64,000 nt of DNA from Cyanobium sp. CZS25K (lineage in GTDB: Bacteria; Cyanobacteriota; Cyanobacteriia; PCC-6307; Cyanobiaceae): NCBI GenBank assembly GCA_030373325.1, contig JAUCZB010000011.1, positions 1 through 64,000 on the forward strand, read 5' to 3'. Within the stretch, counting starts at the first letter, position 1, and every line of letters starts with the position of its first letter. Under the pieces are notes generated by a model. That model made no database searches and had not been told where the DNA came from. It worked only from the letters and a program-made list of their open reading frames with translations. Below, piece by piece: positions 1 through 64,000 of the stretch. The translations under genes and the position numbers were made by a program.

Positions 1-2
1 AT

Positions 3-620
3 GCCCTGGTGGCGATTCCGCCGGAGCCGCCGCCGGTGTTCGATCTCGATCCCACGCCGCTGCTGTTCCATGGCCGCGAGCGGGGGGACGAGCCCCTGGT
101 CGACGATCCTGAGCGGCGGCGCAAGGGCTGGTGGCGGCTGGTGCTGTTTGCCAACTACCTGCGCCCCAGGCCCCTGGAGGTGCCGCCCCTGGCGCAGGTG
201 CTGCGCCACTGCCTGGCACCGGGTTGCCGCGGCGCCAGGGCCCACTTCGGCTTCTATCCGTTCCACTGGCTGCCGGGTTGGCAGGAGGACTTCCAGGCCC
301 TGGTGCCGGGGGGCCGCAGCACCCTGCAGGTGGCGGCGGTGCTGGAGAGGCTGGTGTTCCCCCGCCAGCGCTCGGCCCTGGTGGCCTGGATCCGACGCCT
401 CGCCGCCCTGAAGGGGCTGCGCTGGGTGGTGCCGGCCCACTACGACGCCCCGGTGGCCAGCTCAGCCGAAGAGTTGACGTCTCTGGCGGACCGGATCGAG
501 CAGGCCGACTGGGCGCCGGATGAAGGGACCTGGCAAACCCTGGCCGGCATCGACAGGGCCCTGGTGGGCCTTGGGCTGGTGCCGGGGGAGGAGCCCCGGC
601 AGGAGAAGCCCCAACCCTAG
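3..620 (+). CDS. DUF4336-like protein, C-terminal part (5' end outside window)
   Basis: Open frame from the window edge to a TAG at 620; sequence such as HFGFYPFHWLPGWQEDFQALVPGG...WVVPAHYDAPV resembles the C-terminus of cyanobacterial DUF4336 proteins. Confidence 0.55.
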   Translation, partial: ALVAIPPEPPPVFDLDPTPLLFHGRERGDEPLVDDPERRRKGWWRLVLFANYLRPRPLEVPPLAQVLRHCLAPGCRGARAHFGFYPFHWLPGWQEDFQALVPGGRSTLQVAAVLERLVFPRQRSALVAWIRRLAALKGLRWVVPAHYDAPVASSAEELTSLADRIEQADWAPDEGTWQTLAGIDRALVGLGLVPGEEPRQEKPQP

Positions 621-976
621 AGCTCCAGCTCGCCGGGATCGTCGTCGAGGCTGGCTTCGAAACCACCGCTGCCGATCAGCGCGGTTTCCAGTTCCATGCG
701 CTGCTCCATCTGGCGCAGGAAGTAGCCGGTCATCATGGCCGAGGCGAGCAGGCCGGCGAGGTTGTCGCGGCTGGCCTGGATCTTCACCTCGAACTGCTCG
801 CCGGGGAGCATGCCCAGCAACCCCTGGACGTTGTGGCGAATGATGTCCTGGATGTCGCCGGTGGCCGAGCGCGCCACCCTCTGGAGAACGTCCGGGGACT
901 GTTCCTGCAGGTACTGAATCAGCGAATTTTCGCTGATCGCCTCGTTATCGGCGGTCAGGAACTCCGGGTTGAACAT
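617..976 (-). CDS. DUF760 family protein
   Basis: MFNPEFLTADNEAISENSLIQYLQEQSPDVLQRVARSATGDIQDIIRHNVQGLLGMLP is typical of DUF760; start chosen at MFNPEFL within the longer ORF. Confidence 0.7.
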   Translation of the reverse strand: MFNPEFLTADNEAISENSLIQYLQEQSPDVLQRVARSATGDIQDIIRHNVQGLLGMLPGEQFEVKIQASRDNLAGLLASAMMTGYFLRQMEQRMELETALIGSGGFEASLDDDPGELEL

Positions 977-1025
977 TTCCCCTCCGGTGTGCTCTGCGAC
1001 ACGACTTGCACCATAACGCAGCCTT

Positions 1026-1652
1026 TCAGCTTGATTCGACCGCGTGGGGAGAGGAGAACCCAACCGGGCCGAACCGGGCCGGCGGCCAGTAACGCCAGAT
1101 GGCGGTACCGATCAGATCCGCCTCCGGCAGGGGGCCCCAGAGGTGGGAATCCAGGCTGGCATTGCGGTTGTCCCCCAGCACCAGAACCTGGCCGGCGGGG
1201 ACCACCAGGGGTCCCAGGTCATAGTCCATCGGCTCCCGCGCCCAGTCCGGATCCGCGCGTTGGCCATTGCGCCAGAGCCGGCCCTGCCTGACTTCCACCT
1301 CGTCGCCAGCCACGGCCACCACCCGTTTGATCAGGGCGGAACGGGGGTCGTAGCCCGCCTCCTGCAACAGGGCCGGCGGATGGAACACGACGATGCTGCC
1401 CGTTCGGACACCCGCACCGAAGCGGGGCGTGAGCTTCTCCACCAGGACCCTGTCCTGCAGTTGCAGGGTGGGCAACATCGAGCCCGAGGGGATCCAGCGG
1501 GGCTCCACCACGGCCCAGCGCAGCAGCAGGGCCAGCAGCACCCAGAGCAGCAGCCGAGCCAGCTGGCTGAGGAGCCCGTCGGCCCGGGCCGATGGGGCGG
1601 CCGGCGGCGGTGGTGGCGGAGGGGGCGTGGCGAAGGCGGGGCCGCTGCCCAT
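1026..1652 (-). CDS. lepB: Signal peptidase I
   Basis: PSGSMLPTLQLQDRVLVEK, KRVVAVAGDEVEV and GDNRNASLDSHLWGPLP signal peptidase I motifs, with an N-terminal TM segment. Confidence 0.92.
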   Translation of the reverse strand: MGSGPAFATPPPPPPPPAAPSARADGLLSQLARLLLWVLLALLLRWAVVEPRWIPSGSMLPTLQLQDRVLVEKLTPRFGAGVRTGSIVVFHPPALLQEAGYDPRSALIKRVVAVAGDEVEVRQGRLWRNGQRADPDWAREPMDYDLGPLVVPAGQVLVLGDNRNASLDSHLWGPLPEADLIGTAIWRYWPPARFGPVGFSSPHAVESS

Positions 1653-1706
1653 GGCGAAGCCGTCGATCAGGATGATTCCCCCATCCTGAACAGTGGAGCG
1701 TCCCCT

Positions 1707-3569
1707 TTGGTCGGGCCCCCGTCATCGCTGGCCAATGTGCGGGCGGCCCTGACGCTCCTGAGCGCTCTGGGCCGGGGCGGGCTGGCGGATGTGGTACTCT
1801 GCCCCGGCAGCCGCTCGGCCCCCCTGGCGGTGGCCGCCGCCCTGCTGGAGCCGGGCGGTCTTCGGTTGCATACGGCCATCGACGAGCGCTCCGCCGCTTT
1901 CTTCGCCCTCGGACTGGGGCGTGGCAGCGGTCTGCCGGCGGCGGTGATCACCACCTCGGGCACCGCTGTCGCCAATCTGCTGCCCGCCGCCGTGGAGTCC
2001 GACTTCGGCTCCATCCCCCTGCTGCTGCTCACGGCCGACCGGCCGGCGCGACTGAAGGGCTGCGGCGCCAACCAGAGCGTCAACCAGGAGGCCTTTCTGG
2101 TCTGCAGTTGCCGCTGGCTGGGTTGCGGAGCTTCCGAAGGACTGGCCGCGATGGGGCCAGCAGCGCTGGAGACGATGGCCCGCGACGCCCTCGCTGCCGC
2201 GTGCGGTGATGGGGTCGGGCGCTCCGCCGGCCCGGTTCACCTCAACCTCCCCTTCGATGAGCCCCTGCATGCGGGCGGCGGCGAGCTGACGCAGCTGGCG
2301 GTCACGCTGGCCGGCCAGACCCCGCTGCCCTGCGTCAGCGCCCCGGCCACCTCCCCGGGGAGTGCCATGGGGAGTGTCACGGTGACAGCGGCGACCTCCC
2401 TGGCCGCCGCCGCCGGCCTCGATCCGGACCGTCCCGGCGTCGTGGTGGCCGGCCCCTGGCGCGGCGTCCCTGCGGCCTGGCCCGCCCACGTGGAGGCCCT
2501 GCGGCGCTGGCAGCGGCGCAGCGGCTGGCCGGTGCTGGCCGATGCCCTCTCGGGCCTGCGGGGGCAGCCGGAGCTGGACACGGTCATCGCCTACGACCTG
2601 ATCCTGGCGGAGGGCTGCGGCGCTGAGCTGGCGGCATCGGAAGCGACGCTCCAGGTGCTTCGCCTGGGCCCCCTGCCGGCCAGCCGGCGCCTGCAGCGCT
2701 GGCTCGCCGGCCAGGGTGGCCCCCAGGTGCTGGTGAGCGAGGGGGACGATCGGCGCCTGGATCCCCTCCGGGTGGTGCGCGCCCAGTGCAGCGGTGGGCT
2801 GGCGGGCTGGGTCGCGGCGCAACCCGAGGGCACCTGGGATGGCAACGCTGCCGAACCATCCCTGGCGCTGGCGAGCCAATGGAGGCAGGCGGAGACGGCG
2901 GTGCAGGCGCTGCTGGGGCGCGAACTGGCGGAAGAGGACGGAGAGCCGGCCCTGGCCCGGCGCCTCAGCCAGCTGCTGCCGGCCGGTCTGCCGGTGCTGC
3001 TCGCCAACAGCAGTCCGGTGCGCGACTGGGAAAGCTTTGCCGACCCGGCCGCTCCGCCCCGGCCGATGCACGGCTTCCGGGGCGCCTCGGGCATCGACGG
3101 CACCCTCTCGAGTGCCTGCGGCCTCGCCGAGGCCCTGGGCCAGCTGGTGCTGGTGAGCGGCGATCTGGCCCTGCTCCACGATGCCAATGGCTGGCTGTGG
3201 CGGCCCCAGCTGCGCGGGCGGCTCACCGTGGTGCTGATCGACAACGGCGGTGGCGGCATCTTCGAGCAACTGCCCATTCGCACCGAACCTCCGGCAGCCC
3301 TGGATTTCGAGCGCCTGTTCGCCATGCCGCAGCCGCTGGATCCGCTGGCGCTGGCGGCGGTGCACGGGGTGCCGGGGCGAAGGGTGGAGAACCTCGACGG
3401 GCTGGAGAGCGGCCTGGCCTGGGCGCTGGAGCAGCCGCTGGCGCTGCTGGTGCTGACGAGCGAACGGCGGCGGGATGCGGCCCTGCGGCAGCGGCTGCGC
3501 ACAATGGCCGCAGAACTGGCCGCAGCACAGGCCGCCGCACTGGCCACCGGGCCGATCGCCACCCCATGA
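1707..3569 (+). CDS. menD: 2-succinyl-5-enolpyruvyl-6-hydroxy-3-cyclohexene-1-carboxylate synthase
   Basis: [54 protein letters not shown]; ThDP-binding C-terminal domain. Start codon uncertain (TTG about 1707 or GTG 1737). Confidence 0.92.
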
Positions 3570-4420
3570 CCCCCGTTCCCCAGCCCCTGCCGACCTGGAC
3601 CGCCGCCGGCAGTTACACCGACATCCGCTTCGAGACCAGTGGCGATGGGATCGCCCGGATCAGCATCAACAGGCCCGAGAAACGCAACGCCTTCCGGCCG
3701 CTCACCGTTCAGGAACTCTGTGATGCCTTCAACAGGGTGCGGGACGATCCCTCCATCGGGGTGGTGCTGTTCACGGGCGCAGGACCGGCCGCCGATGGCG
3801 TCTGGTCCTTCTGCGCCGGGGGGGACCAGAGCGTGCGCGGCGATGGCGGCTATCTGGACGCCACCGGGTTGCCCAGGCTGAATGTGCTCGACCTGCAGCG
3901 GATCATCCGCAGCCTGCCCAAGGTGGTGATCGCCCTGGTGGCTGGCTACGCCATCGGCGGGGGCCAGGTGCTGCACCTGCTCTGTGATCTGAGTCTGGCG
4001 GCCGAGAATGCGGTGTTCGGTCAGACCGGGCCGCGGGTGGGGAGTTTCGATGGCGGCTTCGGCGCCGGCTACCTGGCCCGGGTGGTGGGCCAGCGCAAGG
4101 CACGGGAGATCTGGTTTCTGTGTCGGCGCTATGACGCGGCCCAGGCGCTGGCCATGGGGCTGGTGAATGGCGTGGTGCCTCTGGAGGATCTCGAGAAGGA
4201 GGGGGTGGCCTGGGCCAGGGAGGTGCTGCAGCACAGCCCCACGGCGATCCGCTGCCTCAAGGCCGCCTTCAATGCCGAGACCGATGGTCTGGCCGGCCTG
4301 CAGGAACTGGCGGGCCAGGCCACCCATCTCTTCTACCGAACCAGCGAGGGGCAGGAGGGCCGCAATGCCTTCCTGGAGAAACGGGATCCGGACTTCTCCG
4401 AGGCTCCCTGGTTACCGTGA
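3566..4420 (+). CDS. menB: 1,4-dihydroxy-2-naphthoyl-CoA synthase
   Basis: [75 protein letters not shown] overlap with menD. Confidence 0.95.
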
Positions 4421-5079
4421 AGTCACATCTTTCCTCTGATCCTGCGGTTGTCACCGTGCCGCTTTCCCGCCTCCGTCATCTGCAGCAGCTCGCCCCATTG
4501 GCTGCTTCGACTCTGGCTGTCCTGAGTCTTCAGGGTCCAGCGTCCGCTCAGAGCATGGGCGAAGGAACAGCGACCCTGGTGTCTCCTGGAGCGCTGGCTC
4601 CTGCTTCCGACTCCACGGGTCCAAGGCCTTCTCCCGCAGTGCAGGAGCGATCCCTGGTGCTCGACCGTCGCCATCGCTTGCTCAAGGTGATGGAGGGAGA
4701 CCGGGAACTGCGCCGTTTTCCTGTGGGCGTGGGCATGCCCGGCTGGGAGACACCGGTCGGATCGTTCAGCGTGATCGAAAAGACCGCCTACCCGATCTGG
4801 GAGCATCCGGCCAAGGGGGTTCGCATCCCCCCGGGTCCCACCAATCCGCTCGGTTCCCGCTGGATCGGCTTCCACCGCGACTGCAAGGGCCGCAGGGGCT
4901 TCAACGGCCAGGAGCATCTGGAGGTGAAGGGTTGTGTGACGTCAGGCTTCCACGGCACACCGAACCGCGGCAGCGTCGGCGGTGCCGTCTCCCATGGCTG
5001 CGTGCGGCTGTTCGATGAGGACGTGCGGGTGCTGTTCGACCTGGTGCAGCTCGGCACCCCGGTGACGGTGCTGCCCTGA
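4417..5079 (+). CDS. L,D-transpeptidase (YkuD domain), probably secreted
   Basis: [28 protein letters not shown] and [19 protein letters not shown] (HxxxxxSHGCVR-type active site); hydrophobic N-terminus; GTGA overlap with menB. Confidence 0.88.
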
Positions 5080-5139
5080 GAGGCAGGGGCGCCCCGGGGC
5101 AGCCCGTAGAGTTCCTGGCGCACCAGCGATCGAGAGCGG

Positions 5140-6684
5140 ATGAGGGTTCTGTTTGCCGCCGCGGAGTGCGCTCCGATGATCAAGGTGGGGGGCATGGGAG
5201 ATGTGGTTGGCTCCCTGCCACCGGCCCTGGCGGCACTCGGGCATGACGTGCGCATCATCTTGCCGGGCTACGGCAAGTTGTGGAGTCGGCTGGAGATTCC
5301 GGCCGAGCCGATGTGGCGGGGCCACGCGATGGGCACCGATTTCGCCATCTATGAAACCCGCCACCCCACCAGCGGACTGACCATCTATCTGGTGGGCCAT
5401 CCGGTGTTCGATCCCGAGCGCATCTATGGCGGCGAAGATGAAGACTGGCGCTTCACCTTCTTTGCCAACGCCAGTGCCGAATTCGCCTGGAACGGCGGCT
5501 GGAAGCCCCAGGTGCTGCATTGCCACGACTGGCACACGGGGATGATCCCGGTCTGGATGCACCAGGACCCGGAGATCAGCACGGTCTTCACCATCCACAA
5601 CCTCCGCTACCAGGGCCCCTGGCGCTGGAAGCTGGATCGCATGACCTGGTGCCCCTGGTACATGCAGGGGGACCACACCATGGCGGCGGCCCTGCTCTAT
5701 GCCGACCGGGTGAATGCGGTGTCGCCCACCTATGCGATGGAGATCCGCACGCCGGAGTACGGCGAGCGCATCGATGGCCTGCTCAATTTCATCAGCGGCA
5801 AGTTGCGCGGCATCCTCAACGGCATCGACACCGAAGCCTGGGATCCCGCCACCGACACCACCCTGCCGGCCCCCTTCTCCGCCGACGACCTCACCGGTCG
5901 CAGCGCCTGCAAGAAGCTGTTGCAGGAGCGGATGGGGCTGGCCGTGAGTCCCCGCACCTACCTGATGGGGATGGTGAGCCGGCTGGTGGACCAGAAGGGC
6001 GTGGACCTGCTGCTGCAGGTGGCCGACCGGGTGCTCGCCTACAGCGACAGCCAGTTCGTGGTGCTGGGCACCGGCGAGCGGGGCCTGGAATCGGGCCTCT
6101 GGCAGATGGCCGCCCGCCACCCGGGGCGTTTCTCCGTGTTCCTCACCTACGACGACGCCCTCTCGCGGCTGATCTACGCCGGCAGCGATGCCTTCCTGAT
6201 GCCGAGCCGCTTCGAGCCCTGTGGCATCAGCCAGATGCTGGCGATGCGCTACGGCTCGATCCCGGTGGTGCGCCGGGTGGGCGGCCTGGTGGACACCGTG
6301 CCACCCAACGATCCCACCGCCGGCACCGGCACGGGCTACGGCTTCGACCGCTACGAAGCGATCGACTTTTACACCACGATCTTGCGCTCCTGGGAGGCCT
6401 ACCGCAACGAGCCCAGCTGGCAGGCGCTGCAGCGCCGGGCCATGACCACCGACTTCAGCTGGAACCGTTCGGCACTGGAGTACGACGCCATGTACCGGGA
6501 GGTGTGCGGCGTCAAGGAGCCCACCCCCGATGCCGCCCAGGTGGAGCGCTTTTCCCAGGGCCAGGGGGCTGATCCGAGCCTGGTGCACGACGAACCTCGC
6601 CCGGATGTGGCCGCCAAGGAGCCAGCGCCGGCCCCGCGCCCCCGCAACCCCCTGGCCCTGCTGCGGCGCCGCAGCGACTCCTGA
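5140..6684 (+). CDS. glgA: Glycogen synthase (GT5)
   Basis: [44 protein letters not shown]; KxGGL-type start, [25 protein letters not shown]. Confidence 0.96.
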
Positions 6685-6708
6685 GCCAGCTCTTCGTGTC
6701 CGGCGCCC

Positions 6709-7407
6709 ATGGCTGATCCGGTTCCGCCCCCCTCCAACCTGCCGGAGCCCTACGCGAGCCCCTGGGGGCGCCTTGGTGACGCCCTCCGCGCCGTGCTGGC
6801 CTCCCTGCGCCTGAAGCTGCGCGAACTCTGGCGCCGCAACCGGGAGGGGGACCTGTCGGTGCCGGGGTTCTGGCCCCAGGGGTGGGCGTCCCTGTTCTGG
6901 CCGTTGCTGCTGGCGACCCTGGTGGCGCTGTCCCTGGCTCTGGCGGCCCAGGCCTGGCGAGGGAGCTCCCACCGCGCTGCGCCGCCGGCAGGGGGGCCGG
7001 CCTCACCCGTGGTGCCCCTGACGCCCCTGGAGGCTCCGGCCCTCTCCGCGTCGGAGCGGGTCGCCCCGCCGCCGGCGACCCTGCCGGAACCCGAGCCTCT
7101 GGCCGAACCTGAGCCCCCGCCAGCGCTGGAGCTCGATCCCCTCCTGGCGCTGCTGGCGGAGGACGACCCCGACCATCTGGTCGCCTCGGCCCATCCGGTG
7201 CCTGGCGACGGCCGCCTCGTGCTGACCATGGCGCCCACCTACAGCACCATGGCCCCAGCGAGCCGGCGGCGCTGGGCAGAGCGCTGGCAGCAGCGCGCCC
7301 TGGCCCTGGGCTACGAACAGCTGGAGCTGGTGGACGGCCAGCAGCGGCTTCTGGCCCGCGCGGCCCTGGTGGGCTCCGGCATGATCCTGCTCGATCCCGG
7401 AGCCTGA
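6709..7407 (+). CDS. Hypothetical membrane-anchored proline-rich protein
   Basis: Intact 232-aa ORF between glgA and murF with one TM segment and a Pro/Glu-rich linker; codon usage fits. Confidence 0.7.
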   Translation: MADPVPPPSNLPEPYASPWGRLGDALRAVLASLRLKLRELWRRNREGDLSVPGFWPQGWASLFWPLLLATLVALSLALAAQAWRGSSHRAAPPAGGPASPVVPLTPLEAPALSASERVAPPPATLPEPEPLAEPEPPPALELDPLLALLAEDDPDHLVASAHPVPGDGRLVLTMAPTYSTMAPASRRRWAERWQQRALALGYEQLELVDGQQRLLARAALVGSGMILLDPGA

Positions 7408-7412
7408 AGCTG

Positions 7413-8834
7413 ATGCTGCTGCCGTTCGAGCCGTTGCGCCAGCTCTGGGGCGAGCCCCTGATGGCACCCGGCTGTGCCGAACCGGAAGCCTTTCGCCGCG
7501 TGAGCACCGACAGCCGCGGCGACCTGGCCGGCGCCCTGTTCGTGCCGCTGGTGGGGGAACGCTTCGATGGGCACCGCTTCCTGGCCGACGCCCTCTCGGC
7601 CGGGGCGGCGGCGGCCCTGGTGCAGCGCGATCGCCTCGATGGGCCCGCCCTGGCGGAGCTCGTGGCCAGCGGTGGCCGGCCGATCTGGCCGGTGGACAAC
7701 ACCCTGGTGGCCTACCAGCAACTGGCCCGTCTCTGGCGCCGGCGGCTGGGGTTGCCGGTGGTGGCGGTGACCGGTTCAGTGGGCAAGACCACCACACGGG
7801 AGATGATCCGGGCGGCCCTGGCGCCCCTCGGTCCGGTGGTGGCCAGCAGTGGCAATGAAAACAACGACGTGGGGGCCCCGCTCACCCTGCTCAAGGCGGA
7901 CGAGGGCACGGCGGCCCTGGTGGTGGAGATGGGGATGCGGGGCCTGGGCGAAATCGATCGGCTCACCCGCTGCGCCGAGCCGGACGTGGCGGTGATCACC
8001 AACATCGGCACCGCCCACATCGGCCGGCTGGGCAGCCGCGAAGCGATCGGCCAGGCCAAGTGCGAGATCAGCGCCGGCCTGGGGCCGGACGGGGTCCTGG
8101 TGATCCCGGCAGGAGATCCCCTGCTGGAGCGCGCCCTGCGGAACGTCTGGAGGGGCCGGGTGGTGCGGGTCGCCCTGGAGGACGAGCTGGCGGGATTTGC
8201 GAGCGGCCTTCCGGCTCCGGATCGGGTGGGCCGACTGGAGGGCGATCGCCTCGTCCTGGCGGAGGGTCCGAGCCTGCGGCTGCCGTTGGCGGGGCGCCAC
8301 AACGCCCGCAACCTGCTGCTGGCGGTCGCCGTGGCGCAGGAGCTGGGGGTGGCAGCGGCCGCACTCGGGGCCCTGGAGGTGGAGCTGCCCGGAGGACGGG
8401 CCCGAAGGTGGAGGCTGGGCGGGGTGGAGGTGCTCGACGAGACCTACAACGCCTCGCCGGAGGCGGTGCTGGCGGCCCTCGACCTTCTGGCGGCCACGCA
8501 AACGGGGGGGCAGGGGCGTCGTTATGCGGTGCTGGGCACGATGCTCGAGCTGGGGGAGCGCAGCCTGGAGCTGCACGGCCAGGTGGGCGCCCGGGCCCGG
8601 GCGCTGGAGCTGGACGGCCTGTTGATCGTGGCGGCAGACGCCGAAGCGCAGGCGATGGAAGCCGCCGCCGCCGGGATGCCGCGGCTGGAGCGGGCAGCCT
8701 CGCCCGAGCAGGCGGCCGAGCTGTTGCTCGGATGGCTGGAGCCGGGGGATCGGGTGCTGCTCAAGGCCAGCCGTGGGGTGGCCCTGGAGCGGGCGCTTCC
8801 GGTGCTGGAGGCGTCTCTGGGAACGGCCGCCTGA
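7413..8834 (+). CDS. murF: UDP-N-acetylmuramoyl-tripeptide--D-alanyl-D-alanine ligase
   Basis: VAVTGSVGKTTTREMIRAAL, SSGNENNDVGAPLTLL, ITNIGTAHIGRLGS, LDETYNASPEAVLAALD. Confidence 0.95.
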   Translation: MLLPFEPLRQLWGEPLMAPGCAEPEAFRRVSTDSRGDLAGALFVPLVGERFDGHRFLADALSAGAAAALVQRDRLDGPALAELVASGGRPIWPVDNTLVAYQQLARLWRRRLGLPVVAVTGSVGKTTTREMIRAALAPLGPVVASSGNENNDVGAPLTLLKADEGTAALVVEMGMRGLGEIDRLTRCAEPDVAVITNIGTAHIGRLGSREAIGQAKCEISAGLGPDGVLVIPAGDPLLERALRNVWRGRVVRVALEDELAGFASGLPAPDRVGRLEGDRLVLAEGPSLRLPLAGRHNARNLLLAVAVAQELGVAAAALGALEVELPGGRARRWRLGGVEVLDETYNASPEAVLAALDLLAATQTGGQGRRYAVLGTMLELGERSLELHGQVGARARALELDGLLIVAADAEAQAMEAAAAGMPRLERAASPEQAAELLLGWLEPGDRVLLKASRGVALERALPVLEASLGTAA

Positions 8835-8954
8835 AGCGGTGCCCCGGCGCCATCAGGATGGGGAGGTTTTCGCCTGCGTGCCGATGGTGAAACAGGTGTT
8901 CGTGACCACCACCCTGGGGCAGGGCGGCACCGCCGCCGCCACCGAAGTGCTCTG

Positions 8955-9380
8955 CTACCGCACCGCCGTGGTGGTGGAACCCCTGCCCAGCAGCAGCGGC
9001 AACAGCGCGTAGAGGATCAGCAGGGCCAGATAGACACCGCCGGAAATCGGATCGCGGCTTGTGAGAATCTCCTGCAGAGGGCGATCCTGGAGCAACAGGC
9101 CCAGGGTCAGCTCCGCCGCCAGCATCAGCACCAGGGCAATCCCTCCGGCGACGGCCCGGGGCCCGGGGCCGACACCGGTGAGCTGGCGACGCACCACGAA
9201 GCGGGCGGCCAGAACCATGGCCACCAGCATCCAGGGCATCTCCAGCAGTTCCGCTGTGCGCTCCCCCAGCCGCGGCACAAGAAACGGCACCCGCACCGCC
9301 CCCAGGACAAAGCCGGTGCCGAAGACCAGGGCGAAATAGGTGCTGGCGGCCCTCAGGCTGTTCATGGCGGTAGTGGACAT
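8955..9380 (-). CDS. Hypothetical multi-pass membrane protein
   Basis: MSTTAMNSLRAASTYFALVFGTGFVLGAVRVPFLVPRLGERTAELLEMPWMLVAMVLAARFVV...; start chosen at MSTTAMN. Confidence 0.6.
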   Translation of the reverse strand: MSTTAMNSLRAASTYFALVFGTGFVLGAVRVPFLVPRLGERTAELLEMPWMLVAMVLAARFVVRRQLTGVGPGPRAVAGGIALVLMLAAELTLGLLLQDRPLQEILTSRDPISGGVYLALLILYALLPLLLGRGSTTTAVR

Positions 9381-9432
9381 CGGGAAAACTGCGCAGCACC
9401 CCCGATCCCGCCCTGGAGGCGGCGATCCTGCG

Positions 9433-9462
9433 GACCTCCCCGGACCTCCCCGGACCTCCCCG
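9433..9462. repeat. Short tandem repeat, about 10-bp unit x3 (ggacctcccc)
   Basis: ggacctccccggacctccccggacctcccc read directly. Confidence 0.8.
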
Positions 9463-9552
9463 AAGGACCACGGCTCCGCGCATGCAGCCACGGACCTGGA
9501 TGCGGACGGTCGCGATGACGTGTTGGCCTAACGGATGGGTCCCGGCTTCTGC

Positions 9553-9647
9553 TGACGTTCGTGTTTGACCAACGGCGGCCCGAGGAGGTCCGGCCGCCGC
9601 CCGCCACGGAACATGGCGGTGCGGTTGATGTGCAGGTGGTGGGGGGG
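9553..9647 (-). pseudogene. Fragment of dihydroorotase gene (pyrC), homologous to 12118-12212
   Basis: By-eye ungapped alignment of 9553-9647 with 12118-12212 shows long identical stretches (gcccgccacggaacat, tgcggttgatgtgcaggtggtgggggg); corresponds to PyrC ITPHHLHINRNAMFRGGLRPDF... Confidence 0.8.
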
Positions 9648-9752
9648 CAAGCAGGAGAACCCACCCATGTCTGCCAATGCTCATCACGGAAGCGAAAAGA
9701 GCCGATGACTTGACGGATCGCAGCCTATAGTGCATGGGCAGTGGTTTATTCC

Positions 9753-10714
9753 ATGGTGGTGAAGTTTTATAAAGTAGTTTTCAGCGCTCTGGGCTGGGTC
9801 TTGTTGCCAGCGGGCTTGTTGCTTGCCAGCCGTGCCCCTGCCAAAGCGGCCTTGACTGTCACATCGTCTATTGATGCGGCGGCCATGCAAGAGCGCTCCT
9901 GGCGCCGGGGGTGAATCTCGTTGAAGGCAGCGCCACTTACACCGGCGCCAAAGATGCCTCAGGCTTCTTCAGCGGTGACACCACCATCTTTGGGAAACCA
10001 GCCGGTGTCGAAGGGGTTCTGTTCACAACAGGGCACATCAACAATTCCCTCGGCCCGAATGACAGATTGGATGCCTCCAAAGATAACAATCTGGCTGGCA
10101 GCAGTTATCTCAGCAACCTGATCGGAGGCATAGACACCTATGACGCCTCAATACTGGAATTCAGGATCACCCTGGATCCTGGCACTTCCGGGCTTGAATG
10201 GGAGTATGTCTTTGGCTCCGAAGAGTATAACGAGGGCGTGGGAGACGTTGGAGCACTTTTCAGTGATGTTTTCTCCCTCTCACTGAATGGAAGCAACATT
10301 GCATTGGGCAACATTGCATTGGTTCCTGGCACCTCTATGCCCATCAGCGTCAATACCATCAACAACGGCTACCGTGCAAATGGCCCTTGCACTAACTGTG
10401 AATTCTTCCGGAACAACCCCGTGGATTCCGGAGGTATTCACTCGCAATATAATGGGTTGACCACGGCATTGAAAGCCACAGCACAGGGCCTTCAGGCAGG
10501 AGTCGAGTACACCTTGAGCTTCTCCATCGCCGATGCCACTGACGGCACCTTTGATTCGGGCGTTTATATCGCTGGCACCTCCATCAAGGCACCTCAGCCA
10601 CCAGACGAAGCCCCCGTTCCTGCCCCGCTGCCTCTGCTTGGTGCCGGTGCCGCATTTGGCTGGTCCCGCCGTCTTCGCCGCCGTGTCGGCGGGCATCAAC
10701 AGATCGCAAACTGA
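9753..10714 (+). pseudogene. Choice-of-anchor-L-type secreted protein with PEP-CTERM-like C-terminus, frameshifted near 9887
   Basis: Signal peptide frame MVVKFYKVVFSALGWVLLPAGLLLASRAPAKAALTVTSSIDAAAM ends at TGA; the following frame reads ARALLAPGVNLVEGSATYTG...EYVFGSEEYNEGVGD...PVPAPLPLLGAGAAFGWSRRLRRR. One missing base would join them. Confidence 0.75.
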
Positions 10715-10820
10715 AACTCTCCCGACATGAAGAAGCACCGGTGAGTTCTTGCTTCTCTGCACACGACTTGCGCCAAGAATTGATGTCGTCTCATGTAACA
10801 CACGTCCCCTGAACGCCATC

Positions 10821-11639
10821 GTGAAAACATCCAGCAGCCGTGGGGTATCGACTTCATTGCTGGGACGGAGACTCTTCGAAACAGCTTTCGTTCTGTTCGT
10901 TATCTATGGCGCTACGGTCATTGGCTTTGCCTTGCCACTGCGTCCCTTCGATGCGGTTTGGCAACTGGCCGTTGCGGGTGCTCTCATCAATAACGCTCCC
11001 CTGGCCTTGGTGGGTCTGGCACTCATGCACCTGTCGGTGCGTTTGGAGCCTGGGGAATCCCTCCAGCTTCGGCGTCTCGCCCACTGCGCCCATGCGGCGC
11101 AGTTTGCAGCCGTGGGCTTCCTTTGCCTTGTGCCTCTTCAGCTCATGGCCGTCAGGCAGACGCTCCTGTCCCATCAGACGGTGCAGAACCGCCAGATGAC
11201 CATCGCCGAACGGCGCATCGAAGAGGTGCGGCGAGCGATCACCGCCTCAACAACGGTGCCTGAGTTGCAGCGCGAGTTGGCCAGACTGAAGGTAGGCACA
11301 CTCACGATTCGGGGCAACCCATCCGACAGCTCCCTGTCAGGTGTGCGCGAGCAGCTGCTGACATCCCTTGAAAGCTCCAGATCCGATCTGCAGTCACGGC
11401 TGAATCGAACGGGCAGGGGCAAGATCTGGGATTTCCTTCAGCTCAGCCTGCAGGGTGTGGTGTCTTCTCTTGCCCTGGCCTTCGGATTCGCGGCACTCGC
11501 CCAAGGGAAGGGAAGACACCGCAGTCAGCTCGATGCATTCAGATGGAGCATGGGTCGCCTTCTTCCGCTGAGAAGGTCCGGTCGGAGGCGTCGCCATGGC
11601 CACAGCATCCGGGCAGAGTCCACCCGGAATCAGCCGTGA
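10821..11639 (+). CDS. HpsJ-like membrane protein
   Basis: Four predicted TM segments and MAVRQTLLSHQTVQNRQMTIAERRIEEVRRAI... coiled region typical of cyanobacterial HpsJ-like proteins; GTG start. Confidence 0.6.
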   Translation: MKTSSSRGVSTSLLGRRLFETAFVLFVIYGATVIGFALPLRPFDAVWQLAVAGALINNAPLALVGLALMHLSVRLEPGESLQLRRLAHCAHAAQFAAVGFLCLVPLQLMAVRQTLLSHQTVQNRQMTIAERRIEEVRRAITASTTVPELQRELARLKVGTLTIRGNPSDSSLSGVREQLLTSLESSRSDLQSRLNRTGRGKIWDFLQLSLQGVVSSLALAFGFAALAQGKGRHRSQLDAFRWSMGRLLPLRRSGRRRRHGHSIRAESTRNQP

Positions 11640-11714
11640 TCCTGCCAGCATGTGCTGAGCTGACAGGAGCGCTGCAGCCATCTGTGGTGCTCCATCAGCA
11701 GCCTTCAACCTTCA

Positions 11715-12836
11715 TCAGCCAGCTTCACAGCCAGCTTCACAGCCAGCTTCGTCGGCCAGCCGCCACTGCAGCACCTGGCCGGCATGGAAGGGCACAAGTT
11801 CGGTGGCGGCGCCGCCGGCGGCGTTGCCGTGCAGGCGCGGCGGCACCGTGTGGGCCTCCCTCACCAGGGTGATCGTCCCTTCGTTGCGGGGCAGTCCGTA
11901 GAAGTCAGGCCCATGCAGGCTGGCGAAGGCCTCCAGGCGGTCGAGGGCCCCCTCCTGCTCGAACACCTCCACGTAGCTCTCCAGGGCGTAGGGGGCGTTG
12001 TAGATGCCGGCGCAGCCGCAGGCGGCTTCCTTGGCCGAGCGTGGGTGCGGGGCCGAATCGGTCCCCAGGAAGAAGCTTGGCTCCCCCGAGGTGGCCGCCT
12101 GCCTCAGCGCCAGCCGGTGACGCTCCCGTTTGGCCACCGGCAGGCAGTAGAAGTCCGGCCGCAGCCCGCCACGGAACATCGCATTGCGGTTGATGTGCAG
12201 GTGGTGGGGGGTGATGGTGGCCGCCAGGTTGGTTCCCGCCTGCCGCACGAAGGCGACGGCGTCGGCCGTGGTGATGTGCTCCAGCACCACCTTCAACCCC
12301 GGGTGACGCACCAGCAGCGGGGCCAGGTGGCGCTCGATGAACACCGCCTCCCGATCGAAGATGTCGATCTCCTGGTCGGTCACCTCGCCGTGGATCAGCA
12401 GGGGCATGCCGATCCGTTCCATGGTGGCCAGCACCGGCTCGATCCGGGCCAGGTCGCTGACGCCGGCGGCGGCATTGGTGGTGGCATGGGCCGGATAGAG
12501 CTTGCAGGCGGTGAAGACGCCCTCGGCGTGGCCGCGGGCGATCTCCTCCGCGGCGATGGTGTCGGTGAGGTAGGCGGTGAGCAGGGGGGTGAAACGGCTT
12601 CCATCCGGCAGGGCCGCCCGGATCCGCTCGCCGTAGGCCACGGCGGCCGCCACGGTGGTGATCGGCGGACTGAGGTTGGGCATCACGATCGCCCGGGCGA
12701 AGCAACGGGCCGTGGCGGGGGCCACCGCCTGGAGCAGGGCGCCGTCCCGCAGATGCACATGCCAGTCGTCGGGGCGCCGCAGCCGCAGGCGCTGGGGAGT
12801 GGCGTTCGGCTGCGGCGAAGAGGTTTCCATCCTCAA
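11715..12836 (-). CDS. pyrC: Dihydroorotase
   Basis: RRPDDWHVHLRDGALL, VMPNLSPPI, KLYPAHATTN, HGEVTDQEIDIFDREAVFI, LEHITTADAV, HHLHINRNAMFRGGLRPDFYCLPV, GTDSAPHPRSAKE. Confidence 0.96.
   Translation of the reverse strand: MRMETSSPQPNATPQRLRLRRPDDWHVHLRDGALLQAVAPATARCFARAIVMPNLSPPITTVAAAVAYGERIRAALPDGSRFTPLLTAYLTDTIAAEEIARGHAEGVFTACKLYPAHATTNAAAGVSDLARIEPVLATMERIGMPLLIHGEVTDQEIDIFDREAVFIERHLAPLLVRHPGLKVVLEHITTADAVAFVRQAGTNLAATITPHHLHINRNAMFRGGLRPDFYCLPVAKRERHRLALRQAATSGEPSFFLGTDSAPHPRSAKEAACGCAGIYNAPYALESYVEVFEQEGALDRLEAFASLHGPDFYGLPRNEGTITLVREAHTVPPRLHGNAAGGAATELVPFHAGQVLQWRLADEAGCEAGCEAG
11719..11754. repeat. About 12-bp tandem repeat (cagccagcttca) at pyrC 3' end
   Basis: cagccagcttcacagccagcttcacagccagcttcg; encodes C-terminal DEAGCEAGCEAG. 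Confidence 0.8.
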
Positions 12837-13405
12837 GGCAGCGACCGGTTGCCACCACTGGCTGTGACCAGATAGCCGCTCAAGGCCAGCAGCAGCACGC
12901 TCAGGCAGAAGAAGGCGAGGGAGGGGCCGTCCTTGATCGGCAGGGTCAGCATCGCCTTGAAGGCGGACACGATCAGGGCCACCACCAGCACCTTGACCAG
13001 CTTCTCCTTCAGCTGGTCGAGGCTGCGGATGTCCAGCAAGCCGCCTCCCCCCTGGTCGTGCTCCCGGGCCGCCTCGATCGGGGAAATCAGCAGCTCATAG
13101 ACCCCGTAACCGAAGATCAGCAGGGCAATGCCGATCAGGTAGAGGTCGATCCCCGAGACGATCGCCCCCAGCAGTTCAGCGACAAACTTCTTATCGAGCT
13201 GGTCGACCTTGCCGAAGGCGGCCAAGGCCTTGCCGATCTCGAGGGTGCCCAGCACGAACGACACCACCGTGCTCACCAGGCTCATGATCACCGGCAGGAT
13301 GGCGATCAGGCGCAGGCGCCACAGCAGCCGCTCAAAGCGTTGCTCCAGCCGCTTGAAGCGACCCTTGAGACCCGAGGCCATGCCGACGGCGATGCAATCG
13401 GCCAA
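12833..13405 (-). CDS. YqhA family (UPF0114) membrane protein
   Basis: RLIAILPVIMSLVSTVVSFVLGTLEIGKAL...IDLYLIGIALLIFGYGVYELLISPI. Confidence 0.8.
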   Translation of the reverse strand: MADCIAVGMASGLKGRFKRLEQRFERLLWRLRLIAILPVIMSLVSTVVSFVLGTLEIGKALAAFGKVDQLDKKFVAELLGAIVSGIDLYLIGIALLIFGYGVYELLISPIEAAREHDQGGGGLLDIRSLDQLKEKLVKVLVVALIVSAFKAMLTLPIKDGPSLAFFCLSVLLLALSGYLVTASGGNRSLP

Positions 13406-13447
13406 CCCTAGGCAGGGCCCCGCTTCTGGTCAGCCGGCCGGCCGGTC

Positions 13448-14191
13448 TCAGGGGGCCGTCACGCCGAACAGATGGCCCACCATGGCCGTGAGGGCCATGG
13501 CCATCGCCCCCCAGAACAGCATCCGCAGCGACCCCTGCCGGATCGAGGCGCCGCCGGCACCCGCCGCCAGGCCGCCGAGCAGCACCAGGGCAACCAGAGC
13601 GCTGAGGGTGGTGATCAGGGTGATCTGGCCGGTGGGGCTGCCCAGGATCGCGGCGATCGGCACCACCGAACCGACCCCGAAGCTGCCGGCGGAGGCCAGG
13701 GCCGCCTGGATCGGCCGGGCCCGCAGGGTCTCGCTGAGGCCCAGTTCCTCCCGGGCGTGGGCGCCGAGGGCATCGTGCAGGGTGAGCTGTTCGGCCACCT
13801 GGCGGGCCAGTGCCTGATCCAGCCCCCGCTTCCGGTAGATCTCGGTGAGCTCGGCCAGCTCTCCGGCAGGATCCGCCAGCAACTCACGCCGCTCCTTGGC
13901 CAGATCGGCCCGCTCGGTGTCCGCCTGGGATTGCACCGAGACGTATTCGCCGGCCGCCATCGACATCGCTCCGGCCACGGTGGCGGCGATCCCCGACAGC
14001 AGGATGGTGCTCTTGGGGGCACCGGAGGCCGCGATCCCGACCGCCAGGGAGGCCACCGAGATGGTGCCGTCGTTGGCGCCGAGCACCACGGCCCGCAGCC
14101 AGCCGACCCGATGACTGAAATGCCGTTCGCGGTGCTGGCGGCCGTCGAAGGGCATGGCGACGGCTCCACTGCAGCGGAAGGATTCCGCCAT
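13448..14191 (-). CDS. VIT1/CCC1 family (Fe/Mn transporter-like) protein
   Basis: LRAVVLGANDGTISVASLAVGIAASG, GAMSMAAGEYVSVQSQADTERADL. Confidence 0.88.
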   Translation of the reverse strand: MAESFRCSGAVAMPFDGRQHRERHFSHRVGWLRAVVLGANDGTISVASLAVGIAASGAPKSTILLSGIAATVAGAMSMAAGEYVSVQSQADTERADLAKERRELLADPAGELAELTEIYRKRGLDQALARQVAEQLTLHDALGAHAREELGLSETLRARPIQAALASAGSFGVGSVVPIAAILGSPTGQITLITTLSALVALVLLGGLAAGAGGASIRQGSLRMLFWGAMAMALTAMVGHLFGVTAP

Positions 14192-14210
14192 GATCCCAGC
14201 CGGAGCCGCT

Positions 14211-15800
14211 TCAGCGCTGGCGGCGCCCCAGCAGGAAGACCACCGCCATCGCCAGATAGCCCAGGGCCCACGGGCTGCCGCTGCCCCAGCCGGGGGCCAG
14301 CACGGTGTCGGCCAGGGTGAAATTCCAGGCATGGATCAGGCCCAGCCAGGAGGCGGCGGCCGCCACCAGGGCGCAGAGGGCGGCGGCGCGGAAGCGCTGC
14401 TCGATCAGATACACCAGCATCGCCGCCAGCAGCATGGCCGCCAGGATCTGCCCCTGCTCGAGGGCGAAGGCACCGGCGGCCCACACATCCGCCTGCTGCA
14501 GCGGCAGCAGCAGCTGGGGACCGAAGGGGTTGGCCGGGGTGCCGCTGCCGCCCGCTCGCAACCCCGCCTTGAGCATCAGGGCCCCCCAGCCCGCCAGTCC
14601 GGGCAGCAGGCCGAGCGCCACGGCGGGGGCATGGGCCGGTGGGGTGGCCTGGAAAGCCTGGGCCGCCATCACCAGGGCGATGTAAAGCACGATCGCCATG
14701 CCGGCCTCGATCGGCACCAGCTGGCCCACCACTCCGAACAGGCCCAGCAGGCAGCCCAGGCCCATCACCAGGCCGTTGAGCCAGGAGTAGCCGATGCGGG
14801 CCCCCATGCCCTTCCAGCCCGGATGGCCGATGTAGATGGTGGTGGGGAAGCAGGAGCCCAGCAGAGCGGCCGCCACCGTGCCGAGGCCGTTGATCAGCAG
14901 GGAGCTTTTCACCGGGTAGGCATCGCCGGCCGCCTCGGCACTTTCCAGGTTCTGGAGCGACCCCAGCAGGTTGAACAGGCCCATCGGCACGGTCACCCCC
15001 AGCCAGGGCAGCAATTCGTTGCGCCCCGCCCAGAGGGCGCCGAGCCGGGGCACCGGCAGGTGCAGCCCCACCTGGGCCAGGTTGGTCTGCCAGGTGGGGC
15101 CATCCAGGCGCAGCAGGCCTGTGGCGGCCGCCAGAACAATCCCCACCAGCACCGCCAGAACGCCGCCCGGCAGGGGCAGCCGGGCCTGGCCGAAATAGGC
15201 CAGCAGGATCACCGCCAGCACCGCCAGACCCACCACCGGCACGGCGTAGGTGCGCAGCAGGAAACCCAGCCCGATGTACCCGAGGGCGATGCCGGCCAGG
15301 GTGGAGAGCAGGGCGGCCCGGGGCAGCCAGTGCCGCAGGGGGGCCACCAGGAAGGCGCCCCCCGCCTCGATCAGGCCCGACCCCAGGCAGGCCAGCAGAC
15401 CGGCACGCCAGGAGAGCAGCGCCGCGGCCTGGGGATCCATCCCCTGGCCGGTGGCCGCCAGCTTCACCGGCAGCATCACCAGGAACACATAGGCGAACAG
15501 ACTGACCGTGTTGATGCCGTAGGGCAGGGCGGTGCGGTCGTCTCGTCCCTCGCGCCTTCCCAGCCGGTGGGCCTGAAGGGCGTAGGCCAGGTTGCCCACC
15601 ACCAGGCTCACGCCGGTGGCCGGCAGGATCGTGGCGAAGATCAGCTCGTCCGGGTAGGCCAGCACCCCGCGGCAGAGGGCCACGATCAGCAGGATCTGGA
15701 TCAGGTTGTCCAGCCCCAGGCCCAGGAACCCGTCCAGGTCGCCGCGGACCCACCAGCGGGGAAAGGCCCGGGAGGCGATGGTCAAGGAGGGCTCAGCCAT
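14211..15800 (-). CDS. NCS2-family (xanthine/uracil-type) permease
   Basis: 12+ TM protein; [78 protein letters not shown]. Confidence 0.75.
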
Positions 15801-16296
15801 GGGGCAGTCCCTCGGGCACCCGGTCGGGGAAGAGCACCCCATCGAGGTGGTCGCATTCGTGCTGCACCACCCGGGCATGGAAACCCTCCACCTCCCGCTC
15901 GAAGGGCTGGCCCTGGGGGTCGAGGGCCCGGTAGTGGAGGCGGCGCCAGCGGGGCACCCGGGCCCGCCAGAGCGGCACGCTCAGGCAGCCCTCCCAGGCG
16001 CTGTCGTCGATCTCCTTCCCCAGGGGCGTCAGCACCGGATTGATCAGCACCGTCTCGGGGATGGATGGCGCCTCCGGGTAGCGGGGGTTGCGGGTGATGC
16101 CGAAGATCACGACCCGCAGGGGCACACCGATCTGGGGGGCTGCCAGGCCGGCACCGGCGCAGGCGGCCATGGTGTCGCGCAGGTCCTGCAGCAGCTCCGG
16201 CAGGGCGGGGTCGTCGAAACGCTCCACCGCTGCACTCACCTGCCGCAGACGCGGATCTCCGATGGTCAGCACATCACGGACGGCCATCGGCGCCAT
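15793..16296 (-). CDS. def: Peptide deformylase
   Basis: [30 protein letters not shown] motifs; start chosen at [10 protein letters not shown] (ORF extends to 16380). Confidence 0.94.
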
Positions 16297-16372
16297 TGCA
16301 TCGGGCCCACTGTGCCGCCTTCCGTCCTCACCGTCCGTACCATCCGCAGATGTTGCTGCGGGCGGCGAAACC

Positions 16373-17245
16373 ATGGCCATGAGCTCCCTGCGGGTGGCTG
16401 TGCTCTGTTGTGAAGGCGTCTACCAGCGCCACCTGGTGCGGCGGGCGGCCGAGGAGTTCAGCCTGGTGGGCGTGGTGCTGCAGGTGTCGCCGCCACAGGG
16501 CCGCAGCGGGCTGGCCCGGCTGGCGAAGTACCGCCGGCCCCTGCGGCTGCTGCGCCAGCTGATCGCCCGCGTGATGCTGCGGCCCCACGACCGCCGGGGA
16601 GCCGCCCTGCAGCGGCAGCTGTTCCATCACGAGGGGGCACCGCCCGAGCTGCCGCCGGGTACGCCGGTTCTGGTCACGTCGTCCATCAACGAGGAGCGCA
16701 CCGCCGCCTTCCTGCGCCGGCTGGCCCCCGACATCATCCTGGTGAACGGCACCCAGCTGCTGCGATCACCCGTGCTGGACCTGATCCCGGCCATCCGTCA
16801 CGGCATCGTCAATCTGCACACCGGCCTGTCGCCCTATTCCCGTGGGGCCAACTGCAACCTCTACATGCTCATGGAGGGTCACCCTGAGCTGGTGGGGGTC
16901 ACGGTGCACCACATCGACCCGGGCATCGACAGCGGCGAAATCATCCTGTCGGCGCAGGTGCCGATGGAACCCGACGACGACTTCGAGACCATCGACGTGC
17001 GCAGCTTCCATGTGGGCATCGAACTGATGATCGAGGCGGTGCGGCGGCTCGAGGCCGGCACCGCACCGCGGGTGGCCCAGTGGGAGAAGGGGAAGCTGTT
17101 CCTGCGGCGCACCGGCTACGTCTACGAACCCTGGCAGCGACTGCTGGCCAACCGCCGCATCGCCCGCGGCCTGGTGCGTGCCTATCTGGCCGACCGCGAC
17201 CGCCTTGATGGGACCGTGCGGGTGGTGCGGGGGGATCAGCCGTGA
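16373..17245 (+). CDS. Formyltransferase family protein
   Basis: [51 protein letters not shown] formyltransferase core. Confidence 0.85.
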
Positions 17246-18270
17246 GCCGCCTGGGGCGGGCGGCCAACCGGGCGGCGGATCTCCTGTTCGTGCCGCCGCT
17301 GGATCGCCTCTGGCGCCGGCGCCTGCGGGGCAAGGTGCTGTGCTTGCTCTACCACCGCGTGGACGAGCCGGGCCGGATTCCCTGGCTCGACCGCTTCGGG
17401 GTGCCGCCGATCCGCCCCGCGGAACTGGCGGCGGAGCTGGGCGTCCAGCAGCGCCGCGGCGTCCGCTTCCTGACCTTCGCCGATCTGCGGCAGGGCCGCT
17501 TCCCGGCCCCCGGCGAAGTGGGCGTCGTCGTCAGCTTCGACGACGGCCTGCGCTGCAACTACGAGGAGGGCCTCCAGGTGCTGGAGGATCTCGGCATCCC
17601 CGGGGTGCTCTTCCAGTCCTCGGGAATGCTCGCCGGCGGTCCGCTGGTCTGGGAGCACGCCCTCTACTGGTACGGCGCCCACCCCCGCTTCGCCGACTCT
17701 CTGGAGGATCTGGCCCATCGGCGCCTGGATCTGCCGCAGGACCTGGCGGGCGAGGCCCTGATCGCCACCCTGCGGGACCGCACGCCGGTGGCCCGCGTGC
17801 GAGATCTGCTGGCCGAGCTGGAGGAACGCTTCGACACCGGGGCCGAGCTGGCGGCGCTGGCCGCGCGGATCTATCCGGAGCCCGCCCAGCTGCGCCGCGC
17901 CCGGGACGCCGGCCATGAGGTGGGCAGCCACGGTGACCAGCACGTTCCCCGCGCCAACGTGAGCCCCGCGGCGTTCGAGGACGAGCTGAGCCGTTCGCTC
18001 GCGGTGCTGGGCGAGGTGCTGGGGGAAGCGCCCCGGGCGTTCTCCTATCCCTTCAACAGCCACCTCCCCGGCGACGAGGTGATCTGCGGCCGCCATTTCC
18101 TCCAGGCGGCCACCGTCGACGCCGACCTGATCACCCCGTACACCCCGGCTCTGTCCCTGCCCCGTTTCACCTGGCCCGGGCCCCATCCCAACCTGCTGCG
18201 CCGTCGCCGCTGGCTCAGCACCGGAACCCTGGCCTGGCCCGCACCCATGGACACCGGGCCGGGGCGATAG
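17242..18270 (+). CDS. Polysaccharide deacetylase family protein
   Basis: LLYHRVDEPGR, VVVSFDDGLRCNYEEGLQVLEDLGIPGVLFQ, HEVGSHGDQHVPRANVS; GTGA overlap with the upstream gene. Confidence 0.85.
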   Translation: MSRLGRAANRAADLLFVPPLDRLWRRRLRGKVLCLLYHRVDEPGRIPWLDRFGVPPIRPAELAAELGVQQRRGVRFLTFADLRQGRFPAPGEVGVVVSFDDGLRCNYEEGLQVLEDLGIPGVLFQSSGMLAGGPLVWEHALYWYGAHPRFADSLEDLAHRRLDLPQDLAGEALIATLRDRTPVARVRDLLAELEERFDTGAELAALAARIYPEPAQLRRARDAGHEVGSHGDQHVPRANVSPAAFEDELSRSLAVLGEVLGEAPRAFSYPFNSHLPGDEVICGRHFLQAATVDADLITPYTPALSLPRFTWPGPHPNLLRRRRWLSTGTLAWPAPMDTGPGR

Positions 18271-18300
18271 GGTCTGGTTTCTTCTGATCTCCCCGCTCCG

Positions 18301-18966
18301 ATGGTGTGGCCCCTGGCCCTGTTCGACGGGAGCATCAGCACCGAGACGTTGCAGGGGCTCCTCCAGGGCTGGGGCTACTGGGTGGTGTTCGGGGCCATGC
18401 TGCTGGAGAACGCCGGTGTGCCCCTGCCCGGGGAGACCGTCACCCTGCTGGCGGGCTATGCGGCGGGCAGCGGCCAGCTCCAGCTGCTGGGGGTGATGGG
18501 GGCAGCGGCCGGCGGAGCGATCCTGGGCGACAACCTCGGCTACTGGGTGGGTCGCCGGGCCGGCTGGGGGCTGCTGCTGCGCGGCGGCCGGCTGCTGGGT
18601 CGCAGCCCGGAGCAGATGGAGGCCCTGCGGGAGCGCTTCCTGCGGTATGCCGGAAAGTCGGTGCTGCTCGGCCGCTTCGTGGCGGTGCTGCGGGTGCTGG
18701 CGGGCCCCATCGCCGGGGCGGTGCGCATGCCCTACCCCCGCTTCCTGCTGTTCAACATGCTCGGGGCCGTGCTCTGGGCCTCCACGATGGTGAGCCTGGC
18801 CTGGGTCGGGGGGCGCTGGATCCCCTTCGAGCAGATGGTGCGCGGTGTCGTCGAGTTCGGCCTCGGCGCCCTGGTGCTGCTGGGGGTCGTGCTGGTGGTC
18901 CCGTGGCTGCTGGCCCGCTTCGAAGAGCGGCAGCTTGAGCGGGAGGCCAAGGAGCCTCCGGCCTGA
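18301..18966 (+). CDS. DedA family (VTT domain) membrane protein
   Basis: VVFGAMLLENAGVPLPGETVTLLAGYAAG, GDNLGYWVGRRAG, LGRFVAVLRVLAGPIAGAVRMPYPRF. Confidence 0.93.
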   Translation: MVWPLALFDGSISTETLQGLLQGWGYWVVFGAMLLENAGVPLPGETVTLLAGYAAGSGQLQLLGVMGAAAGGAILGDNLGYWVGRRAGWGLLLRGGRLLGRSPEQMEALRERFLRYAGKSVLLGRFVAVLRVLAGPIAGAVRMPYPRFLLFNMLGAVLWASTMVSLAWVGGRWIPFEQMVRGVVEFGLGALVLLGVVLVVPWLLARFEERQLEREAKEPPA

Positions 18967-18987
18967 GCCGATCGGCCGGGAACTGGG

Positions 18988-20808
18988 CTAGAGGCCGAAG
19001 TAACGGCAGATCAGCCAGGGGGTCGTGAGGGCGAGCGTGAGCGTGAGTGGGGCGCCGTAGCGGGCCATGTCGAGGAAGCGGTAGCGACCGGGGCCGAACA
19101 CCATCAGGTTGGTCTGATAGCCGATCGGGGTGAGGAAGCTCTGGCTGGCGGCGAGGGTGATCGCAAAGATGAAGGCCATTGGCGGCAGCGCCAGTCCCTT
19201 GGCCAGTTCCGCCGCGATCGGCAGCAGCAGCACCACCGTGGTGCCGTTGCTGAGGGCTTCGGTGAAGGCCTGGCCGAGCACGAACACCACCAGCAGCACG
19301 GCGTAGGCCGGCCATCCCTGCAGGGCTCGCAACAGGTCCTGGGCCAGGGCTTCGGCCAGGCCGGTCTTCTGCATCGCCACACTGAAACAGGTGAGGGAGC
19401 CCAGCAGCAGAATCACGTCCCAGCGGATCGATCGCTGCACCTCCCCCGGCCGCAGACAGCCGGTCGCCACCATCGCCACCATCGCCAGCAGCACCGCTGC
19501 CATCAGCGGAAGCAGCTTGAACATCGGCAGCAGGATCATCAGGGCCGCGATGGCCATGCCGGTGAATTTGCGGTCGGTGGTGGGCAGGTCCTTCTCCAGT
19601 TCGTCGAGAAGCACCAGATCGTTGTTGGCCTGCATGCCGCGGATGGCATCGAGAGGGGCCTGCAGCAGCAGCACATCGCCGGCCTGCAGCACCACCCGCC
19701 CCAGCAGCTCCCGCAGCACCTGGTTGCCGCGCCGCACCGCCAGCATGGTGGCGTTGTAGCGCTGACGGAACCGCATGTCCCGGACACTGGCACCCGCCAG
19801 GGCGGAGCCGTTGGGCAGCAACACCTCCACCACCCGCTGGGGCGACTCGGTGGCCCCGCTGAGTTCGCGCAGGTCGTCCTCCTGGTCTCCCACCGGAGCG
19901 AGGGTGATGGTGTGCTCCTGTTGCAGCCGCAGCAGGTTGTCCCGGTTGCAGCGCAGCAGCAGCCGGTCGCCGGCCTGGAGCTGCAGGTCGGCCAGGGGGG
20001 CGCTGAAGCTGTCCCCCCCCCGGTGCAGTTCCAGCACGTCCACATCGAAGCGGCGCTGCAGCCGGCTGTCATGCAGGGAGTTGCCGATCAGTTCGGACCC
20101 ATGCGGAATCAGCACGTCGGTGATGTAGCCCTCCCGGGCCAGGCTCACCAGCATGTCTTCCTCGCCCGTGCCCCGATCGGGCAGCAGACGGTCGGAGAAG
20201 AAAAAGATGTAGGTGCTGCCGATCAGCCAGACGGGAATGCCGATCGCCGTGAAACTGAACAGGTCGAGGGAGCCGAAACCCAGCTGCCGGCTGACATCAC
20301 TTGCCAGCAGGTTGGTGGAGGTGCCGAGCAGGGAGATCGTGCCGCCCAGGATCGTGGCGAAGGACAGCGGCAGCAGCACCTTGGAGGGGGAGATGCCGCG
20401 CCGATGGCACCAGCCCTCCAACACCGGCAGCAGGGTGGCCACGATCGGGGTGTTGGGAATGAAGCCCGAGATCGGCGCCACCACGCCCACCATCAGGGCG
20501 ATCATCCGCTTCGGACTGCGCACCGCATCGGAGCCGATCATGGCCCGCAGCCGATCGAGGCCACCACTGCGGAACAGGCCTGAGGCCACCGCGAACAGAC
20601 CCATCAGGGTGATCAGGGCAGGGCTGCCGAAGCCCTTGACCGCCTCCTCGGGACTCAGCACCCCGAAGGTCACCAGCAGGGCGGCCGCCAGCAGGCCCGT
20701 CACCTCCGGCGCCAGCTTGCCGCTGACAAACAGGACGATCGCCCCGATGAACACGCCGAGCGTGATCAGACCCGGACCGGTGCTGGCAACGGCGAGGAAA
20801 CTTGTCAT
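18988..20808 (-). CDS. SLC13/DASS family transporter with two TrkA-C (RCK_C) domains
   Basis: FIPNTPIVATLLPVLEGWCHRRGISPSKVLLPLSFATILGGTISLLGTSTNLLAS; internal LQAGDRLLLRC and LQAGDVLLLQ RCK_C repeats. Confidence 0.9.
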   Translation of the reverse strand: MTSFLAVASTGPGLITLGVFIGAIVLFVSGKLAPEVTGLLAAALLVTFGVLSPEEAVKGFGSPALITLMGLFAVASGLFRSGGLDRLRAMIGSDAVRSPKRMIALMVGVVAPISGFIPNTPIVATLLPVLEGWCHRRGISPSKVLLPLSFATILGGTISLLGTSTNLLASDVSRQLGFGSLDLFSFTAIGIPVWLIGSTYIFFFSDRLLPDRGTGEEDMLVSLAREGYITDVLIPHGSELIGNSLHDSRLQRRFDVDVLELHRGGDSFSAPLADLQLQAGDRLLLRCNRDNLLRLQQEHTITLAPVGDQEDDLRELSGATESPQRVVEVLLPNGSALAGASVRDMRFRQRYNATMLAVRRGNQVLRELLGRVVLQAGDVLLLQAPLDAIRGMQANNDLVLLDELEKDLPTTDRKFTGMAIAALMILLPMFKLLPLMAAVLLAMVAMVATGCLRPGEVQRSIRWDVILLLGSLTCFSVAMQKTGLAEALAQDLLRALQGWPAYAVLLVVFVLGQAFTEALSNGTTVVLLLPIAAELAKGLALPPMAFIFAITLAASQSFLTPIGYQTNLMVFGPGRYRFLDMARYGAPLTLTLALTTPWLICRYFGL

Positions 20809-20880
20809 GGGAACGGTCTGATGGGAGGGATTTAGCAGGTCACTCCCTCGGCCGCTGCCCGGGGAGCTGATGGCGCCGTT

Positions 20881-22761
20881 TCAGAGGTAGAAGCCCACCG
20901 TGGTCACCACGCGGGTGCCCCGCTCCCGCAGGGCCCGCCGCAGGCGCAGCGTCGACTGGTTGTGCAGCAGGTTCTCCCAGCGGTGCCGGGTGACGAACAC
21001 CGGCAGCACGACCATGCAGAAGGCATGGCGATCCTTGTGGTGCGCCTGCTCAAAGCGGTGAACGAAGTCCGCCACCGGATCCACCAGGGAGCGGTAGGGC
21101 GATGGCAGCACCTCCAGCGGCACGTCCGGCAGCTGGCGGCGCCACTGTTCGCTCAGGGCCTCGGCATGGTCACCGATGAGATCCACATGCACGGCCACCA
21201 GGTCGCTGGCGACGCTGCGGGCGAAGCAGAGCGCTTCGTAGCTGCCCCGGTGCAGCTGGCCCACCAGCACCACCGTGGGAAGGCCCCCACCGGGCGGAGG
21301 GGAGGCCGGCAGGTGGAGGCGAAGCTCGGAAGCCAGGCGCAGACGCCTGGCCACGCGGTCGTAGTGGCTGCGGATGCGCCGATACATCACCACCAGCAGT
21401 GGGATCGCCAGCACCACCACCCAGGCCCCCTGGGTGAACTTGCTGACCAGCAGCACCACGTCCACCACGGCGGTGATCCCCGCACCCACGCCGTTGATCA
21501 GGGCCCTGGCGTGCCAGCCCCGGTCGCGCAGCTTCCGCCAGTGCATCACCATCCCCGCCTGGGACAGGGTGAAGCTGATGAACACCCCCACGGCATAGAG
21601 CGGAATCAGCCGGCTGACGCTGCCGTCGACGAGCACCAGCAGCAGGCCGGCCAGGCCGCTGAGGGCAAAGATGCCGTTGCTGAACACCAGCCGGTCCCCC
21701 AGGGAGCAGAGCTGACGGGGCAGAAAGCCGTCCTGGGCCAGGAAGGCCGCCAGGCGGGGAAAATCCGCATAGGCCGTGTTGGCGGCCAGCAGCAGGATCA
21801 GCAGCGTCGCCAGCTGCAGCACGAACAGCAGCGGGCCATCGCCGAAGATCCGCTCGCCCAGCTGGTACAGCAGGGTGGGTCCGTTGTCCTGCACCACCAG
21901 GCCGCTCTGGCTGGCCAGGGCGCTGATGCCGCTGAACATCAGGGCCAGCATCAGCACCATCACCACCAGCACCCGACGGGCGTTGCGCCACTCCAGGGGA
22001 CGGAAGGCGGCGACGCTGTCGCTGATCGCCTCGATGCCGGTGAGCGCGGCGCAGCCGGAACTGAAGGCCCGCATCAGCAACAGGGGGCCGATGGCCTGCA
22101 GGCCCTGGCTGCCCTGGTGGGCCGCCTCCAGCAGCCGCTGCTGCTCCGCCGCCGGCAGGGGGGGGAGCTGGCCCAGGCCTGTCTGTATTGCCCCCGCCAC
22201 CAGCAACGTCACGACGGCCCCCATGAACAGATAGGTGGGCAGGCTCAGCAACCGGGCGCTGGAGCTCACGCCGCGCAGGTTGGCGAGCATCACCAGCAGC
22301 ACCGCCAGCAGACAGAGGGGCGCCCGCTCGGGGTCCAGCACGGGAAAGTAGGAGGTGAGGGCGGCGATGCCGGCGGCCACGCTCACCGCCACCGTGAGCA
22401 CGTAGTCGATCGAGAGCGCGGCTCCGGCCACCAGGCCAGCTCCCTGACCGAGGTTCTGCTGGGAAACCCGGTAGGAGCCGCCCCCGTGGGGGTAGGCCCT
22501 GATCGTCTGCCGGTAGCTGCTGGCGACGATCAGCATCAGCGCCACGATCAGGGCCGTGATGGGCAGGGTGAAGGAGAGGGCCGCCGCCCCGCCCATCCCC
22601 AGCACCAGAACGATTTCCTGGGTCGCGTAGGCCACCGAGGAGAGGGCGTCGGAGCTGAGGATCGCCAGCGCCTCGGCGTTGCTGTAGCGCTCTTCGTGGT
22701 GGGCACTGGTGGGCAGGGGAGTGCCGATGAGCCGGCGCCGCAGGCTGTCGAGACCGGGCAT
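20881..22761 (-). CDS. APC-superfamily amino acid permease-like protein
   Basis: SSDALSSVAYATQEIVLVLGMGGAAAL, RAYPHGGGSYRVSQQNLGQGAGLVAGAALSIDYVLTVAVS; start chosen at MPGLDSL. Confidence 0.85.
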   Translation of the reverse strand: MPGLDSLRRRLIGTPLPTSAHHEERYSNAEALAILSSDALSSVAYATQEIVLVLGMGGAAALSFTLPITALIVALMLIVASSYRQTIRAYPHGGGSYRVSQQNLGQGAGLVAGAALSIDYVLTVAVSVAAGIAALTSYFPVLDPERAPLCLLAVLLVMLANLRGVSSSARLLSLPTYLFMGAVVTLLVAGAIQTGLGQLPPLPAAEQQRLLEAAHQGSQGLQAIGPLLLMRAFSSGCAALTGIEAISDSVAAFRPLEWRNARRVLVVMVLMLALMFSGISALASQSGLVVQDNGPTLLYQLGERIFGDGPLLFVLQLATLLILLLAANTAYADFPRLAAFLAQDGFLPRQLCSLGDRLVFSNGIFALSGLAGLLLVLVDGSVSRLIPLYAVGVFISFTLSQAGMVMHWRKLRDRGWHARALINGVGAGITAVVDVVLLVSKFTQGAWVVVLAIPLLVVMYRRIRSHYDRVARRLRLASELRLHLPASPPPGGGLPTVVLVGQLHRGSYEALCFARSVASDLVAVHVDLIGDHAEALSEQWRRQLPDVPLEVLPSPYRSLVDPVADFVHRFEQAHHKDRHAFCMVVLPVFVTRHRWENLLHNQSTLRLRRALRERGTRVVTTVGFYL

Positions 22762-22895
22762 GCGTCGTCGGATCCGCCGCTGAATCAACGGGAACGCTAG
22801 GGGCCGTGACAACAGGCCTGCACCACGGGCCGGTGCCACCGGCAGGCGCCAACGGATTCAATGACTAGGGTTTTTGGGATTGGTGAACCGTCGCG

Positions 22896-25661
22896 TTGAA
22901 TCCTGCCGCTCCTGCCAGTCCCTGGCACGCTCTGAGTCCTGAGCAGTGCCTGGAGAGGCTGGCGGCCAGCTCCGAGGGTCTGAGCACGGCCGGGTGCGCC
23001 GAGCGGCTGGCCAGGGTGGGGCTCAACCGGCTGGAGCTCAAGGCCGGCCGCAGCCACCTGCGCATCCTCTGGGATCAGTTCAGCAACGTGATGCTGATCA
23101 TGCTGCTGGCCGTGGCGGCGGTCTCGGCCGGGGTGGCTTTCGCGGCCCAGCGGTTCCCCAAGGATGCGATCGCCATCGTGCTGATCGTGGGCCTCAACGC
23201 CCTGCTCGGCTACCTGCAGGAGAGCCGTGCCCAGCAGGCCCTGCAGGCCCTGCGCACCATGGCCCAACCCCTGGTGACCGTGCGTCGTGACGGGATCTGG
23301 GAGCGGCTGCCCAGCGAGCAGCTGGTGCCGGGGGATCTGATCCGGCTGGAGGCGGGGGATCGGGTGCCGGCCGATGCCCGCCTGCTGGAGGTGGCCGAAC
23401 TGGGTCTACGGGAGGCGGCCCTCACCGGCGAGGCCGAAGCGGTGAACAAGCAGGCCCTGCTGGTGCTCGAGGTCTCCACGCCGGTGCTGGAACGCCAGAA
23501 CTGTGTCTTCCAGGGCACTGAGGTGGTGCGGGGCCGCGGTCTGGCGGTGGTCACGGCCACCGGCATGGGCACCGAACTGGGAAAGATCGCCCAGATGATC
23601 AACACCGCCGGCGGTGAGACCACGCCGCTCCAGGAGCGGCTCAACGGCCTGGCGCATGTGCTGGTGGGCGCGGCCCTGGCCATGGTGGCGGTGGTGGTGC
23701 TTCTGGGCTGGCTGATGGGCCAGCAGCTCCTCGACCTGCTCGAGGTGGGGCTGTCGATGGCGGTGGCGATCGTGCCGGAGGGACTGCCCGCCGTGATCAC
23801 CGTCACCCTGGCGATCGGAACGCAGCGGATGGTGGAGCGCGCCGCCCTGATCCGGCGTCTGCCGGCGGTGGAGGCCCTGGGGTCGGTCACCGTCATCTGC
23901 ACGGACAAGACCGGCACCCTCACCCAGAACCGTCAGGTGGTGCAGGAGCTGCGCAGCGGCACGCGCTCCCTGGTGGTCAGCGGCAACGGCTACGAGCCCT
24001 CAGGTGACTTCCGGGCGTCCGAGCTGGTGCCGCCCGAGGGAGCCACCGCGGGGCTGGCGGCCGGCGCTCGCGACCTGCTGCTCCTGGCCGGGGTGCTCTG
24101 CAGCGACGCCGAACTCAAACAGGAAGCGGACGGCCGCTGGGAGATCCTCGGCGACCCGACGGAGGGAGCCCTGGTGGTGGCCGCCGCCAAGGCGGACCTC
24201 GACGGCTTCGCCCTGCGCAGCCACTACCGGCGGCTGGCGGAGATTCCCTTCAGCTCGGAACGCCAGCTGATGGCGGTGTGGGTGCAGGACAAGGAGGGTT
24301 CCCTGCAGATCCCCCTGGGGGGGACGGCCGCCGGCTCCACCACCTTGATGATCAGCAAGGGGGCGCCGGAGGTGATCCTCGCCACCTGTGACCGCTGGCT
24401 GGATGGCTCCGGGGTGGCGGCTCTCACCGAACCGCAGCGCCAGTGGTGGCTGACCCAGGCCCGGGGCCTGGCGGCTTCTGGCCTGCGGGTGCTGGCCTTC
24501 GGTTGCGCCCCCCACCACCCCAGCCCGGAGCAAGAGCTCGAGCACCAGGTGCTGCTCGGCCTGATGGCCCAGCTGGATCCCGCCCGGCCCGAGGTGGCCC
24601 TGGCCGTGCACCGTTGCCGGGAGGCCGGCATCCGGCCGGTGATGATCACCGGCGACCATCCCCTCACTGCCGCCGCCATCGGCGAATCGATCGGGCTGGT
24701 GGAGGCGGGGCCCGAGGTGGTGCTGGGCAAGCAGCTGGAGGCCGCCGATGCCGCGGAGCTCGCCGCCATGGTGAGCCGCTGCAGCATCTATGCCCGGGTG
24801 CCGCCCGAGCAGAAGCTGCGCATCGTCAAGGCCTTCCAGGGTCTCGGGCAGGTGGTGGCCATGACCGGTGACGGCGTCAACGACGCCCCGGCCCTGAAAC
24901 AGGCCCATATCGGCATCGCCATGGGCATCACCGGCACGGAGGTGAGCAAGGAAGCCTCCGACATGGTGCTGCTCGACGACAACTTCGCCACCATCGTCAA
25001 TGCGGTGGAGCAGGGCCGGCTGGTGTACGCCAACATTCGCCGCTTCATCAAGTACATCCTCGGCAGCAACGTGGGGGAGCTGATCACCATCGCCTCGGCG
25101 CCCCTGCTGGGTCTGGTCGGCGTGCCGATGACGCCCCTGCAGATCCTCTGGATGAATCTGGTGACCGACGGGCTGCCCGCCCTGGCCCTGGCCCTGGAGC
25201 CCGGTGAGGAGGGGTTGATGCAGCGCCCCCCCGCCGAGCCCGGGGAGTCGATCTTCGCCCGCGGGATCGGCAGTTACATCCTGCGCATCGGGGTGGTGTT
25301 CGCCGCCATCACCATCGCGATGATGCTGTTCGTCGCCCATACGGGCAGACCCTGGAAGACCATGGTCTTCACGACGCTGTGCCTGGCCCAGATGGGCCAT
25401 GCGCTGACAACCCGCAGTGAGCGGCCCCTGATCCAGGTGGCGCCCCTCTCCAACCCCTGGCTGCTGGGGGCTGTGGTGTTCACCACCCTGCTGCAGTTGT
25501 CCCTGCTTTACGTTCCCGTTCTGTCCCGATTCTTCGGGACGATACCGCTGTCTCTCCAGGATCTGGCCATCTGCATAGGCTTCAGTCTGGTGTTTTTCCT
25601 CTACCTGGAACTGGAGAAATTCTGGCGACTGTGGCGCCGCCTTTCGGCCGCCCACGCCTGA
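22896..25661 (+). CDS. P-type cation-transporting ATPase (PMA1/PacL-like, P2 type)
   Basis: [80 protein letters not shown] start. Confidence 0.93.
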
Positions 25662-25849
25662 TGTTCACCGACCCGGGGCGGCGGGGTCAGACCCATCGCG
25701 CTCGCCAGCCCCGCAGGGATCAGGTGATTGATAACGACAACTTGCAGATCCCATAGGACTTTCCTTCCTGGAAAGGCCTCCACGCCGCTCCAGGGATCTT
25801 AGTCTTCGCCACCACGCGGGCCATCTCAGGACCCGACCGTTCTCCCGCC

Positions 25850-27706
25850 ATGACCCTGTTCTTCGCCCAGACAGCCTGGCTGGTCCCCCTCTATCCATTG
25901 CTGGCGGCCCTGGCGTCTCTGGCCTGGTCGCCCGGCTTCATCTGGAAGACGGGACCACGCCCCTGCGGCTACCTCAACCTGACGATGGTCAGCGTGGCCT
26001 TCGCCCACAGCCTGCTGGCCCTGCTGGCGGCCAATGCCCACCCGGCATCCCTGCCGCTGCACTTCGGCTGGACCTGGCTGAACACGGCCGGCCTGTCCAT
26101 CGGCTTCGACGGTTCGATCACCCAGCCGGCCCTGATCGCCACCCTGCTGGTCACCGGGGTGCACGTGCTGGCCCAGATCTTCGCCATCGGGTATCTGGAG
26201 ATGGACTGGGGCTGGCCAAGATTCTTCGGCTCGCTCAGTTTCTTCGAGGCCGGTCTTTGTGCACTTCTGCTCACGGATTCACTGTTCTTCAGCTATGTGA
26301 TTCTGGAGCTTCTCACGCTCGGCACCTATCTCATCGTCGGCACGTGGTACAACCAGTCGCTGGTGGTGAAAGGAGCCCGGGATGCCTTCCTCACCAAGCG
26401 CATCGGTGACCTCATTCTTCTGGCCGGTCTGGTGGCGATCCTGCCGGTCACGGGCACCTGGAACTTCGGCTCCCTCGTCGAGTGGGCCGCGGCCCAGGCC
26501 CCGGGCAGCCTGCCCCTGAGCCAGCAACTGATCCTGCTGGCCCTGGTGGCCGGTCCGATGGGCAAGTGCGCCCAGATTCCCCTGCACCTCTGGCTCGATG
26601 AAGCCATGGAGGGGCCCCTTCCCTCCACGGTGCTGCGGAACTCTGTGGTGGTTGCCGGTGGGGCCTGGGTGCTGCTGAAGCTCCAGCCCATGCTGGCCCT
26701 CAGCCCCCTGGTGACCACGGTGCTGGTGGTGGTGGGCGGCACCACGGCCCTGGTCGGCGCCCTGATCGCCCTGGCCCAGATCGACATCAAGCGGGCCCTC
26801 TCCTTCCTCGCCAGCAGCTGGATGGGGCTGCTGTTCCTGGCGGTGGGGCTCGGCGATCCCTCCGTGGCGGGCCATCTGTTGCTGGTCTACCCCCTGCCGA
26901 TGGCGCTGGTGCTGATGGCGGTGGGCACGGTGATCGTCAGCAACGTCACCCAGGACCTCACCCAGCTCGGCGGGCTGTGGAGCCGCCGGCCGCTGGTGGG
27001 GCTGGCCTTCCTCACCGGGGCCGGCGGCCTGATGGCCCTGCCGCCCTTCGGCGGCTTCGCCGCCATCCGCGAGCTGCTGGAGCTCTGCTCCGCCAGTGCC
27101 CAGCCGGCCCTGCTGGGGGGCTTCGTGCTCGTCACGAATGCCCTGATGGCGGCGGGCCTGGTGCGGGTCTTCGGCCTGATCTGGGGGGGCCGACCCAGCG
27201 TGTTCACCGTGCGCTCCGCCGAGGTGCTCTGGCTGATGGTGCTGCCCACCCTGCTGCTGATGGGTGTGGTGCTGCACCTGCCGATCCTGCTGGCCCGCTT
27301 CGGGGTTTTCGCTGCCACCCCCCTGCTGGGCTGGGGTCCGGCGGCGGTGCCGCTGCTGCTCTCCACCCTGGTGGGCGGCGGCCTGTCGGCGGTGTTCTAC
27401 CTGCGGCCCCATCCCCTGGCCCAGCTGCCTGCCGCCCTGGGCGGTCTGCAGGACTGGCTGGCCCACGACATGCAGACCGAGCGCTTCTACCACCGCACCG
27501 TGGTGTGGCTGGTGGTGGCCCTGACCCGGATCAGCGCCTGGCTGGATGAACGGCTTGTGGATGGCTTCACCGGCGCCACCGGTGCCATCGCCCTCCAGGG
27601 GGCAAGGCGCCTCAGCTTCACCACCTCGGGACGCTCCCAGGCCTATGCCCTCACCGTGGTTCTGGGGGTGCTGCTGATGGCCGCCTGGCTTCTGACAGGC
27701 TTCTGA
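25850..27706 (+). CDS. ndhF4: NAD(P)H-quinone oxidoreductase subunit F, CO2-uptake type
   Basis: MTLFFAQTAWLVPLYPLLAALASLAWSPGF; GYLEMDWGWPRFFGSLSFFEAG, GPMGKCAQIPLHLWLDEAMEGPLPSTVLRNS; location near ndhD/cupB supports the F4-type paralog. Confidence 0.88.
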   Translation: MTLFFAQTAWLVPLYPLLAALASLAWSPGFIWKTGPRPCGYLNLTMVSVAFAHSLLALLAANAHPASLPLHFGWTWLNTAGLSIGFDGSITQPALIATLLVTGVHVLAQIFAIGYLEMDWGWPRFFGSLSFFEAGLCALLLTDSLFFSYVILELLTLGTYLIVGTWYNQSLVVKGARDAFLTKRIGDLILLAGLVAILPVTGTWNFGSLVEWAAAQAPGSLPLSQQLILLALVAGPMGKCAQIPLHLWLDEAMEGPLPSTVLRNSVVVAGGAWVLLKLQPMLALSPLVTTVLVVVGGTTALVGALIALAQIDIKRALSFLASSWMGLLFLAVGLGDPSVAGHLLLVYPLPMALVLMAVGTVIVSNVTQDLTQLGGLWSRRPLVGLAFLTGAGGLMALPPFGGFAAIRELLELCSASAQPALLGGFVLVTNALMAAGLVRVFGLIWGGRPSVFTVRSAEVLWLMVLPTLLLMGVVLHLPILLARFGVFAATPLLGWGPAAVPLLLSTLVGGGLSAVFYLRPHPLAQLPAALGGLQDWLAHDMQTERFYHRTVVWLVVALTRISAWLDERLVDGFTGATGAIALQGARRLSFTTSGRSQAYALTVVLGVLLMAAWLLTGF

Positions 27707-27742
27707 TCGTCCCCGGCAGGTCTGCAGCCCCATGGGCCAGAC

Positions 27743-29332
27743 GTGGAGCGAAACCAACGCGTTCCAACCCTTCCCCCCTACGCCGAAGCGGTCGAGCATG
27801 TCGCGGAGCTACCCTGGCGGGAACGGCTGAACGGGTGGGTCACCGCCTTGGCTCGACATCCCCGAAGTAAAAACTGGTGGATCCATGGGTGGATCCATGG
27901 AGGGGGGCCAACCGGCTTGTACGCCAGGGTTCGACGGCTCACCAAATTGATTCTGCGGCCGGAAACCGTGCTCTGGCTTCTGCTGGTGGCGTTGCTTCTC
28001 CTGCCGCTGGTCATGGTCAGTGCAATCTCCAGCGCCACCCAGGCCCAGATGAAGGTGCATGCGGAGGAAGTCTCCACCCTTGCTACGGATATCCGCACGT
28101 ATTACGCCGACAATGTGATCGCCCGTCTTCAGGCTGCTGATGGCAAGGCGGTTTATTCGGAGAACTACCGAGATGTGCATGGAGGCATCCCGATTCCGGC
28201 CACCCTTTCGATTGAACTTGGAGCTCTGTTCGATAACTCTCATGGTGACGGGCGTATCACTTATGAATTCATCTCAGACTATCCCTTCGCCAAGCGGGTA
28301 GTGCGTCCCTTGGATGAATTTGAAGTCAAGGCGATTCGCGCATTCCGAGAAGATAAGAGTCGCACAACCTTCACCCAGCTCACGGGGAATGGTCTGGGAC
28401 GTTCATCCTACCGGCTGGCAACACCGGTGATCATGCGTCAATCCTGTGTCACTTGCCATAACACCCATCCTGATTCGCCTAAGCGCGACTGGAAGGTGGG
28501 CGATATCCGTGGCATACAGGAGGTAACGGTTCGCGGCCTGCTTTTGAACAGCTTCGGCAAGATCGGATGGCTTTTCGGCTATGTGTTCCTGCTCGGTGCT
28601 CTTTCAGTCGTTGCAGCTGTCGTTTTTCAACGCCAGAGCCGTCATCTCCGGATCAGCAACAGCAAGCTGAACACCGTGCATGAGCGAGAGTCAGATCTGG
28701 CTGCGCGAATGAGTGACCAGTTGAAGGAACTCTCCCTGTTCGGTACGGCTGTGGACAACTCGATCGTGGGTATTGCCATTGCCGACATGCGCAAGCATGA
28801 CGCTCCTCTTATCTATGTCAATGATGCCTTCACCAGGATTACCGGTTACACTAAGGAGTTGGCGATTGGCTTCAACTGTCGCTTTCTCCAGGGTCCTGAA
28901 ACGGATCCAGCGGAGGTGCTGCGCATCCGGCAGGCACTTGCGCAAGGGCAACCCTACAGCGGTGAGCTGATCAACTACCGCCACGATGGCAGCCGCTTCT
29001 GGAATCGCCTCACTCTCTCTCCCGTGGGTGGAACAGAAGGCAAGCCCGATTTTTTCGTTGCCAATCAGGTGGATATCACTCACCTCAAGGTTGCCCGTGG
29101 CGTACCGGTTCAGGAGCTCACCAACCTCGAGCCTGATGTGGATTCAGCTCAGGAAGCCCTGGCCAACGCACGGCGCTTCTCCGAAGCTCTCCAGCAGAAT
29201 CTCCAAATGAGTGGTCAGTGCGCCGTGGAGCATGAGGCCTTTCTACTTTCAGAGGAACAGGCGCACAAGGAGCTGGCCAAGAGACTCTCCAAGATTTCCG
29301 GGTTGATTCAGCGCTACAGCAGTGATTCATGA
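27743..29332 (+). CDS. Membrane sensor: DUF3365/Tll0287-like heme domain + LOV-type PAS domain
   Basis: TM, then ATPVIMRQSCVTCHNTHPDSPKRDWKVGDIRGIQEVTV (CxxCH, codons 28445-28459), second TM, then LIYVNDAFTRITGYTKELAIGFNCRFLQGPETD...INYRHDGSRFWNRLTLSPV (LOV motif, Cys codon 28877-28879), C-terminal coiled region. GTG start uncertain. Confidence 0.82.
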   Translation: MERNQRVPTLPPYAEAVEHVAELPWRERLNGWVTALARHPRSKNWWIHGWIHGGGPTGLYARVRRLTKLILRPETVLWLLLVALLLLPLVMVSAISSATQAQMKVHAEEVSTLATDIRTYYADNVIARLQAADGKAVYSENYRDVHGGIPIPATLSIELGALFDNSHGDGRITYEFISDYPFAKRVVRPLDEFEVKAIRAFREDKSRTTFTQLTGNGLGRSSYRLATPVIMRQSCVTCHNTHPDSPKRDWKVGDIRGIQEVTVRGLLLNSFGKIGWLFGYVFLLGALSVVAAVVFQRQSRHLRISNSKLNTVHERESDLAARMSDQLKELSLFGTAVDNSIVGIAIADMRKHDAPLIYVNDAFTRITGYTKELAIGFNCRFLQGPETDPAEVLRIRQALAQGQPYSGELINYRHDGSRFWNRLTLSPVGGTEGKPDFFVANQVDITHLKVARGVPVQELTNLEPDVDSAQEALANARRFSEALQQNLQMSGQCAVEHEAFLLSEEQAHKELAKRLSKISGLIQRYSSDS

Positions 29333-30564
29333 TGTCGCCGTTCGCTATCCCAAGGCATTCTTCAGGCTTTGTGAGGAGGTATCTGCTCGGCTGCTGGCTG
29401 GGGAGCAGTATCTTGCTTAGCTTTTTTTTGGCTCTTTACGATATCTGGGAACATCACAGGCATATTGTGAGGGAAGGGGAGCAGACGGCCCATGTCGTCA
29501 GCGCCAGTCTGCGAACGCGCTTGACCAATCAGCAACGTCAGCAGCTGCTTGTGGCCTATGGCCACACGAATCGAATGGTGCGTTTCGACCGGATGAATTG
29601 GTTATTGGTGGTGGATGGAACCGGTCGCATTGCCTACACCTCACGACCTGCATGGCGCTCCCTGAGGATCATCGACTCCACGTTCGAAACTATTACTAGC
29701 GATGATGCCAACTTTCGTGCAGTTGTGCAGTGTCTTCGTGAACGGGCAACCGACTGCATGGAGCTCAGGAGTGGTAACTGGCCTATCCGTCTTTCCGGCT
29801 TTACGCTGGTTCGCCCAGTTTCGCAACCGCCTATGGATCTTGGCCTGCCACGGCAGAATTTCCTTGTCCTTGTTAACTTTGATTCGGGCATGCTCGTCGG
29901 TGACTTCCTGCAGGATCTGCCCATTCTGATGTTGTGGGTGCTTCTAGTCTCCTCCCTTCTCTTGCTGGCGCTGTGGTACGGCACAACCCGCGGGCTGATG
30001 CCCGAGTTCCTGGAGGCGAGCAACAAAGATTCCCTCACTCAATTGATCAACCGAACGTCATTCATGGAGCAAGCCATGGACGTTCTTGCCGAGGCTGAGG
30101 AACGGCAAACAGAGTTTATTTTCGCCATCCTCGACCTCGACCACTTCAAACGGATCAATGATACCTATGGCCACGGTTGTGGGGACGCCGCCCTTGCCTC
30201 GGTGGGCAGGCTCCTTTTGACCGTCACCAGGCCTGACGACCTGGTGTGCCGCTTTGGCGGTGAGGAATTTGCCCTGCTGCTTTCCATGTCCCGCTCGGAA
30301 GGCAGCAAGGCTTTGGAGAGGCTGCGTCTGCAACTGGAGATGAACTGCCTCCACTACAATGGGTATAAGGTTCCTCTGACGGCAAGTCTTGGGGCTGCGG
30401 CTACCAAACAGTGTGGTTATAGTATCGACTTTCTGTATAATTCGGCCGACAAGGCCCTCTATGCCGCCAAGCATGCCGGCCGCAACCGTGTTGAGTGGAA
30501 TGCCGGAGAGATAACGAGCCGCTTGCCCAGTTCCGCTGCAATTTCTGCTGCTACAGGCCCCTGA
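29329..30564 (+). CDS. Membrane-bound diguanylate cyclase (GGDEF domain, GGEEF motif)
   Basis: Two TM segments flanking a periplasmic region; DSLTQLINRTSFMEQ...FAILDLDHFKRINDTYGHGCGDAAL...VCRFGGEEFALLL (GGEEF at 30256-30270); ATGA overlap with the upstream gene. Confidence 0.93.
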   Translation: MMSPFAIPRHSSGFVRRYLLGCWLGSSILLSFFLALYDIWEHHRHIVREGEQTAHVVSASLRTRLTNQQRQQLLVAYGHTNRMVRFDRMNWLLVVDGTGRIAYTSRPAWRSLRIIDSTFETITSDDANFRAVVQCLRERATDCMELRSGNWPIRLSGFTLVRPVSQPPMDLGLPRQNFLVLVNFDSGMLVGDFLQDLPILMLWVLLVSSLLLLALWYGTTRGLMPEFLEASNKDSLTQLINRTSFMEQAMDVLAEAEERQTEFIFAILDLDHFKRINDTYGHGCGDAALASVGRLLLTVTRPDDLVCRFGGEEFALLLSMSRSEGSKALERLRLQLEMNCLHYNGYKVPLTASLGAAATKQCGYSIDFLYNSADKALYAAKHAGRNRVEWNAGEITSRLPSSAAISAATGP

Positions 30565-30568
30565 GTCG

Positions 30569-32521
30569 ATGCAACCTCCCAGAATCCCCGATGATGAAGA
30601 GGCTCGCTTGCTGGAGCTGCGCAGTTACGGTGTACTCGATACTGAACAGGATCCCAGATTTGATGATATCAGTGAACTGACCCGTTATGTTGCCGGCACG
30701 GAGATCGGTATTGTCAGCCTGGTGGACAGCAACCGGCAGTGGTTCAAGAGCTGTGTGGGGGCGCCGCTGAGCCAACGACAAACTCCGCGGGACATCTCCT
30801 TCTGCGGCCACACCATCTTGCAGCGCCAGCCACTGATAATTAATGATACCCATGAGGATGACCGGTTTGCCGATAATCCGCTTGTTGTTGGGGTTCCCCA
30901 TGTCCGTTTTTATGCTGGCTTCCCCCTGATCAGCGCCAATGGCTTCACGGTGGGCAGTCTTTGTGCGATCAGCCGCCAGCCTCATCATCTCAGCGACCAG
31001 CAGATCAAGGCTCTAGGGCGACTGGCATTGCTCACGTTGCAGCAACTGGAATATCTGCGTAATTCTGCTCTCCTGGCTGCCAGTCATCATGGAACAGAAG
31101 TGGAACGTCTGCGCAGCCTTGCCAGCGAGCGACTCACCTCGCTTGAGCGACTGATCAGTCGTGATCAGCTGGTTCAGATGCTGGATCTGATGTTTGGCAT
31201 GGAACTCGCATCTCCTTTCTCTTTATTTCGTTGCTACTTCCGCGACTACGAACGAGTCAACTCGACCCTGGGTGGGGTTGTGGCGGAAGAGTACATGAAT
31301 GAAGCAGCCCGCAGGGTGTTGGCCGCCGTTCCTCGCGTCGCTTCGGTGGCACGCTTTGCCGATGCCGAATTGGTGGTGCTTCTTCCCTTTACTGTGGAGG
31401 AGAGGGACGCACAGAAGGTGGCTGATCGCATCCTTGCATTTGTTAACCACATCTATCGTTGTGGCAATCAAGCACTGTCGATGGCCCTTTCCATTGGCGT
31501 TGCCATCCATTCCTTGAACTATGAGAATTCGGAGGCGATTCTTGCTGACACCAGCATGGCGGTGCGTATGGCTCGCCGATCAAGTGCCAGCTCGGTTCGT
31601 TTCATCGACGCTGAATCACGCGTCGCCGCCCGTGAGAGCTATCGACTGGAATCTGAGATACGGGAGGCTGTGGCCGCCAAGGAGATGGAGCCTTTCCTGC
31701 AGCCGATCGTGGATCTCACCACAGGTGAGCCTGTTGGGTTTGAAGCCCTTGCGCGCTGGCACCGACATGACGGGGTCGTGATGCCCGATACCTTTATTCC
31801 GCTCGCAATGGAATGTGGCATCACGGGAGATCTCGACCTCATCATTATCGAGAAGGCCTTGGCGGCCTTGCCGCTGCTCGCCCTGCCCGTGCCGCAAAGG
31901 CAGATGTTGATCAGCCTGAACCTCTCCGGAATTCTATTGGAGGATGAGGAGATGCGCAGGCGTCTGCTTGCCCTGATCGACGAGAACCCGTGCCCCCCAG
32001 GCTGGCAGGTGCAGGTGGAGTTGGTGGAGGATATTTTCCAGGATTCCACCCGGGCATTCAGCATCTTTCTCGATGCCCTCGTGAGCCGGAAGGTGCGCAT
32101 TGCCATCGACGACTTCGGCACTGGTTACTCCTCACTGGCTCGCTTGATCTCCCTGCCGATTCAGGCCGTGAAGGTGGATCGTGCTTTTGTGATCAAGCTG
32201 GACGAAGGCGAGGATTCTTCGCGAACCTTCCTACGGACCATTTTCACGATGCTGGCGGATCTTGGACTGGAGATCACAGCTGAGGGTGTGGAAACCCTTA
32301 AGCAGCGCGAGTGGTTGCTGGCCAATGGCGCCGACAAGGCACAGGGATACCTGTTCGCTCAACCGATGCCGCTCAGCGATGCGATTGCCTACCTGCAGAA
32401 CCTGGACTATCGGCCGCGGGCCTTGTCCGTGGAGCCTGGTCGCATCCAGGCCCTAAGACGCCGGCGACTGCGCGCTGCGTTTCGCATGCCCTTTCTGGGC
32501 GGCCGTCGCAGCAGCGACTGA
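30569..32521 (+). CDS. GAF - degenerate GGDEF - EAL protein (predicted c-di-GMP phosphodiesterase)
   Basis: GAF: EIGIVSLVDSNRQWFKSCVGAPLSQRQTPRDISFCGHTIL; degenerate GGDEF: RFADAELVVLLPF; EAL: GFEALARW, SLNLSG, QVELVEDIF, AIDDFGTGYSSLARL, VKVDRAFV, TAEGVETLKQ. Confidence 0.92.
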   Translation: MQPPRIPDDEEARLLELRSYGVLDTEQDPRFDDISELTRYVAGTEIGIVSLVDSNRQWFKSCVGAPLSQRQTPRDISFCGHTILQRQPLIINDTHEDDRFADNPLVVGVPHVRFYAGFPLISANGFTVGSLCAISRQPHHLSDQQIKALGRLALLTLQQLEYLRNSALLAASHHGTEVERLRSLASERLTSLERLISRDQLVQMLDLMFGMELASPFSLFRCYFRDYERVNSTLGGVVAEEYMNEAARRVLAAVPRVASVARFADAELVVLLPFTVEERDAQKVADRILAFVNHIYRCGNQALSMALSIGVAIHSLNYENSEAILADTSMAVRMARRSSASSVRFIDAESRVAARESYRLESEIREAVAAKEMEPFLQPIVDLTTGEPVGFEALARWHRHDGVVMPDTFIPLAMECGITGDLDLIIIEKALAALPLLALPVPQRQMLISLNLSGILLEDEEMRRRLLALIDENPCPPGWQVQVELVEDIFQDSTRAFSIFLDALVSRKVRIAIDDFGTGYSSLARLISLPIQAVKVDRAFVIKLDEGEDSSRTFLRTIFTMLADLGLEITAEGVETLKQREWLLANGADKAQGYLFAQPMPLSDAIAYLQNLDYRPRALSVEPGRIQALRRRRLRAAFRMPFLGGRRSSD

Positions 32522-32729
32522 TCCGTAAGCGTTGGAGTCGCAGCAGTGGCGCTCAGGCCGATCACATCCCCAGGTCTGTCTGCGACCCATCAGTGTTTCT
32601 TTCCTCCACGATCGCGACTGCCTCTAGGTCGAGGGCGTCAGCGGACCGAGACATCCATTAGCTTCCCGCGATCCCTGGTGGTCTGCCGGCTCCCGATCAC
32701 TTCGGCCGGATGGCCTGTTTCCTGCGCTG

Positions 32730-34277
32730 ATGCCCTCTTTCGTCCTGGTCCTGCTTCTGGTTTTCCCCTTGTTCGGCATGGGCCTCCTTCAGCTCGTGCC
32801 CGCCGATCGCCTTCGATGGGTGCAACGGCTTGCCGCTTCCAGCGCTGCCGGGCCCCTGGTGCTGGCCCTGGGCTGCTGGCGCCTGCCTCCCGCTGATCTC
32901 CACCTGAGCTGGCTGCCGAAGCTTGGGCTTCGCCTCGACCTGGGTCTGGATGGTCTTTCCCTGCCCCTGGTGGTGCTCACGGCTCTGATCACCGTGTTCG
33001 CCATCCTCTCGGCGCCCGCGGATCAGAGCCGTCCGCGGCTGTTCTTCGCCCTGATGCTCGCCACCAACCTCGGCGTGGTGGGTGGATTGCTGGCCCGCAA
33101 TGCCCTGCTGTTCCTTCTGGCTTTCGAACTGGTGCTCATTCCGATCACCCTGCTGGTGGCCATCTGGGGCGGAGAGAAGCGGGCAGGAGCCGCGGTGCGT
33201 TTCCTGCTCTACAGCGCCGTCTCCGGCCTGGCCCTGCTGGCGGCGGTGCTGGCTTTCGCCTGGTTCAATCCGGCCGGTCCGGCCTTCGGGTTTGATGAAC
33301 TCCACAACGCCCAGTTCCCGCCGGCCGCGCGGCGCTGGATCCTGGCCCTGCTTCTGCTCGCCTTCGGCCTGAAGCTGCCGGTCGTGCCCCTGCATGGCTG
33401 GCAGCCCTTCACCTACAGCCAGGCCCCCACCCCGGTGGTCATGCTGCTGGCAGGCGCCGTCTCCAAGCTCGGGGCCTACGGCCTGCTGCGCTTCGGCGTG
33501 GGCTTCCTGCCGGACATCTGGGCCGCCTGGTCCCCGTGGATCGCCGCCGCCGGCGCCATCAGCGCGGTGTATGGAGCCCTCAACGCCATCGCCCAGAGCG
33601 ACATCCGCCGCCTGATGGCGTTCAGTTCCCTCGGCCACATGGGTCTGCTGGTGCTGGGGCTCTCCGCTGCCACTCCCCTCAGTCTGCAGGGGGCCGTGGC
33701 CCAGATGCTGGCCCACGGCATGATCGTGGCCCTGCTGTTCGCCTGCGTGGGGCTGATCGAGCGCAAGACCGGCACCACCGCCATCCCCGAGCTTTCGGGC
33801 CTCATGAATCCGTTGCGGGGCCTGCCCTTCACCATGGCCATGCTGCTGCTGGCCCTGATGGCGGCCGCCGGCATCCCGGGCCTGGCTGGTTTCCCTGCCG
33901 AGCTGCTGGTGTTCGAAGGCAGCTGGAGCACGTTTCCGCGGGCCACGCTGGTGAGCCTGATCGCCTCGGGCTTCACCGCCGTCTATGCGATCCGCCTGTT
34001 CAACAGGGTGGGCTTCGGCCGTCTCGACAACGACCGTGCCGACTGGTCGTCCACCAGCTGGGGCGAGCGGGCCCCGGCCATGGCCCTTACCCTGCTGGTG
34101 ATCGCCGCTGGTCTGTGGCCCACGGCCCTCACGGGCTGGAGCGAGGCCGAATCCACGGATCTGGCCCTGCGCTCCCAGCCGTTCCTCAGCCGTACGGGCG
34201 CTCAGACCCCCGCCTCCGCCGGCTCCTCCCTCGTCGCTGTCACCCTCCCTTCCGCCTCGGAGCTGCGCACGTCATGA
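32730..34277 (+). CDS. ndhD4: NADH dehydrogenase subunit D, CO2-uptake type
   Basis: LGLRLDLGLDGLSLPLVVLTALITVFAILSA, FGLKLPVVPLHGWQPFTYSQAPTPVVMLLAGAVSKLGAYGLLRF; followed by cupB. Confidence 0.9.
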   Translation: MPSFVLVLLLVFPLFGMGLLQLVPADRLRWVQRLAASSAAGPLVLALGCWRLPPADLHLSWLPKLGLRLDLGLDGLSLPLVVLTALITVFAILSAPADQSRPRLFFALMLATNLGVVGGLLARNALLFLLAFELVLIPITLLVAIWGGEKRAGAAVRFLLYSAVSGLALLAAVLAFAWFNPAGPAFGFDELHNAQFPPAARRWILALLLLAFGLKLPVVPLHGWQPFTYSQAPTPVVMLLAGAVSKLGAYGLLRFGVGFLPDIWAAWSPWIAAAGAISAVYGALNAIAQSDIRRLMAFSSLGHMGLLVLGLSAATPLSLQGAVAQMLAHGMIVALLFACVGLIERKTGTTAIPELSGLMNPLRGLPFTMAMLLLALMAAAGIPGLAGFPAELLVFEGSWSTFPRATLVSLIASGFTAVYAIRLFNRVGFGRLDNDRADWSSTSWGERAPAMALTLLVIAAGLWPTALTGWSEAESTDLALRSQPFLSRTGAQTPASAGSSLVAVTLPSASELRTS

Positions 34278-35584
34278 CCTCCCCCATCGCCACGGCCCCC
34301 GAGCCCCTCACCGAGCCCCTGATCCCGCCCTCCACCCATCGCTATGCCGATGTGATCCATCGGCTGGAGGCCGGCGGCTCGATGCTGCCGGACACGCCGG
34401 AGAACCTGATGCAGATCATCGGCATCTACAAGGCCTATGCCGTGCCGATGGACTTCTACTGGCGCGACCTGCTCTACATCGCCGAGCGGGTGTTCCTCGA
34501 CCCCCTGCCGGCCTTCAAGTACTTCCCCTCCCAGGAGTACCTCGATCGGCCCAATTCCTACGCCGGGGATGACTCGAAGCTGCGTATCTGGCGTGGTACC
34601 GCCACCGCCCATCCGGAACTGCTGGCGTTCATGGCCAAGGGGGAAACCACCAACATGCCGAAGCTCCTCCATCACCTCTGGCACGACCGGATCAACATGG
34701 AGTTCGCCGAGGCCTGCATGGATGCCATGTTCTGGCACCAGGGCATGGGCGGCCGCTTCTACGACTACCTGGAATGCGACGCCTACAAGGCGAATGCCGA
34801 CAAGGCGATCAAGGCCTACTTCAAGGGCAATCCCCTGATGCTCGGGCTGTATGCGCTGTTCCCGGAGATGTTCCTGGAGCAGGTGCGCAAGATGAGCTAC
34901 TACGCCAATCTCGGTCTGTTCTGGGAAGTGATGGCGCCGGTCTTCTTCGAGATGAGCGACATCTACGACGAGGGCGGCTTCAAGGGCGTCCCCGATGCCA
35001 TGGATTTCCTGGTCAATGGCATCTTCGCCGTGGCCGGCCGGCCCATCTATCACCATGTGTTCATCGGCGGGGAATGTTTCGAGATCATTCCCAAATCGGA
35101 GGGTTTCACCTGGCTCTACGAGGCGGCCCTTCCCTACGTGGAGGCGGTCTTCTACCGCACCGCCCCCTTCCGTGGCACCAAGAGCTACAACGCCCAGGCC
35201 GGTCAGGTGCCCTCCGAGCAGGCCGATTTCCATTACGGCATCCTCTATGCGGATGTGTTCCCGGTGGGTTCGGCCGGCATCCCGCCCACCCTGCTGATGC
35301 AGGACATGCTGCACTTCCTGCCGCCCTACCTCACCGAGCTCTACGCGAAGCACAAACGCGGCGAAGGCGACATTCTCAACCAGCTGGGGGTCACCTTCCA
35401 GCGCTCCATGTACAACGTCACCTCGGCGGTGATCCAGGCCCTGCGCTGCGCCCTGCTCTACCCCCTCGATGACGCCGACCCCGAGCACCTGATGGCCAAC
35501 CGGCGCTTCTTCGAAGCCCAGATGGACCGCTTCCTGCGGCCCGAGGCCCGCCTGCCCCAGATCCAGACCCAGGACTACCGCTAG
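34274..35584 (+). CDS. cupB: CO2 hydration protein (ChpX/CupB family)
   Basis: LPDTPENLMQIIGIYKAYAVPMDFYWRDLLYIAERVFLDPLPAFKYF...GGRFYDYLECDAYKANADKAIKAYFKGNPLMLGLYALFPEMFLEQVRKMSYYANLGLFWEVMAP; ATGA overlap with ndhD4. Confidence 0.93.
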   Translation: MTSPIATAPEPLTEPLIPPSTHRYADVIHRLEAGGSMLPDTPENLMQIIGIYKAYAVPMDFYWRDLLYIAERVFLDPLPAFKYFPSQEYLDRPNSYAGDDSKLRIWRGTATAHPELLAFMAKGETTNMPKLLHHLWHDRINMEFAEACMDAMFWHQGMGGRFYDYLECDAYKANADKAIKAYFKGNPLMLGLYALFPEMFLEQVRKMSYYANLGLFWEVMAPVFFEMSDIYDEGGFKGVPDAMDFLVNGIFAVAGRPIYHHVFIGGECFEIIPKSEGFTWLYEAALPYVEAVFYRTAPFRGTKSYNAQAGQVPSEQADFHYGILYADVFPVGSAGIPPTLLMQDMLHFLPPYLTELYAKHKRGEGDILNQLGVTFQRSMYNVTSAVIQALRCALLYPLDDADPEHLMANRRFFEAQMDRFLRPEARLPQIQTQDYR

Positions 35585-35594
35585 GAGATCACCC

Positions 35595-35996
35595 ATGGCC
35601 AACATCATCGAAACCGCCAAAGGTGCCGGGGTCTTCGGCACCCTGCTCACCGCCGTCGAGGTGGCCGGGCTCACCGGGGCCCTCGAGAGCCCCGGCCCCT
35701 TCACCGTCTTCGCCCCCGTCGACGACGCCTTCGCCGCCCTGCCCCCCGGCTGCGTTCAGACCCTGGTGGACAATCCGCCCCAGCTGGCGCGCATCCTCAA
35801 GTTCCACGTGCTGAGCGGCGCCCACCCCCGCAGCGCCCTGGTGGAGCAGCCGGAATGGGAAAGCCTGGAGGGGGCACCGGTGGCGATCCGCCGGGCGGAG
35901 CCCTTCGAGGTCAAGAACGCCACGGTCGTTTCCGCCGACATCGTCTGTGACAACGGCATCGTGCACGTGATCGACCGGGTGATCCTGCCCGGATGA
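35595..35996 (+). CDS. Fasciclin (FAS1) domain protein
   Basis: LTAVEVAGLTGALESPGPFTVFAPVDDAFAALPPG...LKFHVLSG...NATVVSADIVCDNGIVHVIDRVILP. Confidence 0.95.
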   Translation: MANIIETAKGAGVFGTLLTAVEVAGLTGALESPGPFTVFAPVDDAFAALPPGCVQTLVDNPPQLARILKFHVLSGAHPRSALVEQPEWESLEGAPVAIRRAEPFEVKNATVVSADIVCDNGIVHVIDRVILPG

Positions 35997-37075
35997 GCTC
36001 AGCGGCGTTGACCCATCCAGCCAGAGTCCTCAGCACCACGGCACTGCTGCTGACGGCTCTCGTCGCACTGCTGGGCTGCGCCGCCGGTGGCGGGGCGCCC
36101 GGCAGCCCCACCATGGCCAGGATCCGCGAGCGGGGACGGCTGGTCTGCGCCGTCGATGGGGCGGTGCCGGGGTTCAGCACGGTGGGGCCGCAGGGAGCTT
36201 TCGTGGGCATCGATGCCGATTTCTGCCGGGCCGTGGCCGCCGCGGTTCTCGGGGATGCCCGCAAGGTGGAATTCCGACCGGTGACGGCAGGGGAACGCTT
36301 CGTGGCCCTGAGCAGCGGCGAGGTGGATCTGCTCTCGATCAGCTCCACCCACACCCTCGGCCGCGACGCCCCCGGCGGCAATGCGCTCAGCTTCGGCCCG
36401 GTCTTCTTCTATGACGGTCAGGGGGTGATGGTGCCGGCGGCCAGCGGCATCCGCAGCCTGCGGGATCTGGCCGGCAAGCCGATCTGCGTCGAGAGCGGCA
36501 CCAACACCGAGCTCAACCTGGCCGATCGCATGCGGGAACGGGGGGTCGCCTACCAGCCGCTGCGCTTCCAGTCCGGTGAGCAGGCCTATCCGGCCTATGA
36601 GCAGGGTCGCTGCGCCGCCATCACCAGCGACAGCTCCCTGCTGGCGGGCAAACGCAGCGGCTTCCGGAACCCTGCGGACCACGTGCTGCTCAGCGAGCTG
36701 CTCAGCAAGGAACCCAGCGCCAAGGTGACGATCCAGGCCGACCCGGCCTGGGCTGATGCGGTGCGCTGGATCACCTACACCCTGATCCAGGCCGAGGAAA
36801 GCGGTCTCACCCAGGCCAACGTGGAGGCCAGCCGTGCCGCCGCCCGGGCGGACGCCAGCCAGGCCGAACGGCGCCGCTTCCTGGGGGTGGAGGGGGACTT
36901 CGGCCGCCAGCTGGGCCTGCCCGCCGACTTCACGCTGCGGGTGGTGAAGGCGGTGGGCAATTACGGCGAGCTGTTCGAGCGCCACCTCGGCCAGTCCACT
37001 CCCCTGGGCCTCGATCGTGGCCTCAACCGGCTCTGGAACCGCGGCGGTCTGCACATCGCGCCGCCCTTCCGCTGA
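35993..37075 (+). CDS. Amino acid ABC transporter substrate-binding protein (copy 1)
   Basis: Lipobox-like LVALLGCAAG; GRLVCAVDGAVPGFSTVGPQGAFVGIDADFCRAVAAAVLGDARKVEFRPVTAGERFVALSSGEVDLLS. Confidence 0.9.
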   Translation: MSSAALTHPARVLSTTALLLTALVALLGCAAGGGAPGSPTMARIRERGRLVCAVDGAVPGFSTVGPQGAFVGIDADFCRAVAAAVLGDARKVEFRPVTAGERFVALSSGEVDLLSISSTHTLGRDAPGGNALSFGPVFFYDGQGVMVPAASGIRSLRDLAGKPICVESGTNTELNLADRMRERGVAYQPLRFQSGEQAYPAYEQGRCAAITSDSSLLAGKRSGFRNPADHVLLSELLSKEPSAKVTIQADPAWADAVRWITYTLIQAEESGLTQANVEASRAAARADASQAERRRFLGVEGDFGRQLGLPADFTLRVVKAVGNYGELFERHLGQSTPLGLDRGLNRLWNRGGLHIAPPFR

Positions 37076-37144
37076 GGAGGTTCCGGGAGGCCTACCTGCA
37101 CCGGCCCGCACCTGCAACAATGCGGCGACCTTAAGAAAGCCAGC

Positions 37145-38206
37145 ATGTACCGGAACCGGACCCGCTCCCTTGTGGCTTGTCTGCTTGCCACCGGTCTGCT
37201 CGCCGGTTGCGCGGGAGAAGATGGCGGCGTGCAGAGCCAGAAGCTGTCCACCATCACCGGGCGGGACAAGCTGATCTGCGGCGTGGAGGGCAAGCTGCCC
37301 GGCTTCAGCTTCGTGGCGCCCGATGGCAAGTATCTCGGCCTTGACGTGGACGTCTGCAAAGCCGTGGCCGCCGCCGTGCTCGGGGATCCCGAGAAGGTGG
37401 AGTACCGCGACCTGAACTCCAGCGAGCGTTTCGCCGCCCTGGCCAGCGGGGAAGTGGACCTGCTCTCGCGCAACACCACCATGACCCTGAGCCGTGATGC
37501 CCCCGGCGGCAACGGTCTGAGCTTCGCCCCCACCACCTTTTATGACGGCCAGGGGGTGCTGGTGCCCGTCGCCAGCGGCATCAAGGACCTCAAGGGCCTC
37601 GCCGGCAAGCCGATCTGCGTGGAGAGCGGCACCACCACCGAGCTCAACCTGGCCGACCGGATGCGGGAGCAGAACATCCCCTACACACCGCTGAAATTCC
37701 AGACCAGCGACCAGACCTTCGCCGCCTATCTCGGTGACCGCTGCGTGGCCGTGACCAGCGACCGCTCCCAGCTGGCCGGCAAACGCACCAGTTTCCCCGA
37801 TCCGGACGAGCACGTCCTGCTGCCGGTGGTGATGAGCAAGGAGCCCCTCACCCCAGCCACCACCAACGGCGATCCCGCCTGGGCCGATGCCGTGCGCTGG
37901 ATCGTCTACGGCCTGATGCAGGCGGAGGAGAGCGGCATCACTCAGGCGAACGTGGATGCCAAGCTGGCCGAGGCCAAGGCCAACACCAACCAGGCCGACC
38001 TGCGGCGCTTCCTGGGGGTGGAGGGTGATTTCGGCAAGCAGCTCGGCCTGCCGCCCGACTTCGTGGTCAAGGCGGTGAAGGCCGTGGGCAACTACGGCGA
38101 GATCTTTGATCGCAACGTGGGCCCCGCCTCCCCCCTCAAGCTCGACCGGGGCCTCAATCGCCAGTGGAAGGAGGGTGGCCTGATCTACTCCCCGCCCTTC
38201 CGTTGA
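37145..38206 (+). CDS. Amino acid ABC transporter substrate-binding protein (copy 2)
   Basis: LLAGCAG lipobox; DKLICGVEGKLPGFSFVAPDGKYLGLDVDVCKAVAAAVLGDPEKVEYRDLNSSERFAALASGEVDLLSRNTTMTLSRD; closely similar to the upstream SBP. Confidence 0.93.
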   Translation: MYRNRTRSLVACLLATGLLAGCAGEDGGVQSQKLSTITGRDKLICGVEGKLPGFSFVAPDGKYLGLDVDVCKAVAAAVLGDPEKVEYRDLNSSERFAALASGEVDLLSRNTTMTLSRDAPGGNGLSFAPTTFYDGQGVLVPVASGIKDLKGLAGKPICVESGTTTELNLADRMREQNIPYTPLKFQTSDQTFAAYLGDRCVAVTSDRSQLAGKRTSFPDPDEHVLLPVVMSKEPLTPATTNGDPAWADAVRWIVYGLMQAEESGITQANVDAKLAEAKANTNQADLRRFLGVEGDFGKQLGLPPDFVVKAVKAVGNYGEIFDRNVGPASPLKLDRGLNRQWKEGGLIYSPPFR

Positions 38207-39228
38207 TGGCGCCGGTCCCGCCCGCTGAACCTGCCTCTGCTTCAGCAACGCCCCCCACCCCCCCCTGGTGGCGCGACCGCCGGGTGATCCCCTGGGTGGT
38301 GCAGGCCGTGGTGGGGCTGCTGGTGCTGCTGCTGATCGCCTTTCTGCTGGGCAATCTGGTGCGTAACCTCACCGCCGCCGGGCTGTTGCTGAGCTGGCGC
38401 TGGCTGCAGCAGCCGGCCGGGTTCGACATCTCGGAATCGGTGATTCCCTTCAACGCCCAGCTGCCCTACTGGCGCGCCCTGGCCGCCGGGCTGGTCAACA
38501 CGATCCGGGCGGTTTTGGTGTCCCTGGTGGGGGCCACTCTGCTGGGCACCCTGGTGGGGATGGCCTCCTTCAGCCACAACGGCCTGCTGCGGCGGCTGGC
38601 CCGGGTCTACGTGGAGGTGGTGCGCAACATCCCCCTGCTGCTGCAGCTGGTGTTCTGGTACTTCGTGGTGTTCCTCACCCTGCCCAACGGCGTGGCGGCG
38701 ATCCAGCTGCCCGGGGTGGTGCTCGCCAAGTCGGGGCTCTACATCGCCGGGCTGGGCGAGGGTCTGCGCTGGGTGGGCCCCACCCTGGTGAACGGGGTCT
38801 GGCAGTCTCCGCTGCGCCTGAGCGTCGAATTCGGCGCGCTGCTCACCGGCCTGATCGTCTATTCGGGAGCCTTCATCGCCGAAGTGGTGCGGGGCGGCAT
38901 CGCCGCGGTCCCCAAGGGGCAGTGGGAAGCGGCCTCCTCCCTGGGGCTCAGCTGGTTCGCCACCCTGCGCCGCATCGTGCTGCCCCAGTCCCTGCGGGTG
39001 ATCGTGCCGGGGCTGAACACCCAGTACATCTCCCTGGCCAAGAACTCCTCCCTGGCGGTGGCCGTGGGTTACACCGATCTGTATTCGGTGGCCGAGACCA
39101 CCCTCAACCAGACCGGCCGCGCGGTGGAAGTGATCCTGGTGCTGCTGGCGGCCTACCTCACCCTCGATCTGCTGATCTCGGCCCTGATGAACGGTCTGAA
39201 CCGTCTGGTTCAGATCCGGGAGCGCTGA
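38206..39228 (+). CDS. Amino acid ABC transporter permease (HisMQ family)
   Basis: GLVNTIRAVLVSLVGATLLGTLVGMA, VEVVRNIPLLLQLVFWY, EVVRGGIAAVPKGQWEAASSLGLSWFATLRRIVLPQSLRVIVPGLNTQYISLAKNSSLA; TGATG junction with the SBP. Confidence 0.92.
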   Translation: MAPVPPAEPASASATPPTPPWWRDRRVIPWVVQAVVGLLVLLLIAFLLGNLVRNLTAAGLLLSWRWLQQPAGFDISESVIPFNAQLPYWRALAAGLVNTIRAVLVSLVGATLLGTLVGMASFSHNGLLRRLARVYVEVVRNIPLLLQLVFWYFVVFLTLPNGVAAIQLPGVVLAKSGLYIAGLGEGLRWVGPTLVNGVWQSPLRLSVEFGALLTGLIVYSGAFIAEVVRGGIAAVPKGQWEAASSLGLSWFATLRRIVLPQSLRVIVPGLNTQYISLAKNSSLAVAVGYTDLYSVAETTLNQTGRAVEVILVLLAAYLTLDLLISALMNGLNRLVQIRER

Positions 39229-39229
39229 G

Positions 39230-40441
39230 ATGAAACCCTTCCTGCGGCGGCTGCGCGCCGAACTGTTCGCCACCCCCGCCGATGCGCTGTTGAGCCTGGG
39301 CTTGATCGCCGTGCTCTCCCTGGCGGCCTTCGGATTCCTGCGCTGGGCCTTCACCCAGGCGCAGTGGGCCGTGATCCGGGTGAACAGCACCCTGTTCGCG
39401 GTGGGGCGCTACCCCGTCGAGGAGCAGTGGAGGCTCTGGCTCCTGCTCTGGCTGCTGTTCGCCGCCACGGGCCTGAGCTGGGGTGTGCTGCGCAGCCATC
39501 CGCGACGCGACCGCAGCGGTGCCCTCTGGCCCCGCAACGACCGGATCGCGGCGGTGCTGCTGGTGGTGCTGGGATTGTGGAGGCCCTGGGCCATGGGGCT
39601 CAGCCTCTCCATTCAGGCCCGCTGGTGGGGTCTGGTGGCCCTGCTGCTGCTGGTCCGCTGGCTGGCCGGCCGCTTCGGTCGCCGCTTCGGCCCCCTGGGG
39701 CTGCGGTTGGTGGCCCTGATGTGGCCGGTCCTCTATCTGGTGGGCATGGTGCTGATCAGCGGTGGACTGGGCCTGGTGGCCGTGTCCCCTTCGGAATGGG
39801 GCGGACTGATGCTCACCCTGCTGGCCTCGAGCTTCGCCATCCTGCTCTGCTTCCCGATCGGGGTGCTGCTGGCCCTGGGCCGCCGCAGCGACCTCCCCCT
39901 GCTGCGCTGGGGCTCGGTGCTCTACATCGAATTCATCCGCGGGGCACCGCTGATCACCCTGCTCTTCCTCGGCCAGAACATCCTCGGTTTCCTGCTTCCC
40001 GGCGGCCTGGCCCCGGATCGGGTCTGGCGGGCGGCCTGGGTGCTCACCTTCTTCGCCGCCGCCTACCTGGCCGAGGCGGTGCGCTCCGGGCTGGCGGCCG
40101 TGCCCCGGGGCCAGTTCGAGGCGGCCCGCTCCCTTGGGCTGTCCTACCCCCAGGCCCTGGGGAAGGTGGTGCTGCCCCAGGCGATGCGGGTGGCGCTGCC
40201 GGCGATGGTGGGGCAGTTCATCTCCCTGCTGCAGGACACCACCCTGCTGTCGCTGATCGGGTTGATGGAACTGCTCGGCACGGCCCGCACCGTGATGGCC
40301 AATCCGGCTTTCCTGGGCAAGAACGCCGAGGTCTATCTCACCCTGGCTGTTCTCTTCTGGTGCTGCTGCGCCGCCCTCGGCCTGGGCAGCCGGGCCCTCG
40401 AGCGCCGGCTCGATCCCCACGCGGTGCCCAGCGCCACCTGA
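39230..40441 (+). CDS. Amino acid ABC transporter permease (HisMQ family)
   Basis: IEFIRGAPLITLLFLGQNI, EAVRSGLAAVPRGQFEAARSLGLSYPQALGKVVLPQAMRVALPAMVGQFISLLQDTTLLSLIG. Confidence 0.92.
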   Translation: MKPFLRRLRAELFATPADALLSLGLIAVLSLAAFGFLRWAFTQAQWAVIRVNSTLFAVGRYPVEEQWRLWLLLWLLFAATGLSWGVLRSHPRRDRSGALWPRNDRIAAVLLVVLGLWRPWAMGLSLSIQARWWGLVALLLLVRWLAGRFGRRFGPLGLRLVALMWPVLYLVGMVLISGGLGLVAVSPSEWGGLMLTLLASSFAILLCFPIGVLLALGRRSDLPLLRWGSVLYIEFIRGAPLITLLFLGQNILGFLLPGGLAPDRVWRAAWVLTFFAAAYLAEAVRSGLAAVPRGQFEAARSLGLSYPQALGKVVLPQAMRVALPAMVGQFISLLQDTTLLSLIGLMELLGTARTVMANPAFLGKNAEVYLTLAVLFWCCCAALGLGSRALERRLDPHAVPSAT

Positions 40442-40491
40442 ACAGCGTTGCCCTTTCCCACCTCCTTCGCTCCGTTTCCGTTTTCCGCCCC

Positions 40492-41241
40492 ATGAGCCAA
40501 GCCAGCAGCGAACTGATGATCGAGGCGCGGGCCGTCGAGAAGTGGTATCCCAACGGCTTCCATGCCCTGCGCGGTGCCGATCTCACCGTGCGGCGGGGCG
40601 AGGTGGTGGTGATCATGGGCCCCTCGGGCTCGGGCAAGAGCACCTTCATCCGCACCTTCAACGCCCTGGAGGATTTTCAGAAGGGCCGCATCAGCGTGGA
40701 TGGCATCGAACTCTCCAACGACCTTCGCAACATCGATGCGGTGCGCCGGGAGGTGGGCATGGTGTTCCAGCAGTTCAACCTGTTCCCCCACCTCTCGGTG
40801 CTCGAAAACCTCACCCTGGCGCCCGTGCTGGTGCGCCGGCGTCCGAAGGCCGAGGTGGAGCAGCAGGCTCTGGCCCTGCTGGAGCGGGTGGGCATCGCCG
40901 AGCAGGCCGACAAGTTTCCCGGCCAGCTCTCCGGAGGACAGCAGCAGCGGGTGGCGATCGCCCGGGCCCTGTGCATGGAGCCCCGCATCCTGCTGTTCGA
41001 TGAACCCACCAGCGCCCTCGATCCGGAGATGGTGCGGGAGGTGCTGGAGGTGATGCAGAACCTCGCCGACGACGACATCACCATGGTGGTGGTGACCCAT
41101 GAAGTGAAGTTCGCCCGCCATGTGGCCCACCGGGTGGTGCTGATGGCCGACGGGGTGGTGGTGGAGGAGGCCGAACCGGAGGTGTTCTTCACCAATCCCA
41201 GCCACCAGCGCACGCGGCGGTTTCTGGATCAGATCCTCTGA
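40492..41241 (+). CDS. Amino acid ABC transporter ATP-binding protein
   Basis: GPSGSGKSTFIRTFNALE, LSGGQQQRVAIARALCMEPRILLFDEPTSALDPEMVREVLEVM. Confidence 0.95.
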   Translation: MSQASSELMIEARAVEKWYPNGFHALRGADLTVRRGEVVVIMGPSGSGKSTFIRTFNALEDFQKGRISVDGIELSNDLRNIDAVRREVGMVFQQFNLFPHLSVLENLTLAPVLVRRRPKAEVEQQALALLERVGIAEQADKFPGQLSGGQQQRVAIARALCMEPRILLFDEPTSALDPEMVREVLEVMQNLADDDITMVVVTHEVKFARHVAHRVVLMADGVVVEEAEPEVFFTNPSHQRTRRFLDQIL

Positions 41242-41247
41242 GCCGCC

Positions 41248-42813
41248 CTACACCCGCGTCGCCCAGTCGGCCGCATTGAGCTGCGGAAACAACCCGTCCT
41301 CCCGCTGCACCCCCGCCAGCCACTCCGGGGGCAGGTCGGTGCCGTGCTCCAGGGCATCGATCAGGCGCCAGAAACGGTCGAGGTGGCGGTGGATCCGCTC
41401 GCGGGCCAGGCCGGTGGTGGTGCCGGCCCGCAGGATGAAACTCCAGTCGGAGCTCTGGGCCAGCAGCAGTTCACGCCCGGCCTGGGTGAGCAGGGCGCGC
41501 TGGGCGGTGCTGCCCACACCCCGGTTCACCCGTTGCACCATGGCGCGTGAGGCGCGTTGCCACTCGGCCACCACCCAGGCGTTGGTGTCGTTCAGCCAGT
41601 AGTCGTGATAGCCCCCCTGGCCCCAGCTGGAGGGCGCCGGCCGGCAGACCTGAAGCGTCCGGCCCTGGCTCAGCACCTCGCGCAGGTGGGTGAAGCGCAC
41701 CTCCATGGCTGGGCCCTGGCGGAACAGCTCCGCCAGGAACAGGGGGCCCTCGAACCACCAGTGGCCGAACAGTTCGGCATCGAAGGGGGCCACCAGCAGC
41801 GGCGGCGGCTCGATCGTCGCCGCCAGGTGGGACATCTGGGCGGAGCGGCCCCGCAGGAACGCCTCGGCGTGGTCCCTCACCTTCTCGGCTGCCCGCTCCG
41901 GGTCGTAGGGCCGCTTCAGCTCAAGGGGACAACCCTGGGCACTGACCCGGTGCAGCTTGAGCCCGAGGGGACGGCGGTCATGGATGCCCTGGGCGCTGAG
42001 GGACGCTTCGGGCAGGTCCCAGCCCAGATCGCGGTGGAATTCCCGGTAGGCGCCGTCACCGGGATACCCCTGGCTGGCACTCCACACCGGCAGGGTGGAT
42101 TCGCTGTCGCGGGCGAAGAAGGCCACCCCCGCGGTGGAACAGATCGGGGCGTACACCCCGTAGCGGGGCCGCGGCAGGGCATGCAGCAGGCCGTGGCCGT
42201 CGAGCAGGGAGTAGCGCAGGCCGCACTGCGCCAGTAGCTGATCGAGGTCCTCGTAGTAGGCACACTCTGGCAGCCAGATCCCCAAAGGGCGCACACCGAG
42301 CAGCCGCTGGTGCTCCCGCACGGCGGTGAGCAGCTGGGCCCGCACCGCCTCCGGGGACTCCCGCAGCAGGGGCAGGTAGCCATGGGTGGCCCCACAGGTG
42401 ATCAGATCCAGGACCCCCTGCTCCTGCAGGCGGCGGAACCGGGGCAGCAGCGCCCCTTGCATCCCCCGCCACTGGCCCTCGATGGCCGTGAGGGTCTGCT
42501 GCAGCTGGAGGGCCGGCCGCTGCAGATCGGGATCCACCGCGTCGAGCAAGGTCCGGCGCAGGGCCAGCCAGGCGGGGAAGCGGCCGTTCAGGGCCCTGTC
42601 GCTCAGCAGCGACAGCAGGGTGGGGGAGAGGCCGAGGGTGAGCTTCGGCCGTTGCTCCGGATCGGCGGCCGCCCGCTCCAGCACGGCCAGCAGCGGCAGA
42701 TAGCATTCCTGCAGGGCCTGGAAGTACCAGTCCTCCTCCAGGGAGCCCGGTTCTCCCGATCGCACGTAGGGGAGGTGGGCATGCAACACCAGGGCCAGAT
42801 CGCCTGCGGCCAT
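41248..42813 (-). CDS. GH57 family glycoside hydrolase (1,4-alpha-glucan branching enzyme-like, DUF1957)
   Basis: DLALVLHAHLPYVRSGEPGSLEEDWYFQALQECYLPLL, GIWLPECAYYEDLDQLL, VAPFDAELFGHWWFEGPLFLAELFRQ. Confidence 0.92.
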   Translation of the reverse strand: MAAGDLALVLHAHLPYVRSGEPGSLEEDWYFQALQECYLPLLAVLERAAADPEQRPKLTLGLSPTLLSLLSDRALNGRFPAWLALRRTLLDAVDPDLQRPALQLQQTLTAIEGQWRGMQGALLPRFRRLQEQGVLDLITCGATHGYLPLLRESPEAVRAQLLTAVREHQRLLGVRPLGIWLPECAYYEDLDQLLAQCGLRYSLLDGHGLLHALPRPRYGVYAPICSTAGVAFFARDSESTLPVWSASQGYPGDGAYREFHRDLGWDLPEASLSAQGIHDRRPLGLKLHRVSAQGCPLELKRPYDPERAAEKVRDHAEAFLRGRSAQMSHLAATIEPPPLLVAPFDAELFGHWWFEGPLFLAELFRQGPAMEVRFTHLREVLSQGRTLQVCRPAPSSWGQGGYHDYWLNDTNAWVVAEWQRASRAMVQRVNRGVGSTAQRALLTQAGRELLLAQSSDWSFILRAGTTTGLARERIHRHLDRFWRLIDALEHGTDLPPEWLAGVQREDGLFPQLNAADWATRV

Positions 42814-42866
42814 GGGGGAACCTCTGTGGCGCCACTCTACGTTCCGCTCCCAGACGTTCCGCTCCC

Positions 42867-42887
42867 GGGGCCGGGACTTCCGGCCCC
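42867..42887. promoter_or_regulatory. 8-bp-stem hairpin in the GH57/leuA divergent intergenic region
   Basis: ggggccgg-gactt-ccggcccc perfect inverted repeat; preceded by direct repeat acgttccgctccc x2 (about 42839-42866). Confidence 0.4.
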
Positions 42888-42925
42888 TAGAGTGGCCCTA
42901 ACTCATAGTTGTTCCGCCTAACCCC

Positions 42926-44551
42926 ATGGCCCGCGATCCCGGCCGGGTATTGATCTTCGATACCACCCTCCGCGACGGGGAGCAGTCCCCCGGCGCCAGC
43001 CTCAACCTGGAGGAGAAGCTCGCGATCGCCCAGCAGCTGGCCCGCCTGGGGGTCGACATCATCGAGGCCGGTTTCCCCTTCGCCAGCAGCGGCGATTTCC
43101 ATGCCGTCCAGCGCATCGCCGCCACGGTGGGCACCCCCGATGGCCCGGTGATCTGCGGCCTGGCCCGGGCGGCGGCCGGCGACATCAAGGCCTGCGCCGA
43201 CGCCGTGGCCCCCGCCGCCCACCGGCGCATCCACACCTTCATCGCCACCAGCGACATCCATCTGGAGCACAAGCTGCGCAAGACCCGCGCCGAGGTGCTC
43301 GCCATCACCGCGGAGATGGTGGCCTACGCCCGCTCCCTTGTCGACGACGTGGAGTTCTCCTGCGAGGACGCCGGCCGCAGCGACCCCGACTTCATGCATC
43401 AGGTGATCGAAGCGGCGATCACGGCCGGGGCCACCACCATCAACATTCCCGACACGGTGGGGTACACCACACCGTCCGAATTCGGTGCGATCATCGCCGG
43501 CATCAACCGCTCGGTGCCCAACATCGATCAGGCGGTGATTTCGGTGCATGGGCACAACGATCTCGGTCTGGCGGTGGCCAACTTCCTCGAGGCTGTCAAG
43601 AACGGCGCCCGCCAGCTGGAGTGCACCATCAACGGCATCGGTGAACGGGCCGGCAACGCCTCCCTCGAGGAGCTGGTGATGGCGCTGCACGTGCGCCGCA
43701 GCTACTTCAACCCCTTCCTGGGCCGGCCCCCCGAGCAGCGCGATCCCCTCACCAACGTGCGCACCGAGGAGATCACCAAGACCTCCCGCCTGGTCTCCAA
43801 CCTCACCGGCATGGCCGTGCAGCCCAACAAGGCGATCGTGGGCGCGAATGCCTTCGCCCACGAATCCGGCATCCACCAGGACGGCGTGCTCAAGAACCGG
43901 CTCACCTACGAGATCATCGACGCCCGCACGGTCGGTCTGGCCGACAACCGCCTCTCCCTCGGCAAGCTCTCGGGACGCAGCGCCTTCCGCGCCCGGCTGG
44001 AGGAGCTCGGCTACACACTGGAGCGCCACGACCTCGACGACGCCTTCGCCCGCTTCAAGGAACTGGCCGACCGCAAGCGGGAAATCACCGACCGGGATCT
44101 CGAAGCGATCGTCAGCGAGCAGGTGCAGCAGCAGGACGGCCCCCGCTACGTGTTGCAGTCGGTGCAGGTGAGCTGCGGCACCAACCTCCAGCCCACCGCC
44201 ACCGTCACCCTGCGGGACGGGGACGGCATCGACCTGACCGAGGCGGCGATCGGCACGGGCCCGGTGGATGCGGTCTGCCAGGCTCTCAACCACCTGGCCC
44301 AGGTGCCGAACGAGCTGGTGGAGTTCAGCATCAAATCCGTCACCGAAGGCATCGACGCCATGGGCGAGGTCACCATCCGCCTGCGTCATCAGGGGGTGCT
44401 GTACTCGGGCCACGCCGCCGATACCGACATCGTCGTGGCGGCGGCCCAGGCCTTCGTCAACGCCCTCAACCGGCTGGTGTCCGGCAGCCAGCGCGCCCCG
44501 CTCCATCCCCAGAAGACACCCCTTCCGGTGGCGGAACGGCCGCGTCTGTGA
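42926..44551 (+). CDS. leuA: 2-isopropylmalate synthase
   Basis: [87 protein letters not shown]. Confidence 0.97.
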
Positions 44552-45384
44552 ACACCCCGGGCCGCTCCTCCCTGGCCAGGGGCCTGCAGCTGGCCGCGCT
44601 GCTGCTGGTGGCCGTGCTGTTGCTGCTGCCGCTGCTGTGGCTGGTCAGCACTTCCCTCAAGGGACCGGCGGAGAACATCTTCACCAGTCCCCCCGCCCTG
44701 CTGCCGGCCCAGCCGAGCCTGGAGGCCTACGGGCGCCTGTTCGCCGCCAATCCCATGGGCACCTACCTGCTCAACAGCACGATCGTCAGCGCCCTGGCGG
44801 TGGTCGCCAACCTGCTGTTCTGCTCCCTGGCGGCCTACCCCCTGGCCCGGATGAGCTTCCGCGGCCGCGGCCTGGTGCTGGCCCTGGTGGTGGCCACGAT
44901 CCTGATCCCCTTCCAGGTGGTGATGATTCCTCTCTATCTGCTGATGGTGCAGATCGGCCTGCGCAACAGCCTCTGGGCCCTGATCGTTCCCCAGGCCGCT
45001 ACCGCCTTCGGCATCTTTCTGCTGCGGCAGAGCTTCCTGGCGGTGCCGGTGGAGCTGGAGGAGGCGGCCCGGATCGATGGCTGCACCCGTATCGGCGAAT
45101 GGTGGAACGTGATGCTGCCGGCGGCGCGGGCCGACCTGATCACCCTGGCGATGTTCGTGTTCATCGGCACCTGGAGTGACTTCCTCTGGCCCCTGATCAT
45201 TCTCGATGATCCGAGCCTCTACACCCTGCCCCTGGGTCTGCAGCAGCTGGCCAGCAGTTTCTCCCTCGACTGGCGCCTGGTGGCGGCCGGCTCGGTGGTC
45301 TCGATCCTGCCGGTGCTGCTGCTGTTCGTGCTGCTGCAGCGCTACATCCTCCCCAGCGCCAGCGGCGATGCCGTGAAGGGCTGA
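44548..45384 (+). CDS. Carbohydrate ABC transporter permease (MalG-type)
   Basis: [94 protein letters not shown] overlap with leuA. Confidence 0.92.
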
Positions 45385-45445
45385 AGCGGGGAGCTCCCAC
45401 CCGTCAGGGCGCTGCAGATGGCCTTGGGGTTTCCCCCGTCCAGCC

Positions 45446-45620
45446 ATGCCATGTTGCAAAAACGCCCTGCAGCTATGGCGAGCGGGTGATCCGTACGCCA
45501 GGGTTCTGGCCCAGATCACACCCCTCCATCTCAGCCTGCTGGTGATCGATCCCACCGGCGAGCTGACGGCCATCTTCCCCAGCAACCGGGCCGCCGAGGG
45601 GACCCTTCAGGGGCTGCCCA
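45446..45620 (+). pseudogene. Possible DUF4384-like gene remnant
   Basis: NALQLWRAGDPYARVLAQITPLHLSLLVIDPTGELTAIFPSNRAAEG resembles the segment found in caspase-associated DUF4384 proteins; no flanking domains. Confidence 0.35.
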
Positions 45621-46125
45621 GTGCCGGAGGGCGCAGAACGCCGCCGTCACGGCGGTCGGCAGGGGGTGGGCCGGTTCGGCTGCCGGCGCCTGCGGAAGGC
45701 ATCGGCGGGGTGGGGAAGGGGTCCGGATCCGTCGGGGAGCGGCGGACGGCTCGGCCCTGCATGTCAGCCAGGGCCGACCGCCATTGCTCCTGCTGCTGTT
45801 CGAGCGCCTCCAGCCGCTGGGCAGCGGCTTCCAGGGTCTGGAGGCGTCCCACCATCGCCCGCTGCTGCTCCTCCAGCACGGAGGTGCGATCCAGAGCCCG
45901 GCTGTTCTCCAGTCCCTGCAGGCGCTGCTCCAGCCGCAGCAGCAGCTGGTTCTGCTCCCGTGTCTTCGCCAGGATCACCAGGAACAGCACGGCGAGCATG
46001 CTGCTCAGGCCGATCTGCAGCAAGCCCGTCCAGACCGGCGGACCTGGGGGCGTCTGCACGGGGCGTCGGTACCCATGGTCTTCGCGGTCGGTGATCGAGA
46101 CCATGCGCCCCCTGTCCTGCCCCAT
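45607..46125 (-). CDS. Hypothetical TM plus coiled-coil protein
   Basis: TGLLQIGLSSMLAVLFLVILAKTREQNQLLLRLEQRLQGLENS...LEALEQQQEQW; Pro-rich tail. Confidence 0.55.
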   Translation of the reverse strand: MGQDRGRMVSITDREDHGYRRPVQTPPGPPVWTGLLQIGLSSMLAVLFLVILAKTREQNQLLLRLEQRLQGLENSRALDRTSVLEEQQRAMVGRLQTLEAAAQRLEALEQQQEQWRSALADMQGRAVRRSPTDPDPFPTPPMPSAGAGSRTGPPPADRRDGGVLRPPALGSP

Positions 46126-46159
46126 CCTGCCCTGATCGGCCCGGGGCGTCAGCCGACCC

Positions 46160-47680
46160 TCAGGGGGAGGGGGTGCCGCTGCGGGCGCCGGCACCGGCCA
46201 GCAGCTCCGCCACGGTGGATCGGTAGACGGCGGACGCCTGCTCCGGATCGCGGCCGATGCAGGTCATGCCCAGCTTGCCGAACTCCGAGAGGCAGCCCAG
46301 CAGGTGAAAGACGCTGCCCTGCAGACGGGCGGGGTCGTAGTGGAGCCCGGCCTCGGCGACGATGTCGATCAGGTCCAGCGGCATCAGGCCCCGCAGGCGG
46401 TGGTCACTGAGGTTGTCGGTGGCGCGGTAGTGCAACGGTTGGCCGGTGGGGGAGAGGAACTGGCCGGTGGCGGGGTCGAGGCTGCCCGCGGTGATCGCCC
46501 GCAGGGCCATGAACGGATGGGTGGTGCCGCCCTGGCGCAGGTTGACCTCGATGGCCTGGAGATCCCAGGTCTCTCCGAAGCGACGGGCGATGAAGTCGAC
46601 CCCGTAGCGCTCGAGGGCGCCTTCGGAGGCGAGGGCCTGGCCGACGGCCAGGCCGTGCTGCATCAAGGCCACCCGGTAGGACGTGGCGGCGGGAAAGCAG
46701 CAGCCCAGGTAGGTCTGGCCGCCGGCGCCGCCGAGGATCTGCTCATGGGTGGAGAGCACCTCCACCACCCCCCCCGGGTGGATGGTGCCCTGCACACTCG
46801 GGGAACGCAGCGTGACGCCACCCTCCAGCCAGGCTTCGGCCAGGGCCCCCTGCTGGCTCAGCAACTGCATCCAGCCGGCCGCCGGCATCGGCAGCTGCTC
46901 CAGGGCCTCCCGCAGCCGTCCGACCCGCTCCTTCCTGGAGAGATCGGCCAGGGTCAGGGGCGCCAAGGCAAGCCTGGCATTGCCTTCGCCGCTGAAGCCC
47001 TCGTTCAGCTTGACCACGCAACCGCCCAGCCCGGGGTGGCTGTCCCACAGGTCAGCCACCGCCTCTGCCAGGTCCTCGAGGCTGTGGGCCAGCCCGGTGC
47101 CTGGGGGGTGGGGAACGCCGCAGCGGGCGAACAGCTCCCGGCTGCCCGCCTTGGTGCCCCAGTAGCCCAGGGCAGGATCGGTGCCCAGCAGGGGCACCTG
47201 CAGGCGTTCGGAGAGCGTCTTCTCCAGCTCCGTCACCACGTAGCAGATGATGAAGCTGCGACCGGGCCGCAGCCGCTCCCGGATCCTCCCCAGCAGGGCC
47301 GGACGCTCGAGCAGCTTCTGGGTGAGCGGTCGGGACGAGCCATCGTCGGTGTCGAACAGGTGCAGCCGCCGGCGGGCATGGGAGGTGGGCACACCGGGCA
47401 TGAGCTCCAGCACCGCATCCACCACCAGTTCGGGCAGCAGCTTGCTGGTCACGTAGACCACCTGAACCCCTGGATGGCGGAGCCGCATCAGGGAGAAGAG
47501 CTGGCGTTCCTCGTAGTGGTGGGCCCCCGTCACCAGGGCCAGCTGGGAAGGATCCATCGTCAGCGACGGCACCATCAGCAGATCGAAATCCGCACCGGCA
47601 GTCCCCCCGCCCGCATCACCGTGCTCCCGGCCCCAGGGCGGCTGCAACTGCTGCTGCAGTTCGCGGAAGCTCAGAACCAT
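46160..47680 (-). CDS. ATP-grasp peptide ligase, PGM1-related
   Basis: FDLLMVPSLTMDPSQLALVTGAHHYEERQLFSLMRLRHPGVQVVYVTSKLLPELVVD, CVVKLNEGFSGEGNARL, GVDFIARRFGETWDLQAIEVNLRQGGTTHPFMALR. Confidence 0.85.
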   Translation of the reverse strand: MVLSFRELQQQLQPPWGREHGDAGGGTAGADFDLLMVPSLTMDPSQLALVTGAHHYEERQLFSLMRLRHPGVQVVYVTSKLLPELVVDAVLELMPGVPTSHARRRLHLFDTDDGSSRPLTQKLLERPALLGRIRERLRPGRSFIICYVVTELEKTLSERLQVPLLGTDPALGYWGTKAGSRELFARCGVPHPPGTGLAHSLEDLAEAVADLWDSHPGLGGCVVKLNEGFSGEGNARLALAPLTLADLSRKERVGRLREALEQLPMPAAGWMQLLSQQGALAEAWLEGGVTLRSPSVQGTIHPGGVVEVLSTHEQILGGAGGQTYLGCCFPAATSYRVALMQHGLAVGQALASEGALERYGVDFIARRFGETWDLQAIEVNLRQGGTTHPFMALRAITAGSLDPATGQFLSPTGQPLHYRATDNLSDHRLRGLMPLDLIDIVAEAGLHYDPARLQGSVFHLLGCLSEFGKLGMTCIGRDPEQASAVYRSTVAELLAGAGARSGTPSP

Positions 47681-47731
47681 GGCCGGATGGGGGGAATGCC
47701 GTCATGCTGACCTCCAGAGCGACCATCGCCC

Positions 47732-48037
47732 ATGGAATCCTTCGCGGTGAGCGCCCTCGGTTACGGAGCCGCGTCGCTCACCACCCTCAGCCTGTTCCCC
47801 CAGGCCGTGAAGACCGTGCGCAGCGGCGACACCAGCGCCATCTCGCTGCGGATGTACGGCCTGTTCACGCTGGGGGTGCTGGCCTGGGCCATCTACGGCC
47901 TGGTCAGGGCCGATGGACCGGTGATCGTCGCCAACGTGATCACCCTCGTCCCGGCGACGGTGGTGCTGGAGCGCAAACTGCGGGCCCTGCTGGGCGCGCC
48001 CCCTGGGCAGGGCCGTCGTCCCGGGGGAAGGGACTGA
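47732..48037 (+). CDS. SemiSWEET-family transporter
   Basis: LGYGAASLTTLSLFPQAVKTVRSGDTSAISLRMYGLFTLGVLAWAIYGL; three TM helices. Confidence 0.85.
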   Translation: MESFAVSALGYGAASLTTLSLFPQAVKTVRSGDTSAISLRMYGLFTLGVLAWAIYGLVRADGPVIVANVITLVPATVVLERKLRALLGAPPGQGRRPGGRD

Positions 48038-48038
48038 A

Positions 48039-48422
48039 ATGGCGGCGCCCCTGGACAACGGCGCCCTGTTCGTCGCCATCGGAGCGGTGCCGGGGGCCTG
48101 GTTGCGTTTCCGGGTGGTCAACCATCTCGAGCCGATGCTGCCCCGCAAGCACTGGGGCACCTTCGGGGTGAATCTGATCGCCTGTTTCGCCATCGGTCTG
48201 CTGGTGAGCCTGGAGGCGAGCTGCGGGGTGGCGGCCGGCCGCACCCTGCTGCTGCTGGCCACCGGATTCCTGGGCAGCTTCAGCACCTTCTCCACCTGGA
48301 TCGCTGAGCTGCACCAGACCCTCCACCGGAGCCAGCGCCGGGAGGCCGTCCTTCTCTGCGGCGGTTCGGTGCTGGGGGGGCTGCTGGCCGTGGGCGCAGG
48401 CCTGGCCCTGGGCAGTTCCTAG
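48039..48422 (+). CDS. crcB: Fluoride channel (CrcB/Fluc), copy 1
   Basis: GAVPGAWLRFRVVNHL, GTFGVNLIACFAIGLL, GFLGSFSTFSTWIAE. Confidence 0.88.
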   Translation: MAAPLDNGALFVAIGAVPGAWLRFRVVNHLEPMLPRKHWGTFGVNLIACFAIGLLVSLEASCGVAAGRTLLLLATGFLGSFSTFSTWIAELHQTLHRSQRREAVLLCGGSVLGGLLAVGAGLALGSS

Positions 48423-48431
48423 GACAGGCCG

Positions 48432-48869
48432 ATGGCAACGTCCCCGACCGAAGGCCCTACCACCAGCCTGCGCCGCGAGGCACGGGACCTGCTGCTGGTG
48501 GCCGCCGGCGCGGTGCCCGGTGCCCTGCTGCGCTGGCGCCTGGAGGACCTGGGCAAGGGCCTGGTGGGAGGACACACCGGGCTGATCGAGTCCGATCTGG
48601 TGGCCAACATGCTGGGCACGTTCCTGATCGGCGTCATCGCGGCGCAGCCGGCCCCCCGTCCGCGGCTGATGCTGCTGGGCGGCATCGGCTTCTGCGGTTC
48701 GCTGACCACCTTCAGCAGCTGGATGCTGCAGATCGTCCTGGCCCTGCGCCGTGGGCGCCCGGTCGAGGCGTTCGCCGTGGTGCTGGTGAGCCTGCTGGGG
48801 GGGCTGGTGCTGGTGCGTTTGGGCCTGGCGGTGGGGCACGGGCTCAGCCGGCGGCGGCTCAGGCGCTGA
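48432..48869 (+). CDS. crcB: Fluoride channel (CrcB/Fluc), copy 2
   Basis: GAVPGALLRWRLEDL, DLVANMLGTFLIGVIA, GFCGSLTTFSSWMLQ. Confidence 0.88.
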   Translation: MATSPTEGPTTSLRREARDLLLVAAGAVPGALLRWRLEDLGKGLVGGHTGLIESDLVANMLGTFLIGVIAAQPAPRPRLMLLGGIGFCGSLTTFSSWMLQIVLALRRGRPVEAFAVVLVSLLGGLVLVRLGLAVGHGLSRRRLRR

Positions 48870-50949
48870 AGGCTTTGCGGGGAGGGATGGGGTAGGGAAT
48901 GCGCCGGTGGCGCATGCGCCTCCAGACCCGCACGAAGGCCCGGATCACCAGTTCCAGCTCGGCACGGGAGATGCCGCTGCCATCGAGCTGGCCGTCGTTC
49001 TGCCGCGCTTCCACCAGCCGTCTGACCATCGCCCGGGCCTCAGCTTCGTTGGTGCCCGGCGGCAGGGAGCGCAACGCCGCCTCGCAGCCATCGGCCAGCA
49101 TCAGGATCGCCGTCTCCCGGCTGCGGGGCGCGGGGCCCCGGTAGCGGAACTGCTCTTCGGAGACGGCAGGATCCCGCTCCCGGGCCTGGTGGAGGAAGTA
49201 CCCCATCTTGAGCCGGCCCTGGTGCTCGGGGATGAAATCGGCCAGGGGCCGGGGGAGCCGGTAACGACGCGCCAGCTTCAGCCCCTCGTCGACATGGGCC
49301 TGGAGGATGGCGGCACTGGCGAAGGGATCGTCGAGTTCGTCGTGGGGGTTGGCGCCCTGCTCCTGGTTCTCGATGAACCACTGGGGGCCATGGAGCTTGC
49401 CGACGTCGTGGTAGAGGGCACCGGTGCGGATCAGGTCCACATCGGCCTGGATGGCGCGGGCGCCCTCCTCGGCCAGGCCGCAGATCATCAGGGTGTGCTC
49501 GAAGGTCCCCGGGGCCTCCATCGACAGGCGCCGCAGCAGCGGGCGTTCCAGATCGGCCAGTTCCATCAGCCGGGCGCGGGTGAGCAGGCCGAAGAAGCCT
49601 TCCACCAGCGGTGCCAGCAGCAACCCCGCCATCAGCAGACCCGCCACCAGCAGGGCCTCCTGCAGCAGATCGGCGCCGCTGAAGGGCCCCTGGGAGGCCT
49701 CCAGGTTGCGGAGCTGGAAAACATGGATCAGCAGCCATTGGAGCAGCACGGCGCCGAGGGGCAGCAACAGGGCCAGTTGCAGCAGTTGGGCCCGGTTGCG
49801 CTGGCGCCCCGCCAACACGGCCGCGATCGCGGCCACCAGGGCCGCCACCCCCAGCTGGGGCACCAGCAGGCCCTGCAGCGGCACGGGCCAGAGCATGGCG
49901 GCCACGGCCAGCCAGGCCAGGCCGGCGGCTGTGCCCAGTCCCTGGGACAGCAGCAGGGTGGGGGGGACCAGCAGGGCCAGGGGGCTGACCTGATTTCCCA
50001 GCCAGAGCTTGCAGCCCTGAACCAGGACCAGCATCGCCAGGGCCAGCAGGGCCTGGCGGGGTTCAAGACTGGCGCGCCAGCGGCGCATCACCAGCAGCAT
50101 CACCCCACAGGCGGCGAGGGCTTCACTGAAGCGGCCCAGCCAGGCCAGGGGGCGGGGGCGATGGTTGACCAGATCGAAGTGCTCCAGCACATCGAAGGAC
50201 TGGGGGCTGATCGGTTCCCCCTGGCGGGTGATCAGGTCGTTCTTGCGGACCTGGATCGTGGGCAACCCCTGGCGGGTGAGCAGGTCCTCGATCCGGCGCT
50301 GACTGAGAAAACTGTCGCTGCGCAGGTTGGTGCGGCCCTGCAGGCTGGTGGCCAGAAGCCGGCTGCCCAGGCTGCGGGCGGGGGGGGAGAGGTCGTTGAG
50401 CTGGAGCTCGGCGGCCTTGAGCAGCTGGCCCTCCGCCAGGCTGGCCACCACGCCCTGGCTGAGCATGCGCTGCTGGGCCCGTCGCAGGGAAACCTTCCAA
50501 CGCATCAGCTCGGGCGGTGTCAACCCCGTCAGCCAGCGGCGCTCCTCTTCGGTGAGGTTGAGGGAATCGGGCCGGGGCTGGTCGTCGGCGACCTTCTGGC
50601 GCACGCTCTGCAACCGTTGCTCCAGCTGTTGCACCAGGGCTTCACTGGCCTGGGGGTCGACGACCTGGATCTGGCTGCGGGGCAGCATCTGGCTGCGGCG
50701 CTGCTCCAGATCGGTGCTGTCGATCACCGTGGCGTCGGCCGGGGCACGGGCGGTGAAGGGGGCCGGCATGCCGGGACGCAGGTTCGGCTCCACCAGCCAG
50801 GGCCAGCTGGAGAGCAGGGCCACCAGGAGGCAGAGGAGCAGCACGAGCAGACCGCCGCCAGGGCGCCAGGCCACCAGGGCCTGGCGGGGACGCTCAAGCC
50901 GCAGCAACTGGCGCCAGAGTCCCCTGATCCGCCGCAGCCCCAATCTCAT
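48859..50949 (-). CDS. 7TM-HD family phosphohydrolase (PgpH-like)
   Basis: Extracellular 7TMR-HDED part, 7 TM region, then [91 protein letters not shown] domain. Confidence 0.9.
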
Positions 50950-51031
50950 ACTTCCAAAGCTAGCCAATGCACAACGTCGCTCCATTCGTGGGCTGTCGGT
51001 GCATGCTGGTGGTCGGCAGCGCTTTCTCCCC

Positions 51032-51910
51032 ATGGCCACCCTTCTCGACGGCCGCCGACTGGCGGCGGAGATCGAAAGGCGCCTGAGTGCTGTGATCAGC
51101 GAGGGCCTGCCGGAGGCGGGTCGGGCTCCCGGTCTGGCGGTGCTGCGGGTGGGGGATGATCCCGCCAGCGGCGTGTATGTGGCCAATAAGGAAAAGGCCT
51201 GTGGCCGCGTGGGCATCAGCAGCCATGGCGGTCATCTGGCGGCGGACACCCCGGCCGAGGAGGTGCTGGCAGTGATCCGGCGCCTCAATGCCGACCCGAC
51301 GGTTGACGGGATCCTGTTGCAGCTGCCCCTGCCGGCGGGCCTGGACGAGGCACCACTGCTGGCGGCGATCGACCCGGACAAGGATGCCGATGGTCTGCAC
51401 ACCCTCAACCTGGGCCGGCTGCTGAAGGGGGAGCGGGGCCCGCGCAGCTGCACGCCGGCCGGGGTGATGGCGCTGCTGCACAGCGCCGACGTGCCGATCT
51501 CCGGGGCCCAGGCGGTGGTGGTGGGCCGCAGCATCCTGGTGGGCAAGCCGATGGCCCTGATGCTCCAGGCGGCTGATGCCACGGTCACCGTGGCCCATTC
51601 CCGCACCCACCACCTGAGCGAGGTGACCCGCCAGGCCGATCTGCTGGTGGTGGCGGCCGGCCGTCCCCAGCTGATCGGCGCGGTGCATGTCAAACCGGGT
51701 GCCGTGGTGGTGGATGTGGGTATCCACCGGCTGGATGGCAAACTCTGCGGTGACGTGGATTACGAGACGGTCGAGCCCCTGGCGGCCGCCATCACACCAG
51801 TGCCGGGCGGGGTGGGGCCGATGACCGTGGCCATGCTGCTGGTGAACACGGTTGTGGCCTGGTGCCATCGCCACGGGCTGGAGCATCCCCTAGCCGATCT
51901 GCTGCCCTGA
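51032..51910 (+). CDS. folD: Bifunctional methylenetetrahydrofolate dehydrogenase/cyclohydrolase
   Basis: [96 protein letters not shown]. Confidence 0.97.
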
Positions 51911-54519
51911 GGATCGGAACGGCAAGGTGAAAGGGACCTGGTCCTTGATGAACGACACGAAGGCCGCCTGCGGCAGGGGCTTGCTCAGCAGATAGCCCTG
52001 GATCTCATCACAGCCGAGCCTGCGCAGCAGGCCGAGCTGTTCGGGGGTTTCCACCCCTTCGGCGATCGTGCGCATGCCCATCGAACGGGCCAGGTTGATG
52101 ATCGTCAGCACGATCGCGCGATCGTCTTCGTTGACCGCAAGATCACGGATGAACGATTGATCAATCTTGAGCCGATGGGCTCGGATCCGCTTCAGGTAGC
52201 TCAAGGAAGAATAGCCGGTGCCGAAGTCATCGATAGCCAGGCGGATTCCATGGACGTAGAGCTGCTCCAGCTGGGCCAGGGCCTTCTCCGGATCCGCCAG
52301 CGTCACCGACTCGCTGAGCTCCAACTCCAATCGGTCGGGCGGGAACGCTTCAGCTTGAAGCTGTTCGATCACCATGAGGACAAGATCCCCACGCTCGAAC
52401 TGCGTCGCGGAGATGTTGACCGAGACGGTCAACGGTGTCGATCCATCGTCCGTCCAGGAGTGGGCATCCTGCAGGGCGCAGCACATCACCCACTGGCTGA
52501 TCGGGAAGATCAGGCCACAGCCTTCGGCCAGGGGAATGAATTCAGCCGGCGATACCGGACCCAGATCGGGATGGGTCCAGCGGACCAGGGCTTCGGCTCC
52601 GAAGATGTGATGGCTGCTGAGCTCGAGCTGGGGTTGGTACTCGAGGCTGAATTCTCCACGTTGGATGGCCTGGTGCAGGGCGTTGGTGAGCCGCAGGGAG
52701 CGGGCGCTGCGTTCCTGAACAATGGGCGTGAAGAACTGGAGGTCATTGCGCCCGGCAAGCTTGACCTGGTGCAGCCCCGTGTTGGCGTTACTCATCAACT
52801 GCTCCAGGGTGGTGCCATCCCCGGGGAAGTGCGCGATGCCCACCGACGCTGTGAGGAACAGGGGATCGGCCCCGAGCCTCTACGGCTGGGCCACCGCCTG
52901 CCGCAACCGTTCCGCCATGGCGCGGGTGATGCTGGCGTCCGAGTCGGGCATCAGCACCACGAATTCGTCGCCACCGGTGTGAGACAGGCTGTCGGCATCC
53001 CCCAGGATCGGCTTCAGACGCTTGGCCACCTCCAGCAGCACCCGGTCGCCCATGTCATGTCATGGCCAAGGTTCTCGTTGACAAGCTTGAAGTTGTCGAG
53101 ATCGCGGAACAACTGCGCCAGGGGCAGATGGGATCGCTTGGCCAGGTCCAGACCGTTCTGGATCCGATCGTGCAGCAGGGTACGGTTGGCCAGGCCGGTG
53201 AGGGGATCGAAGTAGGACAGCCGCTCGATCTGTTCCTGCGCGAATCTGCGCTCGGTGATGTCCCGTGTCACCCCATGGAGCTCCACTATGTTGGTGTGGG
53301 GATTGAGCACCAGCTTGGTCACCGATTCGGTCCAGATCATGGATCCGTCCTTGGCCAGGAGTTCGTTCTCTTCAACCGTCACCATGTCGCCGTTGCGCAA
53401 CCCGGCGTTGAACGCGACCAACTGCTGGTCGATCTGCCGCTTCCGATGTTCCGCAACGTCCACCCGGAAGGCCTTCTCGAAAGGCTCGGCCATCACTTCC
53501 TCGGCCGTGAACCCACGCAGTCGCTGCACGGAAGGGCTCACATGGAAATAGCGTAAAGTCCTGGGATCGAGGGACCAGATCACTTCATGGGTGGATTCAG
53601 TGATCTCCCGGAACTTCTCCTCACTGGCTTTGATCGCATCCTCGAGCGCCTCTTGGCTGGCCTCCAGACTGAAGCGATCAAAGGCGGCATCGATGGCGCC
53701 GGCCATGTCCAGCAGCAACTGCTGGCTTCTGGCATCGAAACTGTCGGATTCCCCGGCATAGATCGCCAGGCCGCCGATCACAACGCCGTGGCGATGCAGG
53801 GGCAGAACCGCCGCGGCCCCCCAGCCAAAGGTGCTGGCCTGTTCATGCCAGGGCACGAGCGAGGGATCCTGCATGAAGTCATGGATCCAGAAGGGGTGGT
53901 TCTCCCGCAGGGCGATCGCAAAGGCCCCCTGGGCTTTGCGATCCTCCGGATCCAGGCTGATCACCAGGTCCTCCAGATTGGCACTGTCGTTCCCGAACCA
54001 GGCCACCGGCCTGAACTGGTGGGTGTGCGGTTCGATCATCCCAGCCCAGGCCAATCGCATCTCCCCGGAGGTGACCGCCAGGCGGCAGATCTCTCCGAGC
54101 ATCTCCTCACTGTTCCTGACCCTGGTCACCACCTTGTTGGCGGCACTCAAGGTGGCGTAGATCCGAATCAGACGAAGAAGTCGTTCTTCGTCCCGCTTGT
54201 GCTCAGTGATCTCCCGACACAGCATCAGATAGCGGGGAGGATCCGCCTCGAAAGGTTCCCGCCGGGCGATCGAGAGCTCGAACCAGGCCGACCCGCCGGG
54301 GCGCGGCACCTCGATCTGCCGCCGGTGGGGGCTGCGGTCCACCGCTGCTGCCGCCGCCTCAAGGGCCTGCCTCATCGTGGCGGCGACCGCCGGGGAGAGA
54401 ACATCCGCCAGATGGGGGGGCTGTCGGTGTTCTCCGGCAGATGGAACAGCAGCTCCAGTGGCCAGGATCACGGCCAGTACAAGGGCGGTGGGCGGCCAGG
54501 ACCAGCCGGTCATGCCCAT
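51890..54519 (-). pseudogene. PAS-GAF-PAS-GGDEF-EAL protein, disrupted by a 5-bp insertion and an in-frame stop
   Basis: ORF 54519-53014 ends SYFDPLTGLANRTLLHDRIQ...FKLVNENLGHDM-TW(frameshift); after removing the extra 5 bases at about 53054-53064 the frame reads GDRVLLEVAKRLKPILGDADSLSHTGGDEFVVLMPDSDASITRAMAERLRQAVAQP-TAG(52880-52882)-RLGADPLFLTASVGIAHFPGDG then an intact EAL domain. Confidence 0.85.
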
Positions 54520-54727
54520 GACTGTCCAGCCGCCGCAGCGGGGCCGCCTCAGCCCTGGACTGTCTCATTCTGAGATCCCACCGAGGGCCAGTGGACAACC
54601 CTAGGGAGGTTTCAGGGTCGACCGGCGCATGCCTCCCGTTTGCAGCGCAACCGATCCCAAACTGTTGCGCACACCCAGCACCTGCCACCATCGGCCTGAG
54701 AGAATCCGCCCCAACCCTCAGGACCCC

Positions 54728-55630
54728 ATGACCCCGGCGGTGAGCACGGCGTTCGACTTCACCGCCTACCTGGAGGCGGCCCGCTGGCGGGTGGAGACTG
54801 CCCTGGACAGCTCCCTGGGCCCGGAGCGCCCGGAATCACTGCGGGAAGCGATGCGCTACTCGCTGCTGGCCGGCGGCAAGCGCCTGCGGCCGATCCTCAC
54901 CCTGGCCGCCTGTGAGCTGGCCGGCGGTGACGCCGATCTGGCCATGCCCACGGCGGTGGCGATGGAGATGATCCATACGATGTCGCTCATCCATGACGAT
55001 CTGCCCGCCATGGACAACGACGACCTGCGCCGCGGCCGGCCGACCAATCACAAGGTGTACGGCGATGCCAAGGCCATCCTGGCAGGCGATGCCCTGCTGA
55101 CCCGTGCTTTCGAGATGGTGGCGTTGCGCAGCCCGGGGGTACCGCCCGAGCGGCTGCTGCAGGTGGTGGGCGAGCTGGCCCTGGCCTCCGGGGCCCCCGG
55201 TCTGGTCGGCGGACAGGTGGTGGATCTGGAGTGCGAGGCCCGCCAGGTGGATCTCGACACCCTCGAATACATCCATCTGCACAAGACCGGTGCCCTACTG
55301 CGGGCCTGCGTGATTTCCGGGGCCCTGATCGCCGGAGCCTCCGAGGAGCTGCTGGCCGCCCTGCGCACCTACGCCCGCGGCATCGGCCTGGCCTTCCAGA
55401 TCATCGATGACATCCTCGATGTCACCGCCAGCAGCGACGTGCTGGGCAAGACGGCCGGCAAGGACCTGGCCGCCGACAAGACCACCTATCCCAAACTGCT
55501 GGGCCTGGAGGAATCCCGCCGGCGGGCCGAGGCCCTGGTGAGCGAGGCCAAGGCGGTGCTCGCCCCCTGGAACACCAAGGCCGCGCCCCTGCTGGCCCTG
55601 GCCGATTACATCACCAGTCGCGACCGATGA
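54728..55630 (+). CDS. crtE: Geranylgeranyl diphosphate synthase family (polyprenyl synthetase)
   Basis: [88 protein letters not shown]. Confidence 0.94.
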
Positions 55631-56172
55631 GCGAAGCCGTCGGCGCGCTCAATGCCCTGGGTGAGTTCCTGTCCAATGGTGTGCTCGCCTGGGGTCTGGC
55701 CGCCTGCGGCGTCGCCCAGCTCTCCAAGCTGGTGATCGAACTGGTGCTGCACCGGCGCTGGCGGCCGGCGGTGCTGGTCGAGACCGGCGGGATGCCGTCG
55801 AGCCATTCCGCCCTGATGACGGGCACGGCCGCGGGCCTTGGCTGGGAACTGGGCTTTGCCGATCCCCTGTTCGCCCTGGCGGCCGTGCTCTGCTTCGTCG
55901 TCTTGTACGACGCCAGCGGCGTCCGGCGGGCCGCCGGGCTGACGGCCCAGCGGGTCAACGGTCTCCCCGATGGCCTCTGGGACACCCAGCCCACGCCCGG
56001 TCAGACCAGCGCCGACCCCGTGCTGCGCCCTCTGAAGGAAAACCTCGGCCACACCCGCCCGGAAGTGCTGGTGGGCAGCCTGATCGGGCCCCTGGTGGCG
56101 CTGCCGGGCCTGGCCCTGCTGGGCTCGCCGCTGCAGATCGCGCAGGGCGCCGGTTGGTTGCCGCTGGGGTGA
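55627..56172 (+). CDS. Divergent PAP2 family protein (DUF212)
   Basis: [86 protein letters not shown] overlap. Confidence 0.92.
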
Positions 56173-57647
56173 GCGATCACGCCGGCCTGAGCGACGACCA
56201 GCAGCAGGCGGCCACCGCCTTCGCCACCTGGCTCTCGGCCCCGGCCGATGGGGTGCCCTTCGTGCTGGAGGGCTACGCGGGCACCGGCAAGACCTTCCTG
56301 TCGATGCGGTTCCTGGCCCAGGTGGAGCGGGCGGGTCTCTGCTGGACCGTGGTCGCCCCCACCCATAAGGCGGTGGGCGTTCTGCGCCATCACCTCGCCC
56401 TGGCGGGTCTGCAGCCCACCTGGTACCCCTCCACCATCCACCGGCTGCTGCGCTTGAAGCTCAAGCGGGAGGGGGATCGGGAGCGCTGCGAGGAAACGGT
56501 GCAGACCGCCCTTGCCCTCGAGAATCTGGGCCTGGTGCTGGTCGACGAGGCCTCGATGGTGGATGGCACCCTGCTGGAGATCACCCTTCGCTGCGCCCAG
56601 GCCTACCGGACCCGACTGGTGTTCGTGGGCGATCCGGCCCAGTTGCCGCCGGTGGGGGAGGAGCAGAGCCCGGTCTTCGCCCTGGGGCGGGCGCAGCGGG
56701 TGGCCCTGACCCATGTGATTCGCCACCAGGGACCGGTGCTGCGCCTGGCCGGCGGCCTGCGGCAAGGGTCCCTGCCCTGCCGCAGGCCGCCGGTGCTGGC
56801 CCCGGTCCGCACCGGGGAAGGCCGGGTGTCCCTGCTGGAGCGGGGCGACTGGCTGGCGGCCGCCCAGGCGGGCCTGCGCCGCAGTGCCGAAGCCGACGAC
56901 CCCGATCTGGCCCGGATCCTCTGCTACACCAACCGTTCCCTGGAGCGGCTGGTGCCGATCGCCCGCCGCGCCCTGCACGGCGCCATGGCGGACCAGCTGC
57001 CCGTGCTCCCCGGTGAGGTGCTGATCACCCGCACGGCCGTGATGGCGCCCGCCTGCCGTGAGGGGGATGCCGCCGCCGAGGAGCCGGACCTGCTGCTGGG
57101 CAGCAACCGGGAGCTGGTGGTAAGCGACGTACGACCCGAACGCTGCGATCTGGCCGAGTTCGGCGTGGAGGCCTGCCTCGGCGCCCCCGTGATCGACACC
57201 CTCACCGCCACCGTGGAGGCGGGGGAAGCCCAGCTGAACCTGCGGCTGCTGCCCCCCATCGGCAGCGGGGCCCGGGCCAGCCTGGACGGGGTGCTGGAGG
57301 GGCTGCGGCAGCAGGCCCGCGAGGCCGGCAAGAAGGACGGGAAAGCCTTCTGGCGCCGGTATTTCCTGGTGCGTGACGCCTTCGCCTCCCTCGGGCCGGC
57401 GGCGGTGCTCACCGTCCATCGCAGCCAGGGCAGCACCTTCGGCGAGGTCTTCATCGACGAGGACGTCTTCTGGCCCCGGGACCTGCTGCTGCGGCGGCGT
57501 CTGGTCTATGTGGCGGTGAGCCGGGCCAGCCAGGCGGTGACCCTGATGGCGGCGGGAGGGGATGACCCGGAACGGGCGCTCTGGGGAGGCTGGCTCCGGG
57601 ATCAGGAGCAGAGGCTCGGTCGCCAAGGCCTCGCCAGGGATGGCTAG
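56169..57647 (+). CDS. RecD-like ATP-dependent DNA helicase
   Basis: VLEGYAGTGKTFLS, APTHKAVGVLRHHL, LVLVDEASMVDGTLLEI, VFVGDPAQLPPVGEEQSPVF, LTVHRSQGSTFGEVFIDEDV, YVAVSRASQAV; GTG start overlapping the DUF212 stop. Confidence 0.92.
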   Translation: MSDHAGLSDDQQQAATAFATWLSAPADGVPFVLEGYAGTGKTFLSMRFLAQVERAGLCWTVVAPTHKAVGVLRHHLALAGLQPTWYPSTIHRLLRLKLKREGDRERCEETVQTALALENLGLVLVDEASMVDGTLLEITLRCAQAYRTRLVFVGDPAQLPPVGEEQSPVFALGRAQRVALTHVIRHQGPVLRLAGGLRQGSLPCRRPPVLAPVRTGEGRVSLLERGDWLAAAQAGLRRSAEADDPDLARILCYTNRSLERLVPIARRALHGAMADQLPVLPGEVLITRTAVMAPACREGDAAAEEPDLLLGSNRELVVSDVRPERCDLAEFGVEACLGAPVIDTLTATVEAGEAQLNLRLLPPIGSGARASLDGVLEGLRQQAREAGKKDGKAFWRRYFLVRDAFASLGPAAVLTVHRSQGSTFGEVFIDEDVFWPRDLLLRRRLVYVAVSRASQAVTLMAAGGDDPERALWGGWLRDQEQRLGRQGLARDG

Positions 57648-57700
57648 GTGCGGGAGAGTGAAGCGCTGTCCACAGTTGGACGCGTGCGGAACGATGGACG

Positions 57701-57738
57701 GGTCCGAAAAGCCAGCCGGGTCGGAAAAGACAGCCGGC
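57701..57738. repeat. Degenerate tandem repeat, unit approx (g)tccgaaaagccagccgg / gtcggaaaagacagccgg
   Basis: ggtccgaaaagccagccgggtcggaaaagacagccgg read directly. Confidence 0.6.
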
Positions 57739-57798
57739 CCCCTACGCTCACCCGTATCGGTTTGAGATGGAATTCCTCCCCTGAATCCTTCCTTCGGC

Positions 57799-58161
57799 AT
57801 GATCCTTTCCCCGGCCGAATCAGCGCCGCTCTTAGGGACAACCCAACCGGCGGCGAGCGAGCCGCCCGATGCGAACGTGGCCCCCCCATCCGGTGGCGGC
57901 GGAGAGTGGCTCATGGACGTGGCAGCCCTGGGTATCACCGCCGTTCTGGTGGGGATGGTGGTTCTGATCCGGCGCTGGCTGATGCTCCGTTGGCGCAAGC
58001 CCCCTGCTGGCGTGCCGCGGGAACCGGTGCTGCCCCTTTCCCCCCACGGCACCCTGCACGACCCGAAATATCTCGGCCGGATCCTTGAGGCCGACGAGCC
58101 GCCGGCCGGTCCTGATGCTCACCCCACCCGCAGCCCCTCGACCCCCTGCCAGCCAAGGTAG
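57799..58161 (+). CDS. Hypothetical small membrane protein
   Basis: 120-aa ORF with one TM (MDVAALGITAVLVGMVVLIRRWLMLRW); tail overlaps the convergent gene. Confidence 0.45.
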   Translation: MILSPAESAPLLGTTQPAASEPPDANVAPPSGGGGEWLMDVAALGITAVLVGMVVLIRRWLMLRWRKPPAGVPREPVLPLSPHGTLHDPKYLGRILEADEPPAGPDAHPTRSPSTPCQPR

Positions 58162-58805
58162 GCCGCCAGGCCGATGCAGATGGCCGCCACGATCAGTTCG
58201 GCATTCGCGAACAACCAGCCCTTGCCCGTCTGGAGCACGGGCACCAACCGCTCCTGTCCCACCAGCAGCAACCCCGCCAGGGGCAGCAGCAGCAGGATGC
58301 CGGTGAACAGGGTGAAGAACGCCGTGGAGACCACCTCCAGTGGTCGGCTCAGCCCGGCCTCCAGCAGGCTGGCGGCGGTCTTGGCGTAGAGGAACAGATC
58401 GTCCGGGCTGGAGACCTGCACCGCGGCGCTGAGCCCCAGCAGGAGCGGCAGGGGCAGGGCGCAGAAGCCATCCAGGCGGCGGGTCCACGCGGGGGGGCCG
58501 GTCACCTCACGGCTGCTGAGCAGCCCGTTGAGGCCAAGGGCCAGCAGTCCCCCCGCGGCCAGCAGATCGAGGCCCGTGCGCTGATCCGTGCCCCTCTCCA
58601 TGGTGAGCAGCAGACCATGGCCCACGCTCAGCAGCAGGGCCATGGCGGCCGCGGAGGTGAGCAGCCAACCCAGCACGAACCAGCTCCCCCTCCGCAGCGG
58701 GCTGGGGCCCAGCAGGATCAGCAGCAGCAGGCCGATGTGCAGCGGGCTGAAGCTGATCGCCAGGCCGAAGCCAAGGAGTTCACGCCAGAGGCTGGTGGAC
58801 GGCAT
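58119..58805 (-). CDS. GAP/SfLAP-like family membrane protein
   Basis: LLGFGLAISFSPLHIGLLLLILLGPSPLRRGSWFVLGWLLTSAAAMALLLSVGHGL...LLAAGGLLALGLNGLL. Confidence 0.65.
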   Translation of the reverse strand: MPSTSLWRELLGFGLAISFSPLHIGLLLLILLGPSPLRRGSWFVLGWLLTSAAAMALLLSVGHGLLLTMERGTDQRTGLDLLAAGGLLALGLNGLLSSREVTGPPAWTRRLDGFCALPLPLLLGLSAAVQVSSPDDLFLYAKTAASLLEAGLSRPLEVVSTAFFTLFTGILLLLPLAGLLLVGQERLVPVLQTGKGWLFANAELIVAAICIGLAAYLGWQGVEGLRVG

Positions 58806-58902
58806 CGCGGCGGTTCTGGAGGCCCCATTGTCCGGTGCCGGCGTTCCGAAGCAGCACGGTGCTGGCAGCCCCACACTGGAGGCGGTTGCTGCCTCCCTCC
58901 CG

Positions 58903-59494
58903 ATGGCCCGTCTCCAGGAAGCGCTGCGTTCGCTGCACACCCTGCGGCTGCTGGGCGACATCGGCCGCAGCGGCGGATCCCTGGCCAGCGTGGCCGATCT
59001 GGTGGACAACTTCGCCGACAGCCAGCAGATGGCCCTCTGTCTGGAGCGTTTCCTGGCTCCGGATGGGCTACGACCCTGACTTCGCCCGGCCCCGGCCGGT
59101 GGAAACGCCCGGGCAGTGGCTGATTCAACGCATCGCCACCACCCATGACATCCACCACGTGGTGAGCGGGTTCGCCACCGTCGGCGAGGGGGAGAACGGG
59201 GTGCTGGCGATCACGGCCGTGCAGATCGGTTTCCCCGCCTTCGTCATCCTCAACACCGCCGCGGCGTTCGGCAGCTTCCGTTTCCAGCCCGAGCGCCATG
59301 CCATGGTGAGTCGGGCCATGGCCCGGGGCATGGCCATGGGGCTGACCAGCGCCCCCTTCTGCGTGCAGCGCTGGGAGGAAGGCTGGCAACGGCCCCTGGC
59401 CGACTGGCGCCGCCAGCTGGGTGTCCAGGACCCGCTGCGGGACGAGCCCTACGCCATGCGCCGGATGCTGAGCGATCTGGAGGCGGAGCTCTGA
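58903..59494 (+). pseudogene. Coq4-family protein, frameshifted or internally deleted
   Basis: Frame 1: MARLQEALRSLHTLRLLGDIGRSGGSLASVADLVDNFADSQQMALCLERFLAPDG stops; frame 2 resumes MGYDPDFARPRPVETPGQWLIQRIATTHDIHHVVSGFATVGEGENGVLAITAVQ... Confidence 0.7.
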
Positions 59495-59524
59495 GCGGGG
59501 GCCGGTTTCGGCTGCGGCAGGGGT

Positions 59525-59779
59525 TCAGGTGCGGATCTCGAACCAGTCGGTGCCTGCCACGGCCACCTGGGCGCTGGTGACGCTCCTGACCTGGGCTCCC
59601 TGTGGTCCCTTCTCGCACCAGAGGCGCAGTTCCACCAGCCGGTCCGGGAGCCCTTCGGCCTCCAGTTCCACCGAACCGTCGGAACGGTTGCGCACCCAGC
59701 CACTCAGGCCGAGTTCGGTGGCCTTCTGGCGGCAGCCCACCCGGTATCCCACCCCCTGCACGAGCCCCCGAACGGTCAT
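59525..59779 (-). CDS. Acylphosphatase
   Basis: MTVRGLVQGVGYRVGCRQKATELGLSGWVRNRSDGSVELEAEG; start uncertain (ORF extends to 59950). Confidence 0.85.
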   Translation of the reverse strand: MTVRGLVQGVGYRVGCRQKATELGLSGWVRNRSDGSVELEAEGLPDRLVELRLWCEKGPQGAQVRSVTSAQVAVAGTDWFEIRT

Positions 59780-59805
59780 CCGCCAACGCTCGTGGTGGGT
59801 GGCCG

Positions 59806-61263
59806 TCACCCGCAGACCGGGTTGCAGGAAACGGCGTTCCTCGGCAGCGGCACGACGCTGGCGGCGGCTCTCGCCAGTCTCGAGGGAATCTCCGGGCATC
59901 CAGCCCAGTGGAGGTGGAGCCAGCTGGCGTGAACGGTCGGGGCGGTCCATCCTTCGATCCTTCCTGGTGATCCCCAGCCTTCAAGTTGCCACAGGCTCTC
60001 CACCTCCGCCAACCCATCGCCACGGGATGGTCGGGGTTCCAGCTGCCAGCGGTGGAACTCGTGGCCGCACAGGGATTCACCGCGGCGCACCAGCAGTCCA
60101 TCAGCGCCGGGCAGGGCCTGGCGGTAGCCGAGGCTGAGGGGACCGCGGCGGGCGCCGAAGGGGAGCAGACCGGCCATCGGGTGCCGGACCCCGTCCCCAT
60201 CCTCCAGCTCCTGGCCCAGCAGCAGCAGGCCGCCGCATTCGGCCACGATCGGCAGGCCGGCGGCGGCGGCGGCGCGGAGGGAGCCAAGGCTGCGTCGGCT
60301 GGCCGCCAGCTGGGGGGCATGCAGTTCGGGATAGCCCCCGGGCAGCAGCACCGCCCGACAGTCCCGGGGCAGGGGATCGTCGGCCAGGGGACTCCAGGAC
60401 AACGGCTTCAGGCCACAGGCCTGGAGCAGCTCCTGGGCTTCGGGGTAGCGGAAGTGGAAGGCCGCGTCGCTGGCGATCGCCACGGGGAGGCCCGCGTCGG
60501 CCCCGGCGGTCGCGGCGAAAGCCGAAGCGGCCGGGACCCGATCCAGGCACCAGTGAATCGGATCCTGGCCTTCCGGCGGGCAGGCCGGCGGCGCCAGCAA
60601 CGGCCAGAGCCTGGCCAGATCGAGATGCTCCCGGGCCAGACGGGCCCAGATCCGCTGACGTTCGCCCAGGTCGCCCAGCTCCCCTGGGGTGAGCAGGCCC
60701 AGGTGGCGGGAAGGCAGTTCCAGGCTGGGATGGCTGGGCAGCACCCCCAGCAGCGGAACCTCGATGGCGGCCAGGGCTTCGGCCAGCAGCCGGTGGTGTC
60801 GTTCGCTGCCCACCCGGTTCAGCACCACCCCGGCCAGGCTGATCCGGGGCGGGCCATGGTCACGGAAGCCGCGCACCAGGGCCGCCAGGCTGCCCGCCTG
60901 ACGGGACGCCTCCACGACCAGCACCACCGGCAGCCCCAGCAGGTCCGCCACGGCGGCGGAACTGCCCTCGCTGCCGGCCCCCCGGCCATCGAAGAGGCCC
61001 ATGACCCCCTCCACCAGCACGCGTCCGGCCCGGCCGCCATGCCAGCGGTAGCAGCGCCGCACCCAGTCCTCACCACAGAGCAGGGGGTCAAGGTTGCGGC
61101 AGGGACGACCCGCCACCGCCCCCAGCAGCTGGGGATCGAGGTAGTCGGGCCCCACCTTGAAGGGCTGGATGGTCTCCCCCCGCTCCCGCGCCACGGCCGC
61201 CAGGGTGAGACTCAGCAGGGTCTTGCCGCTGCCGCTGCAGGGGGCCGCGATCAGGCAACTCAT
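59806..61263 (-). CDS. cobB: Cobyrinate a,c-diamide synthase
   Basis: MSCLIAAPCSGSGKTLLSLTLAAVARERGETIQPFKVGPDYLDPQLL, VEGVMGLFDGRGAGSEGSSAAVADLLGLPVVLVV, LPGGYPELHAPQL, AECGGLLLLGQELED. Confidence 0.95.
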   Translation of the reverse strand: MSCLIAAPCSGSGKTLLSLTLAAVARERGETIQPFKVGPDYLDPQLLGAVAGRPCRNLDPLLCGEDWVRRCYRWHGGRAGRVLVEGVMGLFDGRGAGSEGSSAAVADLLGLPVVLVVEASRQAGSLAALVRGFRDHGPPRISLAGVVLNRVGSERHHRLLAEALAAIEVPLLGVLPSHPSLELPSRHLGLLTPGELGDLGERQRIWARLAREHLDLARLWPLLAPPACPPEGQDPIHWCLDRVPAASAFAATAGADAGLPVAIASDAAFHFRYPEAQELLQACGLKPLSWSPLADDPLPRDCRAVLLPGGYPELHAPQLAASRRSLGSLRAAAAAGLPIVAECGGLLLLGQELEDGDGVRHPMAGLLPFGARRGPLSLGYRQALPGADGLLVRRGESLCGHEFHRWQLEPRPSRGDGLAEVESLWQLEGWGSPGRIEGWTAPTVHASWLHLHWAGCPEIPSRLARAAASVVPLPRNAVSCNPVCG

Positions 61264-61309
61264 GCGGTCGGTGGCGCCGGTGGTGGCGCGGCCGGAGAAG
61301 AAGGCTGTC

Positions 61310-62608
61310 TCAGCCTGGCAGCAGGCAGGCCGCCAGCGGCACGGCCGCCGCCAGCAGAGGGGCGGTGGTGTCGTGGCCCCCGGAGAGCAGGCGGGCCATC
61401 TCCATCTCCTCGCTCTCCTCCGGCAGGGGGACCACCCCCTCGGCGAGGTCAATGCTGGCCATGCCGCCGGATTCCAACCGCATGCAGCCTCCCGATTCCG
61501 AACAGAGAATCACGCACAGAGGTGGCCGCTGCTGCGGTTCACAGATCAGCCGCATCCCGACGATGGCGCCGGGATGGGTCTTGGGTACGCCCATGGGCAC
61601 CGGCATCAGCGTGAACTGGACCCCCACCCCGTCGGTGCGCTCGAATTCCGCCGAGATGCCCTGGCCCGGTCCGTCCACCTCCACCGTGTAGCTGCTCACC
61701 AGGTGCCATCCCAGCCGGTCGGCGATCCAGGCGGCCAGCAGGAGGCCCTTGACCGGGTGGTCCCCCTCCACGTCGATGTCCAGCTGAACCACGTGGCCGA
61801 GGGCATCGCGACGGGACGGGGGATCGAACACCATGGCCAGCGATTCCCGCCAGGTGCGCAGCCGCAGCCAGTTGAGATCGTTGACGGCCTGACCGGCGGT
61901 GATGCGTTCCAGCATCAGATCGAGGCAGCGGCGCGGTTCGCCCAGGGAACTGTCGATCACGAGGCGCCGGGGAACCGGTGCCAGCGCCTCCAGCATCTCG
62001 GAGGGCTCATCCAGGCTGCTGTTCCACCACACCCAGCACGGCAGGCTGTCGTCCACCAGGTTCTGGATGAGCTCGAGGCTCTGCTGCAGGGCTCCCATGC
62101 CACCCCGCAGCACCACCACATCACCACAGGCGGCTCCGGCGCCGCCTTCCTCCGGCAACGGGCAGTAGGCCGCCACCAGAGTCTCCAGGGGATGGCCCGG
62201 ATCGAGAGTGGGGGCCAGGGTGATCAGACGCCGCGGCATGTGGGCGCTGATGGCGCTCTCCACGAACTGACCGCGCAGATCCTGACTGCTGTGGCCCCCG
62301 TCCTTCTGGCCAATGGCCCAGGCCAGGCGTGGATCCATGGGGGCCGTGCTGTTGGGAAGATCGGTTTCCGGCACCACCATCCGGGCCGCCTCCAGCAGCT
62401 CCTTGCGCAGCAGGCCGGTGATCGGCCCGTCCACCCGGCCCAGCCGCACCATCTGTTGCTCCAGCCAGGAGGGCTCCCACACCACCAGGGTGAAGGTGGC
62501 GGCGCCGGTGGACCCCTCCAGATCCTGGGTCCAGAGGCGTTGCAGGTAGGGCGTGACCTCCTCGGGGGGCAGGTCGAGGGGGGCCTGGAGGGTGAGCTGG
62601 GGAGCCAT
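61310..62608 (-). CDS. opcA: Glucose-6-phosphate dehydrogenase assembly protein
   Basis: MAPQLTLQAPLDLPPEEVTPYLQRLWTQDLEGSTGAATFTLVVWEPSWLEQQMVRLGRVDGPITG; located directly after zwf. Confidence 0.93.
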   Translation of the reverse strand: MAPQLTLQAPLDLPPEEVTPYLQRLWTQDLEGSTGAATFTLVVWEPSWLEQQMVRLGRVDGPITGLLRKELLEAARMVVPETDLPNSTAPMDPRLAWAIGQKDGGHSSQDLRGQFVESAISAHMPRRLITLAPTLDPGHPLETLVAAYCPLPEEGGAGAACGDVVVLRGGMGALQQSLELIQNLVDDSLPCWVWWNSSLDEPSEMLEALAPVPRRLVIDSSLGEPRRCLDLMLERITAGQAVNDLNWLRLRTWRESLAMVFDPPSRRDALGHVVQLDIDVEGDHPVKGLLLAAWIADRLGWHLVSSYTVEVDGPGQGISAEFERTDGVGVQFTLMPVPMGVPKTHPGAIVGMRLICEPQQRPPLCVILCSESGGCMRLESGGMASIDLAEGVVPLPEESEEMEMARLLSGGHDTTAPLLAAAVPLAACLLPG

Positions 62609-62644
62609 GGGGGCGCGGGTGTGGGAGGGAGGAGGACGCGTTCG

Positions 62645-64000
62645 TCAGGGACGGCGCCAGATCAGGCCGTCCTCGGCCAGGAGGCCATCGGCGGCGGCCG
62701 GACCCCAGGTACGGGCTTCGTAGGGATGGACCGGCAACTGCCAGGGGGATTCCTCAATCAGCGCCAGCAGCGGCGTGTAGAGCCTCCAGGCGGCTTCCAC
62801 CTCATCGCTGCGGGTGAACAGGGTGGGATCCCCCAGCATGGCGTCCGCGAGCAGCCGCACGTAGCCCTCGTCGGAGGGTTCTCCGAAGGATTCGTCGTAG
62901 CTGAAGGCCATGTCGACGGGCCGGCTGCGCATCCCGGATCCCGGAGCCTTCACCTCGAACTTGAACTCGGCACCCTCGTCGGGCTGGATCCGCAGGATCA
63001 GCTGGTTGGGGGTGGGGGCGCCACCGGCGGCGTCGAAGAGGTGAACAGGGGCCTCCCGGAAGGTGAGCACCACTTCGCTGAGGCGCTTCGGCAGCCGTTT
63101 GCCGGTGCGCAGGTAGAAGGGCACCCCCTGCCAGCGCCAGTTGTTGATGGCCACCTTCATGGCCACATAGGTTTCCGTGGTGCTGTTGGCGTTCACCCCC
63201 GGCTCCTGGCGGTAGCCAGGCAGTGGCTGGAGCAGGCTGCCGCCGGCGGCGTACTGACCCCGCACACAGCACTTCCAGGGCTCGTCCTCGTCGGCGAGGC
63301 GGGCCGACTGCAGCACCTTGGCCTTCTCGTTGCGGATCGCCTCCGGATCGAAGCGGCCCGGAGCCTCCATGGCGGTGAGGGCCAGGATCTGGGTGAGGTG
63401 GTTCTGCACCATGTCCCGCAGGGCGCCGGAGGATTCGTAGTAGCCGGCCCGCTCCTCCACCCCCACGGTTTCGGCGGCGGTGATCTGGACGCTGGAGATG
63501 TAGTTGCGGTTCCAGATCGGCTCGAAGATCGTGTTGGCGAAGCGCAGCACCAGGATGTTCTGGACCGTTTCCTTGCCCAGGTAATGGTCGATGCGGAACA
63601 CCTGGCTTTCCTTGGCGCAGGCCTGCACCACCTTGTTGAGGGCCTGGGCGCTGGCGTAGTCGCGGCCGAAGGGCTTCTCGATCACCACCCGGCTGCGCTC
63701 CGGATCGGCCAGCAGCCCGGCCCCGGCCAGGGCACGGCAGCCGCTGCCGTAGAACTCCGGCGACACCGAGAGGTAAAAGGTGCGGTTGCCGCGGGTGGCC
63801 CGCAACCGATCGATGGCTTCGAGCCGCTGGCCGAGACGCACCAGGTGGTCGGGTTGCTGCAGATCCACCGGCTCGTAGAAGAGCCCCTGGGAGAACTGCT
63901 CCCAGGCGGTGCGATGGGAGGCGATCTCGTCGGCCAGGGCGGCGCCCATCTTCTCGCGGAACTCCTGGTCACTCCAGGGGCGTCGGGCACAGCCGAGCAC
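62645..64000 (-). CDS. zwf: Glucose-6-phosphate 1-dehydrogenase (5' end outside window)
   Basis: VVIEKPFGRDYASAQALNKVV, FRIDHYLGKETVQNILVLRFANTIFEPIWNRNYISSVQITAAETVGVEERAGYYESSGALRDMVQNHLTQIL. Confidence 0.97.
   Translation of the reverse strand: MLGCARRPWSDQEFREKMGAALADEIASHRTAWEQFSQGLFYEPVDLQQPDHLVRLGQRLEAIDRLRATRGNRTFYLSVSPEFYGSGCRALAGAGLLADPERSRVVIEKPFGRDYASAQALNKVVQACAKESQVFRIDHYLGKETVQNILVLRFANTIFEPIWNRNYISSVQITAAETVGVEERAGYYESSGALRDMVQNHLTQILALTAMEAPGRFDPEAIRNEKAKVLQSARLADEDEPWKCCVRGQYAAGGSLLQPLPGYRQEPGVNANSTTETYVAMKVAINNWRWQGVPFYLRTGKRLPKRLSEVVLTFREAPVHLFDAAGGAPTPNQLILRIQPDEGAEFKFEVKAPGSGMRSRPVDMAFSYDESFGEPSDEGYVRLLADAMLGDPTLFTRSDEVEAAWRLYTPLLALIEESPWQLPVHPYEARTWGPAAADGLLAEDGLIWRRP

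Follow-up and report, generated by a model that had tools for sequence, protein, structure and literature searches.

A putative heme-Cache/LOV sensor belongs to a mobile c-di-GMP cassette lying in the NDH-1MS operon of a Cyanobium genome

The extracytoplasmic Cache domains that carry a covalent heme were first described as a sensor family in 2026 (PMC12889525), in a paper that does not mention their combination with a photoreceptor and in whose text the word LOV is absent. In that work, a membrane-anchored member without the axial Cys showed slow NO release and formed no stable O2 complex, and the stand-alone members looked redox-like. LOV photoreceptors include the short LOV proteins and the LOV-histidine kinases. 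Blue light acts on c-di-GMP through LOV-activated diguanylate cyclases and LOV-GGDEF-EAL proteins, in which, according to the accessible part of PMC10396304, LOV domain and enzyme are in one chain. A photoreceptor that works with a separate diguanylate cyclase has been described in Synechocystis, where Cph2 acts with Slr1143, and a review from 2023 on second messengers in the CO2-concentrating mechanism (CCM), in its available passages, places c-di-GMP only in light sensing, motility, aggregation and differentiation (PMC10117731).

The window analyzed here is a 64,000-nucleotide stretch of the Cyanobium sp. CZS25K genome (contig JAUCZB010000011.1, positions 1–64,000), and its features lie on the forward strand unless stated otherwise. 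The sensor gene (27743–29332), which we term CacheLOV, encodes 529 amino acids when read from GTG 27743. This start codon is uncertain, as it is the longest option, and TTG 27848 and TTG 27917 are candidates because the homology of the relatives starts only near residue 62. The product consists of a TM helix, a Tll0287-like domain with a CVTCH motif, a second TM helix, a helical linker, a LOV domain and a two-helix tail. The first-pass annotation had proposed a CxxCH domain and a LOV domain in one polypeptide without an enzymatic output, and both points hold: Pfam matches both PF11845 and PAS_9, and the PDB matches agree. The 79-residue C-terminal tail (29093–29329), modeled as two long helices and containing no known domain, has no match above the cut-off in Pfam and none in NCBIfam, and an output domain was not found. 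As judged from these matches, each domain truly belongs to its family. The sensor is thus built of known domains, in a combination and a gene setting that we did not find described in the literature searched.

Approximately 400 genomes were searched at the order level and then approximately 400 at the family level. The sensor family (alignment A1) comprises 18 copies in 15 of the ~400 Cyanobiaceae genomes, all within this one picocyanobacterial family. By GTDB names, the carriers are Cyanobium sp. FGCU6, FGCU52, CV13-4-11, T1B-Tous and FACHB-13342, Synechococcus sp. GreenBA-s, Vulcanococcus limneticus and several MAGs. All 18 copies share the domain order and both cysteine motifs, which shows that the architecture is not due to chance. 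No homologue of the full architecture was found on plasmids, and viral contigs yielded a single relative that matches the N-terminal part only.

The extracytoplasmic domain (residues 99–263; 28037–28531) matches PF11845, the Tll0287-like family formerly named DUF3365 and now sCache_heme, with an E value of 1.4e-21 (77.8 bits against a cut-off of 24.1). Its CVTCH motif for covalent c-type heme (residues 235–239; 28445–28459) places the Cys pair at residues 235 and 238, and the corresponding positions C178, C181 and H182 of A1 are invariant in the 18 copies. CxxCH is also kept in all 67 wider relatives, whose aligned heme-Cache domains contain only these two Cys residues, and the N-terminal half of the window protein contains no third Cys beyond the pair. 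It therefore differs from Tll0287 proper, a stand-alone member of the redox type, which has an axial Cys ligand in addition to CxxCH. In the N-terminal model (pLDDT 79), CxxCH sits on a short helix (137–145) between two strands (124–134 and 159–168), a layout that is shared with the sCache_heme sensors (PMC12889525; PDB code: 5B82), as is the predicted place between two TM helices. In that family, the CxxCH helix is inserted between strands 3 and 4 of the Cache fold. Foldseek found no significant Cache match for this model (best E 0.04), so the placement of the heme rests on the sequence family and the local layout. When the N-terminal domain was searched singly against the PDB with phmmer, only weak chance matches appeared, and a profile search of the PDB reached Tll0287 (5B82) at E 0.2 only. 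On this footing, the domain should bind a covalent c-type heme on the extracytoplasmic side. It resembles the signaling cluster of PMC12889525, whose NO-binding P. azotoformans protein also lacks the axial Cys. The signal had been given as redox or gas; as the domain has no counterpart of the Tll0287 axial Cys, the findings of PMC12889525 narrow this and favor NO or redox over O2 as the heme signal. In contrast to the described sCache_heme sensors, the window protein continues into a LOV domain and carries no enzyme.

The LOV domain (residues 333–450; 28739–29092) is predicted to be cytoplasmic and contains the motif GFNCRFLQGPETD. PAS_9 matches residues 351–446 (E 4.8e-20), and the top PDB sequence matches are LOV domains (9vf7, 1.3e-28). 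Foldseek aligns the model with many LOV structures (E 4e-14 to 2e-11), with TM-scores by target of 0.8–0.9 for isolated LOV domains, which identifies a LOV fold. The adduct cysteine, Cys379 in GFNCRFLQ, is encoded at 28877–28879, exactly the codon that had been predicted, and is invariant in the 18 copies. The Asn, Asn and Gln that contact FMN (in NYR, WN and NQ; N354, N364 and Q385 of A1) are also invariant. The ‘IRxAL’ Arg is not retained in the second clade of the cassette, and we count this against our reading. The domain thus shares NCRFLQ, the flavin contacts, the fold and the flanking helices with the short LOV proteins and LOV-histidine kinases. Unlike them, it is membrane-bound and lies behind a heme sensor domain, and its output is presumably in separate proteins.

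Outside the cyanobacterial group, heme-Cache and LOV domains with both cysteine motifs occur together in two Burkholderiales, Rubrivivax (L053) and Macromonas (L054). Their N-terminal module is 40–48% identical to that of the window protein, but a kinase output is fused to it: a histidine kinase in Rubrivivax (HATPase by Pfam) and, on visual reading of the translation, a kinase-like C-terminus in Macromonas. Because the Burkholderiales versions carry a fused histidine kinase, the module would normally drive an output, and the cyanobacterial version is an output-less form of it. In another wider relative (L038), the heme-Cache domain is joined to a class III cyclase. Two betaproteobacterial loci (L055:6996–8168 and L056:8941–10113) encode a heme-Cache domain with a Cys-less LOV-like PAS domain and no output, and a gene for a separate hybrid histidine kinase follows.

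Two c-di-GMP genes follow the sensor gene. The first (29329–30564) encodes a membrane diguanylate cyclase (DGC) of 411 amino acids (PF00990, E 2.9e-41), whose GGEEF active site is intact here and in all 17 copies; the second (30569–32521) encodes a 650-residue phosphodiesterase composed of a GAF domain (PF01590), a degenerate GGDEF domain and an EAL domain (PF00563, E 5.8e-56). The catalytic residues (EAL, N, E, DD, K, E and Q) are conserved in 15 of 15 phosphodiesterases, with EVL in place of EAL in the second clade, and the GGDEF domain is degenerate in every copy. The stop codon of the sensor gene and the start codon of the DGC gene overlap by 4 nt (ATGA), in line with the translational coupling that the first-pass annotation had claimed, and another 4 nt separate the DGC stop codon from the start of the EAL gene. 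The order sensor-DGC-EAL, with genes overlapping or nearly so, is found in 16 of the 18 copies; one copy (G136c) has neither the tail nor the EAL gene. In the DGC, the extracytoplasmic loop between the TM helices contains two invariant residues, Cys135 and Cys143 (29731–29757; alignment A3). They are predicted to lie on the same side of the membrane as the heme and could form a redox disulfide.

We consider it probable that the sensor combines heme and FMN inputs and signals in trans, through its tail, to the DGC and/or the EAL protein of this mobile three-gene cassette. The protein would span the membrane twice, with a covalent c-type heme on the extracytoplasmic Cache domain and FMN in the cytoplasmic LOV domain; NO or redox would be the likely input of the former and blue light that of the latter. 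Both cofactor signals may converge on the helices that flank the LOV domain, and the enzyme-less tail, the proposed contact with the partner enzyme, may then relay them by protein contact to the DGC and/or the GAF-EAL phosphodiesterase, which would set the c-di-GMP level. The earlier statement that the sensor must act through these two enzymes is made likely by the conserved cassette, which falls short of proving the ‘must’. The GAF domain of the phosphodiesterase counts against our reading, as this enzyme may answer another signal. Such a system would share the path from blue light to c-di-GMP with the LOV-GGDEF-EAL proteins but divide it over three genes instead of one chain. Cph2 and Slr1143 offer a parallel in the separate cyclase and differ in the type of photoreceptor and in having no heme. 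Cph2 also bears GGDEF and EAL domains of its own.

Beyond the first-pass annotation, which had considered the sensor and its neighbors, the comparison reveals the Burkholderiales relatives described above, in which a histidine kinase is fused to the module, the mobility of the cassette and its place inside the NDH-1MS operon. The three window genes have a GC3 of 0.64–0.65, compared with a median of 0.88–0.89 for the other genes, and the same offset is found at seven further loci (L022, L027, L028, L031, L032, L033 and L035). The cassette of Synechococcus GreenBA-s (G136) shares 93.2% DNA identity over 4.7 kb with that of Cyanobium CV13-4-11 (G187), whereas the SbtA encoded beside it is only 72% identical between the two; SbtA of G136 is 97% identical to that of another genome (G143), and cupA places G136 and G187 apart. 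The GC3 offset, the identity of the cassette relative to that of SbtA and the separation by cupA together establish that the cassette is laterally transferred. The block shared by G136 and G187 measures 5.95 kb and starts inside HAM1, a conserved native neighbor of sbtA.

In the window, the cassette is flanked by an ndhF3-type gene directly upstream (25850–27706; PF00361/PF00662, assigned also by the operon order in relatives), with a gap of 36 nt, and by an ndhD3-type gene (32730–34277; PF00361), which begins 208 nt downstream. The CO2 hydration protein gene cupA/chpY (34274–35584; PF10216, E 2.6e-157) and the fasciclin-domain gene cupS (35595–35996; PF02469, E 7.9e-33) follow. An NdhF/NdhD pair with ChpXY and the fasciclin protein CupS identifies the NDH-1MS operon and distinguishes it from the NDH-1MS' set; the same genome has another ChpXY beside its carboxysome genes, accompanied by separate NdhF/D-like genes. 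The gene order and families are thus those of ndhF3-ndhD3-cupA-cupS, but a foreign 5-kb c-di-GMP cassette separates ndhF3 from ndhD3, which are contiguous at three loci where the cassette sits elsewhere (L023, L026 and L029). A scan for promoters and terminators detected no more sites than in shuffled sequences, with a convincing terminator in neither gap around the cassette.

Across the clade of the window copy, ndhF3 and ndhD3 flank the cassette in the window, G030 and G150; it lies just upstream of ndhF3 in G283; between NDH-1MS and the HAM1-sbtA-carboxysome genes in G136; beside HAM1-sbtA in G187; no more than 2 kb downstream of cupS in G282 and G227; and ~12 kb downstream of cupS in G296. 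It is unlinked to CCM genes in G144 and G156. G144 yielded no second (CupA-type) ChpXY and no SbtA; the genes upstream of its cassette, one of them a PilZ gene, seem to correspond to those in G283, whose cassette stands ahead of NDH-1MS. The G313 copy, on a 3-kb contig, could not be placed and was left out of the count. Hence 8 of the 11 placeable copies lie within ~2 kb of CCM genes, in four positions. By a rough estimate, the CCM clusters with 2-kb margins occupy ~40 kb of a 3-Mb genome, so this adjacency is beyond chance even when only four groups are counted.

Other GGDEF genes also occur at CCM loci, in G000, G143, G150 and G030. A protein with an ODP (di-iron beta-lactamase-like) domain and a GGDEF domain is encoded ~2 kb from the sbtA-carboxysome genes of the genome studied here (L119:11203–12930), and another adjoins ndhF3 in G143 (L126:1–1484). 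A dCache-GGDEF gene in G150 (L022:16431–17906) and a CHASE-PAS-GGDEF gene in G030 (L021:55–2040) lie directly beside cupS. Among the GGDEF matches listed for 12 related cassette-free genomes, none is less than 10 kb from ChpXY, the nearest being ~17 kb away. A general clustering of GGDEF genes at CCM loci was considered and plays no part in our reading. In G030, ndhF3 itself (L021:10565–12444) is split by a stop codon into two ORFs of the same frame, as a pseudogene or through a sequencing error. The reverse strand of the window contains a second GGDEF-EAL-like gene (51890–53214), in which the GGDEF match is divided over two frames with an in-frame TAG; an EAL-type match (51938–53032) belongs to the same gene, a possible pseudogene.

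With regard to downstream receptors, 23 of 24 genomes encode PilZ proteins. A divergent PilZ gene lies 1–3 kb upstream of the cassette in G283 (L127:3468–4013) and in G144 (L027:7069–7662) and is a candidate c-di-GMP receptor. ComFB, which is reported to modulate SyCRP1 (PMC13249358), a regulator of some CCM genes in Synechocystis, was rejected as a receptor here, with no instance in 24 genomes.

What the genomic position means is less clear than the sensor itself. The cassette may be an ordinary light/redox c-di-GMP module for motility, aggregation or biofilm, brought beside CO2 genes by homologous recombination and without functional meaning there. This account has an even chance of being right, and it is compatible with the sensing mechanism proposed above. 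Recombination in conserved flanks can also yield CCM adjacency, because the G136/G187 block starts inside HAM1, just as flank-driven exchange would give. The cassettes of the second clade (L032–L036) lie away from CCM genes and that of G156 is unlinked; ComFB, a possible link to CCM genes through SyCRP1 (PMC13249358), is missing; and motility, aggregation and differentiation are the cyanobacterial c-di-GMP outputs given in the available part of PMC10117731. However, the positions inside ndhF3/ndhD3, upstream of ndhF3, in the HAM1-NDH-1MS gap or beside sbtA, and downstream of cupS do not represent one recombination site, and the window cassette is co-directional within the operon, where neither gap holds a convincing terminator.

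It is also conceivable, though unlikely, that the sensor acts independently of the cassette enzymes, for instance as a short LOV protein whose helical tail signals to an unlinked partner. Output-less short LOV proteins have been described in Pseudomonas and Rhodobacter, and they figure among the structural neighbors of the sensor. In contrast, the DGC gene adjoins the sensor gene in all 17 copies for which downstream DNA is present, and the trees of the three genes agree: each recovers the well-supported groups {G000, G030, G150}, {G136a, G187}, {G136b, G143} and {G125, G296b, G160}, which indicates that sensor, DGC and EAL genes travel together. That one cofactor site is a relic, with heme alone or flavin alone in use, is quite improbable: the LOV side can decay, as five Burkholderiales relatives (L055–L058 and L111) have lost the LOV Cys (RPLRFLHGP, CGLRLLQGP) and retained CxxCH, yet CxxCH and NCRFL are both kept in 18 of 18 cyanobacterial copies, whose identity to the window copy falls to ~50%.

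The trans-signaling reading is the one we retain for the sensor. The least certain step is that the output of the cassette bears on CO2 uptake; we regard as doubtful, but worth stating, the idea that the cassette is wired into the CCM clusters of freshwater picocyanobacteria, such that light color and extracytoplasmic NO or redox set CO2 uptake via c-di-GMP. To our knowledge, no earlier c-di-GMP input into an NDH-1MS operon has been reported, and this would be the first if the idea is true. With its predicted covalent heme and photoactive flavin on opposite sides of the membrane, the sensor would offer a ready system for studying the integration of two cofactor signals, and the recurrent place of the cassette by CO2-uptake and carboxysome genes permits a direct test of c-di-GMP action on the CCM.
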